A stretch of 64,000 bases of DNA from Zygnema cylindricum (lineage: Eukaryota > Streptophyta > Zygnematophyceae > Zygnematales > Zygnemataceae): positions 155,322-219,321 of the forward strand of contig JBBHKE010000516.1 of assembly GCA_037447655.1 (NCBI GenBank). Direction: 5' to 3'. This document shows positions 1-64,000 of the stretch, in pieces. The notes beneath the pieces are model-generated. The model searched no databases. It was not told the origin of the DNA and worked only from the letters and a program-made list of their open reading frames with translations. Every line of letters starts with the position of its first letter. The stretch's first letter is position 1. Made by a program: the position numbers and the translations under genes.

Positions 1-1116
1 TGCGAAAAGTTGAACGACAGTCGAAATAATAATAATAGTTTAATATAAAGGACGACAATAAAGCCTCTTGAGAAAATTCATCAACAGTTGAAAATCTATC
101 TTAATATTTTATCCGAGACCAATTTCAATACGATTTGGATGTTGTAGTTTATAGCTTTGTGTTAGTGCAACATCTTGAATTATAACGTGGCATTATATGA
201 AAAATAAAAGAATAATGTTTGTAGCCGCCGACACAATTCCAACTAGGGGTTGGAACGTGTCTAATGCCTACTATATGTTACAGTATTGTGATTGGCCAAT
301 ATTGGAGTAAATAGGCGTCGATGTAAAAAATTGGTTAGCGATCCCTAGGAAAATATGGCAATCGTGTCTATTGAACATGAGATGCTAAAGCAAAATGTTT
401 TCTTTTTCTTTTTTAAGTTTGACATATGGTATCTTTGTGCCTCTTTTTAGGTTATATCTGTGGTTTTCTTGTGAATATTAGTTTGTTGTGAAACCGCACA
501 TCTGCATAATATTATTTATTTTTTCCGTCAAACGTGTTAATTTTTTCACATAGGATTTAGCTTCTCTTGGTTGTCCTTTGCTAGTTATCCATGCTTGACG
601 ATGGTTCAGAAAAACAATTGACTTAAAAGCCATCGAGTGCAATTGGATTTTGCAACAAGTACGTACACTTCGATGAAAAGTAACAAGAGAATGGGTTTTT
701 ACAAAAATTTGCTGAAAACCTTTAACATCTTCCTACAAATCTCTCTCAAATTTCTCTACCATGCCAGCATGAAAGATCGTCAAACAAAGGTGTAAAATTA
801 GACTGGTACAAGTAGAATGCCTGAAACACACCTATGAGAATGTTTTTTCCTAGTCTGGCACAGATGCGGCTGAGACTTTGGCACACCCAGACGATTTATG
901 GGGAAATCTCCCCAAGCTTAAGTTGAAAAAAGTGTTGGAAAATATACCTGGACCTTTTTCCATCGTCGCCCAAAAGGTTTGAGTTGGGGCAAATGATACC
1001 TTTAAAACATGTAGAAATACCGGAAATTTCATGTGTATAGGTCAAGGAAACAAACATAATTAACATGGCTACTTTCTTGGATTAGGACTGGATAAAATAG
1101 AAAGACTCCCTAAATT
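1..1116. other. No gene recognised
   Basis: AT-rich sequence with only short open frames full of low-complexity residues. No splice-linked coding, RNA gene or repeat structure is seen. Confidence 0.5.
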
Positions 1117-1740
1117 GACGGTTACGTAGCGATGCGTACACGTGGCGAACTAATAAAGAGGCCTTCGTCGGCCTAAACTCTACGGCTCATAAACAGTACC
1201 TGGCCGCGGTTTGGACTTCCCTAGTCAAGAAGACCCGGCAGCGTATGTATGCATGTTACAGATATGCAGCGACGCGTATCTACGGGGGACAAATCCAACT
1301 GCCATCGTTTGTTCTGGTCGTACATCGTTTTGTACAACATGATTACAAGACCGGGGATTGGAATCGGCTCCCGCAATACGAAGATCCGGCAATGAAGTCA
1401 CTGACGGGTACGTAGCGAAGCGTACACGTGGAGTTCACATCCTACGGCCTTCGTCATTATTCACCGTACACCATATTGTACGGCAGGGCCGCGGTTTGGA
1501 TTTCAGCTTCGCAAGTTTCGAAGAAGATGACTTCCCGGCAATGTATGTAGAATGTCCGTACAGATATGTGATCATGCGTATTCATAGGGGATAAATCTGA
1601 CGGTTGTCGTCGGTCTTGTTCATACATCTATCTGTACGGCATGGCGGTGGATTTGATTCGGTAATGTGTGCAAGTATACATGTACGAACATGTGACGATG
1701 CGTACCCTAGGGGACTAGTCGTACGGCTTCCGTCTCGATA
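1117..1740. repeat. Tandem repeat, unit about 286 bp, about 2.4 copies
   Basis: The phrase GACGGTTACGTAGCGATGCG at 1117 recurs as GACGGGTACGTAGCGAAGCG at 1403, followed in both by a GGCCGCGGTTTGGA block and a GATATG..GCGTAT block. A third, partial copy from about 1643 keeps only the later blocks. The copies are clearly diverged. Short open frames here run through the repeat and are not taken as genes. Confidence 0.75.
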
Positions 1741-2109
1741 GGCGGGTATGGACGGCCAGGATTACGAACGACTCATAGGATTCTTTTGAAATTGTAAATA
1801 AAAAGATACAGTACGCACGAAATGAATTAATAAAAAATGAACATTTCAAGATTTCGACCAATCCAGGTAAAATATTTTATTGAAACTCACGTAAAGGACA
1901 AAGAAAAGAACAAATCTAATCCACTCAAATGCTCCAATTGTTTGTTTTTTTTTTTTTACTTCTACTTAATACCCATATTGATCCCTTTTGCCTCCCAACC
2001 ACTCTATGTGTATGTACAAAAAAGGAGAAAAACGTAAAAAAAACGTAAAAAAAAACGAAAGAAACAAAAAATCAGCGATCTAAGTCACATTGTCATTGAG
2101 GTTGAAAAA
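1741..2109. other. No gene recognised
   Basis: AT-rich DNA with A- and T-runs leading into the polypurine tract. Confidence 0.5.
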
Positions 2110-3215
2110 AATCTGAAAAAAAAAAAAAAAAAAAAAGAGAAACAAAAATTGTCAATATTGGGTAATACGAGATGAGGAAGGATGGAAAAGAGGGGAAGGG
2201 GGGACAATGGCGGGGGGTGGTAAGAGGAAGAGGGAAGGGGGGGCTGAGGGGAGGGGAAGCGGGGACAAAGTATAGGGGTGGAGGGAGATAGAAGGGGAAG
2301 CGGGGACAAAGTATAGGGGTGGAGGGAGATAGAAGGGGAAGCGGGGACAAAGTATAGGGGTGGAGGGAGATGGAAGAGAGGAGTAGAAGGTCGACCGAGA
2401 AGGAGGAAAAGGGGAGAGGGAAAAGGAAATTAAAAGTGGAGAGGGGACGGACATGGGAAGGGTGGGGAAGAGAGGGGAAGGGAGAAGGGAAGAGGGAGAG
2501 TGGGGAAAGAGAGGGATAGAGAAAAGGAGGAGGAAGTGAGGGAAGAAAAGCAAAAAGTGAATGGGAAAGAGGGACAGGAGAAGGGAAGGAAAGAGGGGGA
2601 GAGAGAAGGGATATGGAGAGAGTACAGACGGCTGGGAGAGAGGAAGATGGAGAGGGAGAGACAGAGGAAGAGAGGATGAGAGGGTCAGGGGGAAAGGAGG
2701 GACGGGAGGGGAAGGGGGGGAGGCATGGAAGGGGAAAAGGGGAGCAAGGGGAAAAAGGGGGGGAAGGTGGTGAAGGAGAAAAAAGGGGGAAAGGGGGGAA
2801 AGGAGGGGAAAGGGTGGAGAAGGGGGGGAAGGGGAGAAAGGGGGAAGGAGAAGGGCAAGGTGAGGGGGAAGAGAGATGAGGGAGGGGAGGGGGCGGGTTG
2901 GGGGGAAGGGGGGACGTTGGGAAGGGAGGACGAGCGGCAGGGGGGAAGGGGGGAAGGAAGGAAGGAAGAAGGGAGGAAGGGGGGAATGGGTGAAGGTGGG
3001 GGAAAGGAGGGGGTAAGGGGGTAAAGGGGGAAGGGGGGAAGGGGGGAAAGGGGGAAGGGGGAATAGGAAATGGGTCGAGCAGAAGGCTGAAGTAGTGTTA
3101 GACAAAAGTGGAGAGGAAGGAGTAGGATAGGGAGGAGGAGAGGGAGAAGGTGGAGAGGAGGGGAGGAGGAGTAGGAAGAAGGCGGAGGAGAGGAAGGGGG
3201 AAGAGAGGGAGAAGT
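2110..3215. repeat. About 1.1-kb polypurine (G+A) tract
   Basis: The plus strand is almost entirely G and A for about 1.1 kb, starting with an A-run near 2118-2136. A 41-bp unit containing GAAGCGGGGACAAAGTATAG is repeated three times in a row at about 2257-2380, and short GGGGAAA-type motifs fill the rest. Long open frames on both strands (Pro/Ser/Leu-rich on minus, Gly/Lys/Arg/Glu-rich on plus) are by-products of this composition. Such tracts can form triplex DNA. Whether it is an intronic pyrimidine tract of a minus-strand transcript cannot be told. Confidence 0.85.
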
Positions 3216-3949
3216 TCTTCTTACTCACGTCATGTTCTCCTCGTATTGTTTTTCTTTTTTGGATTCGCTTTGTTCTTCTTGACTCGTCTCCAAACATTTA
3301 TGTTTACCCAATTTTATTTCCAATTTTTTTGTCACATTTTTCTCCTTTCTTGATTCTTCAAATTTTGAATGCACGAATTCGGATATTTTAATCGTATCTT
3401 GAGGAAAAATGTCGTTAACAGTTTGCTGTTGCTGTTTTTTACCGTAGCTAAAATTCCCACCGATGAAAGAAAAAAGATAAACATTAAAATCAAAAATTAA
3501 TTGATTCATAGTTTCAAAGAGTTAAAAAAATTGAAAATAAGACTTTTAAGATTGTAAGAAGACAATTACCGATAATGGGAAACAACTCCCTCAAAAAAAC
3601 TCGAAAATCCTTTTTTGACCCCAAAGTTTTTCGAAGATCTTTGAAATATTCTATCCAGAAAAGTAATATATGCGAATACCTCATAATTTATTTATCTTTA
3701 CCTTTAAAATTTGCAGTACAGTTTAAAATTTTCTAAAACATAAAAATCAAGATCCAAAATACATAACAAAATGATCACATAAAAAAAAATATCGTAAATT
3801 ATATTTGAATTAACAAACTCATTATATTTGGAACTCCCCAGTTCTTCAAATTTTACAAAATCCCATTTAACTTCAACAACATTTTCTAATTCTAATGACA
3901 AAATTATAAAATCCCCAAAACTACGCAAACAAATAAACCAAAAACAGAA
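3216..3949. other. No gene recognised
   Basis: AT-rich DNA with short T-rich frames. No exon-like stretch is seen. Confidence 0.45.
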
Positions 3950-4215
3950 AAAGATATGAATAAAACTCAAAGCAAAATAAAATAAAAAAAGGCGCACAAA
4001 GTGAGAGAAAAAGAGAAGAGAAGGGGCGGTAGAGAAAAGACGTGAGAAAGGTAGAGTGAGAAGAGAGGGTGAAAGAGAGGAGAAGGGGAGGTACAGAAAA
4101 GACTCTAGAGAGGTAGAGAGAGAAGACAGCGAGAAAGAGAAGAGAAGGGGAGGTGGAGAAAAGACGCGAGAGAGAGAGTGTAAAAAGAAATTGAAACAGA
4201 AGGGAAGGAAAGGTA
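3950..4215. repeat. GA-rich low-complexity tract
   Basis: The plus strand is rich in GAGAGG/AAAGAGAAG motifs. A roughly 60-bp phrase (agaagagaaggggaggtrgagaaaagac) recurs about three times, at 4013, 4077 and 4137. Confidence 0.7.
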
Positions 4216-4999
4216 AAAAAATTGTAAGAATAATTATCATGTTACTTTTTTTGGCCTTGATTACTTCCCATTTGACCACTTCCTCCGTAGATTTCCTCAT
4301 TTTCCGGAGATCTTAAAAATTCAAAATCACTAAAATCGGAAACATTTCCGGCGTGATCACCGAAACTGTCGTGCATAGAACGCTGTTCTTCCATTTCTCT
4401 GCCCCCTCCCTTCCCCCCCTGCTTTTTTATATTAATTTTCTAGTAATATTGTTAATATTGGTAATATTATAATATTCTTATTATTCTTTTAAATATTATT
4501 ATATATATTTTTAATTATTTGATTATGTTTTATTGTTATTTTTCCTAATGTTGTGATTTTTTATATTTTTTAATGTGCTTAGTAAGTGGATTTATTTTTT
4601 CTTCCTCTCCCTCCCTCCCCCACCTTGTTTTCTATTTTAATATGTGTATTAATTTTCACTGTTTTTTTGACAGAAATCTGAATTTTAGGAAGTCTTGTGT
4701 CTTGATTTTATCATTTTCCTGAAAAAAAGAGAGGATAGGGATGGACGAAGATTTATGTGAAAATAAATGAGAGAGTGGGGAGAGAGAGAGAGAGAGAGAG
4801 AGATTTGAAAAGGAGAAGGGTTTGATCTTTTTCCATGCAGAAGCAAAAGGCGGTCTGTCGGTCATGGCGCACGATCTGCACGTGTAAAGATGAGTGCTCA
4901 GTGGTCGATGCTTTGGTGCAATTTCATTTCGTTCACGCGTGCGACCACTTTAAAGATATTTCTCGTCACGCGTATCGCATCGTATCGGACAGTAAGCGA
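4216..4999. other. No gene recognised; contains a (GA)n microsatellite at 4780-4802
   Basis: AT-rich DNA followed by a GA dinucleotide run. No coding signal is seen. Confidence 0.5.
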
Positions 5000-5000
5000 A

Positions 5001-5226
5001 CACCGTGAATCGCTATTAAGGTTGATGTTTTTCTCGCCGCTTAAAACATTTTTTATCCGTACACATATGGTGGTTTGTGGATCTGACGGTTGCGATTGAA
5101 AGTTAAAATTATCAGCTTCCGATTGGTTGTCTGAAACTGAAAATAGGACTAGTGTGTACGGAGAAAAGATGTTTTAACTTTTAATTGACGAAAAAGATAT
5201 CAACACTAATAGCGATACACTGTGTA
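5001..5226. mobile_element. TACACC-family MITE, subfamily 1
   Basis: It begins CACCGTGAATCGCTATTA and ends with the inverted counterpart TAATAGCGATACACTGTGTA. The inner arms (CCGTACACATATG.. and ..TAGTGTGTACGG) also pair, so nearly the whole element folds on itself. It has no coding capacity. It matches the copies at 13570, 15336, 22816, 27727 and 57336. Confidence 0.8.
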
Positions 5227-6609
5227 GCGTCGCAACAGTGAGTCTTGACGAATCGTAACGGATTTTATTCGTTTCGAATCGGCTGGCTATGCACATCGGC
5301 CGATGCAGCGGACGGCCGATGCGATGACAATGACGTGGCAGATGACGTCACATGCAACAATCTGCTTTATCAACCTCTTGACCTCTTCCTATAATTTAAT
5401 ATATAAGGATCTTTTAGGGACGATGAAATTCTAATTTCTAACAGCCGCAGATCCTTTTTGCCACTCTAAATAATACATAATCAAAAGCAAGGGCAAATTC
5501 CTGTTTTCGTGTTCGAAGTTTTCAGTATTGTTTTGCTAAAAGGTCAATTTCGTGAAAAATCCAAATTATTTGAATACGCACTCAGAAAAAAGTACAAAGT
5601 CAGAATCGACAAAAACAAAAGGGTTTGCACACGGTTCAGTTTTCCAAAAGATTCGGTTGTGACGCTACACCATTGCCATGCGTTGATTTTTTTTTGTTTC
5701 GCCAATTAACATTTTTTGGGTGTGAACGGATGTCAGATGGTTAATCCGACGGCTCTCCTATTGGCACTCTCCGATTGAGAGCTCCAATCGAAAATCGGAC
5801 ATGTGTGCACGGAATAACAAGTGTTTTGAGTGCGTATTTGGAGTTAGAACAAAATGTCGGTTTGGTCCCAACCTGTTTGACGTTATGGTAAACGACAAAT
5901 CTTGGGACGGGGAAAAAAGTTGAGATTTCACAAACAAACACAAAAAAAGGACGAAGACAAGACAAGAAAATAAAAGACCACAGCTCTAACAAAATTCCAT
6001 TGCCCGACAGTACAGCTATGCATGTACACGTGGATGTTTCTTACTTGTTTGTCGACTGTTCGAGGTTACTTTTTTAAGCACCTATAAGCACACAAAATCC
6101 TTTTTAATAACTATTTTTTAACCCTAAAAGCATACAAAACGTATAGTAAAAAACTTTTTAAACGAGTGGTGAGAATTCAGGGTTGAAAACTTGAAATGCA
6201 CATCAATTGAGTAGAAGTAAATAACCAAATTAAAGTGATATGTGTAAAATTAGGCTGCTAGGGGTAAACGGGTATAAAACTGACGAGTGATTGCAGTCCG
6301 TTGATCATTAAATATCGTACGGACTACCTGAACCATGATCGGTTGCAGAATTGTATTCTGACAACAGTAATAAATAATTTTTCGTACGGTAAAACCCCAT
6401 GGAGTTTAATCGGAAAAACGCGCAGAAAATATTTCAAAATGCAAAAAAAATCCACGGACGAGGCATCATCTAATTTTCGACGTTCTTCTTTCCAATCGTG
6501 TTTGGACACGCTATGCCGTACAAAATTAAAAGCAGGCATTTTGTACGGCCATTTTATAAATATAGAATATGCGCATTTAATAGACCGTTCTTTAAACATC
6601 CCGAAACCT
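5227..6609. other. No gene recognised; one diverged MITE-like piece near 5740-5835
   Basis: AT-rich DNA. Around 5740-5835 a piece with GAAAATCGGACATGTGTGCACGG resembles the central hairpin of the subfamily-1 MITEs. Short frames at 5509-5709 and 6301-6615 show no recognisable domain. Confidence 0.4.
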
Positions 6610-6716
6610 TGGTAATATTGTCCTTTGTAATCTTGTCTTTTGTTATCTTGTCCTTTGTTATCTTGTCCCTTGTTTTCTTGTCCTTTGTTATCTTGACCTT
6701 TGTTATCTTGTCCTTG
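6610..6716. repeat. Short tandem repeat, 15-bp unit
   Basis: About seven imperfect copies of TTGTTATCTTGTCCT in a row. Being a multiple of three, it produces repeated pentapeptides in frames on both strands; these are not regarded as genes. Confidence 0.85.
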
Positions 6717-6967
6717 GAGACTTGGTTCATATCAGATCTGCAAATAAAAGACGGTTTGACCGTACATATATTTGTTGCAAATCTCTTGGGGCTTAAATTG
6801 AACATGGACAGTGTGTCGCCATTAGATGTTACGTGACGTCGAGTGGTGTCCTTTTTTTTTGGAAGTTCTCCAATCTGTGCACGTAATGTCACGTATATGC
6901 TGACGCTCCGCTATGCGTTCCAAGTACCGTGTCCTATTGTGGTGGGGCTTTTCGTGAAAGAAATTTT

Positions 6968-7648
6968 AGGGTAACATTCCATTAGACGAAAATTGGGGTT
7001 CGTTACTGGATGCCTACGTTTTCATACATCGCTGTACAGAACCGTACTACCAAAATTTTTTGTCAGACGAAACATCGTTACTGGAAAGCTGTCGGGATGC
7101 TCCAATGATGTAAGCGTAATTTCTGACCGTTGGATATTTCACTTTTTGAGATCCGCGAAGCAATCGCGTACAGCATCCAGTGAAGATACTGTCCTCGCGA
7201 GGAGAGTTGCTTCACAAATTGGTACACGTAAAAAAGCAAATAAATATCTACTTCGAACAGGCGATCACAAGCCTACACGTCGTACAGGCCATGTGCCGCC
7301 TGCCACGCTGGATGAAAGTATCCTCGCACGCTCCATCTGACATCCACCGACCTTCAAAGTTTGCGGCGTCTTTTAGCCATTCCGTTTCGAAATTTCGATT
7401 TCCATTTTCAAAACTAAAATCTGGCCGTATACTTTTTGTACAATTCATTAACTAACTCCGGTGGTACAGATATTATCGTTCAGATAGTATTACATAATAT
7501 TCTAAGATTTTCAATATGTGAACACTAACGACGTGGCACCAATCATACTTTCGAAAGGTTGCTAACTGGCCCACAATGGAGAGGACTGCCAGTAAACCCT
7601 GTCATGAGACGTTTCCGTACGTTTACTGGGACCGCCTAATGGAATGTT
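6968..7648. mobile_element. AGGGTA-TIR DNA element (family 3), copy a
   Basis: The left end AGGGTAACATTCCATTAG is matched by an inverted right end ending CCTAATGGAATGTT. The interior (..TCGTTACTGGAAAGCTGTCGG.., ..CATGTGCCGCCTGCCACGCTGG..) is shared with copies at 23453-24170 and 25155-25853. It encodes no transposase and so looks non-autonomous. Its right end runs directly into another left-end fragment (AGGGTGAAGTTCCATTAGG) at 7649. Confidence 0.75.
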
Positions 7649-7735
7649 AGGGTGAAGTTCCATTAGGACATTCTGTAACTGTACGGCCAACATTACAGAA
7701 TGCTACAATTTGAACGAAGTTCCATTGCGCAGAGT
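7649..7735. mobile_element. Fragment of a second family-3 element
   Basis: The left end AGGGTGAAGTTCCATTAGG abuts copy a, and another TTCCATT motif lies near 7720. The element is decayed. Confidence 0.45.
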
Positions 7736-7963
7736 CTGTAATCCACGTGTTAGCAGAATTGTGGTGCCTGCGTCGCTGAATTTGATTTTAAAATCGTCAA
7801 AGATTTTCACACTGACCAAAAATTCTTCATTTGCTTACCGTATGCGTGCATACTCATGTACGTGCGTACCATATCATCGATCAACACAACTTTGTCACTC
7901 TTTACATACGCTTGTCAGTAGGTCTTTGGGTGTCGGTTGGTTTCTGTCATAATTATTTGCGAT

Positions 7964-8050
7964 GATATTCAATATATCGAATATCGACGAGCAAAGTCCC
8001 TATATCGTATAGCGACCAAAATAAACCCTCGCGATATATAGCAAAGTGTT
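7964..8050. repeat. ATATCG-rich palindromic repeat
   Basis: The motifs GATATTCAATATATCGAATA, then GCGACCAAAATAAA and CGCGATATA, recur in the same order at 14066-14160 and in part at 14225-14330. It is probably another short inverted-repeat element family. Confidence 0.6.
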
Positions 8051-8086
8051 TAAAGATACTTAGATACAGCCGAAATCGATAAACCG

Positions 8087-8703
8087 TGTTAAATCAGGAT
8101 CGATTAACAAATCACAAAAGTATAATAACTCACAGTCTCATAGAAAACACAGAGCTCAGCAAAACACAAGTATATTTCACTAAAGTTTTTCTCACTTCCA
8201 AAATATGTCCTCACTCACTCACTTACTCACTCAATCACTCAGATTGCTAACTCTAATCACTGTCATTGATAATATAAGGCTGCCATAAGTCGTTCCCTAA
8301 ATACCTTCCAAGGCACCAACAACTAGCTGCCACGAAAGCCCACTAAGAATCTGTCCAATACACGTCGTAGTCCACATGCGAATGTGTGCCGTACAAAACA
8401 CATTGGCGCGCGGAGCACTTCACACCACTCCTAACAAGACACAAAGAACAGGAACTTCACGGTGTACAACAAACTAGCAGTGAACACAAAGTAGCCGCAC
8501 TAAAATATTGCACTACCGTACAAGACCAAATGACACTGACGAAATTATAATGCCGCAAATAAACTGAAACATAATCATTCAAACGTAACCAAACGTAAAC
8601 CGAAACATAACTTAAACTAAACCAAGCAAAACGTGACTAAAATACAACGCGAACAAAATTAACATATATCGACCAAACCTACCGATTCTCCCAATATTCC
8701 AAC
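8087..8703 (-). mobile_element. Probable LTR of a copia-type retrotransposon
   Basis: On the minus strand a purine tract (AAGAGGGGGAT) is followed at 8703 by TGTTGGAATATTGGGAGAAT, a typical copia LTR start, and about 617 bp later by TTTAACA, a plausible CA end. The interior contains TTATATTATC-type AT motifs. No second copy of this LTR is in the window and its internal region is not identified, so it may be a solo LTR or the end of a deleted element. The 3' boundary is a guess. Confidence 0.45.
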
Positions 8704-9037
8704 AATCCCCCTCTTATTGGGAAATGCGGGATTGCACACCACTAATGAATATCACCCCCTCTCAAACGTAACATCGCACAAAATAATTTCGTTCATCCAA
8801 AGTAAACCGCATCCTTTTTTTGGTACAGACAAATTGTACCGCACTCAAATTTCATTATTTTTCTTCCCTTTCAGTCCTCACAGACACCTTTCTATATCAA
8901 CTCCGATGTTCAGCTACCTCTTTCAGTCGTAGAAAATTCTTCCTCATGTTTTATTTCTTTCTAAGTTCAAATCGTTTCAACATTAAACAGCAAGCCTCCC
9001 CCCCTTAATTTGCCGCTTGCCAAGGCGTACATGAGAT
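8704..9037. other. No gene recognised between the LTR-like sequence and gag
   Basis: On the minus strand this contains a G-rich purine run just after the gag stop (near 9000-9010). No reverse transcriptase or integrase coding is seen. Confidence 0.4.
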
Positions 9038-10189
9038 TTAGAAAATCTCAACATTTCCTTCTTCTTCCTCTGGACCTGCAAATTGAACATGTCTTCCTCC
9101 ACGCCCTGTACCGCGGCCAAATCCGCCACCACGGCCGCCACGTCATCCTCGTTCTGTATACTCTCCCCCTCGATCGAAACATTGAGCGCTCACATGTCCC
9201 CAACGTTGACAAATGAAGGACTGTTTTTGTAGGTCTGGACATTCGAATGCGAAATGTCCGTATCTGTGACATTTAAAGCATACTGCATTCTGATCAGATT
9301 GTCCGTTGTAATCTCCAAAATTATGTGCTCCTCCTCGGCCCCCTCTTCCACTGCCACCTCTACCTCTCGGTGAACTACCGCCTCCTCTACCATTGACCGC
9401 ATTCACAGTTGGACTCTCATTTGTGGCACTATTGAGAGTGACGGGTATACCATTTCCATCGGATATATTTTCTCCCCTACTCGTTCCTTCCCACGTCTTA
9501 TCCACTCTCTTTAAATAACTGACGGCAAATTCGTATGCTGCCCTCCTCTTCGACTGAATAATCTCTTTTGGTGTACGGAGGTAATCTGGAAGCCCCTTCA
9601 AAAATATCGGTAATTTATAATCCTCTGTGATCATTTGTCCGAGACTAGTTAATTGTTCCACCATAATATTCAACTGCTTAACTGCATCATCATTTGACTC
9701 ATTTTCTCTAAATTTGAACTTTATGAATTCCTCGAATACGAATTGCCACTTATCTACTACCCCTTTCTCAAACTGATTTTCTATTCCCACCCAATATTCA
9801 TGAGCACTGCCATAAGCAAGGAAGTGATCCAAAACTGATGCATGTCAACTTTGCATCAATCCATTCGTTGCATAGATGTCTTTTATCTTCCATAACTGCT
9901 TCCCTTCAAGATCTTTCGGTTCTCTCTCATCTCCATTAACTATTGGCCACAATTTTTTTAACATTAGCTCTCTTTCGATATACTTCTTCCACACTGCGTA
10001 ATTAGATCCATTGAAAAGAACGACTTTGACGGCCATGCGAAACTTTGCCTCCTCACTCCCGACATCCATCTTTTCCTCTTTATCACTTTTCACCTTCCCC
10101 TTAAGCAATTTCTCTTTTCTCCTCTTTTCGGCTTCTCCTCCCGAATCACTACCACTATCATCTGGTTCCGGATTATCAATACCTTGCAT
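9038..10189 (-). pseudogene. Copia-type gag remnant (broken)
   Basis: Retrotransposon Gag protein, which would form the particle that packages element RNA. The minus-strand reading starts at the Met at 10189 with an acidic/Lys-rich N-terminus. Then come a Gag N-terminal motif (FNGSNYAVWKKYIE) and a UBN2-like helical core (LPDYLRTPKE nearby). Next are an RGG-rich stretch, a CCHC zinc knuckle (CFKCHRYGHFAFEC), a second damaged knuckle (CQRWGHVSAQC) and a Gly/Arg tail ending near 9038. The frame is broken near 9840 by a stop or frameshift and again in the tail. An LTR lies directly upstream (10288-10724), but no protease, integrase or RT follows, so this copy is a gag-only fragment. The pol sequence at 10776-12460 lies on the other side of that LTR. 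Confidence 0.85.
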
Positions 10190-10287
10190 GTTGCCCTTTT
10201 GACGGGCAGCTAAGAGTTGCTCATCAAAGGTAGCACAAGGCCGTCAAAAAGCATATTGGAGGTGGATTGACGAAAAGGCCATGAAAT

Positions 10288-10724
10288 TGTACACAAGAGA
10301 AAAATCAATGCATTGGAGAGAGAAATTGATTTGTATTTGGGATGATTTCATTAAGTGAGCAGAGTCACTTATATACAAAAATATACAGTGCTAATTACTT
10401 TGGAGTCTAAACGTTCTACGCTGCGCTGTAACAAAAGGATCCTAGTCTAGATTCTAATAAATGTATAAAAGACAAAGGAAAGACTGGAGCGACGGTCAAA
10501 GAACTGGACCGACGGTCAAAGGACTTTGTACGTAGAAAAGACTAGACCAACGTATGTAATGAAAAATACAAAAGACAGGACCGACGTATAAAAGTACGGA
10601 CAGGACCAAAAGTAAGTCTTCCGGATAAGACGTAAGAAATGAAAAGTACGACCAAGACCACCGACACATATAATCAAAAGGTACAAATGTGCCAAAAGGT
10701 AAACGGCTAAATTTCCCTTATCAA
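10288..10724 (-). mobile_element. LTR shared between pol (upstream) and gag (downstream)
   Basis: On the minus strand the polypurine tract GAGGGGGG (10725-10732) directly precedes TTGATAAGGGAAATTTAGCC, and about 436 bp later the sequence reads TCTCTTGTGTACA just before the gag leader. A TATATAAG motif at 10375-10368 fits the LTR promoter. The PPT side faces the end of pol and the other side faces gag, as for a 3' LTR of one element serving as 5' LTR of the next. No clear primer-binding site is seen after its 3' end, so that boundary is approximate. Confidence 0.65.
10368..10375 (-). promoter_or_regulatory. TATA box of the LTR
   Basis: TATATAAG in a CT/AT-rich context, about 80 bp before the putative LTR end and about 180 bp before the gag Met. 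This is the expected place for an LTR pol II promoter. Confidence 0.5.
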
Positions 10725-10775
10725 CCCCCCTCAAGCGAAAACTAGAAAATAGATTGATATGAAAACAAAGGAAAT

Positions 10776-12460
10776 TTAGCCATAAAGAAAAGGAAGACAA
10801 AGGCCAGAGTAGAGGCGGTGTTGCTCAAAGTGAGGGCGATGAAGAGCCTTGGTGAGATAATCGACCACTTGGTCGGCCGATTTGACATAAAGAAACTGGA
10901 GCGTGCCATCTTCAACCCGCTCCTGAGAGTAATGATACTGAATGTCAATGTGCTCCGTCTGCTTGTGGTGAACAGGATTGCGGATCAAAGCAAGAGCTCC
11001 CTAGGAATCGAAAAAGATAGGAGTAGGGGCTGAAGGGGGAAATCCAAGATTGGAAAGAAGAGTCTGAAGCCGGACAGCTTCCTTTGCGGCGTGACAAGCA
11101 GCCATATATTCCGCCTCAATGCTGGAGCATGCAGTGGTAGGTTGCTTTCTGCATGACCAAGAGATAATACCTTTGCCCAAAAAGAAGCACGAGCCAGTGG
11201 TGGAACGGCGGGAAACCTCATCTTTTGCCCAATCCGAATAACAAAACCCGTAAGAGTACTAGAGCCAGAGGAAAAATATGTAAGACAAAGAGTTTTAGTG
11301 CCCTGTAGATAACGAAATACACGTTTGGCTCTAGCAAGATGATCAAGAGAAGGACGTTGGAGGAATTGACTGAGTTTAGTGACTGCTGTAGCAATGTTAG
11401 GACGGGTGGCCTGCATGGCGTACATAAGGGCTTCGACCATCAAGCGGTAAGTGGAATGGAGGGAGGGAGAGAGAATAGAATCAGTGGAATGGAGGAGACA
11501 TTCACTATGGAAAGGGAGGAAAAATCTCCCCAAAGCTTCCGTCGAAAGAACAAGATCATCTTGGCGCGAAAAGAGGAGGATTCTGGAGTGACAAAAAGAG
11601 AGGGTATTGATTGGCTGGCAAGTGATGGGGCAGCAAAACAAGGGGAAAGCAGATGGAGGAATTAGCATGAAAAAAATATGGGAGGATGAGGAAAAAAGTG
11701 AAAGGTCGTCGTCCTTCGAGAGAAGGTCAGGGTCAAAGGCATCGGATCTGGGGAAGAAGGGAAGGGCGTACGAGACAAGGTTTGGAGAAGAGACGTTTCG
11801 TTGAAAATTACTTCTATAGTGGTAATGACGTGATTTTGAGAAGGACTCCAGATGCGGTACGCTTTGGAATTTGGAGCGTACCCAACGAAAATCCCACGAA
11901 ATGCGCGGGCACCCAATTTGACATCTGATTAGAGGAGGTCTTTATACCACGCTTCACATCCAAAGATTCGAAGGTGGCATATATGTGCTTTGATAGATGA
12001 CCACGTTTCCATTCGATAGATTTTGGTAAAGCGTTAGTGGGACAAATGTTTCGTAAGTAATTTGCGAAAACGACAGCCTCTGCCCCTAAATTCATAAGGC
12101 AAATTGGAAAAGTAGAGCATGGAGCGTGACATGTCATGTAGTTTTCTATTCTACCTTTCTGCGATGCCGTTTTGTTGTGGCGTCCAAGGCACCGTTAAAT
12201 GACGCGAGATTCCATGTTGCATGAGAAAGTCAGAAAATTGGTTAGACAAAAATTCTCCACCATTGTCACTATGCAAGACCTTGATTCGTTTGTTGTGAAA
12301 ATTTTCTGCCAACGCCTAAAATTCTTGAAATCGTGCATTCCTTAAATCGTGCAAATGCGTCAGATTTATGACAAATTGGATACACATGTGAAAAACGAGT
12401 GGCGTGGTTGAAACTCTGAGACCTCCATTGGCCCTCGGAGTAGCCCTCAGAGTATGCAGA
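10776..12460 (-). pseudogene. Copia-type pol remnant: integrase and RNase H, reverse transcriptase deleted
   Basis: Minus-strand pieces in copia order. First comes integrase core, with HSDNGGEF near 12275 and TPQQNGIAER near 12165 carrying the second Asp and the Glu of the DDE triad. Then integrase C-terminal sequence (FRGIFVGYAPNSKAYRIW near 11890) and a Pro/Ser-rich linker. Next is the RT-tail/RNase H hinge (EALMYAMQATRPNIATAV near 11430), and finally RNase H (ACSSIEAEYMA near 11115; HIDIQYHY near 10950). The frame breaks repeatedly. The RT palm with its YVDD-type motif is absent: fewer than about 250 bp separate the integrase tail from the hinge, where roughly 750 bp is expected. The remnant is dead. 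The PPT and LTR follow at 10735-10288. Confidence 0.88.
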
Positions 12461-12672
12461 TCCAAAAGAAGCTAATCTAGATAGTGCCGACTCCAAGTTG
12501 ATATAAACCCAAATGACTGACCCCTTGACAGTCAGAACCCCAATATAGATTCACCCGTGTGAAGTAACATTTTCTGTGTGCTCAGTTCCACCACAGAATG
12601 CAAAGTTAGAATATGAGATTTGGACACATTCACCCACTTTGACTTTCCCTTAAAAATACTGCCACCTTGGCA
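12457..12672. repeat. Dispersed repeat (about 215 bp), copy 1
   Basis: Strongly similar to 20007-20217 in the same orientation, sharing blocks such as GCTCAGTTCCACCACAGAAT and CCCACTTTGACTTTCC. It sits next to the integrase remnant. The shared minus-strand frame has no recognisable domain. It could be an upstream part of the same copia family or a separate repeat. Confidence 0.7.
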
Positions 12673-12800
12673 GAGAAAAAACTCTGACCGACTACCCACC
12701 TGTGTAGCATGGACTCCCTTGAGTCCGCAGCAAAAAGAATCACTGAAAATGGTCAAGTAAATTGATAGTTATGGCTGGCCAAAGTTGTTTGCCATTTATA

Positions 12801-12810
12801 NNNNNNNNNN
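12801..12810. other. Assembly gap (10 N)
   Basis: Ten Ns flanked on both sides by TTATA; a scaffold join of unknown true length. Confidence 1.
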
Positions 12811-13569
12811 TTATACATGTGTGATATAAGTCACCATGTTTGCGTGTCATGGGTATAACAGACCGACATTTTGATTTTCATGTTTTTTATCCCAACTCAA
12901 CGTGTAATTGTCTATTCTCTAACTTACCCGTAGCTTTTCCGGCTTTTCCGCTTTTCAAAATCTTTTTATTTAAAACTAATTCCCCGATTTTCCCTCAAAT
13001 TCCCCAGAGTTTGGCCCTGACGACCTAAACTCTTTAGCTTGCCGGCTCTTAGTAATATTGTCTTTATTTTCATCATTGACCTCTGCATTATGACGTCATA
13101 AAACGTCATATTTGAAGGCGGCGGGCGAAATTTCAATTTTTTTAAAAAGGTTGGGGACGAGATTTCCACGGGCAGGACCAGGAAAAAAATCAATCGGCCG
13201 CATTTTTTATTTCTGTTATAATGATTCTCGGCCGTTCGATTTCTCAAATCCAGCAGTCCCGGTTTGAGACCCCTTAAACTCCCTTTTAGCCCCTTAATCA
13301 AAATTTATTTTTCTAAAACTTTTCGCCTTTTCGGCCTTTTCGATGCCCATTCAATCTCTTATCTGTTAATGTGCAACTCAACCCTATTTTTTGTACTTTT
13401 AGTTTTACAGCCAGACAATATGGGTACTGTGCGTTTGTACCACTGAATATAGTGTGTACATATTGTACGAAATTATGTCGTAAATTCTATATAGACAAGA
13501 ACGATAATTCGGGCTAACAATACAATTTTTGTTTACATTCACACGAGAGGACCTTTTAAGAATGAACTC
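12811..13569. other. No gene recognised; hAT-like remnant near 13340-13440
   Basis: The stretch around 13348-13440 (TGTGCAACTCAACCC..., then GACAATATGGGTACTG) resembles the inner part of the hAT-like element at 26012-26988. The remainder is AT-rich with repeated TTTTCCGGCTTTTCCGC-type motifs. Confidence 0.45.
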
Positions 13570-13788
13570 TACACCGTGAATCGTTATTAGTGATGATGTT
13601 TTTTTTGCCGCCTGAAGCATCTTTTCTCCGTACACGTTTGTCGGATTATGGATCCGACGGTTACGATTGAAAGCCAAGATTCTCACCTTCCCATCGGCGG
13701 TCTCCATGTGAAAATCGGACAAGTGTGTACGGAGAAAAGATATTTTGACGAAATTTTTTTCATTACTAATAGCGATACACGGTGTGTA
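13570..13788. mobile_element. TACACC-family MITE, subfamily 1
   Basis: Left end TACACCGTGAATCGTTATTA, right end CTAATAGCGATACACGGTGT. The inner arms CTTTTCTCCGTACACG and GTGTGTACGGAGAAAAG pair. It is non-coding. Confidence 0.85.
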
Positions 13789-13845
13789 CTGTACAGTACC
13801 TGACCGTACAGCATCGCGGGTCATATTTGCCGCCTATAGCTACAG

Positions 13846-14048
13846 TACACCTTCGATCATATTTAGCGTGTTGAACACTAATTCAGCGCCCCTAAATTTT
13901 GACCCTTGAACCTTAAATAGAATAAATGATGCTATTTAAGGATGTGGACCATTATTTGCCACGTCTCCTAACACTGAATTAGAATTAATGACGCTAATTT
14001 TTTCTTTACTCTAATAATTTCTACACGCTAAATACGATCGACGGTGTA
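13846..14048. mobile_element. TACACC-family MITE, subfamily 2
   Basis: Same terminal motif but a different interior from subfamily 1 (CCTTAAATAGAATAAATGA, ATTTGCCACGTCTCCTAACA, CGCTAATTTTTTCTTTAC). Very similar to 15130-15332 and, less closely, 36123-36325 and 57109-57310. Non-coding. Confidence 0.8.
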
Positions 14049-14065
14049 CTGTACTGTAGTAGGAT

Positions 14066-14330
14066 AATTTCGATATTCAATATATCGAATATCGATCGAG
14101 CAAAGTCCTCGATATATCGTACCGCGACCAACATAAATCATCGCGATATATATCGCAGAAAAGGGTGTCCGTACATATACCGTACAGGAAGCGTACTGTA
14201 AACCGTATGAAAAAATGGTACGGAACCCCCCATATATCGATTATCGGGTACCTAAACTTCGATATATATTGAATATCGGAAATAGGTCCTCGATACCCAA
14301 CACTAACCGTAGCGATACACAGTTGCCACG
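14066..14330. repeat. ATATCG-rich palindromic repeats
   Basis: Two or more diverged units of GATATTCAATATATCGAATA-like sequence followed by GCGACCAACATAAAT and CGCGATATATATCGC, related to 7964-8050. Confidence 0.6.
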
Positions 14331-15129
14331 TAGGATAAAACAGAAGAGTGACACGTCATATGGATTGGAACCATGGCCGCATATGTTGTCGTATCTGAAG
14401 AGTCTGCATTCGTCGTCATGAGACGAAAATGTACTGTTCTGTCGTATTATATCTATACTATGGAGATATTCGGCGGCGGGTAGAATATGGACGAAAATCA
14501 GCGTCAATGAACTGGCTTTTCAACCGCTGATAACTTCCGTACGGCATGAGAATAGCTAACGCTTGCGACAACGCATGCCTGGAAAACCCAAAAAAAAAGC
14601 CCTAAAAAGCCCTAAAAAAACCAAAGATTTTCCAGCGTGTGAGATCGCCACACCTATTGTGACATCATATTTAAGTCGTATGTAAAGGAATGCCCTGAAA
14701 GTACAAATTTTTCAAAAACATCTCCACGGTTTTTGGATTATTCGTAAAATGCGTCTTCTTTTTTAAGGACATATCTGCCGTGATTCGTACCACCTGTATA
14801 CACGGAGGACAGAATATTGACAGCCTGTCTCCAAAGCAAAATGTTGAAAACGTACAGGTTAAAGGACGTCACACGCGTAAAGAATTTCTTGAGGAACATC
14901 GAAACGGTCGTCGATTTTTGTCTTCAAGTGTGACGACCCGAACCAATGCGCGTCAAGTGGTGTGCGCGTCAAGTGGTGCCGTACACGAAATGAAAGACTA
15001 AAGATTGGCCGATTGGGCGTGAAGGGCGAAAGAAATTTTGCACGTGGCATGGCGACGACGTCAAAGATTTACAAGCGTACACGTACCACAGGGAGACGCG
15101 CCGCACCGACATTTTTCAAACTAGTACAG
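14331..15129. other. No gene recognised
   Basis: Short frames on both strands show no recognisable motif or splice-linked partner. Confidence 0.4.
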
Positions 15130-15332
15130 TACACCGTCGATCGTATTTAGCGTGTTGAACACTAATTCGGCGCCCCTAAATTTTCACCCTTGAACCTTAA
15201 ATAGAATAAATGACGCTATTTAAGGACGTGGACCATAACTTGCCACGTCTCCTGGCACTGAATTAGAATTAATGACGCTAATTTTTTCTTTACTCTAATA
15301 ACTTCTACACGCTAAATACAATCGACGGTGTA
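15130..15332. mobile_element. TACACC-family MITE, subfamily 2
   Basis: Nearly identical to 13846-14048, including TTGAACCTTAAATAGAATAA and TGCCACGTCTCC. Its right end GACGGTGTA lies 3 bp from the left end of the next MITE. Confidence 0.85.
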
Positions 15333-15335
15333 CAC

Positions 15336-15554
15336 TACACCGTGAATCGCTATTAGCGTTAATGTTTTTTTCTTCTCTTAAAACATCTTTTCTCCGTACA
15401 CACATGTCCGATTGCGCATCTGACGGATGCGATTGAAAGGTAGGATTCTCAGCTTCCGATTGGCGGTATCGAATTGAAAATCGGACAAATGTGTACGGAT
15501 AAAATGTTTTAAGTGACGAAACAAATATTAACCCTAATAGCGATTCACGGTGTA
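15336..15554. mobile_element. TACACC-family MITE, subfamily 1
   Basis: Left TACACCGTGAATCGCTATTA, right TAATAGCGATTCACGGTGTA; a near-perfect 20-bp terminal inverted repeat plus pairing inner arms. It follows the subfamily-2 element head to tail. Confidence 0.88.
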
Positions 15555-16173
15555 CCGCATTTACTGGACCGGGGCGTTAATTCGACTTATCGATCTCAAA
15601 AAAAACAAGGATTCGTTTGTCGGCGCCGGGTACCGTTTGACGTAGTTGTGACTGGTCATGAATGACGTCGAATCTTCCTTTTGATTTGACGTACGGCAAC
15701 CGTATGTCACCTTTTTGTCGTTTCTAGGTTTAGGCACAAATGAGACATGATACCAGTATGACATATTAGAGTTTTTTAGGGGTTGTTAGGGTTATTTTAG
15801 TCCTCCTTTTTTTTAAGGAATCCGACGGACATTGTCTCGCCATTCAAATGGCGACACGTGTGCAAAAACACAACAATGGAAATAGTTTCTGGATGGGATC
15901 GAGGCGCTGTAATCGTTTTGTGACGTGGCAAAATTAGTTATTACTTAAGGGAAAAAAAAAGCCTAGATTAAGCTTGTTTCACCGACGGTTTAAACGTTTG
16001 AACGAGGTTTTGTCGTATATAGCTATGTTGTTTCGGCGTTAAACCCAACAGGGCCGTCAGGGAACCAAGTAAAAATACAAGTAAAAATGTCGGTGGCCGA
16101 CAAAATTACAGTACACTAAACCCTAACGGTGACCAAAACTGTCACGAATATAATGCGACAAACTTTTAAAGTT
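15555..16173. other. No gene recognised
   Basis: Non-repetitive AT-rich sequence without exon-like frames. Confidence 0.4.
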
Positions 16174-16179
16174 TAAATA

Positions 16180-17019
16180 AGGGAATTGCTAATCGCAGAG
16201 ACGATTTTTGTTGCGCGCAGGTAGTTGTCAGAAATTGTACATTTGAAGTACAGTTTCGTACAAGCTACGTACCTTTGATTTTAGATTTGACGGTCAATCC
16301 GTCGAACAACTTTGACTAGCGAAATATTGTAAGGCGGTTAAAAAACTGTCGCGCTTGCGAACGTCGACCGTCATAAAAATAAACAATTCACACGGCCGGC
16401 GCAGGTTTACTGTAACAAAACTGCGGCAGCCACATATAAATAAAATGGTTGCGCGCAGGTAGTTCACACACATTTAAGTTAGTCGCAAAAATGAAATCTA
16501 CTCGCGAACCGGAACGCTGAACCCATGAAGTATGTTCTGTAGAGATGTTGATTCGTCAATAGTGTGACTTCATTTGGTCGCGCGTGACGACGCTTCATTT
16601 TAGTTTCATCGATATTTAAAAGCGGGTACGCTTTTTTTATTTTGTATTAAGTTTATTTCGTTTCGTGCGAGTTCATGCATGTTGTACGTCGTCCTTTAAT
16701 TTGTGTCAGCGTCCAAGTCAAATGTCAGTGTGAACTATCTGCGCGCAGCCATTTTATTTATATGTGGCTGCCGCAGTTTTGTTACAGTGAACCTGCGCCG
16801 GCCGTGTGATTTTTTTTCTTTTTACGACGGTCGACGTTCGCAAGCGCAACACTTTTTTAACCGCCGTTACAATATTCCGCCTGTCAAAGTTGTTCGACGG
16901 ATTGACCGTCTAATTTGAACTTAAAGGTACGTAGATTGTACAAAAATGTACTTCAAATGTACAATTTCTGACAACTATCTGCGCGCAGCAAAAATCGTCT
17001 CTGCGATTAGCAATTCCCT
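16180..17019. mobile_element. Foldback element with about 300-bp inverted arms (family 6)
   Basis: It starts AGGGAATTGCTAATCGCAGA and ends with the inverted sequence ..GCGATTAGCAATTCCCT. The arms (16180 to about 16480 and about 16725 to 17019) are inverted copies over nearly their full length; paired blocks include TTGTTGCGCGCAGGTAGTTG with CAACTATCTGCGCGCAGC. The flanking TAAATA at 16174-16179 and 17020-17025 is a 6-bp target duplication. The middle of about 240 bp encodes no recognisable protein. A second, heavily interrupted copy lies at 46672-47961. Confidence 0.88.
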
Positions 17020-17029
17020 TAAATAATTA

Positions 17030-18360
17030 CGGTGGTATCTACGACTGTTGGAATCCGTAAAAAGCCTTTTCTGACAAATTAAAAATCGGAAGGTCGGCGT
17101 TTGAAAGGACAGATCTTCAGAGACAGCCTGGCTCTTTTGTCGTACACGTCCATCAACCGTTAGGTGAGATCCCACCGACTAGAAAAAAACAATTAACAAG
17201 ATTACAAAAAGAAACACGAACGGACGCGTCTGCGCATACGACAGATCTGATTGCATCCACGTGATGGTTTGCCATCCCTGACAAAAAAGTGCCACGTGTA
17301 CCTTTCGAGTGTTGGGAGGTCAACAAGATGGTGGATTTTAACGCGTTTATGAATCGTCAACACTCAGAAGTACCAGCTGGCATATGACGACAGGAACACT
17401 AAACGACAAAATGTTCGGAGGAACTCAAGGGTCTCATGTAAAATTCACGGAAAATTATGTCTTTGTTTTCAGTAAAACTAAGAAAAACGACAAGAAAATC
17501 TCTCTCTCTCTCTCCCTTTTCTTGTCTCTTCCTTCCTCTCTCCCTCTTCCTCTCCCTCCCCGGCTCGCCGCTCCTCCACGGTAGCCGTTCCAAAATATGT
17601 CTGCCAGCTGGCGTACGGTCACACTATTTCTGTGTTCGGTTCTGTTGCGGAGCTGTGACAGTTGAGGCACTGTCACGTCACTCATTAGAAAACGCCAAAC
17701 CGGCGTTGGAAACTTTTCTTTCAGTTTTGAACCGCACGATTTTATAAAATTAAAAACGAAAAAAACTAGGAAGGGAATAAAATACGAATGCTGCTTTTTA
17801 ATTGAATTATTGAAAGTTCCCAATTTCAAATTCGACTGCATGCATGTCTTGACGTTCGTTGCATTGTACAACTTGGTGCCACGTGGCAGGTGGGTGAGCG
17901 GGAATCACGGCCACACGTGCGTGTCTCGGTAATACGTACGTACTGACAACTGCGTCACTTTGGCGAAAATGTACTCCGGAAAAGTCAACTTCGAATATTG
18001 CAACTCTGCTCCGTGCACACCCAGCGCTCTCACTACCATCCGTGAGGCAAAAGGAAATATATGCGTCATGAACCCAAGAGGTATGCTGACTGGAGCCGTA
18101 CAACAAAATGTCGCGATAAATTCTCACAAATTACAAAGGGCCATTTTGATTTTGGATAATAGCAAATGGACAAATTATGTTCAGACGTAGCACTATTTAA
18201 AACAAAAACAAGGTCGTCGCGTGCTTTTTATACCGCAATTTTGTCTTCTAGTTGCAGCAGTCCTATTTATTCTTTTACAGCTAAGCATGTCTCTGGTCAC
18301 TGTTAGTTTTGTCCTTTAGGAAAAGTCACATTATATGTACTTTAGCCTTCAATATATGTA
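17030..18360. other. No gene recognised; CT tract at 17497-17570
   Basis: A CT-rich tract (TCTCTCTCTC...CCTCTCCCTCCCC) could serve as a splice pyrimidine tract, but no recognisable exon follows. The open frames at 17807-18190 on both strands lie over GC-richer sequence yet carry no motif I know. Confidence 0.35.
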
Positions 18361-19498
18361 TATAAGTTGTATTTTAGTGCAGATTTTTCTGAAATTTCAA
18401 ACCGCTCTTCGTACTTTTCGCTTACCTTCCACGGACGTCCTCTTATAAGAAAATTTGTCCTTTCTCCAGCCAGGCTGTACCTATTTTGCAGCTGTTTCGG
18501 TCAAATATTTTTGTCTTTTTCTGAGACTACTTTGATATGTCCTTTTCTAGAACTTCGATGTACTTTTGCCGTAACGATTACGGTCAAAAAAATTGTATTT
18601 TTTCAAACCACTTTCGTTAGTCTTTTTCTATAGCCAGATCTACCTTTGCCGTATGTACTGTACTTCAGTCAAACATTTTTGTCGTTTCTCAAACCACTTT
18701 CGCTGTACGAAATGCTGAGCTGCTCTCATAATATTATGATTCTTTGGAGTTCTTTTTAACTCTATTGACTTTTCCATACCGCCATTTTTCGTACAGTACT
18801 TATATTTCCGTACAATATGTCAAACTCCAAAGTTTATTGGTCCACTGATCTCCATTTTAATTCTATTTCGTACGAAACATATACTATTTCTCTATTCTAT
18901 TTTATAACGAATGGTTTCCATGTTAGTTATGCTCATAATTTTTGAAAAGAAAAGTTTTGTGTGATATAATTGGACAAGAGATGTTGAAAATGTTAGACAA
19001 AAAATTTGAATTTTTCTAACAACTGATACAATAATCTCCTTTTTGTGTTGTTTTTCTTTTTTTTTCCATTTTAATGTTCAGCTGTCATGTAATTCTTTAT
19101 AGTTTGAGATTCTTCAAAATTTTGGAGATTTGCGGTTTTCTTTTTGGGAAATAATCAATCAATTCAGCCGTGATCATGGCCGTACTCTACTGTCCCATAG
19201 GATCACTAAAACCATTTAATTTTTGTTTTTATACGAAAATCAATTTAATTATTTGGTAGGAGAGCTTGGACACAAGTGGTTTCATAGTAGGTGAAGCCAT
19301 TGACAAAATAATGTATAGGTGAATAAGAGTCAAAACGTTGGAGAAAAGACAAAGGGATAACACGAGAGAAGGGCTATGTGATATAGTGAGGGTATTTCTC
19401 TGTCATTTTCCTCAAAAATCTTATGCTGCACAAAGAAAATCTTATGTCGTACGAAAAAAAGTGTAACCCCAAAGTACAATTTCAGTCATCCTACAACT
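18361..19498. other. AT-rich DNA with degenerate TTTTGTCTTTTCT-like phrases
   Basis: Repeated phrases such as CAAACCACTTTCG and CTTTTGCCGTA give degenerate internal repetition at 18360-18720. No gene is seen. Confidence 0.4.
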
Positions 19499-19690
19499 TA
19501 GGGTACTGTCCCATGTGGCCAAGTTCAGGTTTTTTTTCTGTCGTTTTCATTTGAAACTCAGCGTCGTGCTGCTTAAGTTGGAACCGTACGAAGAAATCGC
19601 AAATTTGTAGAGTACAGTTTGGGTCATCCTCGAACTTAAGATGTACAAAAATTTGTCGTCTTGTGTTTTTTCGACCCACTTTCACGTCAT
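19499..19690. mobile_element. Fragment related to the TTAGGGCGTG element at 28948
   Basis: The order CCCATGTGGCCAAGTTCAGG, then CAGTTTGGGTCATCCTCGAA, then CGACCCACTTTCA parallels 28965-29130. It lacks the terminal repeats. Confidence 0.5.
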
Positions 19691-20006
19691 TTTAAACTTA
19701 TCATAAAAAACATCGACGCTGTGTTTTAAATAAAGTAGAACCGTTTACACAAATAGGAAAACATATTCCCACGTGTGTAAATTTTTCAAAAGTTTTTGAC
19801 GATTGAATAAAGGGCAGGTGTTCGTTTTTGTCCACCTTCACCTTGTGCGGTATTTTTTTTTGAAGGGTCTCGATGGTGCAGTATTATTTCACTTAAAGGT
19901 GTAGAATTTGTGAAGGTGAAGAAGCTACGAAGTCATGGCGCAAGCAATGTTGTACAGCCAAGGCTGCAAGTGTAATTTTATGGGCTCCATTCCCACGAGA
20001 AATCGC

Positions 20007-20217
20007 ATATCCAAAGAAGCTGATCTAGATAGTGTCGACTCCAAGTTGATACAAACCCAAATGTCTGACACCCTGGCAGTCAGAACCCCAATACAACTTC
20101 ACGCCTGTGAAAGAAGACTTTTTGTGTGCTCAGTTCCACCACAGAATGCAAAACTTGAACATGTGTTTTGGACAACATTCCCCACTTTGACTTTCCGTTA
20201 GAAATAATGCCACCCTA
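20007..20217. repeat. Dispersed repeat (about 215 bp), copy 2
   Basis: Similar to 12457-12672 over its length (TCTAGATAGTGTCGACTCCA; GCTCAGTTCCACCACAGAAT). Here no integrase sequence follows, so the repeat can occur apart from the copia remnant. Confidence 0.7.
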
Positions 20218-22212
20218 GCAAGCTAACATTCTAGGTTTGCCACGTGGTAAACAAGTCGTCGCCGTTTTGTCCCTTGTTTCTCAAGCATCCTATAGGATGG
20301 TGCCACGTGTCAATTTTCCTCCACTTTGGCGAAGTACTCCCAAAAAGTCTTTCCGGCATACCTGCACTCGCGCGTGCCGTCCGTTCGTAATTCGACAATC
20401 AATTATGGTCGTTCGATCTTGACGGCGCGCCGAATAATCTTTGTTGACCGTTGAAATTCTACGTCCGTCATTCCTTGTTAACCGTTGCCGTCGATCGCGT
20501 ACAACATTTGATTTCGTTCGTTGAAATTAGATGTCGTTTCGTTTATTTCGTAGGGTATAGTATTTCGTGTGGTATTGTACGTTTCATGTTCATTTTGTTT
20601 CGCACGTGTCATTGTGTAATTATTGAGATATTTATCACATACGACGTCTCATCAAGACCTTTTAGATAAAGCGAACGGCTACGACAGACGCCATCTATAT
20701 GGAGGTCACAAGATCAATTCTTGCTCTTGGCACTCTACCTTTTGCAAAGGGGTGTTTCTTCTGCCTGTCTTCTTATCTGCTTGAGACAGCCATGGCTGCC
20801 TGGCAATTCTCAGTGGCTGCGAAAAGTATGAGAACTGTAGAATGACCATAGACTAACAAAAGAGATAGAATATAAAATACCCTTTTTCAGCATACGTGGC
20901 GTACAGTAGACAAATACATACCTAGAAAATACACACATTTTAACCGTAAAGGCTGTACGTCTACGATGTCACGCAATGACATACGACAATTCAAATTGTT
21001 TCAAAAATTACGATGTGTCTTGCGACGCTTCATTAGTTTCAAAAAATACAGTGCGGCAAGACAGATTGTACACGTTGATAGGGTATTGTTGATGTATACA
21101 ATCGTCATAAAGTTAAGTAACAATTTCAAATAAACACAAAGAGACACGTGAAATCCGGGTCCGCTGGATCCACGCTAAAATTAAAAATAAGTTCGCTAAG
21201 TTACAAGTACATGAGGTTGTACCCTTAGTATGTAGTTGAGCTTGGCGTACTCTCTTTTTTGACCCACTGCCACGTCATGCCATCATCTTCAAAATCAAAC
21301 ACAAAATCACCTCTTAAGACGTTTTAAAGAAAAGTAACAATTACCAAAAAACTAGGAAATTCTCGCGCACATTTCACAAAATTTGAACATTTTTGCACGA
21401 TAGAGATTACGCGCTCTTTTCTTGTTTTTGCCCTTCATACGCATGTACGGAACAAAACTGTAGGGGTCTCGGACTTCCACTCTCATGTGAGTCTAGACCA
21501 CTCCCTCTCGCGTCACCACTCCTCTCCCTCTTCTTGGAATGAAACGCGACAATATTGATATAAAATGACATATCCCTAAAGAGTATTTTTTTGAATATCT
21601 TTTAGCGTAATTTGGTGACTAGTCGAGAGAAAAGACAAAAAAAAAATTTGGGAAGCCATAGCCGAAAGTTAGAAAATAATGACGTCGACGTTGTCAAAAG
21701 TTAGCATGACGTCACAATGTCACCAAAGCCTTGACATGTACAATGTCACGAAAAACTTGACGTTTACAAACGTCACACAATAAACCGTATTCTGGCGGAT
21801 AATGAAATCTAACATAACTTTGACATATTTCAACTTCTCGATATATTGAGACGATATATCGGATACATGATACCCAAAATTATGTACATATTGAATATCA
21901 TCAAGGTTAGTATTTTCCATCAATTCGAATTGTGCCTTATTTTTCACCGTTTCCCCTATTTTTATGCGTCTCTATGCCAGCTGATTGATTTCAGCTTTAA
22001 AAATCCTGCAAAACTTACGTACCTAGACGTTGTTCTGAAGAAGTTGGAGTCACCCCGGATCGAGAAAAAGCTCCTCACCTTATTCATTCGTACGCATTTC
22101 GTTCCAGTTGCGAACCCACCTCGCGATACTAAAATAACGACCTCGCAAGGATGGTATCCAATGGCGCAACAACACGTCTAATAAATACTTAGGTCATCGA
22201 GTAAATATTCGC
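20218..22212. other. No gene recognised (about 2 kb)
   Basis: Mixed AT-rich DNA. Open frames at 20237-20669 and 21846-22181 have no known motif, no splice-linked partner and unremarkable composition. Confidence 0.4.
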
Positions 22213-22723
22213 TACACCGCGAATCTTAATTTAAGTTGTGTACGCTGATTTAGTCACCCCAAATTTTGACTCAATCACCATAAATAAAGTACATTATTCT
22301 AAATTATTCTTTACGTTATTTAATGTACTTTTTGAATGAGCGTTAAAAACTCTAATACAGTGTCGTTTTAAATAGTGTGGCGTACGGTCGATGTCTGACC
22401 GCGCAAAATTGTACTTTTCAAAGTAGAAAAGTACAAATAATGATTTAATACAGGCCGTTATCATGTACCTGTGGTTTAACAAACCGCGTAGTGCAAACGT
22501 CATGATGACGTGAAACTATACGTTTTGTCAGGTTTTGTACTTGTACATAATTTACAATAGATATATTCAGCGCCCAAATATACGCCCGAATTAGAGTTAT
22601 TGATAATTTAGAGTGATTTTTTTTTTAAATACAGTTGATCACTCAAATTAGAGTTCATAACTCTATTTTTTTTTGTTTTTTTACTCTAATTTTTTATTTA
22701 CTGTGATTACGATTCGCGATGTA
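22213..22723. mobile_element. TACACC-family element, subfamily 4 (diverged)
   Basis: Left end TACACCGCGAATCTTAAT, right end GATTACGATTCGCGATGTA. The inside includes GTACTTTTCAAAGTAGAAAA and AATTAGAGTTCATAACTCTA. The interior is partly shared with 24362, 28158 and 56486. Confidence 0.65.
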
Positions 22724-22815
22724 CTAGTCGGATTTCCAATGGAAAGTAGACACGGAATTTTAACAGGTGTACGCGTTAAGAACCTCATTTAAAGAAACCG
22801 AACTAGCAAATTAAC

Positions 22816-23038
22816 TACACCGTGTATCGTTATTAGTAATAATAATTTGTTCGCCACTCAAAATATATTTTTTGCGTACACACCAGCCAGATTATTACAA
22901 TGGAGACAACCGATTGGGACTTGAGAATCTTGAGATTTTGATCGCAACCGTCAGATCCATAATCCAGCAATTATGTACATTAAATAATATGTTTTAAGTG
23001 GCAAAAAAACATAAACCCTAATAGCGACACACGGTGCA
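22816..23038. mobile_element. TACACC-family MITE, subfamily 1
   Basis: Left TACACCGTGTATCGTTATTA, right CTAATAGCGACACACGGTGC. The inner arms are more diverged than in other copies. Confidence 0.75.
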
Positions 23039-23435
23039 GTTTCGTTTTGAACAGTTTCGTCGCTAAACCCGACCGAGTGCTCGAGACCATAATCAGGCGG
23101 GGGTAGGCCTGTTTTTCTCAAAAATCTTAGCTGTGATTGGCTCCGCATATTACGGGTAGCTTTTCCATCGGACGGTAATCGACATTTACTTTCTCGCAAT
23201 TCAGATCCATTTTATGGCGCCTCAAAATTGCGTAAATTACTAAATTCCATCGGATTTTGACAATAACAAACATAATAATGACGTAGAGTCGGGCCACGTG
23301 GCAGCATGTACTATTTAGTCTACGTATTGTTGAATGTACATTTGTACGTTGTACGAATACTGTACAGATCACTCTTGTTCATAAGTATATGTACGGAGGA
23401 TTGTGAACATTTTTGCCAGTTGTATGGAACTATAG
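23039..23435. other. No gene recognised
   Basis: Mixed sequence between two MITEs; no motif is seen. Confidence 0.4.
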
Positions 23436-24360
23436 TAAACTGTGAATCGCTCAGGGTAGAATTCCATTAAACGAAAAGTGTGGTTCGTTATTGGACGCAG
23501 TACGTTTTCGTACGGTGTCGTACCAGGTCGTACCTTTTTTTTTTTGTCAGACGAAATATCGTAACTAGAAAGCTGTCGGGAAGCTCCAATGATGTAGGCG
23601 TAATTCTTGGCCGTTGGATATTCCATTTTTTCAAATCCGGGAAGCAATCGCGCACATCATTCAGTGTAAAGATACCCTCCTCGTGAAGAGAGTTGCACGA
23701 TAATGGTCGTGTACCATTGGGACACGTGAAAATGCAAAAAAATATCCGCTTTGAACAAGCGATCACAGGTCTACACGCCGTACTGGCCATGTGCCGCCTG
23801 CCACGCTGGATGCAGGTGAGCCGAAAATATTTCGCACGCTCCGCCTGACATCCACCGACCTTCAAAGTTTGCCGCGTCTTTTTGCCATTCCGTTTCGAAA
23901 TTTTGATTTCCATTTTCAAAATAAAAACTCTGGTCGCAAACTTTACGTACGAATCATCAACTACCTCCGGTCGTACAGATATTTCGTTCTGATTTTTCGT
24001 TTGAAGATTTTATTTAAGATTTTAAAAATCTGGACTCTAACCTATGTGGCGCCAATCATAATTGAAAAAGGTTTTGGTACTGGCCCGATAAAATAGAATA
24101 GTCTTCCCGTAAACGCTGCCATTCAAATTTTATGTACATTTACTGGGACCGCTTAATGGAATTTTACCCTTATAGAGTTGTTTTTTTATAGCCACTTAAA
24201 ACATGTTTACTCTATGCACACGTGTCCGGTTAATGATTGGCGACCACCAATCCGAAGGTGAGAACCTTATCTTCCAATCATAGCCGTCGGGTTGAAAATC
24301 AGACGAGTGTGCACAGAGGAAAAATGTTTCCAGTCCGTAAAATACATCAACACTAAAACA
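23436..24360. mobile_element. Subfamily-1 MITE split by a family-3 element
   Basis: The left end (TAAACTGTGAATCGCT) is cut at about 23452, family-3 copy b fills 23453-24170, and the MITE resumes with ATAGCCACTTAAAACATG and its central hairpin to about 24360, ending at the start of a subfamily-4 element. Confidence 0.75.
23453..24170. mobile_element. AGGGTA-TIR DNA element (family 3), copy b
   Basis: Left AGGGTAGAATTCCATTAAAC, right TTAATGGAATTTTACCCT; terminal inverted repeats of about 17 bp. The interior closely parallels copy a (6968) and copy c (25155). No transposase reading frame. Confidence 0.85.
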
Positions 24361-24361
24361 G

Positions 24362-24866
24362 TACACCGGGAATCGTAATTAGAGTAATGAAAAAATTAGA
24401 GTACAAAAACTAAAAAAAGAAATTAGAGTAATTAACGCTAATTTATGTGATAGAGCTTTTTCAACTATGAAGTTTTCTCTAATTTATTTAAGAACTCTAA
24501 TTTGGCACGCTAACATCATCTACTGTAAATAAGGTATTCGTAAAGAAATTGGCAAAACGTACAGTTTACCGTCGCTATGACATTTGCACAACGCGGTTTG
24601 TTAAAACACAGTTACATGATAACGACCTGTGTTAAATCATTATTTGTACCTTTTTACTTAATTAAGTACAATTTTGCACGGTTTGACACCCTCCGTGTCC
24701 CACACTATTTAAAACGTATCTATATTAGAATTAAAAACGCTAATTAAACTTTACTGTAAATAGAATAATGAAAAAAATAAAATCATTTACTCTATTTCAT
24801 GTGATAGAGTCGAAATTTCGAGCGACCGAATTAGAGTAATTTACTCTAATTACAATTCGCGGTGTA
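24362..24866. mobile_element. TACACC-family element, subfamily 4
   Basis: Left TACACCGGGAATCGTAATTA, right TAATTACAATTCGCGGTGTA, with AGAGTAAT-type inner inverted repeats. Shorter than the copies at 28158 and 56486 by roughly 115 bp. Confidence 0.8.
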
Positions 24867-25109
24867 TAAGCTATTCACGGTGTACCCCCGTATTTTTTTT
24901 TTTAGTGAAAAAAAGAAAAAAAAAACAAGCGAGGAGTGAAAATAGCAAAGCGTAGTGAAACCTTTGCACATGTGGTTCCGTACTATTTTGAAGGGCGTGA
25001 CTATTGATTTTATTAATTCACCAACGGTTTAAACCTGGATGGTTTAGTTTTGTCGTTTTGTATCTACCGATTTGAATCCGACGGTTGTAACTGGAAAGGT
25101 ATGTGACTC
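24867..25109. other. No gene recognised
   Basis: A short spacer between elements with a T-run and an A-run near 24890-24925. Confidence 0.4.
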
Positions 25110-25154
25110 TACAACGTGAATCGTTATTAGCGTCAATGTTTTTTTCGCCGCTAT

Positions 25155-25853
25155 AGGGTAAACTTCCATTAGAGAAAAGTGGGGTTGTTTACTGGACACC
25201 GTACGATTTCGTACAGATTTTTACCATTTTTTTTTTGTCAGATGAAACATGACGAAACATGTTAACTGGATGGCTCCAATATTATAGGCGTAAGTATCGA
25301 CCATTTTATGTTTCACTTTTTTAGATTCGCGAAGCAATCGCGGAAATCGTCTAGGGTTAAGAGACTCTCCTCGGCGAGGAGAGTTTCTTCACACGGGTCG
25401 CGTACCATTGGTACACATGAAAAGTAAAAAAAATATCCACCACTAATAGGCGACGAGAAACGAACACGTCGTACACGCCATGTGCCTTCCGCCACGGTGT
25501 ATGCAGTTCGACCGAAATATCTTCGCACGCTCTTGATATCCGCTGACCTTCAAAGTTTGCGGCGCCTTTTTGACATTCCGTTTCGAAATTTTGATTTTCA
25601 ATTTCAAAACTAAAATCTGGTCGCAAAATTTTCGTACGAATCATTAACTACCTCTGCTCGTACAAATATTATGTACAGACTTTCAGTTTGAAGAATATTT
25701 TTAGTATTTTAAGAATCTGAAAACTAACCTACGTGGCGCCAATCATAATTGAGAAACGATGTCTACTAGCACAACATAATGGAAGCGCGTGACAGTAAAC
25801 ACTTGAAATAGAGGTATACGCATGTTTACTGGGGACCGCATAATGGAGAACAG
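25155..25853. mobile_element. AGGGTA-TIR DNA element (family 3), copy c
   Basis: Left AGGGTAAACTTCCATTAG; the right end (CGCATAATGGAGAACAGG) has decayed. The interior matches copies a and b (ATGCGGTC-free, CATGTGCCTTCCGCCACGG). Inserted in the left arm of a subfamily-1 MITE. Confidence 0.8.
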
Positions 25854-26011
25854 GCCTAAAACATCTTTTCTCGGTACACACCTGTCCGATTTTCATATGG
25901 AGACCGACAATGGGAAGGTGAGAATCTTGGCTTTCAATCGCAATTGTCGGATCCATAGTCCGACAAACGTGTACGGATAAAAGATGTTTTAAGCGGCAGA
26001 AAACCATTAAC

Positions 26012-26988
26012 CATAGTTCAAAAGTAGGCTTTTTATGGTAGGCCTTTGGTAGGCGCACAAAACTTTGCACAAAACTCGCGCAATGTAGGCGTACTGTATG
26101 TGTGTGCGTCGTGCACACTCCTGTACGAACGTCGGAATCTGACGTAAGATCAAAGTACAGCGCACGCCGCCGGACGGAATTTTTTAGCGAACTAACATGG
26201 CGTAGGATGACATTCTGTGGGAAAAAAAACCGGGAAAATTCTCAAATCGCGTAGTTTATTCTATATTTTTCGTTACTCTAATTAGGGCTATTTTTCAACT
26301 ACCGTAAAAAATGAAAGTATGTTGTCTCTTAAATAGAGTGGTGTACGGTCAGTGTCAGACCGTACATAAATGTACCTTTTTAAGTTAAGAAGTACAATAA
26401 GTTAGTTTAAGTAACCGAAGACGCATGAGAATGTGCGTTATAAAAAGGGAAAAAAACCATGTCGTAAAAAATCCCGTTCACACATATTCGTCTGACAGCC
26501 GCGTTTCGACTGTGTGAACGCCAACGGGGTTGGTCCGTAGGTTTTGGTAATTTTTTTGGCAGTGTGGTAATTTATTTATTTTATCGTCCCATACTGCTTG
26601 CCTGGTTGGTCAATTTGAGGCTTTATTTAGTGTGGCCCTCAAAATTGCAGACGCTAATATGACAAATTGTCCTTTCGTAAGTTGTGTTATGGGCTTTTCA
26701 TGTGATCTTCTTAAATCGCCTACTTTGATCAACGACCGTCCGATCTTCCAAATCTGACGGTTTTAATAAAAAGTCCCTCAAAACTCAGAGAAATATATTT
26801 TTTTGTCCGATTTTTTTTCAAAATTTAGACATGTCGTTTAATTCTCTATCGATCGATGTGCAACTCAACCATGTTCCTATTTTATTTCATTTTGCGGCCA
26901 ATACAACATGGGTCTTAAGGGCATATTGTATGTTTTGCGTACAATAGGCGTGTTGTATGGGCGTACGGTCACCTACTTTTGAACTATG
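26012..26988. mobile_element. hAT-like non-autonomous element, copy 1
   Basis: Terminal inverted repeat CATAGTTCAAAAGTAGG / CCTACTTTTGAACTATG, flanked by a perfect 8-bp target duplication CCATTAAC (26004-26011 and 26989-26996). An 8-bp duplication and a CA terminus are typical of the hAT superfamily. No transposase is encoded. Positions from about 26240 to 26510 hold a subfamily-5 remnant (GTGTACGGTCAGTGTCAGAC; ACGCATGAGAATGTGCG). Confidence 0.85.
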
Positions 26989-27020
26989 CCATTAACTCAC
27001 TATATGCGATACACGGTGTA

Positions 27021-27726
27021 CCTTCCTATTGGCGATCACCGTATGGAAATAGGACACGTGGGCTAAAAGCTGTTACAAAACAAACAGATTTGTGCTGGAA
27101 AAAAAAGTTAAAATGCTATAAAAAGTTAAAAAATCCACCGTGTACTGTTCTCATTTTACACCGTACACGTCAGCACAGATGAGCCTCTTTGCCGAAGATA
27201 AGCACGTGTCAGCCGACTCGGAAAAGACCCAATGATGAGTCGGCGCCGACAAATTCGTTTTATTAAGTCGAACGGCGACCGAATTTGTGAACTTACCGGT
27301 AATAACGACAAAGATCTCCACGGGCGGGTGTTATCTACGACGTTTAATGGATCCGTTCATCTCACCTCATGAACAGCTGGCTCCACATATATCTAGTACG
27401 GCGTAAACATGCTAAAATTGAAGTGGAAGCTGGTGAAGGCATTTGTCGATTTGTCAAATCTCGACAAAAAACCTTTCGAAGATACGGGAGACGAGGAGTT
27501 AGCGGCTATCGGTTGTCGGCACCCGTCACACGTGTCGACCGTCAGTGTCATCAAAGTACGGACCAAAATCGACAATCGGGGCGTGTTCCGCTTTTCGCGG
27601 CATTCTGTCCGATTCTAACTAGTGTTGATTAAGCGCATTTACGGGAAAAAAAACTTTTCCGACCAAGGGAAGATCGGAAATGCCAGCGTGGCAGTCAGGC
27701 AGGAATGCCGAAATTTTTACTAGTGT
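27021..27726. other. No assigned gene; 69-codon plus-strand frame at 27409-27618
   Basis: The frame MLKLKWKLVKAFVDL... is GC-richer than its surroundings and non-repetitive, and it contains an acidic stretch (FEDTGDEELAAIG). I do not recognise a family and see no linked exon. It may be a chance frame or an orphan exon. Confidence 0.25.
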
Positions 27727-27948
27727 GTCCACCGTGTATCGCTATTAGGGTTAATAGTTTTTTCGCCACTTAAAGCATCTTTTCTCCATACACAATTGTC
27801 CGATTTTCAATTTGAAACAGCCATTAAGAAGCTGAGAATTTCAAATTTCAATCGCAACCGTCAGATCGACGATCCGACAAGTGTGTACGGGGAAAGGATG
27901 TTTTATGCGACGAAAAAAACATTAACACTAATAGCGATACACGATGTA
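27727..27948. mobile_element. TACACC-family MITE, subfamily 1
   Basis: Left CCACCGTGTATCGCTATTAG, right CTAATAGCGATACACGATGT, with strong inner pairing (CCATACACAATTGTCCGATT against AATCGGACAAGTGTGTACGG-type sequence). Confidence 0.82.
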
Positions 27949-28157
27949 GTGTCCTTTGTAGGAAGTTTATAGACTACAACTTACAACGTCGCTATTTTTT
28001 TTTACGGTCAAATCGAAAAAAAAACATTTTGATAAATGTGAGGCATCCCGGTTATTGGTGAGTCACGGAGTACGTTTTATGACTCAGAGATGGACACGTA
28101 GCCGCGTGACGCGTAACACTGGGATCCTGTAGTATGGAGTTTCGTAGCGGGCTACAG

Positions 28158-28775
28158 TACACCGCGAATCGTAATTAGAGTAATGAAAAATTAGAGTAAA
28201 AAAACAAAAAAAAACAATTAGAGTAATGAACTCTAATTTATGTGATAGAACTTTTTCACAGTCGAAGTTTACTCTAATTTATTTAAGTACTCTATATTGG
28301 GTTATGTCGGCAATAAATATCCGCGCTGAAATTATAAACACTAAATTACGTGGACGTACAAAATCTGTCAGTCCGTATAGTTTGACGTCATTATGACGCT
28401 AGTATTATTTGTCGCGCTGAATGTCAGTTAATGTTCACACTGATGACGATGCTGTCGACGGACGAGAGTTATGCGAACGGCTTTTTTTCGATGTGATTCA
28501 TTTTTCGCTTAGTCCGATTTCACGTGCGAGCGCGATTGTATTAAATCATTATTTGTACATTTTTACTTAAAAAAGTACAGTTTTGCACGGTCGAACTTCG
28601 TCCGTACTCCACACTATTTAAAAAAAACCTATATTACAATTCTGTTACGCTAATTAAACTTACCTAAATTAGAATAATGAAAAAAATAGAATCATTTACT
28701 CTATTTGATGTCATAGAGTCGAAATTTCGAGCGACCGAATTAGAGTAATATACTCTAATTACGATTCGCGGTGTA
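28158..28775. mobile_element. TACACC-family element, subfamily 4
   Basis: Left TACACCGCGAATCGTAATTA, right TAATTACGATTCGCGGTGTA. Almost the same sequence as 56486-57110 over its full length, so the two copies are relatively young. Contains no recognised protein. Confidence 0.88.
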
Positions 28776-28947
28776 ATTTATGTGTAGGACAAAGCGGCAA
28801 TACCTTTGTACGGCCGATCCTGCTACGATCTTGTCATTGTAATAATGTTGATTCGTAAATAGCGTGGCTCGATTTCGTCACGCGTGACGACGCTCATTTT
28901 TTTCATTTAATTTTCGTTTCACTTTGCGTCTAAGTTCAATGTAACAC

Positions 28948-29748
28948 TTAGGGCGTGTCCCCATGTGTTCAAGTAAGGGTTTTTTCCCGTCGTTTACACA
29001 GAAAATGGGACTCCTTACTTGAAAATATTACGCCGTACGAAAAATGGGCAAAAACTCAAATACAGTTTGCGTCATCTTGGAACTTGAAAGGTACGACGAT
29101 TTGGCAGTATTATCATCGCGACCCACTTCGAGCTCATCTTCACACTTGCACTGAAATCAAATCGCGACCTGCTTTTACTCAAAATACTACCCTATTGACG
29201 AATAGAAAACATAGAATGCACGCGTCAAAAGTTTTCATTTGTTTTTTTGTAATTGGGAGAATACACGAAAAAAAAAATGTTTGTCCGTTTGCTTATGTTG
29301 TCCACTTGTGGGCGTCTACAAATGCCATTTTGTATACGTAGGCGATTGCTTATGTCGTTTACGTGTGGGCGTCAACAAATGACAGTTGGCGTCGACAATT
29401 GTCCCAGTATGTCAGGAGCTCTTTGCGGCGTACAAATGTTCGCAGTTTGTTCCGAGATCGTCGGCGTCTTCAAATGTCAGCAGTTTGTTGGCGTCTACAG
29501 GTGTCGCAAGTATTGGCGACGTGTACAACTGCCACATATTCAAAATAATGAATGCGGAAGTAACGATTAACATAGACACACTTTGAAAAGTACACCGTAA
29601 AGTTAGCGCTAAATTCCAAAATAACGTTTCAAAATATTGGTAACGTGGGGACACGCCCATGGGTACACTTTGAATAGTACATCGAAAAATCAACGCTAAA
29701 TTTCAATATAACGTTTCAACATATCGGTTACATGGGAACACGCCCTAA
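28948..29748. mobile_element. TTAGGGCGTG-TIR DNA element with duplicated right end
   Basis: Left TTAGGGCGTGTCCCCATGT and right ACATGGGAACACGCCCTAA are inverted repeats. The last ~80 bp occur twice in tandem (29585-29660 and 29662-29748; shared AACGTTTCAA, ACACGCCC and CGCTAAATT). The middle (29280-29530) has a degenerate phrase CGTCWACAAATG repeated about five times. No transposase is seen. Confidence 0.75.
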
Positions 29749-30191
29749 TGTAATTTTTATGTACTGTAAACTTACTTTTTTTTTACTTTTCAGCAATTTA
29801 CTTTCTATTTTATTTTATTTCTAACTTTTAATTATTTTCTTTTCATTTTTCGTGTACGAATTACTTCTCTAAGTTTAATTGTTTGTGTTTTACTCATATT
29901 TTATGTACTTAATGTACTTACTATCATTTTACATAACCTTTTTGTATTATAACTGCAACCTTTAACCGTACTCCTTATTATCATAACTAAATAGTAAATA
30001 CTGTTTCAAAAGACAAAAAGGTGCTTTTGGCTTTATTCATCTTGTCAAAAAATGTTTGCTACTCTGTTCAAATAACCGGGCAGGAGAAAAACGTTTTGAC
30101 CTCTTTCTTCTTTTGTATGCTACCAAAAATTACAGTACAGTACTATGCTGCAAAACCCTAATTCGTATTTTATACCGACTGCGGTTCAAAG
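29749..30191. other. No gene recognised
   Basis: T-rich sequence without exon-like frames. Confidence 0.45.
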
Positions 30192-30602
30192 CATAGTTCA
30201 AAAGTAGGTGACCGTACGCCAATACAATATGCTTATTGTATGCAAAAACATACAATATGGCCTTAAGACCCATATTCTATTGGCCGAAAAATGAAATAAA
30301 ATAGTAACATGGTTGAGTTGCACATGGATTGATAAAGAATTAAACGTCATGTCTAAATTTGAAAAAAAAAACGGACAAAAAAAATCTTTTTCTGTGAGTT
30401 TTGAACGACTTTTTATTTAAACCATAAGTTTCGGACGATCTGACGGTCGTTGATGAAAGTAACGATCTAAGAAGATCACATGACAAGCTTATAACACAAC
30501 TTACGATAGGACTACTCGTCAGATTCGGAAGATCGGATGGTTGTTGATGATAGTAGCGATCTAAGAAGATCACATGGAAAGCCCGTAACACAACTTACGC
30601 TA
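30192..30602. mobile_element. hAT-like element, copy 4 (right end missing)
   Basis: Starts CATAGTTCAAAAGTAGGTG and matches 58158-58614 through the interior, including two tandem copies of an approximately 100-bp block (CGATCTAAGAAGATCACATG at about 30457 and 30557). The right inverted repeat is absent; the sequence changes at about 30603. Confidence 0.75.
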
Positions 30603-30603
30603 A

Positions 30604-30660
30604 AGTAGCGCATTAGAAACTCGCGGTGGTAACTACAGAAAGGGGGGAAAAAAGGGGGAG
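30604..30660 (-). repeat. Acceptor-like duplicated segment, copy 1
   Basis: Minus strand: C/T tract, CTTTCTGTAG, then TTACCACCGCGAGTTTCTAA and TGCGC. The same stretch occurs at 32909-32965 on the same strand, inside the dehydrogenase gene. It looks like a splice acceptor plus exon start, but no known protein fits. Confidence 0.5.
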
Positions 30661-30661
30661 A

Positions 30662-31062
30662 GGGTATGTATGTATGTATGTATGTATGTATGTATGTATG
30701 TATATATATGTGCATATATATGTATGTATATACATACATACATGTATACATATGTAAGTATACAATATACATATAAATGTGTGCATGTAATACACAAAAT
30801 ACAATATACATAATGTGTATATGCATATTACATGCATATGCAAAGGCATATATACATGTATGCCTGTATATACACGTATACATAAATAAATTCATATATA
30901 AATTACATGTGATATTTATATATGTGTGTGTGTGTGCATGAGTACACATGCATGTATAAATGTCTACACATACATGTATGTTTTCTAATGTTTATACATG
31001 AATATGTATATATATATATAATATACATATATACATATATAAATATAATATAAATATACAAG
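30662..31062. repeat. (TATG)n and TA/TACA-rich microsatellite region
   Basis: About nine TATG units at 30665-30703, then imperfect TATA/TACATA/TGTG repeats. Open frames rich in Tyr/Ile/His/Thr here are artefacts. Confidence 0.85.
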
Positions 31063-31109
31063 CATAAAAAAAAGTCGGAGGCAGATCTGAGGTTCTGTTG
31101 ACCCTCTAA

Positions 31110-31432
31110 TAACAAAGAGAGAGGGAGAGGGAAAGAAGTAGCTTTCAGGGTGGATCAAACAGAGTACAGATACAATGATCGTCAATGTAGATTGGGGAGA
31201 GAAAGGGGGGGAGAAAAGGGGAAAAAGATGGGGGAACATCAGGGAGAGGGAGAGGGAGAGTGAGAGAGAGAGAGAGGGAGAGCGGGCAAAAGAGAGGGAG
31301 AGTGGGTGAGAGAGAGGGAGAGTGGGTGAGGGAGAGGGAGAGGGAGAGAGAGAGGAGAGAGAGGGAGAGTGGGTGAGAGAGAGGGAGAGCGGGCGAGAGA
31401 GAGGGAGAATGGGTGAGGGCCATGGAGAGGGA
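31110..31432. repeat. GGGAGA/GAGAGA low-complexity tract
   Basis: Tandem GGGAGAGNGGGTGAGAGAGA-like units, several repeated with a roughly 25-bp period. Confidence 0.85.
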
Positions 31433-31590
31433 GAGATGTTGTTAGGTCGGATGGAGGTTAAGGTTTACTAGATTAAATAAATTCCTGTTTCGAAATATAG
31501 AATACATAGTATACCTAATAGAAGGAAAGTGAAAGTATAGATATCCTCGGCTTTTGAAAGCAATAATAAACCCCTGGCATTATATTGAGA

Positions 31591-31728
31591 TTCAAATTGG
31601 TCAAATTATTCAAATTATTCAAATTGTTCAAATTGGTCAAATTATTCAAATTGTTCAAATTGTTCAAATTATTCAAATTGTTCAAATTGTTCAAATTATT
31701 CAAATTGTTCAAATTGTTCAAATGATTC
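31591..31728. repeat. Tandem repeat, 9-bp unit
   Basis: About 15 imperfect copies of CAAATTGTT/CAAATTATT. As 9 is a multiple of three, frames give IIQIVQ or LNN repeats, which are not taken as a gene. Confidence 0.9.
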
Positions 31729-31883
31729 ATTTATCAAAACATGATTTTTCAATACGACGGCGACATCAACAACTTATAGAAGAAGCACCTTCCCCTTTCT
31801 TGATACCTGAATTAAGTGATTAAACGGTTTAACCCATCCTAGGCATGGGTGATGTCATCTAAAACTATATAAAAATCACGGAA

Positions 31884-32672
31884 ATGAGTACTATACAAAC
31901 GGACAGCGAAATGAATACTATACAAACAGATAGCGAAATGAGTACTATACAAACAGACAACGAAATGAGTAAACCGCCAATCGCTATTAGCGTATTGTAC
32001 GCTAATTCCGTCCCGCTTTTTTTATTTTTATTCTCAAATAGCGTAGCATATTCTATTTTTTTTCTTTACGCCATTTAGGGTTATTTTCCAAGTACCGTAC
32101 AAAACGAGATTACGGTGTCGTTTAAATAGTGTTGTGTACAGTACGTGTTAGACCGTACAAAATTGTACCTTTCTAAGTGAAAAAGTATAATTAATGAGTT
32201 TTAGTAACAGCGGACGCATGAGAATATGCGCTCTAAAAAGGGGATGAAATCGGGCTGTAAAATATCACGTTCGCACATATTCGTCCAACAACCACGTTTC
32301 GAACGTGTGAACGTACAATTTGTGTACGATTTGACAGATTTTGTCAAGACCTATATTAGTGTAAGCATGTTTGCGACCGACATTTATTTTTTTCAAAGAC
32401 CCAAATTAAAATTATTAAACAATTAGAATGTATGTTTTTTTTCAAAATTTTCAAATTCTTAATTAGCGTAAACAACGGTAATTATTCATATACGCTAAAG
32501 AAACTTCTACGCTAATAGCGATTGGCGGTGTACTGACGAACGGACAGCGAAATGAGTACTATACATAGGGACAGCGAAATGAGTACTATACATAGGGACA
32601 GCGAAATGAGTACTATACATAGGGACAGCGAAATGAGTACTATACATAGGGACAGCGGAATGAGTACTATGT
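31884..32672. repeat. 27-28-bp tandem repeat split by a MITE
   Basis: Units of ATGAGTACTATACAAACGGA+CAGCGAA (27 bp) fill 31884-31969, and related units (ATGAGTACTATACATAGG+GACAGCGAA, 28 bp) fill 32537-32672. The subfamily-5 element at 31970-32532 separates the two blocks. Confidence 0.88.
31970..32532. mobile_element. TACACC-family element, subfamily 5
   Basis: Left TAAACCGCCAATCGCTATTA, right CTAATAGCGATTGGCGGTGT; inverted ends of about 22 bp. The interior includes GTACCTTTCTAAGTGAAAAA and CGCATGAGAATATGCGC, shared in part with 26240-26510 and 55431-55968. Non-coding. Confidence 0.82.
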
Positions 32673-32694
32673 ACTGGATGCTTTTTTGACTAAC

Positions 32695-35101
32695 CATCAT
32701 CTAGGAACGGCGTGTCTGTAAAATTCGGGCAGACGACTGAAACTTTTATGTTGTACGGAATTAGCTCGACGCGGAGCGTTTCTGCCAAACCCCGCTGGGC
32801 ATATTTTGTCGCCGTGTATACCGCCGCGCCGTACCAGAATACCTAAAAAAAAAGAAATAGCACAAAAAATAGAAACAAACAAACAAAAAACAAAAAAAAA
32901 ACAATAATAAGCGCATTAGAAACTCGCGGTGGTAACTACAGAAAGGGGGAAAAAAACAAGGGGGAGAGGGCAAAAAGGAAATGAAAAATGGAACATTAAA
33001 ACAAAACGACATTAAAAACATTGAGAAAGACAAATAAAGAAATTAGATAAATAACGTTCAACACACCCAACATGAGTAAATACCCTGAGGTTCTATCTTG
33101 AGTTTCCAACGATATTATTGAATTCCAACCCAATACTTCAACAATATGTTGACTTTCTAAAACCCGAATTTCCAACATTTGTTTACACCTAGACAAATAC
33201 AAATAAAAATAAAAATTTTTCTTTCGTTATATATATAGTACAGTTTCATTTCAAACACATGTAGTCATGGAATAGTAAGTGGTTAAGATGTATGAACATA
33301 GTGTTGGTATTGAGTTATAAAAATAATTGAACTGATTTTGAAATAAAATTTTATCTTTTATTCCCATTTGTTTACAGTAGGCCGACAACATAATCATTAA
33401 TTTCGAACAGGACAAAAACTGTGGCTCAAGAGGGAAAAGTGAAAGTTTTTACGTTTTCCCCAAAACTCAATGAAAAAGAGTAGTTACGTCGAAATTTTAA
33501 CACCACAAAACCCAAATTTCTGACAAATCCCACTAGCATCAATTTTTCACAACCAACTATCTCTTTTCTGGAAACTACCCACAAAATCAATGCCATTACA
33601 CTCCATAAAATGTATATATGCATTCTCTCTTACCAATCCTGAAAGAGAACTCATAACAACAACGTGGCACGGATTCATTCGACTTCTTTCTTTCATCAAA
33701 GGAAGAAGGCCATGGAGGGGATAAATGGTTCCCATCAAATTTGTTTTCACTTGGTCCTCAATATCAAAGTCCGACTGCGTTTCAAAATACCCGGTCCGTA
33801 CGATTCCCGCATTACAAACAAAAACATCAATTGGACGTTTTGAAAAAATATCGTTAACCACATTTCGAATGGCGCATTTATCCGCAACGTCGACCGCCTA
33901 GACGAATCAAAATCGAAAAAAAACAAGAGGTATAAGATGCCAAGAAAATATGATGTCTAAAACCTTTTTTCGTAAAAACAAACACCAAAAAATACCTCGA
34001 TATTCAATGAAAGTCAAATAACACTGAAACTATTGTCGCTGGTTGGCAATTCAAAATTTTACACCCAAATTGAGGTTATGGACTATTGAGGTATCTGGTG
34101 AACTTTAGGATTAATGAACTAAGAGGATAATTGAGTAAAGATATAATAAAATACGGTAGGATTAGTCCATTTTACTCTCTAGTTGACGAAATGATATATG
34201 TTTTGGTGAGATTTAACAAGTGAACGCCCATGGTTTAATTATGCCCAATATACCTTTAACTTGTTCATATTAGCTCTAATTTAATATGAGTGTCCACAGC
34301 CATATTAACCTTTTTTTCTAACTACCAACACCAATCACCAAAAAGTTAAAATAAAAAATTTACAAAAACCATTACACTCAACAATCTCTTACCACGCTTT
34401 CTACTGTAACGTCACGTGGAGGCATTTGTTTGGAGATTTCGGTCTTCACAGCCATTTTGGCTTTTTCAAGACGTCCCGTGTCACGAGCTAATATTGTCAC
34501 GTGTGCGCCCTGTAAGCTCCAACATTCAAATACAATGTCACATAAATTAATCGTAAAATTTGGTATAACGATCAAATGAGTTGCATTACAACGCAACAAA
34601 GTGGAGCTTTCTTTTCCGCCATTTGAAAAAATGATGCAAGATACTTGGCAACAATGTGATATAGAAACTCTTTTGAGCACCAAAGGTTAAGCAATACTAA
34701 GTTTAAATCGAGAGTCAAAAAGGTTAACAACACAGTTAAGAATTGTTAAAAGAATTTCGCTTATTATCCTCTTGATTCTGGATAATACAATTGTAACATG
34801 TTAGGAGAAACTAGTGAGTTGAAATGACGAATGTTTTTCATGCAAAAAAATTACACAGCCCTTAGAAAATGTGACAACATAAAAACCAACAGCAAAACAC
34901 GTTTGGTAAATTTTCTTTACATAAACAACATTGTGACCTTAAAAGGACTAGAAATATGAAAAACGAGTAGAGTGCGCTTAAATTTAGCTCTATTTTGGTT
35001 TAACTTATTTTTACCTCTCTCACAGCCTCAATAGCACAAGCCAACCCAATTCCACTAGAGCCTCCAGTAATGACCACATGTTTTCCAATTAGAGATGCCA
35101 T
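32695..35101 (-). CDS. Short-chain dehydrogenase, probable 3-ketodihydrosphingosine reductase (5' four exons; 3' end not found)
   Basis: KDSR/TSC10 enzymes reduce 3-ketodihydrosphingosine with NADPH in ER sphingolipid synthesis. Four phase-compatible minus-strand exons are visible. Exon 1 is 35101-35015: Met, then HVVITGGSSGIGLA, the TGxxxGxG cofactor motif. Exon 2 is 34509-34393: GAHVTILARDTGRLEKAK. Exon 3 is 33897-33634: DVFVCNAG, matching the NAG motif, and VVMSSLSG with the catalytic Ser. Exon 4 is 32842-32695: YTATKYAQRGLAETL with the Tyr-x-x-x-Lys pair, then CPNFTDTP. All junctions are GT-AG; introns 1-3 are about 505, 495 and 791 bp. In the genomic frame a TAG follows 3 bp after exon 4, so a GTTAGT donor at 32694 is inferred. 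The usual ~90 C-terminal residues were not found, so the gene may continue through a long repeat-filled intron or be truncated. The frame stays open upstream to 35326, so the start is uncertain. No N-terminal membrane segment is seen. A different related SDR is possible. Confidence 0.75.
32909..32965 (-). repeat. Acceptor-like duplicated segment, copy 2
   Basis: Same stretch as 30604-30660 and on the same strand, inside intron 3 of the dehydrogenase gene. Frames across it give YHREFLMR or a quick stop; neither matches the dehydrogenase. Confidence 0.5.
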
Positions 35102-35326
35102 AGTCATTTTTTTCAAATTTCTCGCCATACTTAGATAACTTTTATCCCAAATTTTATTTTGATGAGAAACTTGCTTCAAACTCTTACTCCACTTCTCCTT
35201 TGGTCCAAAGAACATAGAACTTTTGGAAAGTGTATTTAATCGGAGCATTTGCAAATAAAAAGTTTGAAAGTAACGAGGATTGTGATGAACGGTTAGATTT
35301 TCAAGGAAATAGCGTGAGCCTTTCAA

Positions 35327-36122
35327 AAGATATCGGCGTTCTTGCAGTCGCGCGCCGGGCGAAAAAATAAATGCGGGCGGATAAACTGTCGCCGGACGAC
35401 TAGATGAGCGTCGGAACGGTCACGATCGGCGGCTGTCATAGTGACACGGTGATTGTATCGTTTTTTTGGAAATGACGTAAATACGCGTGGCTATACGACA
35501 ATGGAGAATATATTGTTTTAATAATTGTGACGTGTATAATTTGTCGGCGAATTAACCGCGGCTGATTTCTATGCGTTCCTGTCGTTTCCGTTTTTGGAGT
35601 TTACTTCAAGACAGTTCGAATGTGAACAAATTATTGTGTTTCCCACGTAACACGCAGCGGATTTTTGGGTGTTTACGTGTTTGCGTGTCTTCGTGATTGC
35701 GCGTTTTAAGATAACGCGTTTAAGCATTTTAGCGCCTAAGCGTACCCACTTAGGAAATATGAGATGTGTATTTAACGAGCTTTGTTAGCATGCAGGCATG
35801 AATCCACCATACGCACGTGTGTACGTATGTATCAAAAGTGCGAAAATTTCATACTGTCCCCAAAGAAAGCAAAAATCACATATAACGGGTACGCCGTGAA
35901 TCACTATTAGCGTTTAGCAACACTATATTGAAGCACTAAATTTTTGCATGTAATCTTTAAAATAATGTCAATAAAACTGATTCTTATTTTCTTAGCGCCG
36001 ATTCTTTCAAAGATTCAAAAGTAGCCACGTCATTTCAGGCTGAACTACAGTACGGTAGAGTTAATAACATCAATATGGTAAGATCCACACTATAAATCTG
36101 AACACTCTACTGTACTGTACAG
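35327..36122. other. 5' flank of the dehydrogenase gene; no gene recognised
   Basis: GC is locally raised at 35340-35440 (GTCGCGCGCCGGGCG) just upstream of the long open frame. It may include the promoter and 5' UTR on the minus strand, but no TATA box is convincing. Confidence 0.4.
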
Positions 36123-36325
36123 TACACCGTGAATCGTTATTAGCCTTATGTACGCTATATCGGCACCCCAAAATTTTGAGATTGATACCTTAAATATAAT
36201 AAATTACACTATTTAAAGACGTGGACCATAATCTGCCACGTCTCCTAGCACTAAATTATAATGAATGACGCTAATTTTTTCTTTACACTAATAATTTCTA
36301 TACGCTAATAACGATTCAAGGTGTA
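36123..36325. mobile_element. TACACC-family MITE, subfamily 2
   Basis: Left TACACCGTGAATCGTTATTA, right CTAATAACGATTCAAGGTGT; interior TCTGCCACGTCTCCTAGCAC. Resembles 57109-57310 in inverted orientation. Confidence 0.85.
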
Positions 36326-36335
36326 CTGTACGGGG

Positions 36336-36536
36336 GTAATTTTTTCGCCACTTAAAACATCTTTTCTCCGTACACACTTGTCCAATTTTCAATTTAAGAC
36401 CGCCAATCGGAAGCTGGGAATCTTAGCTTTCAATCGCAGCCGTCGGATTCACAATCCGACAAGTGTGTACGGAGGAACGTTGCTTTAACTTTTAAGCGGC
36501 GTAAAAAACATGAACACTAATAGCGATACACGGTGT
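36336..36536. mobile_element. TACACC-family MITE, subfamily 1, left end lost
   Basis: The interior TCTTTTCTCCGTACACACTT and GACAAGTGTGTACGGAGG pair; the right end TAATAGCGATACACGGTGTA is intact. Again it directly follows a subfamily-2 element. Confidence 0.8.
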
Positions 36537-36896
36537 ACACGGTGTACTGTAGTGGAAACTTTATGCGGCCGAATTAATTCCAGAAACGTTCGAACATATT
36601 CATCATTTTCGCACAATATTATTTTAGTGCGATATCGTATTAAATTCCCGCACTTTTCAAAACAAGTACGACCTATTGTTTTAGACATGTTTTGAACTTT
36701 GGCTTCCGTACGGACCACATGAACACGCGGAAAACCCGGAGGCCAAAAGTACATCATTCCTTCCAGGATCTCCGGCATGTGTACGCTTGATGACCAATCC
36801 ACGTATTCTTTCGCACGTGTGAAAATGGTTTCCATTCCGCGATCCTCGGCATGTGCACAAAATAGTCGACTCGTCTCTTTTTCACACGTGACAAAC

Positions 36897-36939
<43 letters not shown>

Positions 36940-36946
36940 GTGACAA
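36537..36946 (-). CDS. Unassigned minus-strand frame
   Basis: A frame of about 150 codons running in from a (CT)n tract, through TIFTRAKEYVDW, MPEILEGMMYFWPPGFP and KCGNLIRYRTK, into a MITE at its end. The middle part has ordinary, mixed amino-acid composition, unlike repeat-driven frames nearby. I do not recognise it. It lies head to head with the LanC-like gene; the GA repeat and the MITE at its two ends argue against the full frame being one protein. Confidence 0.25.
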
Positions 36947-37070
36947 AAGGTCTCCTTCCCCTTCCCCCCCCCCCCCCCCTCCCCCCGCCCCCCCCCCCCC
37001 CCCCCCCCCCCTCCCCCTCCCCCCCCCCCCCCCCCCCCCCCTCCCTCTCCCCCTCTCTCCTCCCCCTATT
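36898..37070. repeat. (CT)n microsatellite and poly-C tract
   Basis: (CT)n at 36898-36937, then C-runs broken by CTCCC at 36959-37062. This pyrimidine tract sits directly before the start of the LanC-like reading frame and ends in TATTTAAG, which would suit a splice acceptor in a 5' UTR or upstream coding intron. Confidence 0.8.
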
Positions 37071-37076
37071 TAAGCC

Positions 37077-39765
37077 ATGGCCGGTGCCGAGCGATATTTT
37101 TTAAACACGCTGCCCGATTACGATCCCGGGCAGGAAAAAGTTTTGGCTGCCCGAGAGCAGGCCAAGGCTGTCACAGGGGGGAGGCTGCCGGAGGGAGAGA
37201 CGCGTGACGTGACAGGGAGGAAGGACAGCCTCCCCATGCGGATCTGATCCGAGCGGATCTGCCGTCTGATTTTCCGGATCCTGATCTGCCTCTCGATCTT
37301 GCTGCTCGACCGCATCCGAACATTGATCAAAAAACAAAAATTCATGTCGTTTTAAAAACGTTTAATTTGAAATTGGGTATGTGTTTAAACGTTTTTTATG
37401 TTGAGATCATTTATTGGACCACACTAATCTCACCATTTTCTTTAATTTTGGTAGTTTTTTTTTTTGTTTTTTTTTGCGTAAATTTCTCTGGATTTAGAAA
37501 ATCATTTTATCATGTATATGTTTTTTTTTTTTTTTTGCATAGGTATTTGAAAAAAAAATGGTTTTAGTCAAAATATTCCGGACAAACTCTCCAATTTTTT
37601 TTATTTTTTTTTTGGGTTTTTTGGTCTTGTTAATCTCATTAAATTTAAATGCTAGTAGTATAGTAGTAATAAATAATAATAGTAATGTAGATTTTCCATT
37701 TTTGCAAATATCATCACCCAATTATTTATTTATTTTTCGCCATTTTTTCCTTTTTTTGTTCATATCTTTTATCTTTAAAATGTCCTTGAAATAAGGTTTC
37801 CCATATAGATTTTCTGAGTATATGACTTTTAAAATCCACACTAATTTTGGTGGAAGGTTCTTTTAAAATCCACACTAATTTTGGTGGACCGGACCGGACT
37901 CAAATGACTTTATTTTATTGTATTTGATTTTTATTTTTTTTTCGATTCCGGAAACTTTTGGTTCCATTGGGATTTCCATGGGAATTTTTGTTTCTAAAAT
38001 AGTAATTTTTTGAATTTCGGTATGGATTTGTATTTCGAGGTTTTTTTTTTCGTTTTGCGATTTCATTTTTGAGCTTTTTTGTCTATTGGATTATTTTTTT
38101 TGAAAACTTTAATTTTCGGATATCTCTTTTGTTGGATTCTCCAGTTTGAGGTTTTCTGTTTTGAAATTTTTTGTTTTTCTGTATTTTTCCATTTTGATTT
38201 TCTATCTCCCCTTTTTTGGAACTATTTTCCAGTTGAGATATCTGTTTTTAACTTTTTTTTCCTTCCTGGATTCTCTCCTTCAAAAAATTTCGGATTCCTG
38301 ATTTGCGATTTTCAGTCTTAAGATTTTATGTTTTTAAGATTTTCCATTTTCCTGATTTTCCGTTTTTCCATTTTTATGTTTTTCCGTTTTTCCGTTGTGA
38401 CAGGTCGTAACTGCCACATGGAAAACGGAAATCGTCGGAGACGACCCTTTCGCTTACGTGGGAACTTTGGGAACTGCAATTTTATGTCTTCGTTCTTTTC
38501 TCGCCACTAAAGACAAAAAAAATTTGGAAACCACACTAAATATTGTGAGGGCGTGTGCATCGGCGGCCGCTTCTATGCGACAGTTGGGAAATTTTTCCGC
38601 TTTTAATCAATTTTTTTAATCGGTTTTTTTTTATAATTTTTTTTTAATCGCTTTTTTGATCACTTTTTTTAAATCGCTTGTGTTAATCTCTTTTTTTTAA
38701 TCGCTTCTTTTTTAATCGCTTTTTTTAATCACTTTTTTTTAATAGCCTTTTTTAATCACTTTTTTTTAATCGCTTTTTAATCGTTTTTAATATCTTTTCA
38801 ATCCCTTTTATAATCTCTTTTTTTAATCACTGTTTTTAATCATTTTCTTAAATCACTTTTTTTATTAACTTTTTAATCACTGTTCCATTGTTTTTTTATC
38901 ACCTTTTTTAATCTTTTTTTAAATCACTTTTCTAATCACTTTTCAGTCACTTTTTAATCACTTTTTTCTTGTGTGTGTTGTTTCATTTATTTATTTTGGA
39001 TTGGTTTTCTGTTTAATCGTGTATATGTTTAGTTGGTTTTTTGTTTAATCGGATTCTGTTTTAAAGCGGTAATTAGTTAAATCTCTATTTTTTAACTAGT
39101 TTTTCCGTTTAATCAATTTTTTGTTTTACTCTTTTTTCGTTTAATCCTCACCAAATGGGCGAAATTTAAATATAAAAAGAATGTATAAAAGATAAAGGAA
39201 TAGGAGAAGGAAGAAATAGAATAAGAAAAATGAAAAGGAAAAGAAAAAAAAAAAAAAAGGAGGGGTTTAAATGAGGTCCAGGAGATGGAAAAAGTGGACA
39301 ATAAGTGCTTTGGATTTTCAAAATTGGAATCATTAAACTTTTGGGAAACAAAGAATTTGGGATTTTTTTTTTTTTTTTTTACTTTCACTTTTTTTCTTTC
39401 TTTCCTTCTTAATTTTTTTCCTTGTTTCCGTCCTTCCTTCATTCCTTCCTTCCTTCTTTTCTCTCTCCCTCCTTCCCTCCCTGCTGTCAGAAAGAGATGG
39501 GGAGGGAGAGAGGGGGAGGGGGAGGGGGAGAGGAAGAGACTGAAATTAACTGTTTTACGGAAATTTATGGGGTGGAGGGAGAGACAGGTACGTGACATTT
39601 CTATGCGGTCACGCGGGAATCTATTCCGTCGGAGCCGTCGCGTCACACCTCAAAGGAGATAAAGACGAATTCTGGCGATATATGGCGCTTTTTTATAAAG
39701 TGGTTTTTTTTTATTATTTATTTATTTACTTTTTTTTTTTTAATTGTTTTTTTGCTTTTTTTGGT

Positions 39766-39826
<61 letters not shown>

Positions 39827-42203
39827 ATATATATAGATATGTATATTTTTTTTATATATTTTTCACTTTGTTGCCCTCTTTGTCAAATTATCACTTAAAC
39901 GCTTAAGCACAGTCAATTTTGTCCCTCAGCTAATTTAAAATCCGATCCCAACCATCAAGCTAACATTTTTTTTTGTTGATTTTTTTCTATTTTTTCCTGA
40001 ATTTTATCATTCTCTGTCTTTTCTGAACCCTGAGTTAACCTTTTTCAAACCATTTCTTGCCTTGTTTTGCTCAATATTTTTGTCTTTTCTGTACATTTTT
40101 TTTGTCTTTTCTCGACCATTTCTGCCTTTTCTTCGCTATTTTCTGTCTTATCCGATCGATTTTCTCCTTCTTTGAAGGTTTTTTTGTCTTATCTGAGACG
40201 ATCCGCATGTAACAGGTGTCACGTGATCCGAGTCTGGTTTCGGGCAGCAAAAAAGAAAATGTTTCAAATGAACTTCTTTATGGAAGAGCCGGGTTTCTAT
40301 GGGCGGCCCTGTTTATAAATTCACACGTGGGAAAAGAAACAGTTCCGTTAACCGTAACGGTGAGCTGTTATACTATTCTCCTCCCTAGTATCCTCCCTCC
40401 CTTCGTCCTCTCTCCTCCTCCCTCTCTCCTCCTCCCTCTCTCCTCCTCTTTTCTTTTTCGCTCTCCCTCTACCTCTATTTCCTCTACTTCCTCTCTCTGC
40501 CACTCCGACCTGCTCTTCTTACATCCCCCTCCGTCTCCCACCTCGTTTTTCTTCCCCTCCCTCCTATCTACCCTCCCCCCATCCTCCATCCCTTCCCCCT
40601 TCCTCATCCCTCCCTTGCCCTCCCCCCCCCCCCCCCCCCCAGGGCCCCATCGTGGATGCCATAATCTCTGACGGACTTTCCCAGAAGCTCCTCTCTCCCT
40701 TTCCCTCCCCCCCCCCCCCCCCCCCCTCCCTTCCCTCTCCCCCCCCCTCCCCCCCCCCCCCCTCCCCTCCTCCCCTTCCTCCCCCCTCCCCTCCTCCCCC
40801 CTCCCTCTCCCTCCCCCTCTCCCCCTTACAGGGCCCCATCGTGGATGCCATAATCTCTGACGGACTTTCCCAGAAGCTTCCCGGAGGAGGCAGTCCCTTG
40901 ATGTACAGCTGGCACGGTACGCCGTACCTCGGTGCCGCTCACGGATTGGCCGGAATTTTGCACACCGTTATGCAGTTTCCGTTGACGGAAACGGACGAAA
41001 AACACGTGAAGGACGCGCTCCGTTTCTTGATAGAGGCGAAGTTTCCGTCGGGGAATTATCCGTCGAGTCTCGGACGAGAAAAAGACGAACTAGTGCATTG
41101 GTGTCACGGAGCGCCAGGTGTTGCTCTGACGTTGTGTCAGGCGGCGAAGGTGAGTGGTGGGACGGAAAAAGGGATTTTTGTGTCGCGTGGCACGGTGAAC
41201 TGTAATGGTAAACTGTAACGGAGGACTAACAGTAAACTGTAGCGGTGAACTCTAACAGTGAACTGTAACATAAAACTGTAATGATTAAACTGTAGTGGTG
41301 AACTGTAAAGGGTAAACTGTAACTGTAAACTGTAACGGAAAACTATGGCGGTGAAATGTAACGGTAAACTGTGGTGGTGGATTGTAACTGTAAACTGCAT
41401 GGTAAACTGTAAAAGAATACTGTAGTGGAAAACTGTGACGGAAAACTGTGACAAACTGTAATGGTAAACTGTAGCAGTGTCTTATATGAGGGAAATAATC
41501 ATGTGTCTTGTTGTATGGAAAATGGTACGGATTTTCTCGTATGTAGAGGAAAAAACTAAAAGTTGGGAAAACTCTATGCTATTAATATCACATAAATAAA
41601 GATTGGGAGATTGACTAAAGTTGACTTTTTGACTTTTGAAAAGTGATTTCACGACGAGAAAATTGTCTCATTTGAGGCTGTGAAAGTCATCTGGAAATAT
41701 TTGAGAAAGTACGGAATAGTGAGTGTTCTTTTTGTGATTTTTACCTTTTTTCCCCTTTTAGCAAGCTTTTCCTCTCTCATCTCTCTTCTCTCCCTCTCCC
41801 TCCCTCTCCCTCCCTCTCCCTCCAGACCTTCCCGGACTCCCCCCAGTTCCTCCGGGAAGCCATCGAGGCGGGAGAATTAGTGTGGACTCGCGGCCTGTTA
41901 CGGCGGTTGGGCCTTTGTCACGGAATTTCCGGAAATTCTTACGTTTTTTTGGCGTTACATCGCGTCACGGGCGGCAAAAAACATTTGCACCGAGGTCGAA
42001 TGTTCGCCGGATTTTTGCGCGACAGCTGGCGGTCTCTGATTGGCCGAGGGGAAATGAGTGGAGGAGATCGTCCGTACTCTCTCTTCGAGGGAGCCGCGGG
42101 ATTGGCCCATTTGTGGATCGATTTGGGGGACGACAAGGAAAACACGTTTTTTCCCGGGTACGAGGTTCCAGATGTGAAGGAAAAAACCGTTTCTCCTTCG
42201 TAA
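37077..42203 (+). CDS. LanC-like protein (plant GCR2/LANCL type), six exons
   Basis: LanC-like proteins have an alpha/alpha-barrel with a zinc site; mammalian LANCLs add glutathione to dehydroamino acids. Exons: 37077-37208, 38404-38582, 39588-39699, 40216-40359, 40832-41149, 41826-42203; phases agree and the total is 420 codons plus stop, the usual family length. Key matches: GTLGTAILCLRS (exon 2), TFLCGHAGIYSVGAV (exon 3), NELLYGRAGFLWAALF (exon 4), YLGAAHGLAG, FPSGNYPSS and VHWCHGAPGVALT (exon 5), GLCHGISGNSYVFLAL and DRPYSLFEG (exon 6). Cys of WCHG and Cys-His of LCHG are the expected zinc ligands. Junctions are GT-AG; exon 1's donor (GAC|GTGACA) and exon 3's (AAA|GTGGTT) are weak. Exon 1 is less certain, since TATTTAAG only 5 bp before the Met may be an acceptor rather than a TATA box. 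After the conserved C-terminal FPGYE, 12 extra residues come from a repeat array. Confidence 0.9.
38596..38965. repeat. Degenerate TTTTTTAATCRC tandem repeat in LanC-like intron 2
   Basis: More than 20 imperfect copies of a 12-16-bp unit TTTTTTTAATCGC/TTTTTTAATCAC. Confidence 0.85.
39770..39835. repeat. (TA)n microsatellite in LanC-like intron 3
   Basis: An almost pure TA run with one interruption (ATTATA). Confidence 0.95.
40380..40640. repeat. C/T-rich tract before the upstream duplicated acceptor
   Basis: TCCTCCTCCC-type repeats ending in a pure C-run of about 19, directly followed by AG and the duplicated exon start. Confidence 0.85.
40641..40689 (+). repeat. Upstream duplicate of the exon-5 acceptor and first 47 coding bases
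   Basis: AG plus 47 bases are identical to 40830-40878, starting GGCCCCATCGTGGATGCC and ending CCAGAAGCT. The offset is 189 bp (63 codons), and the frame from 40643 stays open through the C/T tract into exon 5. Confidence 0.95.
41186..41480. repeat. Degenerate GGTAAACTGTAAC tandem repeat in LanC-like intron 5
   Basis: About 20 imperfect copies of a 12-14-bp unit (GGTAAACTGTAAC, GGTGAACTGTAAC, GAAAACTGTGAC). It starts some 35 bp after the exon-5 donor. Confidence 0.88.
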
Positions 42204-43095
42204 GGGAGCCACAGGATTGGCCTGTTTGTGGATTTAAGGGACGAGGAGGTAAAAACGTTTTTTCTGGGTTGCGAGGTTGGGGATGGGAAGGGAAAAACGG
42301 TTTTTCTTGGGTAAGAGTTTGGGGATGGGAAGGAGAAAGGGCTTTCGGGGGTAGGAAGTGGAAGTTGCGGGTGTGGAGGAAAAAACGGTTTTTCATTCGC
42401 AAAAGGGATAAACGCTGGAAAGAACGCTGGGAAAAACGGATTTTAGTTAGTAGTTTTCGGATGTGGAGGAGAGCTTTGAGGTTTGGGGAGAGACCTTTTT
42501 TCGAGGGTGTAAAATCGCAGGTATAAGAAAAAACAATTTTGTATAGAGGAGGGTGGTGTACATATGGGGGGGTTATTTTTTCTTGGGAAAGAATTTGAGG
42601 ATGTTGAGGAAAAAACGTTTTTTAAATGGGGAATGAATGTTTCGTAAATGGGTGTGGAAAACATGGGGAAGGCTGAAAGAAAAAATACATCTTTTCTTTT
42701 TCTTTTTTTTTCTTTTTTTTCGAAGAGGCAGCCACAATCGGCCCATTTTTGAATTCTTTTCTTATGGGAGACGACTCTAAAAAAAGTTTTTTATGGGTAA
42801 AATTTTTGGATACAGAAGAAAAAAGCATTTTTTTTGGATTTGAAGCGTGATTTTTTGAGTATAAATAGGGTACCAAGTTTCAAGGATGGAGGAGAAGAGA
42901 GTTTTTTAAGAAGGGAATAAAGAGAGTTAAACTTTTTGAAATGAAGGAACTAAGGTTTTTCCGGTGTTCAAAAGGTTGAGAAACAGAGAAAAAAAGTTTT
43001 TTCCCTGGCTATGAAGTTGTTAGGAAGAATAAAAAACGGTTTTTCTAGGGCACGTTTTTGGAGATGGAGAAAAAATGTTTTTTTTTTTTTTTTTT
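42165..43095 (+). repeat. Decaying repeat array derived from the last LanC-like exon
   Basis: The exon segment at about 42085-42167 (GGGAGCCGCGGGATTGGCCC ... ACACGTTTTTTCCCGGGTAC) recurs at 42202-42275 and, more diverged, at 42720-42808. Around and after these, a unit of about 40 bp (GGATGTGGAGGAAAAAACGG+TTTTTC) recurs about ten times out to 43095. The array begins inside the coding exon and supplies the codons after FPGYE. Confidence 0.75.
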
Positions 43096-44689
43096 TTTAT
43101 CGGAAGTACAAAATTTTGAAAATGGGGGAGTGAAAAATAAAATGATAAAGAGAAAAAATTGGAGGTGGCCATGGGATATCGAAAAAAAATAAACAAATAA
43201 AAGAAAATGAATGAATAAATATAAAATAAAATAATAATAAAAAAAGAATTGTTTTCGGGGTAGTGGATCTTAATTCGAGGAGGATTAGGAGGGTGTTTTT
43301 TTAGGCAAGGGTGGGAGAGGAGGAGAGGAGAGGGCAAGAGAGAGGGAGGGAGAGAGGGAGAGAGGGGGAGAGGGAGAGAGTGGGAGAGGGAGAGGAGAGG
43401 GGGAGGGGGAGGGGGAGGGAGGACGATTGTTTAATGGGTATTTGGGGAGTTAAAGGGTGGACCCATTAGCATTTTGTTTTTCTCTTTTTTTCTATCCCTC
43501 TCTCTTTCTCTTTCTAAAACGAGGATTGAGCAATCAAGGTGTATATATGTGAAAAATACCTTCTCTCTGAAGAAATAGAAAAAAAACAAAAAATGGGAAA
43601 TTATAAACAAAAAAAATATTTTATATAAACGCCACGAGTTTTCTAAGTTCGAAATTAAAAATCTGTCTTTAAAAACAGCAAAGAAAGGATTATTTTCACC
43701 CAACGGTGGGGATGAATTGTCCAATATAATGGAGCATAAAAATTAGAAAAAAAATAGTAGTAATAAACAAATAAATAAATAAAATAAAATCAAATCTCTT
43801 TGTATTTTCAAATAGACCATCTCTTTGTATTTTTTAATAAACTATCTTCTCGTACTTTAAAATGAACTGTCTCTTTGTATTTTTATATCTCCTACTATTT
43901 TAAAATAAAATAATACTTTGTATGTAACGTTGAACATCAACCTTATATTTCCCATAACTCTACCAGAAAAAATAACAAACTCATCATCATGGAGACGACA
44001 ATTTCGCTACAAATCAATTAGTGTTGTGTAGTAATAAATTAAAGTGGATGTGAAAATATCATAAAAACTTCAGATTTTAAATGAGATTCTTTGTCAAGAT
44101 TTTTGTGTATCGACCCAAAAAAAAAAAATCAAAAGAAATTTTGAAAAAACTTGATATATTATATATAATATATATAATTTAATATATTGTATACATATAT
44201 CGAAATATTTAAATGTCAGGAATTGCGATCAACGAATTTGTGGTTCCAAATAAAAAAAAAACTTCGGCAAAATGGAGGGAGGGGGGGAAGGGGGGAGGGG
44301 GGGGAGGGGGGGAGGGGGGGGAGGGAGGGAGGGAGGGGATCAGTATAAATTTTAATAAGAACCAATATTTATGTGTGAAATGTTCATTCTAAGGTGCCTG
44401 TGTCTGTGATTAAGGAGGTAAAATACATTCACGGTGTACCGTACAGCATGGGGTTTCGAACAAGCCTCCACACATTTTGTCATTTGTGGCACCTTCGGCA
44501 CCTCGCGGGATCGGGTATGTGAATAGGGCTCATATGTTTAGGGTCATTTATTATTTGTTTTTTAAAAATTAAAAGAACAAAAAGTCTAAAACAGATAAAA
44601 TAAACCCTAAACATACGGTCATGCGGAGAAAACGGGAGGTCGGGGCGACGTGGATGCCTTCGAAAACTAGACCTTTTGCTTCGAAAACT
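43096..44689. other. No gene recognised; low-complexity tracts
   Basis: GGGAGA tract at 43320-43425, G-rich tract at 44270-44338, and an AT-rich palindrome near 44150-44200. No exon is seen. Confidence 0.55.
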
Positions 44690-44758
44690 CATAATCGGAC
44701 GGTCGACGTTGTCACCCAAAAGTTTGGAGAATCTTGACGAATCTCCAGTAATCATGTT

Positions 44759-44805
<47 letters not shown>

Positions 44806-44982
44806 AAAAAAACAAAAAAAAAAACAGTACGGCCTTTTACGGCAATGAGTTGGATCTGTACGTAAATGCACTTTTTCAAGTTAACAACCCCACTTTTCGC
44901 CTGATGGAGGTTCACCCTCAATCAACCCGGTCTGTAGAGTAGGTCGTACGATTACAGACACGTCCAATGGAACTTGACCCTT
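44690..44982. mobile_element. Right-end fragments of family-3 elements with a 42-A run
   Basis: GGAGAATCTTGACGAATCTC, an A-run (44763-44804), CAGTACGGCCTTTTACGG and CCCCACTTTTCGCCTGATGG parallel the right part of 45033-45830. A further right end (CCAATGGAACTTGACCCT) lies at 44964-44981. Confidence 0.65.
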
Positions 44983-45032
44983 AGTGTTATTAACGCTAAT
45001 TGGGAATTTCAAAATTTTCAAAATTAACATTT

Positions 45033-45830
45033 AGGGTAACCTTCCATCAGGCGTTCCCAGTAATCGTACGAACACGTTTACTGGGAGTAAAATTTGTAGC
45101 ACCCTTCCATCAGGTCGTGCCAGTGAATGAGGTGTTAGATTGCGATTGGTACCACGTAGGACCTTTTGAGCCGCCCAGGAATAATCATCATTTCCAAAAG
45201 GACAAAATCGCAGCTGCGTATGTGTACGGGCGGACGCCGATTAAAATATCTAGTAGCGTCACGCTAATGTACAATCTGAACGTTCTTACGGTTGTTGTGG
45301 TATCAACGGCCACGAAAACCGTTGCAAAATTAAAGTCTGTACAAATGTCCAAGGATGTACCATTTGTACGTAAATCGCTGTATCGCACATTTATGAAGGA
45401 GACGTCACAGGATGTCCTACAAACAAAGTTTTTTTTGTCGTCGACCATACAACCAAGATTTTTTTGTCGTCGAACAGGCTGGCTTTCATGTCACACGGTA
45501 CACTCCAATTGCCACATGTAAGTTTATTAATTCACGTCTGTCGTGGATCGACTCTGACTTTACAAGTGGACCAAAACACGCGTCCAGTAATCACAAACTC
45601 TCCTCCCGAGGACAGTTGGAGGAGACTAGCTACGTACTGGAAACAAGAAGCGTTTGCGTCGAAAATTGAAAATCGGACGGTGGTAGTTCTCTCCAAGAAG
45701 TCTGGAGAATCTCAACGAATTTTTAGTAAACATCTTTTGAAAAAAAAAAAAAAAAAACAGTACGGCCTAGTACGGAACGGTACTTTCTCCAGTAAACAAC
45801 CCCACTTTTCGCCTGATGGAAGGTTACCCT
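45033..45830. mobile_element. AGGGTA-TIR element, CATCAGGCG variant
   Basis: Left AGGGTAACCTTCCATCAGGC, right GCCTGATGGAAGGTTACCCT: a perfect 20-bp inverted repeat. Total 798 bp. The frames inside (for example 45000-45521) have no recognisable domain and no transposase motif is visible. Confidence 0.88.
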
Positions 45831-45848
45831 TATTCTAATTTTTTACTA

Positions 45849-46040
45849 AGGGTGGCGTTCCATTAGACGAAAAGTGGGGTAGTTTACAGAAATCGACGCA
45901 TGTTCATACCAAGCCGTAGCGCTTACTTTGTTTTTATGTGCGAATAACATTATAGAGAATCTTGCCAAAATTCTCCAAAGATCTGGGAGGTAACAATGAC
46001 CGTTGGATATTTTTTCGCGAAGCATTCCTTTCGAAAGTTT
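45849..46040. mobile_element. Left-end fragment of a family-3 element
   Basis: AGGGTGGCGTTCCATTAGAC, then GAAAAGTGGGG and GAATCTTGCCAAAATTCTCC; no right end is found. Confidence 0.6.
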
Positions 46041-46046
46041 CTGAAA

Positions 46047-46083
46047 ATGGTGATGTACCTTGTCGAGGTACATCACCATTTAC
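46047..46083. repeat. Perfect 16-bp-arm hairpin
   Basis: AAATGGTGATGTACCT and AGGTACATCACCATTT are exact inverse complements separated by TGTCG. Confidence 0.9.
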
Positions 46084-46562
46084 AGAAAAAATTGAGCCGC
46101 GACACGTTGGATAATGAATGTACGTGTCAAGACGGCAACCAACGGAAATCGAAAAATATCGCACATGATACATCCATTCAAAAATCCTAACCGAAATCAC
46201 AAAAGTAATCTCGTAAAGAACTTTCGTCACGCTATTTTTGTCAGAGCCCATTCGTCACACTATTTGTGGCAACGCTCGTTCGTCACGTGAAAAAACAGAA
46301 AGTAAAAAAGACAAAAACTTTAAAAAAATTGATTTGGTATTTGACAAGGCGCTTCAAATAGTACACAAATTACGTCGTACGATGACCTTGTCCACACGTA
46401 CATGGCACGCAAATGAAGATTTCAACTTGAAGCTGGTCGGTGAGAAAATTATTTGACGATTTTTGATATATGATCTTATCTTACGTGGTCTCATTCAATT
46501 CTGAGCACGTGGATTACAAACTCTGCGCGCAGATAGAACATCGTTCAAAATGTAGCATCTTA
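46084..46562. other. No gene recognised
   Basis: Contains short repeats of TTCGTCAC and no coding motif. Confidence 0.4.
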
Positions 46563-46671
46563 TACACCGTGAATCGCTATTAGCGTAATGAAATAGATAG
46601 CGTAATGAAACAATTAGCGTTATTTACGCTAATTGGGAATTTCAGTTTTTTCCAAAAAAATATTTATTATA

Positions 46672-47961
46672 AGGGAATTGCTAATCGTAGTGACAATTTT
46701 TGTTGCGAGCAGGTACACCGTGAATTGCTATTAGCTTTCATGACTCTAATTGAGGTACCCCGCTTTTTTAGGCAAATTCCCAAATATAATTAATCATTCT
46801 AAATGTTTGTGAACATTATTTGAGGTACCCCACCTAATAGGGTTCATAACTGTAATATAGTGCCCTTCTAAATAATGTGGCGTATGGTAAGTCAGATCCG
46901 TATTGTTTTGTACTTTTTCAAGGAAAAAATTACAGAAAATATGTTTACGCTAACGCGCACGCATGTAAATGTGTTTTGGAAAAAATGACGTGGATGTCAC
47001 GAAAACGCGACGGAGTACGATTTGAACAATTTCGTACATGCACATATTTTAGTGTGAAGATATTATGCGCCGCAATTATTACAAAGCAGTTTAAAATTTA
47101 GAGTTAATGATAAATTAGAATAAATATTCTTTTGGAAAAAACTGAAATTCCCAATTAGCGTAAATAACGCTAATTATTTCATTACGCTAATAGCAATTCA
47201 CGATGTAGTTGTCAAAAATTGTACATTTGAATTACAGTATAGTTCAAGTTACGTACCATTGAGTTCAGATTTGATGGTCAATCTATAGAACAACTTTGAC
47301 TTGCAAAATATTGTAACGACGGTTAAAAAAGTGTCGCGCTTGCGAAACGTCGACCGTCATAAAAAAAAAAAAAAATTAACACGGCAGGTGCATGTTTACA
47401 GACAAAACTGCGGCAGCCACGTGTAAATAAAATGGTTGCGCAGAGGTAGTTTCTCACTTCACGTGAGCTCCACTGTGAGAACACATACTAACATTTAACT
47501 TAGGGTGGCCTTCCATTAGCGAAAAAGTTGGGTTATTTACCAAGGGTTGTAAAGTCTCGTACAGGTCCGACATTTTTTTTTTTAAGTTCAACATAACGGT
47601 TCGCGATTAGATTCCATTTTTGCGGGTAAGTTAAATGTCAGTATGTGCTCACACAGTGCAGCTCAGGTGAAGTGAGAACTACCTGCGCGCAGCCATTTTA
47701 TTTACATGTAGTTGCCGCAATTTTGTTACTGTAAACTTGCACCGATCGTGTGAATTGTTTTTTCTAAGACGGTCGACGTTCGCAAGTTCGACACTTTTTT
47801 AACAGTCGTTACAATATTTCGCCAGTCAAAGTTGTTCAACGGATTGACCATCAAATCTAAACCAAAAAGTACGTAACTTGTACTACATTGTACTTCAAAT
47901 TACAATTTCTGACAAACTATTTGCGCGCAACAAAAATTGTCTCTACGATTAGCAATTCCCT
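46672..47961. mobile_element. Foldback element (family 6), copy 2, carrying insertions
   Basis: Ends AGGGAATTGCTAATCG and CGATTAGCAATTCCCT are as in 16180-17019. The flanking TATTATA at 46665-46671 and 47962-47968 is a perfect 7-bp target duplication. Element Y sits in the left arm and a family-3 fragment (about 47503-47640) in the centre. Confidence 0.88.
46714..47207. mobile_element. TACACC-family element Y with TA target duplication
   Basis: Left TACACCGTGAATTGCTATTA, right TAATAGCAATTCACGATGTA. The intact foldback at 16180 reads GCAGGTAGTTGTC here, so the empty site is known: Y inserted at TA and duplicated it (GCAGG-TA ... TA-GTTGTC). Confidence 0.85.
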
Positions 47962-48255
47962 TATTATAATTTATCATTAACTCTAATTTTAAACTGCTTT
48001 GTAAAAATTGTCGGCGCATAATATCATCACACTAAAATATGAAATTGTTCAAATCGTACGCCGTCTTGTTTTTGTGACATCCACATCATTTTTTCCAGAA
48101 CACATGTACATGTGCGCCCGTAAGCGTAAATACTTTTTTATTACAATTATATTTGAAAAATTACAAAACAATACGGATCTGACAGTTTGTACACCACAAT
48201 ATTTCAAATGGGCACTATATTACAATTATGAACCCTATTATATGGGGTTCCTGTA

Positions 48256-49227
48256 AGAGTAATAGTAGATCGAACTTGTTCGTAAATGAGTATTTTAAAT
48301 TTACAAAAATAGAGTGTTGAATTTAGTAGACGTCCGCGAAAGACTCGCACGATTTGAAGTTGTGTTTTAAAAGATATAGCGATTGGTGTATTTAGGCGAA
48401 AGCGCGAGGTCAAAATAACGAGTGGGTGTTCATTTTAACGGGTTAAGGGTCAAACAAACCGCGGAATTTCAGGCGCATGTTAAAAAAATAAAAAATAAAT
48501 ATATATTTCGATTGGCACGCACCATGGTTCGTTTCGTACAATTTTTAGTACGAAACTTCAGTATCACTTCATAGAATTTCGTGAGTAGTTTCGCGTGTGA
48601 AATTTGGGACGCACGTTCGTGCGAAGTCGCGTTTCGTTTGGCGCGCAATTTTGCCCGTAAATGATACGTAGTGAAATGTAGCGTTTGATTGGTTTGTAAA
48701 TCCTACGTAGTTAGTAAGAGAATTCACACGTTTTTGCATTGGTTAGTTTGAGTCCTAGCTGATCAATGAAAGGGCCAGGTAAAACCTGTTCAACGGAGCG
48801 TTGACTCTGGCCTGACTAGTCCAGGGTGGTGATGGATAAATAGGGAAGTCAAAGAGAAGAGTAGACATCTTTTCCTTTGGAAAAGTTTGTGGAAATTCTG
48901 ACTGATCTTGGTCCTGAGCGAATAATACCAAATTAGAGCAATGGCATTTTTGCACTGAAATCTATTACTAGCTAAGTAGTGTTTTAGTAGTATTTGATAT
49001 AATTATTAACAATGGAGAGTAGTGGAAAACACTTTAAAAGAAGGGTTGAGCCACGACGGCAAGAGACCAATCTAATGTTATGTGGACAAAAGCTTCTTCT
49101 AATTTAAAGTCTATCTTTATGTAAGTGCTTTCCAATGTGAATGTGTAATTTTCCAATGTGTGGAATATTTGGTTGAAATTGGTTGTAGTAATGGGATTTC
49201 ATGAGAGATAGGAAATCCTATTAGATA
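48256..49227. other. No gene recognised; presumably includes the LTR before the PBS at 49228
   Basis: 48900-49227 precedes a retrotransposon PBS and ends GAAATCCTATTAGATA, so its last few hundred bases may be an LTR; no second copy is available to set the boundary. Confidence 0.4.
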
Positions 49228-49239
49228 TGGTATCAAAGC
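49228..49239 (+). other. Primer-binding site of an LTR retrotransposon
   Basis: TGGTATCAAAGC matches 11 of 12 bases of the plant initiator-Met tRNA PBS (TGGTATCAGAGC). A gag remnant follows on the same strand. Confidence 0.6.
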
Positions 49240-50016
49240 TTTGGTAAGAAGCCAAGGAGAAGCTTGCTCACCCGCAAATTGATTGCCGTGACCGGTGAGG
49301 GTGCTCTGACCTGTGTCGGTGGAACCACAATGTGAAGTGGTAGGGGATAAGAGGGAAATTAAGTGACCATATTGCCAGCGGCCGTTGGTAAGATGTGGGG
49401 CATGCTTAGGTCCTAAGGACTAAGGCGGGTGGGAAGTGTAGCCACCGCTAAAACTCACTCCAATTACCTAGAGGCCAAACAAACATGCCTTCTCCTAGCA
49501 ATGAATCATGTGTTAAGGAAGGGCTTGAAGCCATAAAGGGTGAGGATATGAGGTGAGATTTGAAAAGATCTTGATGTTGTGGCAAATGGGAAATTTGCTA
49601 ATGGATAGTACTTTAATTCTTCAAGAGCAAAGGAGTCCAAAAATGACTTAAAACTTTTCAAACCTTAAATTGTTACCTTTGAGAGCTTTTCAATTTTGTT
49701 GTCAAAAATTTATGGTTGAATCTTACCTTTAACAGCTTTAAATTTTGTTGCTGCAAAATTTGTGAGGAAATTTTTACTTTTTGCATCAATGTTTGGGAAA
49801 TTGAAGAATTGAATTTGCTCTAAATACTTTCAATGTGTTATTGATTTCTCAGATTTTGATCTTTTTCAAAAGATTTGTTAAGGAGAAGAAGTCTTGGATT
49901 GGAGCAATCAAAGGACTTCAAACTTGCAACAAATTTCTTTGAGAATTTTTATTCTATCTTTCTTTTTGCTCGATTTCATTTTGTGATGATGGTAAATTCT
50001 GCATGAAAACGTGAAA
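49240..50016 (+). mobile_element. Leader region of the Ty3-like element
   Basis: Between PBS and gag remnant; includes repeated TTGAGAGCTTTTCAATTTTG-type phrases near 49680-49750. No open frame of note. Confidence 0.4.
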
Positions 50017-50870
50017 TAGAGAATACTTTGAATGTTTTGAAGAAGCATACTGTGAAATTGGACAAAATATTTAATAAGCATGCTTCTGTTGTGGATGAAA
50101 CAATATCTGAATTGAAAAGTGAATTGAAGAATGTTAAAGAAAATTAGAATGTTTCAAATCAGAAATTGGACGAGCTAACTAATTTAATTCACACCAAAAA
50201 TGATGTTAATGACCAAAAGAATGAGAGTAGTAAGAGAAATGCCAGTTTTAGAGAGGATGATCACAATAAAACTAAGAAGATAAGAGATGTGAAGTTGTCT
50301 GTTAGTGAGGCACCATACTTTGATAGTAACCAAATTAATAAGTAATATGCTTTGATTTTTCATATGAAGTATTATTTGGAATCTAGAAATTGTCATTGTG
50401 ATAATTACACTTCTTTTGTTGTTAGCTCTCTGAAAGGTGATCCTCAGATTTGGTATGACACTCAGAAGAGGTCTAATTTGATTCCTAATAATGTTGATTG
50501 GGAAGCTTTTAAAACCGCGATCAACTTGCGTTTATTGTCTGTCAATAATAAATCCAGAATGGAAGAAAAGTGGTAAAAATGTAAGCAAACTGGATTCGTC
50601 AAAGATATATTATGAAATTTAACTCATCTACCATTCATGTCATAGGTTTGACTGATGAAATATCTAAATTGCATTTCTAAAACTGTCTGAATCCTATATT
50701 GAAATCAAAACTGAAACATAACAAAATTATTAATTTGAAGGAATTACAAGATAAGTCATTGGAATTAGAGTATCAGTTGGGGAATATGTTAAAATCACTA
50801 TATTTGGGGGGTATTTTCTAGGTTTGAATAGATTAATAAAAGGCAAAATGAAAAGCGTAGGTAATCTGCC
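50017..50870 (+). pseudogene. Ty3/gypsy-type gag remnant
   Basis: Plus-strand pieces read as a Lys/Asn/Glu-rich coiled-coil-like N-part and then a Retrotrans_gag core. This has SVSEAPYFDSNQIN, MKYYLESRNC, SSLKGDPQIWYDTQKR and NVDWEAFKTAINLRL near 50300-50550, with the usual spacing. Stops interrupt it at about 50145, 50345 and 50575. No zinc knuckle, protease or RT follows before unrelated sequence at about 50870. Confidence 0.75.
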
Positions 50871-50929
50871 TCCACCTCCTCTCTCTACCCCCCATACTTG
50901 TTGTAGTCACTGAAGAAAAGAAAGGGTGG

Positions 50930-51065
50930 TGGAGCCATGGCTACCTCAGCTCCATAGGCAGGACTGAAGAGTGACATAAGTCACTCTCAACAAAAAAGTG
51001 AGTTCGGCAAGACTCGAACCTCCAACCAGCAGAGCGAGGCCTAGCCGTCAGTTGTAACCAGTTTG
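50930..51065 (-). mobile_element. tRNA-derived SINE-like remnant
   Basis: Minus strand carries GGTTCGAGTCT (51020-51010), a near-perfect pol III box B, in a tRNA T-arm-like context ending GCCGAACTCAC. Box A is not convincing. It may be a decayed SINE or tRNA relic. Confidence 0.35.
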
Positions 51066-51269
51066 TGGTAGGAGTTCGTTATAATACATAGGGTTTATAT
51101 TAAATTTAAACAGTATATAGGAAATTTTATCCGATTAACAGATTTTGCGGATGAAAAACATGGAGACTAATGAAAGTATGGTGCGGACCAAAACCCGCAC
51201 AAAACAAATGTACCGGACATTTGTTTCAATGGCTACTATCAAAAGCCGATTAGGATCCGACAGCACATA

Positions 51270-51461
51270 TCATCGCTGAGATCCCGGAATGGCCTCTTTG
51301 GCGATTTTTCGGTGTGACATGACCTGGTGCCACGTGGCAAGATAGCATTTGGAAGCACAAATCCCGGGGAGCATGAGGACGAGTCCCAAAGAGAGAAGCG
51401 TCCACTCCACGACCTTATCGTACACTGGGCGTACAGAAAGAACATCGGCCATAGTACCTTT
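51270..51461 (-). CDS. Possible last exon of a small membrane protein
   Basis: After a good acceptor (TGTACATTGCAG, minus strand) a frame runs 60-odd codons to a TGA: MADVLSVRPVYDKVVEW, then a hydrophobic segment (LLSLGLVLMLPGI), then a basic tail (HRKIAKEAIPGSQR). The LPG after a hydrophobic stretch recalls TMEM230/134-type proteins, but the following Gly-Tyr motif of that family is missing, so this is only a guess. Upstream exons would lie above 51461 and were not found. It could be a complete small exon starting at its own Met. Confidence 0.35.
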   Translation of the reverse strand, partial: KGTMADVLSVRPVYDKVVEWTLLSLGLVLMLPGICASKCYLATWHQVMSHRKIAKEAIPGSQR

Positions 51462-51479
51462 CTGCAATGTACAATCATC

Positions 51480-52043
51480 TGATTAGAGCGTACTTGAGTA
51501 GATAGAGGTTGTGAGAGGGGTTTAGGACTTATATAATATAGGAGGTAGGCGCCTCTCTCCCAAATAGGCTTGTATAAATCTTGGCATCTTTGCCACTTTA
51601 TAACTAATTGTCTCGTTGGGCTATTTCTGTGATACTTTTTGCTGCGGAATTAGGGGAGTCCAGACTGCACAGAGGTGCGGTCAGATTGTCTACTTGCCTA
51701 CTAGGGTAGCAGTGGTCTTAGTTGAAAGTGGGTCAATCAAAAACTGCCAAGAAGTGTCCTAAATTTGTAGTCCAATAAGGGATACAAAATTACAATATAA
51801 TCGGCCCACCCTCTAGGTGCCCACCTTCAACAAATTTGGGTTTATTTATTGGGAAGCCATGATGACAAGGACTTTGTGTGAAAAACGATATTGGGGTATT
51901 GTCAGTGGACAAGTGAAACGTCCACCTGAGGGAACTCGGCTAGGGTTTGGTGGAGTGAGGTTTTTTGCAGCGTCATCTGTTCCAACGGAGGAGGCAAACA
52001 ATGGGGACAAAACTGTGTCCGAAAGAGGGAAAGGGAAAGAGAA
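51480..52043. other. No gene recognised
   Basis: Mixed sequence between the possible exon and the TRIM elements. Confidence 0.4.
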
Positions 52044-52410
52044 CAGTCCAATACGGGGTAGAATATAGAATATCTTTACTCGAGCCACCCGTAATAAATG
52101 GGTACGGATCCGCGAGTCTCTACATTTTACGTAGTGTTGGACGTGCTGAATCCCAAATTCCTAAAAAATCTAATATGGTATCAAAGCCAGCGTGGTTCCG
52201 GATGGTTTGACCAGCTTTCTCGTGAGGGGGGGTGTTGGATTGACACGTAAAGTCGTCCAATACATGGTAGAATATGGAATATCCATACTCGAACAGCCCA
52301 TAAGATACGGGTACCGACTAGCCAGTCTCTGCATCGAGCTGGTGGCAGAGTGGTAGTGCGTTCGCAGCTGAGGTGAAAGTTCCTAGGTTCGAAACCCTGG
52401 CCGACTCAAT
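52044..52410 (+). mobile_element. TRIM-like LTR element B (partial), plus strand
   Basis: Left LTR 52044-52175 (5' truncated and lacking the tRNA-like part), PBS TGGTATCAAAGC at 52176-52187, PPT GAGGGGGGG at 52224-52232, then right LTR from TGTTGGATTGACACG at 52233 to 52410, where it is cut off by element A. The internal region (PBS to PPT inclusive) is 57 bp, exactly as in element A. Confidence 0.8.
52335..52408 (+). ncRNA. tRNA-like unit in the right LTR of element B
   Basis: Box A TGGCAGAGTGG (52343-52353) and box B GGTTCGAAACC (52386-52396), spanning 54 bp; a tRNA has 55. The T-arm pairing is partly kept. A potential pol III promoter. Confidence 0.6.
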
Positions 52411-52464
52411 TATTGATTTCCGTGAAATATGTGATTCGGTATATCCCATACTAGGGAAAGTGAG

Positions 52465-52533
52465 CCCGCCAGGGCACGAACCTATGACCTCTGACTTGAG
52501 TTGTCAGCGCACTAACCACTGAGCCACCAGTTC
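52465..52533 (-). ncRNA. tRNA-like unit in LTR 2 of element A
   Basis: Box A TGGCTCAGTGG (52526-52516) and a weakened box B GGTTCGTGCCC (52482-52472), again 55 bp overall. Only TTT follows, not TTTT. Confidence 0.6.
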
Positions 52534-52746
52534 GATGTAGAGCCTGGCGCGTCCGTACCTATTTCTTTTAGGCGAATTCGAGTGTGATGTATCACATTCT
52601 ACCCCGTATTGAACTGGCATTCACGTGCCAATCCAACACCCCCCCTCACGGGAAGGCCGGTCACACCATCCGAAATCCCACTGGCTCCAATACCATGTTG
52701 ATTTCCGTGAAATCCTGGATTCGGTTGTCCCATACTAGGGAAAAGT

Positions 52747-52818
52747 GAGCCGGCCAGGACTCGAACCCGGAACCTCTGACTTGAGCTGCCAGCGCATTAA
52801 CCACTGTGCCACCAGCGC
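52747..52818 (-). ncRNA. tRNA-like unit in LTR 1 of element A
   Basis: Box A TGGCACAGTGG (52811-52801) and perfect box B GGTTCGAGTCC (52767-52757), spanning 55 bp as in a tRNA. CCGGG/CCTGG forms a T-stem, and the run TTTT (52744-52741), a pol III terminator, follows at once. The anticodon arm is poor, so no isotype is assigned. Same direction as the LTR. Confidence 0.7.
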
Positions 52819-52923
52819 GATGTAGAGCGTGGTAGGTGTGTACCTATTTCTTTTAGGGGGCTTCGAGTGAGACATATCACATTTTACCCCGTATTGAACT
52901 GGCATTCACGTGCCAATCCAACA

Positions 52924-54960
52924 TCATGGAGTGGATACCCACAGATGCGATTCGCGTATAGGTGTTGGCATGTCACGTTACTCAATCACACGTGTATTTG
53001 AGACCGATAGCCAATGGACTTAACTTTTGCCGAAAATATGTACGGTTGAATCATTTTTTCACAATACGAAATTGAGTTACATAGCAGCAGGCGCCATTTT
53101 AGTTCAGACTCAAGTTTTATTTTATAAAACTAACGCTTTCACGAAGTTAGTAACAACAAAATATTTGAATTGTAGTTAGCGGTTCTTATTTTTTTTTTTT
53201 GCCCAACCGATTGGAAATTAAACTAAATGTACACAAAAAAAAACATAATAAGACTTAATGATATAAGACCTACGTGCAAGTTTCGATGTGCAAGTTTCGT
53301 GTTTGGATGTGCAACTTTTGCACATCGAAATATGTTACATGTGATGTGCGTTTTGATTATGCTAGTTTTTTGTAGTTTTTTTGTATAGTAAAGGTAAAAC
53401 AAAATCATGAGTTTGTTGTACGTCGTTTTTTTTCAATGGTAGTTTACAATTTGTAATCACCGAAACCATTTAATGATATGTTTTTAATCTTTTAACTGAC
53501 AAAAATAACTTTTTACTTAGAGTCTAAAAATAACATTGTTACAACATTCAAATTAATCATATAAAATTGTTTGCATTAACAAGATGTTTTATGGCTAGTC
53601 TCGACCACTAAACAAAGTGATGTTAATTGCGATGAAATATGCAAGGGGTACATCTTTAGATAGCGAAAAAACAATACCATTAGACTAGACTATTGTAGCC
53701 GATTGATTATGGCTATCTTTTTTCCTTGTTTGAGAGAGATTACTCTTATGTAAAGAATTTATACGTGCATATACTCTATGTGGTGAGGTGACTATGCTAA
53801 TTCCTCCCAAAATGATAATGGATTTTTTTTGGCCGACAAAAATGGTAAAAATTGGTTACACATTACTATCGTTTACTCATTATTCCGATTACTTATGATG
53901 AGAGATAAACAAATAAGGTTTAAAATAATTAATTTGGGCTTGTTTTTTGAAAAAACTCTTTATTACCCATCAAGCCTTCATTAGGGCATTAACAAAACAT
54001 ATAACCTCGCTATCAAAACATTATAAAAAAAAACTATTTATGGGAGTGTATGCCTAGACCAATTTATTGGTGTTATAATTACGATGAGGATGCATGGGTT
54101 TCGAGTTTTTTATTTGGAGTAGTTAAATAAATTGCTTTTAGCTAATAAAAATCGATCCATGTGGAAAAAAACTTTATGTGCATTTTTCACTTAAATTGTT
54201 TTGAACTATTTTGGCGAATAACCGGTATTTGTGAATTGGTGAATTTCCAATGCGTGTATGGTTGATCCATGTGTGTAGTCTATATGAGATTATTTGATGG
54301 TTTGACAAAATAAGTGTGTTAAAAGGTCAGGACGATACTGTTTATCAAGTTTATAATTATTTATTATTATTGATCAAGGTTAAAAAATGTTAACGTCTGT
54401 TGTTGCAATTGGCATCAACAATTTGTTTTAATCTAAATACGTGGGTGTTCATCGCAATATTTATGCCACGAGGGACGGGAGTGGTTCACCTAAGTGAACT
54501 ATTATAATAAAACAAATTTGATGGGTAAAAAAAAAACAGGGTATGTACTCCCAATGGTGTATTTTTCAGTGTGAAATTTAGGTCTTATAAACAATAAAGG
54601 GGCGAACGAAAACGCCGCATTTGATCTTTTATTTTTGTACCCTAACTAACAAAAAAATGTTTTTGAGGGCTTTATGGTAATATAGTATATCGGCAAGAAA
54701 CGTATCGCGATAAAACCGTTAACCTTAGTTATCGGTTGTTGAACGATGAGGAGTCACAATATATCCCTCCGAGACCAACAAAATCCTTATTGGCGATAGT
54801 ATAACCAAATATAGTACGCTATATAATAATAATTTATAATATATTGTATTATGTTATTGACTATATACAACTTGGCATGCCACGTATGACAGTGTGCTAC
54901 GTACTCTGTATGACGAGAGGTCATCACGAACAACTTTTCGTACGACTGTATGGAATAAAC
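52924..54960. other. No gene recognised (about 2 kb, AT-rich)
   Basis: Contains a small inverted repeat around GATGTGCAAGTTTCG / TTTTGCACATCGAAA at 53276-53332. No coding motif. Confidence 0.5.
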
Positions 54961-55065
54961 TATACAACTATCACCGATGATCATCGGTACCGGTGTTATC
55001 ACAATGAAAAAAACAATATCACCAGTTTTTTATCATGATAACACCGGTACCGACATATCGTGCCA
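54961..55065. repeat. Inverted repeat around GGTACCGGTGTTATCA
   Basis: ATCGGTACCGGTGTTATCA at about 54982-55000 and TGATAACACCGGTACCGA at about 55036-55053 face each other, forming a strong hairpin. Confidence 0.8.
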
Positions 55066-55430
55066 ATATATCAATTTTCAATAAGCCAAAAAAATGGAAA
55101 TATTGGTTATCAGCAAAACCGTAGCGATACACAACATTATTTTATAAGCATAGTCCACAAGATCTAGATTTGATGGAAGTTAACAACGTCTATATTGAAA
55201 TCAAACTTGAGAAAATTTTTGAAACCATGAACGTCCAAAATGACATTATTGGAATTGGAAAGCTAAGAAAAGCTCGAAAAATATTGAAGTTAGAAATTAA
55301 AATATGACTTCAAACTTGTGGAGAAAACAAAAGCATTTTTGCATTTTCGCACATTGAATGGGCGCAAACTTGGCATTGAATACGGTTGTAGATCAGACAG
55401 TTTACGAAAATGTACGAGAAAGCACTACAA

Positions 55431-55968
55431 TACACCGTGAATCGTTATTAGTGTCAATAACTCTAATTTGGGTTCTTAAAATTTTGATTTTTTTTTCAAA
55501 TAGGATTCCTGATTTTTTTTTTTTTTACGTTAATTAAGCTACCGTACAAAATAGCGTTAAGCCCGAAAGTAGAATAAAATCTAAATAGTGTGGTGTAGAA
55601 TCCATGTCAGACCGTATATAAATGTATTTTTTCAAGTGAAAATTTACAAAAAATGAATTAAATCAGACGCTCGCGCATAAGAACGTGCGCTAAAAAAAAC
55701 GGGATTAGTCTGACACTTAACTAGTATGGCATGTACGGATATTTTAAATTTGCGACGGCGTACGATTTCTAATATTTTGTACGGATACATATATTAATGT
55801 ATATAATCGAACGTCGTATATTCCATTTTTGCTGTTCCCAAATTAGCATTAACTCCGAAATTAGAATACACCATTTTTTTGAAAATTTTCAAATTATTAA
55901 TTAGCATCGATTACTGTAAATTTTCTTCAACACTATTTAAACTGACACTAATAACGATTCGCGGTGTA
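55431..55968. mobile_element. TACACC-family element, subfamily 5
   Basis: Left TACACCGTGAATCGTTATTA, right CTAATAACGATTCGCGGTGT; interior shared with 31970-32532 (CATGTCAGACCGTATATAAA; GCGCATAAGAACGTGCGC). Confidence 0.8.
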
Positions 55969-56034
55969 CCAACCTTACCGTCTTTTAATGAACCATGGTG
56001 TGTTCTTTCGGTATGGACATAACTCACTCACAAC

Positions 56035-56337
56035 CATAGTTCAAAAGTAGGTGTTTTTATGGTAGGCCTTTGGTCGGCGCCTTTATCGTAAGTTGTGTTA
56101 TGGGCTTTTCATGTGATCTTCTTAGACCGCTACTTTGATCAACGACCGTCCGATCGTCCGAATCTGACGGTGTAAAAAAAAATTGGTCCATATGTTTTAA
56201 TTGGTCTAAGTTTTCGTCCGAATGTTTTGATTGGTCCGAATAGGTCTGAATACAATATGGGTCTTAAGGTCATATTGTATGTTTTGCATACAATATGCAT
56301 ATTGTATGGGCCTACTTTCACCTACTGTTGAACTATG
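56035..56337. mobile_element. hAT-like element, copy 2
   Basis: CATAGTTCAAAAGTAGGTG and CACCTACTGTTGAACTATG ends; flanks CTCACAAC and CCTACAAC match at 6 of 8 positions. Opposite orientation to copies 3 and 4, internally deleted. Confidence 0.8.
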
Positions 56338-56485
56338 CCTACAACCGGAAGAAGCGACAATATTTATAGCAGAAGATATTTTCAACCGGCGCAATATTTT
56401 TTGGACATCAAACATAGTCTCTATAATATAGTGTTGTTTATAGCATATTCGTAAAATGACCACCCATTGGTGAAATTCTAGACAG

Positions 56486-57110
56486 TACACCACGCATCGT
56501 AATTAGAGTAATGAAAAAATTAGAGTAAAAAAACAAAAAAAAACAATTAGAGTAGTTAACTCTAATTTATGTGATAGAACTTTTTCACAGTCGAAGTTTA
56601 CTCTAATTTATTTAAGTACTCTATATTGGGTTATGTCGGCGATAAATATCCGCGCTGAAATTATAAACACTAAATTACGTGAACGTAATAAAACTGTCAG
56701 TCCGTATAGTTTCGACGTCATTATGATGCTACTGTAGTATTATTTGTCGCGCTGAATGTCAGTTAATGTTCACTCTGACGACGATGCTGTCGACGGACGA
56801 GAGTTATGCGAACGGCTTTTTTTCGATGTGATTCATTTTTCGTTTAGTCGGATTTCAAGTGCGAGCGCGATTGAATTAAATCATTATTTGTACCTTTTTA
56901 CTTAAAAAAGTACAGTTTTGCACGGTCGAACGTCGTCCATATTCCACACTATTTAAAACGAACCTATATTACAATTCTGTTACGCTAATTAAACTTACCT
57001 AAATTAGAATAATGAAAAAATTAGAATCATTTACTCTATTTGATGTCATAGAGTCGAAATTTCGAGCGACCGAATTAGAGTAATTTACTCTAATTACGAT
57101 TCGCGGTGTA
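56486..57110. mobile_element. TACACC-family element, subfamily 4
   Basis: Left TACACCACGCATCGTAATTA, right TAATTACGATTCGCGGTGTA. Nearly the same as 28158-28775. Its right TA is the first TA of the next element. Confidence 0.88.
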
Positions 57111-57310
57111 CACCTTGAATCGTTATTAGCGTATAGAATTTTTAGTGTAAAGAAAATATTAGCGTCATTCTTTCTTATTTAGTGCCAGGAGACGTGGCAG
57201 ATTATGGTCCACGTCTTCAAATAGTGTAATTTATTATATTTAAGGTATCAATGTCAAAATTTTGGGGTGCCGATATAGCGTACATAAGGCTAATAACGAT
57301 TCACGGTGTA
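57109..57310. mobile_element. TACACC-family MITE, subfamily 2 (inverted)
   Basis: Left TACACCTTGAATCGTTATTA, right CTAATAACGATTCACGGTGT; interior GGAGACGTGGCAGATTATGG is the inverse of the block in 36123-36325. Confidence 0.88.
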
Positions 57311-57335
57311 GTTTCTATTAATTGCTGGGGTACAC

Positions 57336-57550
57336 TACACCTTGAATCGTTGTTGGCGTCAAGGTTTTTTTCGCCTTTTAAAACATATTTTCCCCGTTCA
57401 CTATTGTCAGATTTTCATTTTGAGACCGTCAATTGGAAGCTGAGAATCTTGCCTTTCAATCGAAACCGTCAGATCCACAATCTGACAAGTGTATACGGAG
57501 AAAAGAAGTGGCGAAAAAAATCTTATACGCTAATAACGATTCGCGGTGTA
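57336..57550. mobile_element. TACACC-family MITE, subfamily 1
   Basis: Left TACACCTTGAATCGTTGTTG, right CTAATAACGATTCGCGGTGT; inner arms pair less well than in other copies. Confidence 0.8.
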
Positions 57551-58149
57551 CTGTAGTATCACTCGTTCAGTTTGATTTTATCCGACAGATTGGACGTACG
57601 AAGTCTGGCATCTAGCGCAGGCTTGCCCATTGCTACCTCCTCTAGGAGAGACTTATTTAGATAGGTCAAGCATCAGATAATGCCGAAACGGATACACCGG
57701 AAAAGGTGAATTAATTCTCCATAGGAAACTAGCGGCCACGATGTATTACTGAAACTACTCTAAAATAATCAACGAATGTGAAATGAGATTGCTTTTTTTT
57801 TTTCCTGCTGGACAAACAAAAATCTAATTCTGTGACCCATAATCTTTTTTTTGTCGATTTTTACTGCCGAAAATCGCGTCCAAACAAAAATACTAACCTG
57901 ACAACAACCCGCCAACATTCACGCGTGTGAATTCGTATGCAGCCGAGGCATATCTGAGCACTGATGTTTAGAAAGATTTTCACCAATCAGCAGTCAGTAA
58001 TCTTACGGCCGTCTGTACTTTAGCGTACCTGCCCTACGAATCAGTACTGTAGTTTAAAACCTATGACCGAAATAAGTATATTACAATATTCCTCTTTGGC
58101 TATAGCTCGTCCTCTTGAGGCGACAAGAATTGTCGGAAACTCAAGAGCC
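57551..58149. other. No gene recognised
   Basis: No motif or repeat is seen apart from a T-run at 57793. Confidence 0.45.
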
Positions 58150-58157
58150 ATTTGTTT

Positions 58158-58614
58158 CTTAGTTCAAAAGTAGGTGAAAGTACACCCATACAATATGCCT
58201 ATTGTACGTAAAAAATACAATATTCCCTTAAGACCCATATTGTATTGGCCGCAAAATGAAATAAAATAGTAACAGGGTTGAGTTGTACATGGATCGATAG
58301 AGAATTAAACGTCATGTCTAAATTTGAAAAAAAAAACGGACAAAAAAATCTTTTTCTGTGAGTTTTGAGCGACCTTTTATTTAGACCGTCAGATTCGGAC
58401 AATCGGACGGTCGCAGATCAAAGTAGCGATCTAAGAAGATCACATGAAAAGCCTGTAACACAACTTACGATAGGACTATCTTCAGATTTGGACGATCGGA
58501 CGGTCGCTGATCAAAGTAGCGACTTAAGACGATCACATGAAAATCCCATAACACAACTTACGATGAAGGCGCCGACAAAAGACCTACAATAGAAACGCCT
58601 ACTTTTGAACTATG
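58158..58614. mobile_element. hAT-like element, copy 3
   Basis: Left CTTAGTTCAAAAGTAGGTG, right CCTACTTTTGAACTATG, flanked by a perfect 8-bp duplication ATTTGTTT (58150-58157 and 58615-58622). Contains two tandem copies of an approximately 100-bp block (GACGGTCGCAGATCAAAGTA and GACGGTCGCTGATCAAAGTA). Confidence 0.88.
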
Positions 58615-58622
58615 ATTTGTTT

Positions 58623-60820
58623 ATCGTCAGCCAAAATGTGATTACACGTGCAAAGCTTGGGCAATAACCCCTCAAACTGTACCAATAGGAAAGCTGGTAA
58701 ATCTCATCGGAGCCTTTAAAAAGTCTTGGCTGGTGTAGATCGGACGGACAATGATGTGAACATTTTACCGGTCCTGTTTTGTATGTTGCATTTCGATAAA
58801 ATATGCCGCCTTGTAGGTACAAAACCCCCCGCCGAATAAATCCAACATATGCAGTACAAGCAGTAAAATGCTTGTACGATAAATTTGTCTTTATTGAACA
58901 CGCCGACGAAAAAGGTCGGTCGATAAAAAGATAAAAGAGTACCGTCCATTGGTGAAGAGAAAAGTGCTACGTGGGCGCTCAATCGCCCTTTGTCTGACAG
59001 GATAATGATAACAGCATGTTCACACATAGAAAACGACAAAAGTCTTGCCCCTGCCAAGTAGATCGAAAACTTAAATTTTCAGTTGAGATCCACAAAAGGC
59101 GATCACGTGGATTTCAAGAGCCAGTTTTTTTACAAACTCTCTCCAATAGAATGGGTTCGGCTTCAACGGTTTCTATTGGTTCGGCACACTCTGGGCTTAC
59201 AAAAGACTTGCCACGTTGTCACGTGTCCCGTTAGTTCGAATGGTGTTCCCATCGTTTTGGTACTCGAGTATTTTAAATGGTCGGATCCACCTGGAAAGGA
59301 CCTGTTCTGACGAGGCAAGGCCTTTAAAACTGTCTTTTTATGATAAATTAGTGTGGATCACATAACTTCTAGAGCAGTGTTTGAGTGGACTACATTTTAT
59401 ATTGTGGACCATTCAATATTTTTTCCTACGAAGTTGTTTGGTCATCCTTCGATGCAATCCTGATTTGAAATTATGAAATACATATTTTACGATAATAGAA
59501 TGGACTGAACTGATATTAATCGACAATAGCGGTGGTGAAGGAAGATAAGACTTAAAACCAGAATCAGTGTTCACATTGCAACGTCGAACAGCTGTAGAAC
59601 CTCTTCCGGCGTTTATGGCGGCCTCAATTCACCCAACATTTGTGTTCAAAACAAATCCTTACCGTCAGATTTTCCTAAAAAGACAAAAGCTGTACAGCTT
59701 TTGTCGTTACTACAATTCACACTTGCACTCACCAAAAGACAAAAACTGTGCAGAAATTTGCACCAGAATCGTCGCCAGATTTTCGTAAAAGATTGAAACT
59801 GAACCCCTTTGTGTTCACACATGCAGTCTTTTGTGCAAAGTAGCGCAGTTTTGTTCCCTCCAAGTTCCAAAATGGGCGGCCACCCAGTCACGCCTTTGGC
59901 GGGCTACGCGTGATAATATGTCACATCCAAATTACAAGAAGCAACGCCTCCGCCAGTTTCGTAGAGAGAGAGAAAACTTCCCACTTCATTTTTGCTTGAT
60001 TGACCGTGACGTGACAGTCTCAGATAACCTCTTCACCTCTTTCTTTGTTCCCTTAATAATTCAAAATACTACTGCAGTCACTTTTTCTTCTTCCACGAGG
60101 TGTTACAAATCACGTCGTCTTTCTATCTTCATTTTTTTTTTCCCCTTTTGAAACCTTTTAGTTTTATAGTTCATGACTCTATATTTCATGACTCTGGTTG
60201 TCAACTTTTGATATTTTTTCGTCCTCTTTTCCTGTTGAACCTTCGTCACTTTTTGATATTCTCACTTCTAAGTTTCATATTTTATCTTGTAGCAACCAGC
60301 TGCCTTTTCTGCAAATCTTATTTTCTTAATCTTTTTCCGTTACAACATTATTACTCTGTACTTGTGTAATATTCTTCAGCAACTCTCTTTTCTCCCTAGG
60401 CTTACTCCGTCACTTAACATCCGTACACCTATACACCCTCGAAAATTTTTGCATTACGACGTACTAATAATCAGCAGCCATCGGCTGCTACCAGGGTTGT
60501 GACGTGACGTGGCAGACGCTAGATTTTTACGTTCGCACATCCTGCAGGAATTTGTGTCAGAGTTTCTTTTTTCCTACTGTAAAACATCGTTGCAGAGAGA
60601 AAGCTCTTCTTCTGTGACTTACAGTAACTATCTTCTGCTGCAAGGGTTTCTTCGTGACGTTACCTTATCTCACGCGACTTGACAGACGTAATCCTGGAGG
60701 GACCTGTTACAGATATTCACAAGTTTGATACAGAGACTCTGTTTTTCTCCGCCTGTCACTCTGGCTCTCACTCAGCACCTCGCAGCCTTTCCCGGGGCAG
60801 AATCCAATACCAGAGGAGAT
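58623..60820. other. No gene assigned; 3' part probably promoter and 5' UTR of the next gene
   Basis: Open frames at 59016-59310 and 59567-60151 have no motif I recognise. Upstream of 60821 the sequence contains GTGACGTGACGTGGCAG at about 60500, with an ACGT core typical of bZIP sites in plants; its role is inference. Confidence 0.35.
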
Positions 60821-61879
60821 ATGCATGCTCGGTTTCCGTACGAGTCCGTACGAGTCCGTTCACTCATAGGCTTTGCAGATGAGGAAGTGGTGTATCCTTC
60901 TGCGAGGAGATTAGCGGCATCTCCTGGATGTGTTCCAGAGAATGCTTCGAAGTCAAGGTGGAGAAGAAGGTGATTTAACTGCTCTCTCTCCCCCTCCCCC
61001 TCTCTTTCTCTCTCTCTCGTTTGCAGTAAGCCATTTACAACACTTTCCGTCTCGTTGCAGTCATAGTTTGTCCTTTTTATTTAGCTTTCAGCTATTGTTC
61101 ATATGTTCTGCCATTGAATACTTTTTCTTGTTCGATAATGTTTTAATTTTTTATTCCTGTTTTGTCGATTTTGCTCTCCGGCTAAGTCCATTTGTACATA
61201 CCGTACTAAACGATTATTTCATAGCGTTCTGTTGCGTGACTCTTTTTTTCCTTTTTTTTCCATTATTACTTCCGCATGTTTTCATAAATTGTTCCTTTAT
61301 TTTTTTATCTTTTCTTTTATTGTTGCCTGTCCTGACCTGTTCTGTTTTCTTTTTTTGCAGTGGTCCAAACAGATGTGATGCAGAGGTTGGCCATGAGATT
61401 TTGGATATTTTTCTGTGCAAGGTAAAAAACTAGTTCCCTTTTCATTCCTTAACACCATTCAAAAAACTCATTTTATCCTTATAGCTAATATCGAGTGATT
61501 GCTAAGCTGCTTGATTACTACTGTTTTTTTCTAAATAGCATCTGAAGTCGTTTTTTCCAACAGTTTTCTCATGGATTCTTATTTTTCTCTTTTGCAGAAT
61601 AGTAAATATATTGATGGAGGTTTACAAGGGGCTTCCCCTCCCTGTGACTCTCCTCCCAGTCGATCCGGGAATCCTATTGTAAAAGATTTACGTTTCAATC
61701 ATGACCGCAATACAAGGCTAGGCACTAATATGAACGGAAACATTTCTCAGACAAAGTTCACTACACAAGTTCACTGTACCACAGTGAGGGCAATTCCTAA
61801 CGTCAGAGTTGAAGGTTTTTTTTCTCCTTCGACTGTGAAGGCTAACGAATCGCGGTGTATTCCACTGCAATGTGCATAA
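60821..61879 (+). CDS. Uncharacterised plant-type protein (three exons)
   Basis: Function unknown. Exon 1 is 60821 to 60957 or 60969, exon 2 is 61361-61421, exon 3 is 61598-61879, giving about 159 or 163 residues. Start chosen at MHARFPYES because the N-terminal MHAR is typical, as I recall, of a plant family of unknown function (Arabidopsis At5g16110-like). Other matching points are RSGNPIVKDLRF in exon 3 and the C-terminal VRVEGF followed about 15 residues later by a short IP-containing end (CIPLQCA). Exon 2 reads RCDAEVGHEILDIFLCK. Junctions are GT-AG with agreeing phases: exon 1 leaves AG, exon 2 supplies T (AGT, Ser), and exon 3 starts in phase 0. Two donors 12 bp apart (AAG|GTGGAG, AAG|GTGATT) both keep frame. 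No signal peptide or membrane segment is seen. Confidence 0.7.
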
Positions 61880-64000
61880 ATATATTCTTTTACAAAGTTC
61901 TCACAAACTATTTTGAAAAGTCGTAAATTTTCGGAAGTTTCTTCCGTTTTATCCTGGAGGAGGACTAAAATTCGGTGATATTTCGTTTTGTTCTCGGTTT
62001 TCTGGTTTCTGGCAGAGGAGCGAGCATGCAAAAAGTATTTTTGTGTGTGAGGCCCTGCTGGTCTAAAACTGAAGATGTTAATTTAGTCAACGCCTCTTTT
62101 TTTTACAAAGGTCTTTTTGGTTCTGCGAAAGATTGTGTACACTGTTGAGTGAAAAGTTCGGTAGATACGTTCGAGTATATGTTTGAGTATACGTTTGAGT
62201 AGTACGACAGTTGCTTTGTTAAGATATACAGGTTTCTGATTGGTAGTAGGTTAAATATGAACTGAGTATCGGCTGTCAGGTGGTGCCTCCCACATGTTGA
62301 TAGAGAGAATATTGAGGAAGCAGAAGGCAAGGTAAAATTTGTTTTTGTCGTTATTGCTTCAGTTGTTTTCGTAGTACGTCCTTTTTTTTTAAGTTCAATA
62401 ATATTCAGGCCTATCATTCTTGCTGTTAAATCAGATTGTATAAAGTAACTCAGCGCTTGAAAAGGCTGTAATTCTTTTAGAGGACTTAGGTTCCAAAAAA
62501 GCGGAGGATCTTTTCCTCGCCGTTTTTTTTTTTTTTTCTTTTTAGCAAAATGTTAACCAAGGTGCAAATGGGAGAGGAGGCGACGTCTTGGAAAATGGAT
62601 TGTCAATTTAAATATGGTCACTCGAATAGCAGTTTCATTGAGCTGCTCTCTAGAGATTGGTCTGTATAACGTTGACATTTTTGATTCAATTTTTGTGATA
62701 CTTCGCGCCATAAGATGATATAAATTGTTACTTTTTTCACTGTTAGTGATTTTTCTGTTGATACAATCGATGATCTCGATCTCGTTATGATTTGTACTTT
62801 CCTGATTTTGTACCATCCTGACTCTGTAATATGTTGTCTCTGTAATATCTTTGTTGGAGTATTGATTGGTTACTTCTGTTGTTATTAATGTTTTTATTTC
62901 CATTTTAACTTTGCCTTATTGTATATTACTGTTGGAAAATGTTACATGCAATTCATATTTAATTCATCTGTTGTCTGTCTCATTTTGCTGAGTGGTTCTT
63001 TTGCCATGATTGTGGATCATATATCATGTTATGTACTACTGTCTTTCGTTGCTACTGTCTTATTCTTTCACTTTAATTTTTGTTTTTGTGAATGATTGTT
63101 CTATCAAACATGCCCACAGTGAGATTTTTTGAATTCTGAGAGGTTGTAAAACAAGATTTTGTTTTGATCAAATTCTTCCATATTATCATGTCCGGAGTTT
63201 TTTTAGATTATAAAGGAATTAAGGAACTGTACTTGATGTTTTATTATGCTATTGTGTTACTGTGGTCTTCTGCAGTTTAATATCTTGTCATTATGTGTTA
63301 TTTAGTTGTTTTTTGTTGGCCCATGTCTGTTTGTCTCTGTTTGTTTTTCATATGTTTGCAGTCTGTCTGTATCTTTTTTATTATTTGTTTGTTGATAAAA
63401 AGCAGTTTCTGTTGTTTATTTGTTTGTTTGTTTTTGTTTGTTTGTTTTTGTTTGTTTGTTTTTTTCTGTTTGTCTATTTCAGTATCGTTTACTCGTCTGT
63501 ATGTAAAATTTGATAGAAAAAAATAATTTAAAACTCTTCTATTTTGTCACTTTCTACCATGATTTAAAATAGCAACAAGTATCCTGTAACCTAATTCAAT
63601 TTTACTAATGTAGTTGAAAGCATTAATGTCATAAGAGTCATGTACACTTTATATTATCATTTGATATTATATTTTATTATTGAATATTGATTAATATTTG
63701 ATGTCTTAATTAGGGTTGTTGTTTCTCTACACACAGACCTTCAGAAGCTTGAATACTTCGTTTTTATAGATAATCTGATGTGGAACCTGATCAACTTTAA
63801 AACATTAATTAATGTAGGCTAATTATAATTGCCTAAAAAGAAAATAACTAAGCTGTAAACATTGATTAAAATTCAGAAAACAAGGTCCTACTAAAATGAT
63901 TTTCGCATGTTTTGTTAATGTTTTCAGTAATTTATCATATTGTATGAAGCTTTCATACTGAAATAACTCATTTGGTGTTTCACTAAAACACCAAACTTTG
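61880..64000. other. 3' flank; no gene recognised
   Basis: T-rich sequence that may include the 3' UTR of the preceding gene. A GTTT/TTTG microsatellite lies at about 63400-63470. Leu/Phe/Cys-rich frames there are artefacts. Confidence 0.5.

Follow-up and report, generated by a model that had tools for sequence, protein, structure and literature searches.

A family of small LTR elements with a tRNA-like unit in the LTR, a Helenus-type TRIM, in the streptophyte Zygnema cylindricum

Overview

The window, a stretch of 64 kb from the genome of Zygnema cylindricum, contains two adjoining elements, A and B. Both are likely copies of one family of non-autonomous LTR retrotransposons, a Helenus-type TRIM that would be transcribed by pol III and mobilized by the enzymes of a Copia element. 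The family is a member of the Helenus type in another streptophyte, an assignment made by described features and not by sequence kinship. It occurs as two diverged subfamilies, represented in the window by elements A and B, and both keep a tRNA-like unit in the LTR.

The elements of the window

The two elements consist of the following parts (positions of the 64-kb window).

52411..52923, minus strand: element A, complete LTR-57-LTR unit of 513 bp; the same design is found elsewhere in the genome
52696..52923, minus strand: 5' LTR of element A, TGTTG...CAACA, 228 bp
52639..52695, minus strand: interior of element A, 57 bp; the PBS abuts the 5' LTR and the PPT GTGAGGGGGGG abuts the 3' LTR
52411..52638, minus strand: 3' LTR of element A, 228 bp, terminal bases CAATA
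52044..52410, plus strand: element B, on the opposite strand to element A and adjoining it
52044..52175, plus strand: 5' LTR of element B, without its left end and without the tRNA-like unit
52176..52232, plus strand: interior of element B, 57 bp, with the PBS TGGTATCAAAGCCAG and a PPT
52233..52410, plus strand: 3' LTR of element B, which ends just past the tRNA-like unit, at element A

The coordinates confirm the minimal LTR-PBS-PPT-LTR design that a first-pass annotation had read from element A, as well as the opposite orientation and the equally long interior of element B (52176-52232). The LTRs of element A are 85% identical over 228 bp each. They had both been described as bounded by TG..CA, which is true of the 5' LTR, whereas the 3' LTR ends in ..ATA, a single change with respect to the CA of the 5' LTR. 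The flanks of element A (TCAAT and TCATG) share 3 of 5 bases, which fits an old insertion.

The 5' LTR of element B lacks approximately 21-23 bp at its left end and, compared to a young B LTR, a further 75 nt that correspond to the tRNA-like unit plus 3 nt. The simplest account is a loss of the unit after insertion, through slippage across a hairpin base. That the absent stretch comprises the unit and little else could also mean that this LTR preserves the ancestral state before a unit was captured, a reading we consider very improbable: the other LTR of element B has the unit, and the joint of the deletion carries a 2-nt repeat of the kind expected from such slippage. Furthermore, 40 of the 42 other matches to the unit-less LTR (best 40 of 531 candidates) stop at the start of the unit, and the remaining two are one shorter piece and one LTR with approximately half a unit (contig C1684, L080). 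No wholly unit-less copy was found beyond the window among the scored places (best 40 of 531 candidates).

Elsewhere in the window, the minus strand holds remains of Copia-type elements at 8700-12800, namely a Copia-type gag with a zinc knuckle (9143-9844, Pfam) and integrase/RT-like pieces, recognized by eye, that end in the PPT TTGAGGGGGG, which resembles that of the TRIM. The open reading frame at 10985-11941 has no Pfam match. A gene for a LanC-like protein is located at 40.4-42.2 kb. Its product has 54-67% identity to land-plant proteins (120 listed of 879 matches); among the matches listed, the identity is 58% to Chara braunii, 56-57% to Selaginella moellendorffii and 89% to one protein.

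A family of fixed design in the host genome

The genome was queried with the element itself, a check already proposed in the first-pass annotation. A 285-bp query against 352.8 Mb of the host genome gave 90 match rows, from 40 of 793 candidates scored, which correspond to 40 places, i.e., 39 beyond the window. Both outer LTR ends are present at 33 of these 40 best-scoring places, and the remaining 7 are truncated or rearranged; the LTR-57-LTR structure is therefore not due to chance. Intact copies have a length of about 513-519 bp, the PBS is of the TGGTATC type, and the PPT reads TGAGGGGGG.

Used as a pattern, the initial 22 bases from the interior of a young copy match the genome 279 times with up to 2 mismatches, versus a single match for the reversed pattern. 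From the early part of the 100 listed of these 279 places, 20 were picked by hand, none of them previously fetched; tandem places on contigs C346 and C683 were skipped, and so were a few others. An LTR start (TGTTG or a one-base variant) follows 57 bases past the PBS start at 18 of the 20 places and after 58 bases at one, and at the last (L143) the PPT is followed by other DNA. With 19 of 20 sampled places at 57 or 58 bases, the short interior is the design of the family and no accident, as had been supposed from the two elements of the window, and a local deletion of a gag-pol element is ruled out as its source. Four of the 20 sampled interiors have no 5' LTR and start within approximately 6 bases of the PBS. 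Their flanks end in AATA (L137), AACA (L142), ATCA (L145) and AACA (L147), and no matching duplication was seen at L137, L145 and L147. In the other 16 interiors the upstream match to the LTR end covers all 60 bases in 15 cases and about 30 bases in one (L140).

Of the 33 places that retain both outer ends, 18 are bordered by exact 5-bp target duplications, compared to 3 of 1054 in a control with mismatched pairing. L039 and L040, both among the 18, share flanks that are identical over 400 bases and are copies of one place. Among the other 15, three share 4 of 5 bases and 12 share 3 or fewer; two places (L011 and L012) have no exact duplication though their LTRs are more than 99% alike. The LTR pairs are identical at three places (L009, L013, L015) and 98.7-99.6% alike at six further places, hence the family looks recently mobile. 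An unselected stretch of 200 kb on contig C1393 holds two places, too few for an estimate of copy number. An autonomous partner was not found in the fetched copies and the 20 of 279 PBS places examined, and viral and prokaryote contigs gave no exact match to one pattern of the element.

The tRNA-like unit

A tRNA-like unit of 72-73 nt is present in three of the four LTRs of the window, in differing degrees of decay.

52746..52818, minus strand: tRNA-like unit in the 5' LTR of element A, followed by C and TTTT (Rfam RF00005, 41.3 bits; ARAGORN)
52461..52533, minus strand: tRNA-like unit in the 3' LTR of element A, decayed (Rfam RF00005, 23.8 bits)
52336..52408, plus strand: tRNA-like unit in the 3' LTR of element B, subfamily B type (ARAGORN; alignment with B-type copies)

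The unit in the 5' LTR of element A reaches an E-value of 2.5e-5 (whole window against all Rfam families), the unit in its 3' LTR falls under the curated cut-off of 29 bits for the Rfam tRNA family, and the unit of element B is not among the Rfam matches at E<=10 in a scan of 50900-53100. Measured by eye, the two boxes of the unit lie about 55 nt apart in A and 54 nt apart in B, end to end. The spacing of 54-55 bp noted earlier for three LTRs is thus reproduced, as is the TTTT behind a single unit of the window, that of the A 5' LTR. On the minus strand at 50980-51030, a box B-like stretch is followed by CTTTTTT and is perhaps the 3' half of a further tRNA-like repeat.

Young copies retain a full cloverleaf, with Rfam tRNA scores of up to 54.6 bits in subfamily A and of 53.6 bits in subfamily B in a scan of 20 of the 40 loci, and of up to 58.1 bits in B in a further scan; in some family copies the unit is decayed. 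Seven of 20 sample pieces were scanned as well and gave no match at E<=0.1, though two decayed copies are present there. Of 75 LTRs, most of them of subfamily A, 70 have a T4 run immediately 3' of the unit, as do 22 of 24 B LTRs; two LTRs are common to both sets. Box B contains GGTTC, and box A has TGG, reading TRGC followed by A instead of Y in the alignment. Short duplications inside the unit occur near box A in L045 and L049 (C1393:105855 onward) and in the anticodon arm in L022.

The units score lower than typical tRNA genes, as 56 of the 63 tRNA matches scored in the host genome (of 24,620 candidates) lie at 62.5-73.9 bits. ARAGORN labels most intact units as tRNA-Glu (CTC) or tRNA-Gln (CTG). 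Decoding tRNAs obey the U33 rule. The anticodon loop reads AGCTCAA in A and AGCTGAA in B, and U33 is absent from both in the alignment, which makes a role of the unit in decoding improbable. Among the sampled cellular tRNAs none exceeds a likeness of 76.5% to A or 78.5% to B, in a comparison that covers 39 of 40 fetched places from the 63 scored matches, as called by ARAGORN, with many isotypes not represented. Direct descent from a sampled cellular tRNA is accordingly unsupported.

Conservation of the unit within and between subfamilies

Outside the unit, subfamily B is about 80% like subfamily A; a further, older type is represented on contig C1393. The unit occupies an identical position within the LTR in both, which rules out a separate SINE insertion into the LTR for these copies. 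The first-pass annotation had suggested comparing box A and box B with the rest of the LTR; the two boxes do not stand out within subfamily A, where the box A window ranks 53rd and the box B window 170th of 218, and the unit as a whole is no better conserved than the remaining LTR (0.962 versus 0.952; one LTR per locus, 39 loci, with L040 omitted as a copy of L039). Free decay of copies once they have inserted would be expected to leave no extra conservation; the useful contrast is the one between source lineages.

The within-A result would also suit a functionless unit, a passive relic that goes back to a single capture of a SINE or tRNA fragment by the ancestral LTR of an element that is transcribed by pol II, and SINE capture is indeed proposed for the Helenus kind overall (Kojima 2024, PMC10886601). 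Between lineages, however, such a relic is expected to decay at the rate of the LTR, whereas the cloverleaf, the GGTTC of box B and the T4 run are kept in subfamilies that are only ~80% alike outside the unit. We regard a passive relic as distinctly unlikely.

The comparison of A and B is based on 71 A and 24 B LTRs (L048, L044_2 and L029_2 omitted from A; two gap differences uncounted). Over the whole unit, 7 of 73 positions differ, versus 29 of 156 elsewhere in the LTR, a non-significant contrast (p 0.12). Three of the 29 differences are alignment artefacts caused by a one-base shift at the LTR end; after their removal the count elsewhere is 26 of 156 (p 0.22). The anticodon arm, with 17 positions, accounts for six of the seven differences within the unit. 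Outside this arm, a cut chosen post hoc, the subfamilies differ at 1 of 56 positions, versus 29 of 156 elsewhere (p 0.0013) or 26 of 156 without the artefacts (p 0.0022). The acceptor strands and the last base, which lie outside box A and box B, show no difference at all (0 of 15). One difference in the length of the D-loop is uncounted.

The differences within the anticodon arm are matched across its stem. It reads CTGAC/GTCAG in A and TTCGC/GTGAA in B, such that two pairs are altered on both sides and one A-U pair becomes G-U. Starting from units with at least 85% of their length kept (80 units, 59 distinct, 26 of the 59 aligned), 94.1% of the pair cells are paired versus 92.4% in shuffles (26 distinct units). 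The covariation score of 0.151 (versus 0.120) is reached by 0 of 500 shuffles, which ignore kinship, and the number of double-change pairs is 3 versus a shuffle mean of 2.5, equalled by 240 of 500 shuffles.

These data are hints of, and no proof for, selection on the RNA fold, since they derive from one A/B split and from a cut chosen post hoc. Because a stem outside both boxes has changed in matched pairs that preserve the cloverleaf, the unit may tentatively be read as selected as a folded tRNA-like RNA beyond its role as a box A/B promoter. A stronger version, in which the unit is retained chiefly for its RNA fold, to serve in processing by tRNA enzymes, export, protein binding or packaging, with a promoter role that is secondary or shared, would account for the near-identity outside the anticodon arm, the unchanged acceptor strands, the matched changes of the anticodon stem and the covariation score above all shuffles. 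We consider it possible but doubtful: about two independent paired changes are involved, the control ignores kinship, nearly half of the shuffles equal the double-change count, and a cut by RNase P or Z at the unit of the 5' LTR would take away the R region that strand transfer requires.

The same clustering of differences in the anticodon arm, together with the D-loop difference, might instead reflect that A and B acquired different units, by two captures or by an exchange of the anticodon arm with a tRNA or SINE, in which case the stem changes are not a product of co-evolution. The acceptor and T arms are nearly identical between A and B, though, and the sampled cellular tRNAs offer no closer donor than the likenesses given above; different origins thus appear unlikely.

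Mixed arrays and chimeras

Several places hold more than two LTRs. L029 has the structure A-int-B-int-A and L044 the structure B-int-A-int-B, and exact 5-bp duplications bound both. Likeness between the outer LTRs is 97.8% in L029 and 92.2% in L044, and the middle LTR is 84-88% like the outer ones. Unequal crossing-over between alleles yields like LTRs. Both places instead look like mixed-array transcripts or recombined cDNA that would have been inserted as one piece. Trimers of A-type LTRs are found at L031 and L034, and L141 is a chimera in which the 5' LTR ends as B type and the 3' LTR starts as A type. Arrays that alternate A and B LTR types are a further oddity of the family.

Relation to known small LTR elements

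Helenus comprises TRIMs whose LTRs bear a tRNA-like sequence, described from fungi, animals and one plant, Selaginella moellendorffii, the sole plant host given (Kojima 2024, PMC10886601). Together with Cassandra and Ajax it forms the TRIMp3 group; several origins are expected for Helenus, a link to SINEs is proposed, and transcription by pol III is left unproven (Kojima 2024, PMC10886601). The elements studied here share with Helenus the size of a TRIM below 1000 bp with two LTRs (here about 513-519 bp), a tRNA-derived sequence in both LTRs (here with maxima of 54.6 bits for A and 58.1 bits for B), a PBS and a PPT between the LTRs (here within 57 bp), the 5-bp target duplications of its plant and fungal families (here exact at 18 of 33 places), the GGTTC in box B, and tandem arrays, which are reported for the zebrafish family LTR-11_DR. 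The predicted structures of Helenus do not support a tRNA function, and the anticodon loop here is without U33. Differences concern box A, which is TGGCA here and TRGCY in Helenus, a motif stated for most families only, as well as the dimensions: Helenus-1_SMo, the single plant family, has an LTR of 120 bp and an interior of 85 bp, compared to about 228 bp and 57 bp. Most Helenus families also have YGG in box A, for which TGG is found here. Paired changes between subfamilies, as seen here, are undiscussed for Helenus in those parts of Kojima 2024 (PMC10886601) that were available. As the tested features fit and the host is a streptophyte other than S. moellendorffii, the family is a new member of Helenus.

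The first-pass annotation had recognized a TRIM with a tRNA-like, pol III-type unit in the LTR, parallel to the 5S-bearing Cassandra, and the units of the LTRs bear this out. Its suggestion of a new invention is rejected, because the kind is published as Helenus (Kojima 2024, PMC10886601). Literature searches on Helenus and TRIMp3 gave, besides Kojima 2024, one relevant 2026 meeting report, and a search on tRNA-derived TRIMs and streptophyte algae gave nothing relevant besides Kojima 2024 among the matches listed.

Like Cassandra, the family has a pol III-type unit inside the LTR, the same type of PBS (TGGTATCAGAGC in the Cassandra search pattern, PMC7215508) and tandem arrays of LTRs and interiors (PMC7215508). 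Unlike Cassandra, the unit is tRNA-like and not a 5S rRNA, for which the Rfam scans of the window and the copies gave no match. Retrozymes, too, are non-autonomous LTR elements of small size whose LTRs contain a functional RNA motif (PMC11722881); their motif is a hammerhead ribozyme instead of a tRNA-like unit, and neither hammerhead nor any other ribozyme family was matched in the same scans. A minimal interior is shared with SMART and other plant TRIMs, among which arrays with at least three LTRs occur frequently (PMC4717578). In the main text of that survey of plant TRIMs 5S sequences are given for Cassandra only and the term 'tRNA' is absent, in contrast to the tRNA-like unit described here; such units seem not to have been considered there (PMC4717578). 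SINEs have no LTRs and move by target-primed reverse transcription; identity with a SINE does not apply here, as LTR pairs, PBS, PPT and 5-bp duplications are present.

A proposed replication cycle

From the arrangement of these parts we infer the following cycle. Pol III would initiate near box A of the 5' LTR, pass the weak T4 run of this LTR, traverse the 57-bp interior and stop at the T4 run of the 3' LTR. Read-through has to be assumed in this scheme, as the T4 run in the 5' LTR would otherwise halt pol III early. The resulting RNA of ~370 nt would carry the unit at both ends, serving as R. The PBS of the family, of the TGGTATC type, presumably fits tRNA-iMet, which would prime reverse transcription. 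An autonomous LTR element, probably Copia, would supply the enzymes for reverse transcription and integration; the 5-bp duplications and the kind of PBS, which is also used by Cassandra, point to this step. We note that the young copy L009 has no other T4 runs on its sense strand, which is uninformative as a sign of pol III use, as shuffles expect just 0.33 such runs per 286 bases.

Implications

As far as the literature searches show, Helenus-type TRIMs reach with this family a second streptophyte host beside Selaginella. The labels tRNA-Glu and tRNA-Gln that ARAGORN assigns to the units imply that tRNA genes can be overcounted in such genomes, an effect shown for rust fungi (Kojima 2024, PMC10886601). 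New with respect to the available parts of Kojima 2024 are two co-existing subfamilies, both with a full cloverleaf. Kojima 2024 leaves open whether a captured tRNA is kept as a promoter alone or as a fold too, and the co-existence of two diverged subfamilies renders this question testable. Should the fold be under selection, the element may use the maturation, export or recognition of tRNAs, as retrozymes use their ribozyme.
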